7,877 bases of DNA. Source: Bacteroidia bacterium. GTDB taxonomy: Bacteria; Bacteroidota; Bacteroidia; AKYH767-A; OLB10. How positions within the stretch are numbered: position 1 is the first letter of the stretch; each line of letters starts with the position of its first letter. The notes under the pieces were generated by a model that saw nothing but the letters and a program-made list of their open reading frames with translations, did no database searches and was not told the DNA's origin. Both the position numbers and the translations under genes were made by a program. This document shows, piece after piece, positions 1-7,877 of the stretch. The stretch is taken from positions 1-7,877 of the forward strand of contig JANWID010000163.1 of assembly GCA_025450095.1 (NCBI GenBank), in the 5' to 3' direction.

Positions 1-42
1 AATTAACTTCAAGAGCGATGATACGTTCATGAAACAAAGTTC

Positions 43-70
43 AGGAGCGCACACTCCTTAATTAAGGGAG
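43..70. repeat. Overlapping inverted repeats (two alternative hairpins)
   Basis: AGGAG (43-47) and CTCCT (54-58) form a perfect 5-bp stem with a 6-base loop. The same CTCC can instead pair with the GGGAG at 66-70 through the near-palindrome CTCCTTAATTAAGGGAG (54-70). If the frame ending at 59-61 is a real gene end, this structure sits on its stop codon and could act in termination. No T-run follows, so I do not call it a terminator. Confidence 0.3.
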
Positions 71-122
71 AGGTAGAAAAGTTTTGAATATCACCATGTT
101 AATTAACGTTTCGAACAGTAAT

Positions 123-164
123 GATTTGCAATCCCGGGCGAAAAAATGTAAGGATCTGTGATCC
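123..164. repeat. Pair of short hairpins with 3-base loops
   Basis: GATT-TGC-AATC (123-133) and GGATC-TGT-GATCC (152-164) are two perfect short inverted repeats with 3-base loops, their centres 30 bases apart, with a CCCGGG palindrome at 133-138. On the minus strand they read as GGGATCACAGATCC and CGGGATTGCAAATC. I infer a dispersed, REP-like intergenic element, because paired GGGATxxxAATCCC-type hairpins of this style occur between genes in Bacteroidota. Only one copy is visible here, so dispersal cannot be shown from this window. Confidence 0.3.
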
Positions 165-322
165 CTTTTCAAGTATCCGAGCCGACTGCATATACTCACT
201 AAATCTGGATAGCGAATAAACGAGCCTGCATCCTGTAATTTCATCGAAAAATAATCATAAAGTTTCCCCTATTCTTCTGGATTTTCAGTATATTCGAGGT
301 AATATTCACTAAATCCGGTATC

Positions 323-1102
323 ATGAAAAATTTCACATTCCTCCTGGCGCTTTTAACTGTTGCGAACATTGCAAATGCACAATCTAACTGGAATATCGGT
401 TTATCAACCGGTTGTGTTACGAATATCTCAAAATTTGATCACGGTGATGAAATTGCCAATGCGCTTTTTGATAACTACCCGGTACAGTCACATAATTTAG
501 CAGTTAACTTCAGGTATAAAATTTCCGAAAAATTTTCATTCCAGACCGGGATGAGTTTTGCAGAAATAGGTTTTACTTATGCTATCGCAAAGGATTATTC
601 TTTAAAAGATAATCCTTTCCACTGTGATGATGATGATATATCCACAACCAGTTATATGACGAATTTCCCTGCGATGATTATCATGAATACCCCGATGAAC
701 TGCAGCAGGATCCGTTTTATTTTCGGTGCAGGTATTTCGGTGCGCGGGGTTGATAACAGCTGGGAAAGTGTGAGCACCGGGGAAATTCCAAACTATGAAG
801 ATGCAAATTCTAATAAAACATACATTACCGCCCAATCCGGAACTACAACCACTATTTCACCTGCAGCTACCTGGCTGATTGGTATGGAACGAGTATGCAG
901 AAAAGGAAACTCCTTCGCATTTACGTTCCAGGGCAACCAGGGGTTTAACAAAGTTTCGGAGTCGACCGTAAGTTATACTATCGACGGGCAGGATTATACC
1001 CATTCATTCATTAACCGTGGCAGCTTTGTGTCGTTCTCATTAGCGTACAACTTTATGCCATTCGGTACCCGGAAAGCACTGAACGCATTGCCCAAAATGT
1101 GA
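323..1102 (+). CDS. Small outer-membrane beta-barrel protein (PorT-like type)
   Basis: This 259-residue protein has a clear signal peptide: MKNF, a hydrophobic stretch LLALLTVANI, then ANA|Q with predicted cleavage after residue 19. The mature part alternates polar and hydrophobic residues as in transmembrane beta strands, for example NLAVNFRYKI (58-67), FSFQTGMSF (71-79), IRFIFGAGISV (130-140), FAFTFQGNQGF (198-208) and the closing strand FVSFSLAYNF (235-244). GxG-type turns and the length fit the porin-like outer-membrane beta-barrel families of Bacteroidota (200-260 residues). An acidic patch CDDDD lies at 101-105, probably in a surface loop. The start is the only ATG in front of the signal peptide and no Shine-Dalgarno sequence precedes it, which is normal for the phylum. 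It is followed after 134 bases by a secreted T9SS protein, with no evidence that the two are functionally linked. The general class is fairly secure; ligand and role are unknown. Confidence 0.8.
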   Translation: MKNFTFLLALLTVANIANAQSNWNIGLSTGCVTNISKFDHGDEIANALFDNYPVQSHNLAVNFRYKISEKFSFQTGMSFAEIGFTYAIAKDYSLKDNPFHCDDDDISTTSYMTNFPAMIIMNTPMNCSRIRFIFGAGISVRGVDNSWESVSTGEIPNYEDANSNKTYITAQSGTTTTISPAATWLIGMERVCRKGNSFAFTFQGNQGFNKVSESTVSYTIDGQDYTHSFINRGSFVSFSLAYNFMPFGTRKALNALPKM

Positions 1103-1236
1103 TCTGCTGCTGATTCCATCTTCATTTTCTTTTTATCCCTGTACTGGCGGAATTTTCTGAAGTACATCGATCAAGATTAACAGGTAACCAAATAATCTGT
1201 ACAATCTGCATCGTAATTCATTATTCCCCTAATATC

Positions 1237-2307
1237 ATGAAAGCAATTTTTCCAATATTGTTAAGTCTGTCATTCTTCCCTCTTTATTCCCAACCCACTC
1301 TTACTTCTGCAAATGATGCTTCAACCGGCAGCAGTTTTATTTTTGAACTTGCCGATACCGCAGGTATTTCAGAAGGCGCAGGAGGTATCATGCAAACCTG
1401 GGATTTCTCCGCTGTTACACAATTAGGAATTCAGAAAGCAGAAAGCTGGGTTGATCCTGTAACAACTCCTTTCCAGTCATTATATCCGTCCGCTACTATT
1501 GTGCAAAGGGATGATGACGGCATCGGTGGATTTATTTATTCTTATGTAACCCAAAACACTGCTCATACGGAGTTGAATGGCATTGTCACTACAATAAACC
1601 CTACAGCAGTCGATATGCACTATACCGATCCGCTATTATTACGACAGTACCCGGCAACATTTAACGACACATTGGAAGATTATTACGAAGGAATGTCGTT
1701 TATGACATTAGGTCCGATAACGGCGCATACATATCGAAGCGGTAACTACCGATACCTGGTGGATGGTTATGGGACACTGATCACACCCGCAAAAACTTAT
1801 CCCCATACTTTACGAATCAAGCTGCGGCAAGAGTATACTGATTCAACCACTTACATCGGAGTACCTATACCACCGGTGATAGTACATGTTTTTTCAACTA
1901 CATACTTCTGGGCTTCTGCAGATGCCGGTGATAAACTATACCAGTTTTACGTTGGTTATGATACTACCATGACCGGTTCAATCTCTTCGAATTTTATGAG
2001 TGTAAGTTACCAGGGAATTGGAACCGGACTTGAAGAAAACATACCCTTCGAAAGTTCTTCCTTTTATATTTATCCAAATCCTGCTATTGAAAATTTCACA
2101 ATTCACATCAACGATCCGGAAAGCGGACAGGCTTCGTTATGCATTTATGATTCTAAAGGTTTACTGGTAAAATCAGTAAATGTTCAAATGATCAAAAATG
2201 AATATTTTGAATGGAGATTTTCGGTTTCCGGCTTAGCCAATGGAATATACACTGCAAAAGTTTCCTGCAACAACAAAAACTGGATCACGAGGGTGCTCAA
2301 ACTGTAA
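1237..2307 (+). CDS. Secreted protein with T9SS type A C-terminal sorting domain, function unknown
   Basis: This 356-residue protein begins with a signal peptide, MKAIFPILLSLSFFPLYS|Q, cleaved around residue 18. The body (about 20-270) has the marks of a recurrent, uncharacterised family of Bacteroidota secreted proteins: an early TWDFSAV segment (54-60) and the segment VDGYGTLITP (175-184). I see no catalytic motif. The last 80 residues form a canonical T9SS sorting domain: YPNPAIENF at 279-287, SLCIYDSKG at 300-308, GLANGIYTAKV at 332-342, and the end WITRVLKL. By family knowledge the protein is exported by Sec, crosses the outer membrane through the T9SS, and is anchored or released after the domain is removed. 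A weak 6-bp hairpin (2320-2337) without a T-run follows the stop. The end of this protein aligns without gaps to the orphan sorting-domain tail at 6123-6224 (14 of 33 identical by eye), so the two may once have been tandem paralogues. Confidence 0.85.
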   Translation: MKAIFPILLSLSFFPLYSQPTLTSANDASTGSSFIFELADTAGISEGAGGIMQTWDFSAVTQLGIQKAESWVDPVTTPFQSLYPSATIVQRDDDGIGGFIYSYVTQNTAHTELNGIVTTINPTAVDMHYTDPLLLRQYPATFNDTLEDYYEGMSFMTLGPITAHTYRSGNYRYLVDGYGTLITPAKTYPHTLRIKLRQEYTDSTTYIGVPIPPVIVHVFSTTYFWASADAGDKLYQFYVGYDTTMTGSISSNFMSVSYQGIGTGLEENIPFESSSFYIYPNPAIENFTIHINDPESGQASLCIYDSKGLLVKSVNVQMIKNEYFEWRFSVSGLANGIYTAKVSCNNKNWITRVLKL

Positions 2308-2566
2308 TGCGCTTTCAGGTTTATTATACAAAATAAAGTTCAGTATTTATTCGCATTTTTTACTGATTTTAAACGTAATTAGAATTATTAAATATAAATG
2401 AAATTCAATAACCCTCATCAAGATTAATTTTGTAATTGCTTCAATGAAATATTTTGATTTTTGGGTGAATCATATTTTAGTCTGGCCAAACTACTTGCTT
2501 CAATTTAACCTGTTTTAAAGCTAATATCCCTTCATTATATTTAGTGATTTATTAAAAATTTATTTA

Positions 2567-2574
2567 TATATTTG
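2567..2574 (+). promoter_or_regulatory. Candidate Bacteroidota -7 promoter box
   Basis: TATATTTG matches the Bacteroidota sigma -7 consensus TAnnTTTG exactly and lies 97 bases before the ATG at 2672. An imperfect -33-like TTTAG sits at 2540-2544, with a 22-base spacer. A second exact match, TAATTTTG at 2589-2596, lies inside the inverted repeat just downstream and could be the true box. AT-richness makes chance matches likely, so this is only a candidate. Confidence 0.3.
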
Positions 2575-2582
2575 TTAATATT

Positions 2583-2615
2583 AATACTTAATTTTGAAAA
2601 TATCATTTAAGTATT
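2583..2615. repeat. 9-bp perfect inverted repeat in the leader (possible operator or hairpin)
   Basis: AATACTTAA (2583-2591) and TTAAGTATT (2607-2615) are exact reverse complements separated by 15 bases. The left arm abuts a TTAATATTAA palindrome (2575-2584) and overlaps a TAnnTTTG box (2589-2596). The position, about 60-90 bases before the first ATG of the cargo gene, suits a regulator binding site or a leader hairpin. No T-run follows, so a terminator is unlikely. Function is inferred from position only. Confidence 0.35.
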
Positions 2616-2671
2616 CATCACACAACCAAATACATTCTTGCTTTCTCTAAAACAACTATATAATTAATGAA

Positions 2672-2743
2672 ATGAAAAATCTAAAACACCACACATTTTC
2701 AATACTTTCATTAACAATATTTATATTTCAATACTTTCATTAA
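2672..2743 (+). pseudogene. Detached signal peptide of the broken T9SS cargo gene
   Basis: The ATG at 2672 opens a 23-codon reading frame: MKNLKHHTF, then the hydrophobic run SILSLTIFIF, then QYFH and TAA at 2741-2743. Charged start plus hydrophobic core is a signal peptide without its cleavage region. It ends early because the second copy of a 29-bp tandem duplication (2697-2754) throws the frame off. With one copy removed, the same ATG reads through SLTIFILTSLKLDAQ into the body at 2764. That gives a 523-residue protein with a typical LDA|Q cleavage site like the NAQ of the next gene. No Shine-Dalgarno is visible; an ATG at 2667 stops after two codons and is ignored. I consider this the true start of the gene, now separated from its body. 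Confidence 0.75.
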
Positions 2744-2754
2744 CAATATTTATA
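2697..2754. repeat. Exact 29-bp tandem duplication (two copies)
   Basis: Bases 2697-2725 and 2726-2754 are identical over 29 bases; each copy begins TTTCAATACTTTC and ends AATATTTATA. The flanking bases differ (T at 2696 against A at 2725, T at 2726 against C at 2755), so the unit is exactly 29 bp. As 29 is not a multiple of three, the second copy shifts the frame inside the hydrophobic core of a signal peptide. The identity of the copies points to a recent event, and slippage or recombination between them could restore the gene. Confidence 0.97.
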
Positions 2755-2763
2755 CTTACATCT

Positions 2764-4272
2764 TTGAAACTTGATGCCCAATTTCAATTAGCAGGTATTC
2801 CAGAAAGCAATGTTTCAGTTTCTTTAAATGCACGTTCATTAACTGGAAATGATATTTTAGACTTTAGTGGAGATAGGTATAGAGTATTTGTTTGGGATGA
2901 TGCTGGATCAAATTCTGGAATTGCTTGGGACGTAGATTATAATACTTCAACTCATATTACAGGATTGACAACTCTTAGCAATCTATCAAATGTTGGTGAT
3001 CCAGATGTTTGCTTGATTGAAGATGGAAATCTAGTTTATGCAGTAGTAGCATATTTTGTTGGAGGTGGTTCACCTTCCTATTACCTTGACCTGTTTAGAT
3101 GGAATGGTTCAAACGCATTTGCTTTAACAACTTCAACTTCATTTTCATCTGGAAGTTATGGGTCAGCAATCAATATAGATGGAAACGATAATTTTGAATT
3201 TGCCGTAACATGGGATGATAATAATCCAGTTATCAATGTAATAACTGGAACAATTTCAAGCAGTCTTTTTGCACTATATAATGGAGGAGTACCTGTGAAT
3301 ATAAATACAGGAGGTATTACTCCTGATATTTGTATTCATAATGATGGTGGAGGAGCATGGACTGCACATATAGTTTATATTAATTCTGGTAATCTATATG
3401 TTGAAGATCATGATTTTGGAAACCTAACAAGTGGTACTGTTTCGCCAATTGTAACCAATCTTTCAGCGGCGGGTCCCACTTTTGGTTTTAGTTTTTATAA
3501 TCCTCGTATTGCATGTCCAGATGGTACCGGCGCTTCTGATGAATGGACAATTGTGTTTGAGGAAAGGAATATTTCTGTCAGCTTAATTGAAGGTTATAAT
3601 TATAACGCAGGACTTAATGGGATAAATGTATATAATGATGGAACAGCTTCTGGTTTCTCAGATGATTTAACAGGGGTATTAAATTATCTACCTGCAGTGG
3701 CTTACGATAACCAAGGGAATGTTTTTGTTGGTTGGACTTGGGATAATAGCTCAAATTATTATAACTACACTAATTCTATTGACGCAATTTATCCATTAGT
3801 TTTAGAATGTGATAATTCAGGAACCGTTACGGGGACAGACTATTGGCAAGTACCAACAGCACTATCGGGCGGAGGTACAGATATTGTGGATGTTCTTTCT
3901 TTAGCGGGACGAAATGCAAATGATGAGCTTTTGTTAACATACTGGAATGCCCAATATCCAGACATATTATATAAAATGTTTACTCCTTCAGGTGGAGGTC
4001 CTTTAAAAATTTTATCAGATCCGTATGGAAATTTAGTTCAATTCATCAATCACTTGAACAAGGGGTTGATAGAAAATAAAGAATTAAGATTAAATATACA
4101 TGATGTTTCCGGTAAGACAATTTTGCAATTAACCTGCTTGCCAGAAGTAATTTATTCTAAATTATTTCAGAATAACCAATATTTTTCGAGTGGTTTATAT
4201 TTTTTCTCAGTTCATTCTGAAGATGGCAGTATATCATATTCAGGTAAGCTGTTTTTTACCAATGAGAGATAA
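2764..4272 (+). CDS. Body of T9SS cargo protein, propeller-like repeats, cut off from its signal peptide
   Basis: The frame is open from 2671 to 4272 but has no ATG or GTG near its front. TTG at 2764 is the only usual start codon before the body, and it corresponds to an internal Leu of the undamaged gene. The product from there would be 502 residues without a signal peptide (KLDAQFQLAG...), so it could not be exported. Within it I see about seven similar segments of a P-D-I/V...D-G...W/V-x-W/Y-D/N type, near residues 31-46, 78-97, 133-152, 186-207, 246-267, 309-328 and 375-395. Examples are PDVCLIEDGN, PDICIHNDGG and PAVAYDNQGN. Spacing of 47-66 residues suggests a beta-propeller of about seven blades. 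Residues 415-502 are a T9SS type A sorting domain (LRLNIHDVSGKTILQL, FSSGLYFFSV), although the usual YPNP opening is degenerate (SDPYGN). The next gene starts 48 bases downstream with no obvious promoter, so the two are probably co-transcribed. Ligand and role are unknown. Confidence 0.8.
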   Translation: MKLDAQFQLAGIPESNVSVSLNARSLTGNDILDFSGDRYRVFVWDDAGSNSGIAWDVDYNTSTHITGLTTLSNLSNVGDPDVCLIEDGNLVYAVVAYFVGGGSPSYYLDLFRWNGSNAFALTTSTSFSSGSYGSAINIDGNDNFEFAVTWDDNNPVINVITGTISSSLFALYNGGVPVNINTGGITPDICIHNDGGGAWTAHIVYINSGNLYVEDHDFGNLTSGTVSPIVTNLSAAGPTFGFSFYNPRIACPDGTGASDEWTIVFEERNISVSLIEGYNYNAGLNGINVYNDGTASGFSDDLTGVLNYLPAVAYDNQGNVFVGWTWDNSSNYYNYTNSIDAIYPLVLECDNSGTVTGTDYWQVPTALSGGGTDIVDVLSLAGRNANDELLLTYWNAQYPDILYKMFTPSGGGPLKILSDPYGNLVQFINHLNKGLIENKELRLNIHDVSGKTILQLTCLPEVIYSKLFQNNQYFSSGLYFFSVHSEDGSISYSGKLFFTNER

Positions 4273-4320
4273 TTACCTGCATGAACTTAATAATGAGTTC
4301 CTAAAGATTCATTTATTAAA

Positions 4321-5964
4321 ATGTATATAAAACAAAGTGTGTTTTTAATAAATTTTCTTTTTTTGTGCTCTGCAAATTTAAATGCACAGTTTGTTTTATT
4401 TGGGGATAAAACATTTGGAGGCAATAATGGCGATGATTATCCCAAAGTTCTAATTCTAAATTCACAGTTTTATTTAGCAGGTAGAAGCTTAACAGATATG
4501 AGCGGCGACAAAACAGATGCTTTATGTTATAGTCAATACGGAGATATTTGGGTTTTAAAAGTTGATACTTCTAATAATATTTCATGGGATAAAAGTACAG
4601 GAGGATTTGATTCGGAAATTTCTATATATTCATTTTTAATTTCACATGAAGGCAATCTGGTTTTTGCATGCCGATCTAATTCAGATAGCTCCTGTGAAAA
4701 ATCAGAACCAAATTGGGGCCAGAGTAATTACTGGATTTGTGTACTTGATACAACAGGTTATAAAATATGGGATAAAAGATTTGGTGGCACTGGAGGAGGC
4801 GAACATGTGCCAAGAATTGTTCAGTTAAGTAGCGGAAATTATATTTTATGTGGAGTTTCCAACAGCATGGTCGGAGGTGATAAAACAGCTCCCAATTATG
4901 GGGCTTTTGATTATTGGGTTGTTAAAATGGATAGCACAGGAAGTAAAATATGGGATAATGTATATGGCGGGACAGACTGGGAATACTTGAATCCATTTTT
5001 CAGTTCTGCAGCTTTTGGATTGCTTGCAGAGGGTGAAAATTTTATTATTGCTGGAAACACAAGAAGCCCACTCAGCGGCAGTGTTTCAGATACAAGCCGC
5101 GGAGGATATGATATTTGGATAATTAAGGTTGACAGTTCGGGGAATAAAATATGGGATAAGCGTTATGGAGGGTCTGGTGCGGATTATGGCAACGATATTA
5201 TTAAGACAAATGATAATGGGTATTTAGTTATTGGGCACACTGAGTCACCAAATAATGGTGATGTAAGCGAATCTTCAAGAGGAGGTTTTGACTGCTGGCT
5301 GTTAAAACTTGATAGCCTTGGAGATAAGCAATGGGATAAAAGATACGGAAGCAATAATGATGATGGCGGTGCCATAATAAAACCAGACTTACAAAATGGG
5401 TATTATTGGATAAGCGGATATACAAACAGTGACAGTAGCTTTGAAGTGAGCGAACCTAATTATGGCGCTGTCAATACTTATGATTTCTGGATATTTAAAA
5501 TTGACAGTATTGGAAATAAAATTTGGGACAAAAGATTTGGAGGTCCTTCCGATGATTTTGGTGGTGATTTTTTTCTTCTACCTGATTCTTCTTTTTATTT
5601 ATTCGGCACAGCCGATAGCGGTATATCTGTTGTTAAGACCGATTCAGGCAAAGGAAAATCAGACTATTGGCTCATCCATTTTAAATATTCAGACAATATC
5701 GTTGGTAGTAATTCAACTTCAAATACGAAATATCAATTATCATTGATACCGAATCCTTCCAACGGTATAATTACCTTGCAAAGTAACCTTACTGGAAATT
5801 CATACATTAGTATTTACGATTTGATTGGTGAAATTATTTACGAAGATAAGATTACTTTACAAGATAAAAATACATTTGACTTTTCATCCTTTCGCGCTGG
5901 GCTGTATTTTTTAAAAATCGAAAATGAAATATTTTCTACTAACCTTAAATTTATTAAACAGTAA
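4321..5964 (+). CDS. Seven-repeat, probably beta-propeller, secreted protein with T9SS type A sorting domain
   Basis: This 547-residue protein starts with a signal peptide (MYIKQSVFLINFLFLCSANLNA|Q, cleavage about residue 22). Residues 26-455 hold seven repeats of about 61 residues. The unit begins with IWDKRFGG and ends with a strand of the form DYWxxKxDSxGxK. The WDK-type tryptophans are at 89, 150, 211, 278, 338 and 402; the first unit has GDKTFGG at 28-34 with no Trp. Spacing is 61, 61, 61, 67, 60 and 64. Seven units suggest a closed seven-bladed propeller (inference). The loop before the closing strand comes in two main forms, E/A-PN-W/Y-G (units 2, 3, 6) and SRGG (units 4, 5). No enzyme motif is visible, so binding or adhesion is more likely than catalysis. 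Residues 473-547 form a canonical T9SS sorting domain: IPNPSNG at 476-482, ISIYDLIGE at 496-504, FRAGLYFLKI at 524-533, end LKFIKQ. Unlike the gene before it, its signal peptide is intact. Confidence 0.88.
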   Translation: MYIKQSVFLINFLFLCSANLNAQFVLFGDKTFGGNNGDDYPKVLILNSQFYLAGRSLTDMSGDKTDALCYSQYGDIWVLKVDTSNNISWDKSTGGFDSEISIYSFLISHEGNLVFACRSNSDSSCEKSEPNWGQSNYWICVLDTTGYKIWDKRFGGTGGGEHVPRIVQLSSGNYILCGVSNSMVGGDKTAPNYGAFDYWVVKMDSTGSKIWDNVYGGTDWEYLNPFFSSAAFGLLAEGENFIIAGNTRSPLSGSVSDTSRGGYDIWIIKVDSSGNKIWDKRYGGSGADYGNDIIKTNDNGYLVIGHTESPNNGDVSESSRGGFDCWLLKLDSLGDKQWDKRYGSNNDDGGAIIKPDLQNGYYWISGYTNSDSSFEVSEPNYGAVNTYDFWIFKIDSIGNKIWDKRFGGPSDDFGGDFFLLPDSSFYLFGTADSGISVVKTDSGKGKSDYWLIHFKYSDNIVGSNSTSNTKYQLSLIPNPSNGIITLQSNLTGNSYISIYDLIGEIIYEDKITLQDKNTFDFSSFRAGLYFLKIENEIFSTNLKFIKQ

Positions 5965-5986
5965 TTTACTATCTGGAATTGAAAAT

Positions 5987-6028
5987 ACTAATAATTAATC
6001 GGTTCTTAGAATTATTAGTTTACTTTTT
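5987..6028 (+). terminator. Candidate AT-rich hairpin terminator after the cargo pair
   Basis: ACTAATAATT (5987-5996) and AATTATTAGT (6010-6019) are exact reverse complements, a 10-bp stem with a 13-base loop, followed by TTACTTTTT. It starts 23 bases after the stop of the repeat protein, where a terminator would be expected. The stem is almost all A-T pairs, so it would be weak, and the T-run is interrupted. The remaining AT-rich bases up to 6122 hold nothing else I can identify. Confidence 0.45.
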
Positions 6029-6122
6029 GGAAATAGTTAGGCCACTTAACAATTTTGTATTACCATCCATCTGTTTTTAAAATACATTGGGATTAGAATT
6101 TTAAAATTTAGTAAAATTTTTT

Positions 6123-6224
6123 TTTGACTGGGAGATCGGCGTCAGCGACCTGGCTCCTGGATTATACATTGTCCGAATATCGAATCATGATAAGCAGTGG
6201 ATGACAAGATTTGCTAAGTATTGA
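6123..6224 (+). pseudogene. Orphan 3' remnant of a T9SS sorting domain
   Basis: This plus-strand frame encodes 33 residues and a TGA: FDWEIGVSDLAPGLYIVRIS, then NHDK, then QWMTRFAKY. It has the hallmarks of the last third of a T9SS type A sorting domain: the LAPGLYIVRI strand motif, an aromatic-TR pair, and a lysine close to the end. It aligns without gaps to the last 33 residues of the protein at 1237-2307, with F-x-W, GxY and WxTR shared (14 identities by eye). The frame reaches back only to a TAA at 6102-6104 and has no start codon. Upstream lie a run of nine T (6117-6125) and AT-rich non-coding DNA; composition jumps at 6126. The rest of the gene is absent from the window, so this is the tail of a cargo gene cut off by deletion or insertion. 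Too short and well-ordered a match to be certain, but chance is unlikely. Confidence 0.75.
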
Positions 6225-6297
6225 TTTCATTTTACCCTACTGCGAATTGTTCCAGCCTGAATTAGATTTTTATAAACAGAAAAACTACCCGAAATTA

Positions 6298-7877
6298 TTA
6301 GTTTTTATTAATCCTGCCTCGTTCCTCTTCCACTCCAGTTGAACGGCGGCGGGCCTGCTGAACAGTTTTCTTGCCGAAACGGTACGTGCAGAAAAATCTT
6401 ACATAACGTGTATCATCGGCAGAGTTTATTTCATAATCCTGGTTCATATATCTTGTTGTACCGCTAAAAGTACTTTTGTAGAATATATCATTGACAATTG
6501 CTTTCAGGCTTAATCGTTCATCAAAGAATTTCTTTTCAATACCAATCGAAATATTCCACATGGGTTCCATCCTTATAATTCCATAATATCCTTCTGACTG
6601 ATACCAGCCGTTTAATTCGAACGAAAAATTCTTTGGCAATTGAAAACTCTGGTTGGAGTTGATGTTGAAAGCGGTTGACTTCATATTCAGTTGCCCCCCT
6701 TCAAAATCACCCTTATAGTGATTTACATAAACATTGATATAGTTATTACTGTTCCACCACTTAAATATCTGCACGGGTACACTCAGTGCAATCCCATAAT
6801 TTTCCAGCTGGTCCAGGTTTTCTCTCGTGAGATATGTTGTAAAAGTACTGTCGACTTGTTTCGTAACCTGGGTGATGACATCATCCGTAATACTGTAATT
6901 CACGGTCAGGGCATACGTTCCCTTAAAGGTTTCAGTTAATTCGAAATTATAGGAATATTGTGGCTCCAGGAGTGAATTGCCCTGCTGGTATGTATACTGA
7001 TCGAGGTAATACCGGAACGGATTAAGATCCTGGTAAGATGGCCTGTCCAGTCGCCTGCTGAATGAAAAATTTAGCTGGTTATTTTTATCAAGGGGATGTT
7101 CCAGGTAAAGGGTGGGGAAAAGTTGAAAATAATTTCTTTCGAATGTGGAATCAAGGGTCACCTGCTCCCCGGTCGCGATTGTTTGTTCCGCCCGCAATCC
7201 TAACTGAATTCCCAGTTTCCGGTATTTGGTATGAAGACTTACATACCCTGCATTTATATTTTCCCTGTATTTAAAATGATTTGTTTTACCAGTATCCAAT
7301 ATTTCAACCTGGTCTACGATATTAAAATATGTAACATCGTTATCCGTAGTTACAAAGCTTGATTTAATTCCTGCTTCCAGTTTGGTTTGTTCACTGAAAG
7401 GATGCTCAAAATCGGACTTGAAGCTTTTGATATCAATAGTTGAAGGCGTATTATTTCGCAGCTCCGCATTGGTAACAGTTCCGGTTCCATAATCCGTTTC
7501 TGTTGAAGTAAAAAACTGTACACCGGACTGATCGTATTTCGAAAAATCAAGATCCACGGTAATCTGCGTACCAACGGTATCAAATTTATGAAGCCAGTTT
7601 GCATTTGCATAATAGTCGGTCCATTCACTGTTTGCATCGTTTATTGTAACAGCATCTGACTGAATGACACCTTCACCATTACTTATTTGGGTTATATTGG
7701 CACCATTATGAGAGTTGTCGCTGTTCATTCCGCTGAAAATAACTCCCACGGTATTGTTCGTATTTAACTCATAATCCAGACCGACCTTGAACCGGTGTGA
7801 TTTACCCAGGTAATCAATATCAGAGTTTTGAGTAAAGACAGAAGTTACAGTTCCGTTCTCACTGAAATTCCTTTTTA
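6298..7877 (-). CDS. TonB-receptor-like outer-membrane beta-barrel family protein, C-terminal part (OMP_b-brl_3 type)
   Basis: The reading frame runs leftward to TAA at 6298-6300 and is open to the right edge of the window, so the gene is partial: 525 codons are visible and the N-terminus lies outside. A GTG at 7747-7749 is not the start, because the frame continues upstream without a stop into typical barrel sequence (GLDYELNTNNTVGVIFSG). Family motifs are strong: LFPTLYLEHPLDKNNQLNFS, RRLDRPSYQDLNPFRYYLD near 7000-7057, then the QGNSLLEPQYSYN segment, a YSITDDVITQV strand, and the basic tail FGKKTVQQARRRSTGVEEER after the last strand. These match the Bacteroidota outer-membrane barrel family related to TonB-dependent receptors, whose members are usually about 750-850 residues with an N-terminal carboxypeptidase-like domain and plug. 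The plug and any TonB box would lie off-window. It is convergent with the sorting-domain remnant, 73 bases apart. Substrate is unknown. Confidence 0.9.
   Translation of the reverse strand, partial: KRNFSENGTVTSVFTQNSDIDYLGKSHRFKVGLDYELNTNNTVGVIFSGMNSDNSHNGANITQISNGEGVIQSDAVTINDANSEWTDYYANANWLHKFDTVGTQITVDLDFSKYDQSGVQFFTSTETDYGTGTVTNAELRNNTPSTIDIKSFKSDFEHPFSEQTKLEAGIKSSFVTTDNDVTYFNIVDQVEILDTGKTNHFKYRENINAGYVSLHTKYRKLGIQLGLRAEQTIATGEQVTLDSTFERNYFQLFPTLYLEHPLDKNNQLNFSFSRRLDRPSYQDLNPFRYYLDQYTYQQGNSLLEPQYSYNFELTETFKGTYALTVNYSITDDVITQVTKQVDSTFTTYLTRENLDQLENYGIALSVPVQIFKWWNSNNYINVYVNHYKGDFEGGQLNMKSTAFNINSNQSFQLPKNFSFELNGWYQSEGYYGIIRMEPMWNISIGIEKKFFDERLSLKAIVNDIFYKSTFSGTTRYMNQDYEINSADDTRYVRFFCTYRFGKKTVQQARRRSTGVEEERGRINKN

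Follow-up and report, generated by a model that had tools for sequence, protein, structure and literature searches.

The signal-peptide codons of a gene assigned to an exported beta-propeller family contain an exact 29-bp tandem duplication, which we read as probably a recent, one-off event that throws the signal peptide out of frame with the body of the protein. The gene lies in the window, by which we mean the whole stretch of DNA that was analysed (7,877 nucleotides, apparently an entire contig, going by the length listed for the contig of its protein), and its features are the following, with positions counted from the first letter of the window.

2567..2596, forward strand: two TAnnTTTG boxes, possible Bacteroidota -7 elements by their motif
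2671..4272, forward strand: body frame, open from 2671 (TGA at 2668 before it), with a TTG at 2764 and the conserved mature start LDA-QF at 2779
2672..2743, forward strand: ATG-started frame of 23 codons, coding for a signal-peptide n-region and h-region and followed by the TAA at 2741-2743
2697..2725, forward strand: copy 1 of the exact 29-bp repeat, coding SILSLTIFI in the ATG frame
2726..2754, forward strand: copy 2 of the exact 29-bp repeat, coding SILSLTIFI in the body frame and containing the TAA that ends the ATG frame
2779..4005, forward strand: predicted beta-propeller domain, limits approximate
4048..4236, forward strand: degenerate T9SS C-terminal sorting domain (TIGR04183, below cut-off in the window protein)
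4321..5964, forward strand: downstream partner gene, 48 nt after the body, SBBP-repeat-like, with a signal peptide (judged by eye) and a T9SS tail that scores above cut-off

The exact duplication in the signal-peptide core that the original prediction had described is confirmed by TRF (2697-2754, period 29, 2.0 copies, 100% match, score 116), with a second repeat search agreeing and both copies falling within the core of the propeller gene's signal peptide. No other exact array in the 7,877-b window has a tandem unit of 10 to 100, and this one measures exactly 2.0 copies, with flanking bases that do not prolong the repeat and with no microhomology at the junction. The repeat is not a chance match, because full tandem units reached 16 at most in 300 sequences generated by a first-order Markov model (7,877 b each, trained on the local AT-rich stretch 2340-2760), as against 29 here, and chance origin is thus ruled out. 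Bacterial target-site duplications are usually shorter than 29 bp, and a target-site duplication left behind by an excised element is rejected on account of this length. In a background of 120 fetched loci (1.56 Mb), we observe 42 exact arrays with a unit of 15 to 120, two of which have a unit of at least 25 that is not a multiple of 3; frame-breaking long-unit arrays are rare yet not unheard of. The 29-mer itself has 0 matches in the viral contigs searched.

With respect to the reading frames, the ATG at 2672 translates to MKNLKHHTFSILSLTIFIFQYFH (best 11-residue hydropathy 2.47), and translation from it would stop after 23 residues, within copy 2, at the TAA that makes it the dead end originally predicted; as a consequence of this early stop, the propeller would not be exported. 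The nonapeptide SILSLTIFI is coded twice, by copy 1 in the ATG frame and by copy 2 in the body frame, which fits a duplication inside a formerly continuous signal peptide, both halves of which are present in two different frames. The body had been predicted to lack both a start and an export signal. The latter part agrees with this split signal peptide, but a start is available: in a scan of 2601-2764, TTG 2638, ATG 2667 and ATG 2672 are all dead ends, and of all ATG, GTG and TTG codons only TTG 2764 leads into the body; it lies five codons ahead of the Q and can start a leaderless protein of 502 residues. The protein database entry is this same leaderless 502-aa protein, and at most this form would be made.

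The body frame runs uninterrupted for 502 codons from TTG 2764 to a stop at 4270-4272, so that, as predicted, there is no further frame damage, and its composition is coding-type (GC by codon position 0.44/0.41/0.19). Because both the gene body and the downstream partner are undamaged, the allele looks young, in agreement with the earlier view of a recent lesion. Since the TAA sits within copy 2, any state with two or more copies terminates at the same codon; one copy is accordingly predicted to be ON and all higher copy numbers OFF, and the original proposal of a return to ON at four copies is wrong. Exact tandem duplications of about 29 bp can generally be lost again by slippage, so the window allele may revert, a parallel being the spontaneous duplications known from Streptococcus pneumoniae capsule genes. 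We infer that the organism truly carries the duplication, that it no longer exports the protein, and that the allele is young and revertible.

Judged by its sequence, the body is a member of an exported beta-propeller family, which occurs in 9 of 42 genomes of one Bacteroidia order. Within a database of 5.8 billion proteins, the window protein has no fellow member in its 90% cluster, and neither a near-identical protein nor a same-species relative was found; its next relatives are 35% identical (7,994 candidates scored). The propeller fold is recovered by structure search, with Foldseek TM-scores of 0.3-0.45 on the query, which speak for the fold only, and the structure matches, WD40 and integrin propellers among them, are likewise evidence of fold only. 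The same holds for the comparison with PLL/PHL lectin, sialidase and CylK-like beta-propellers, in which the fold is alike and the likeness is one of fold only. Body peptide patterns matched 52 and 46 stretches in genome and viral contigs, respectively, none of them confirmed, and searches of plasmids (DNA) and phages (protein) gave no match.

The prediction of a T9SS cargo suits the family, whose members often have T9SS tails, but less so the window protein itself, in which TIGR04183 reaches 16.7 bits against a cut-off of 23 (E 0.0055, residues 429-491) and for which Pfam gives nothing even at an E-value of 10. Among the 21 aligned proteins, the window protein included, 13 match TIGR04183 at E ≤ 0.01; 11 match Pfam Por_Secre_tail, the window protein not being one of these. 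Its putative T9SS assignment therefore leans mainly on its relatives. A mature start of the form A-QF is found in 14 of the 19 aligned proteins that retain the N-terminus. The closest relative protein, P0003, from a contig of 1,672 b, begins MKAHGQF, at the same place as the window TTG start, and possibly has a second broken signal peptide.

The comparison of the locus in relatives that had been called for was made on 22 loci found by tblastn, two of which begin at a contig end, leaving 20 that show the N-terminus. An exact tandem duplication in the signal peptide is present in 0/20 (400 b around the first in-frame ATG, units of 6 to 119), the sole array in that scan being an 8-bp repeat at the ATG of L095; on the other side, some of these relatives carry G-tracts near the same signal peptide. 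An in-frame ATG with a signal-peptide-like start (by eye) is seen in 13 of the 20, and one more, L106, has such a start with TTG instead of ATG. The other six (L102, L103, L107, L109, L110 and L111) show an upstream ATG leader, a G-tract, and then a basic and hydrophobic signal segment in another frame. In all six, another in-frame ATG follows the tract (in L103, for example, MATTIGLFVSTATSAQF), and a start there might yield a shortened signal peptide that lacks the basic residues. As a separate observation, five loci (L099, L100, L101, L105 and L106) share, ahead of the body gene, GTGGCAAGTAA and TTGCCAC arms that flank the promoter region at a spacing of 187-190 b and have the same orientation in all five; operator sites are one possible explanation, the arms of an invertible segment another.

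G-tracts near signal peptides are found more widely in the order, where 38 of 42 genomes have tracts of at least 9 G. The nine family-bearing genomes hold 47 distinct tracts, of which we inspected 34 (all of those in G284, G431, G416 and G427, one of two in G422, and none of those in G327, G413, G419 and G421), together with 12 tract regions from other genomes of the order, picked mainly for long tracts. Close to a gene start and at a signal or hydrophobic segment we find nine of the 34 and two of the 12; the remainder lie elsewhere. In seven propeller relatives, one of them a contig-end copy, a tract just upstream of the signal peptide leaves the leader ATG out of frame; six of these tracts are perfect (10 or 12 G) and the seventh is interrupted. 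One further relative has a G14 that is in frame. In G416, five of nine distinct tracts of at least 9 G precede a propeller-family signal peptide (L168, L169 three times, and L170; n = 10, 10, 10, 12 and 10), all out of frame with the leader ATG, and the unit of poly-G, propeller and SBBP gene is repeated as an array. In G431 this is true of one of four tracts (L172/L102, n = 10), with L109 carrying the interrupted tract G7TG3, also out of frame with its leader ATG. In G284 it is true of one of 17 (L156/L096, n = 14), which is in frame and open for 745 codons. Two further gene families of the order show similar tracts: in G284, the members of a different pair of proteins (L147 and L152) have tracts of 17 and 11, respectively, directly ahead of the first hydrophobic segment, both out of frame with the leader ATG, and in G409 a G10 sits in the signal-peptide region of two paralogues that belong to yet another family of exported proteins and form an ON/OFF pair, L198 being in frame (581 aa) and L195 out of frame (26 aa). 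Seven G284 loci (L146, L147, L149, L152, L154, L155 and L160) additionally have 21-bp tandem arrays around poly-G tracts.

Across the 12 leader frames that were read, 10 are OFF (L102, L103, L107, L109, L110, L111, L114, L147, L152 and L195) and two ON (L156 and L198), an excess that counts against reading the tracts as switches, as does the later ATG of the six relatives, and that could reflect either programmed slippage or paralogues with one common state; because many of the loci are paralogues, the G-tract counts are not an independent statistic. The tracts are of the classical simple sequence repeat (SSR) design, a repeat type other than that of the window, and slippage at signal peptides may be habitual in this order. 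They lend indirect support to the view that the signal peptide of the propeller family can be a switch site, and, because some family relatives have repeat-type frame breaks near the signal peptide, a functional role for the window duplication is less far-fetched than it would be for a random gene. The broader proposal, that the signal-peptide region is a general contingency-switch site of the order, with slippage mostly in G-tracts and the window as a long-unit version, we nevertheless regard as rather unlikely.

The surroundings of the gene are distinctive in composition. An AT-rich block (2340-6130) holds the body and partner pair, whose third-position GC (0.19 and 0.26) is low compared with the 0.36-0.44 of three flanking genes, so that the pair looks foreign to its place and was perhaps acquired horizontally. 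A relative of the partner adjoins the body gene in four of the nine family-bearing genomes (G427, G416 in several copies, G422 and G419). The stretches taken from G327 and G413 showed no partner next to the body, the G431 and G421 stretches stop shortly past the body gene, and the comparison was made without the G284 body loci. Abutting the AT-rich pair, at 6129-6221, is the 3' end of a T9SS sorting domain (WEIGVSDLAPGLYIVRISNHDKQWMTRFAKY), an orphan in that no gene precedes it; Pfam Por_Secre_tail gives E 0.006 and 17.3 bits for this end (below cut-off, profile positions 47-71). The OMP gene of the window is about equally close to L186/L185 (43-44%; G259 and G207), L001 (Rhodocytophaga, 42%) and L085 (G026, 41%), with two candidates per genome scored in one of the comparisons; G259 and G207 belong to the family-bearing order and G026 to another, in which the propeller family occurs in 0/7 genomes.

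The main rival to an export-null allele is an assembly seam, that is, two contigs with a 29-base overlap joined unmerged, in which case the organism would carry a single copy and the gene would be a normal, working one. The length of exactly 2.0 copies and the clean junction are the trace that an unmerged overlap would leave, and they are not predicted by simple slippage; moreover, only one contig is known for the locus. Default k values of one common metagenome assembler include 29, which is a further point for a seam. The 58-base array, however, is well inside ordinary short reads, which should span it, and we consider a seam unlikely, though to be taken seriously. The original prediction had itself named an assembly error and a plain loss of function as alternatives, and together they are more likely than the switch that it put forward. 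In that proposal, one copy (exported) and two copies (not exported) interchange at a selected rate as an evolved long-unit contingency switch, and the position of the repeat in the signal peptide, the intact body, the relatives' G-tracts near the same site and the G10 ON/OFF pair of another exported family all speak in its favor. Against slippage of this kind are the presence of two copies only, the missing microhomology, the absence of the repeat from all 20 relatives, and the stop in copy 2, which turns every state of two or more copies OFF and leaves no frame ratchet. An evolved switch is therefore improbable, and nothing at the window repeat points to one that is maintained.

A frame break at the gene start and a degenerate T9SS tail score are also what one would expect of an ordinary pseudogene heading to decay, with the duplication fixed and not reverting, but 502 codons without a stop or frameshift argue otherwise, and the alignment shows by eye that a diverged tail is common to relatives with an in-frame signal peptide (e.g., L098), making decay very improbable. 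Continued expression, in which a rare start codon or a frameshift gives access to the body frame and a longer signal peptide results, would agree with a frame that is open from 2671 through both copies and with the hydrophobic core that copy 2 supplies in it (hydropathy 2.72); since the body frame has no ATG, GTG or TTG between the upstream stop and 2764, we give this hardly any credence. A young, export-null allele produced by a single duplication is the reading that we retain.

With respect to known systems, the SSR contingency loci of Neisseria, Campylobacter and Haemophilus have repeats whose number sets the frame near the start of a surface-protein gene. The relatives' G-tracts fit this class, whereas the window repeat does not: SSR loci have short units, several to many of them, whose changing number shifts the frame, and the window has one 29-bp unit present 2.0 times, with an internal stop such that extra copies cannot reopen the frame. 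A tandem duplication in the signal peptide is likewise absent from the 20 homologues with a readable N-terminus. Long units also occur in Mycobacterium tuberculosis, where promoter tandem repeats (57 bp for dop) vary in copy number within isogenic populations, as revealed by ultra-deep HiFi reads (PMC12817950); those repeats act on a promoter and the window repeat breaks a frame, both being long-unit. Within the Bacteroidota, a 2025 review of phase variation covers Bacteroides, and the terms duplication, signal peptide and Flavobacter are absent from it (PMC11868660). Rough/smooth phase variation is mentioned for Flavobacterium psychrophilum, with no mechanism in that passage (PMC4322650). Among the matches listed in the open-access literature, which leaves subscription journals mostly outside, there is no paper on slippage in T9SS or Bacteroidota cargo. 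The wider point of the present data is a side result: G-tracts of at least 10 stand at the signal peptide of some exported proteins in one Bacteroidia order, among them an array of multi-copy genes and two paralogues of which one is ON and one OFF, and this amounts to a directly testable prediction for long-read metagenomes.

The nearest likeness for the window repeat itself is found in pneumococcal capsule genes, where duplications in the type 3 locus and in cap8E and tts are, by the titles of the papers, a cause or control of phase variation (Waite et al. 2001, 2003, as given in PMC4022640). Here, as there, a tandem duplication inside an open reading frame would switch a surface product off, and the window shows the hallmark of a spontaneous intragenic duplication, namely, an exact tandem duplication that aborts the product of an otherwise intact frame. 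The two cases differ in that phase variation has been reported for the capsule, whereas the window is one contig, and the duplication falls in a signal peptide and not in a capsule gene. If the duplication is real and revertible, this single event would have given a surface propeller an export-null allele, and the Bacteroidota would have a counterpart to the pneumococcal capsule duplications.
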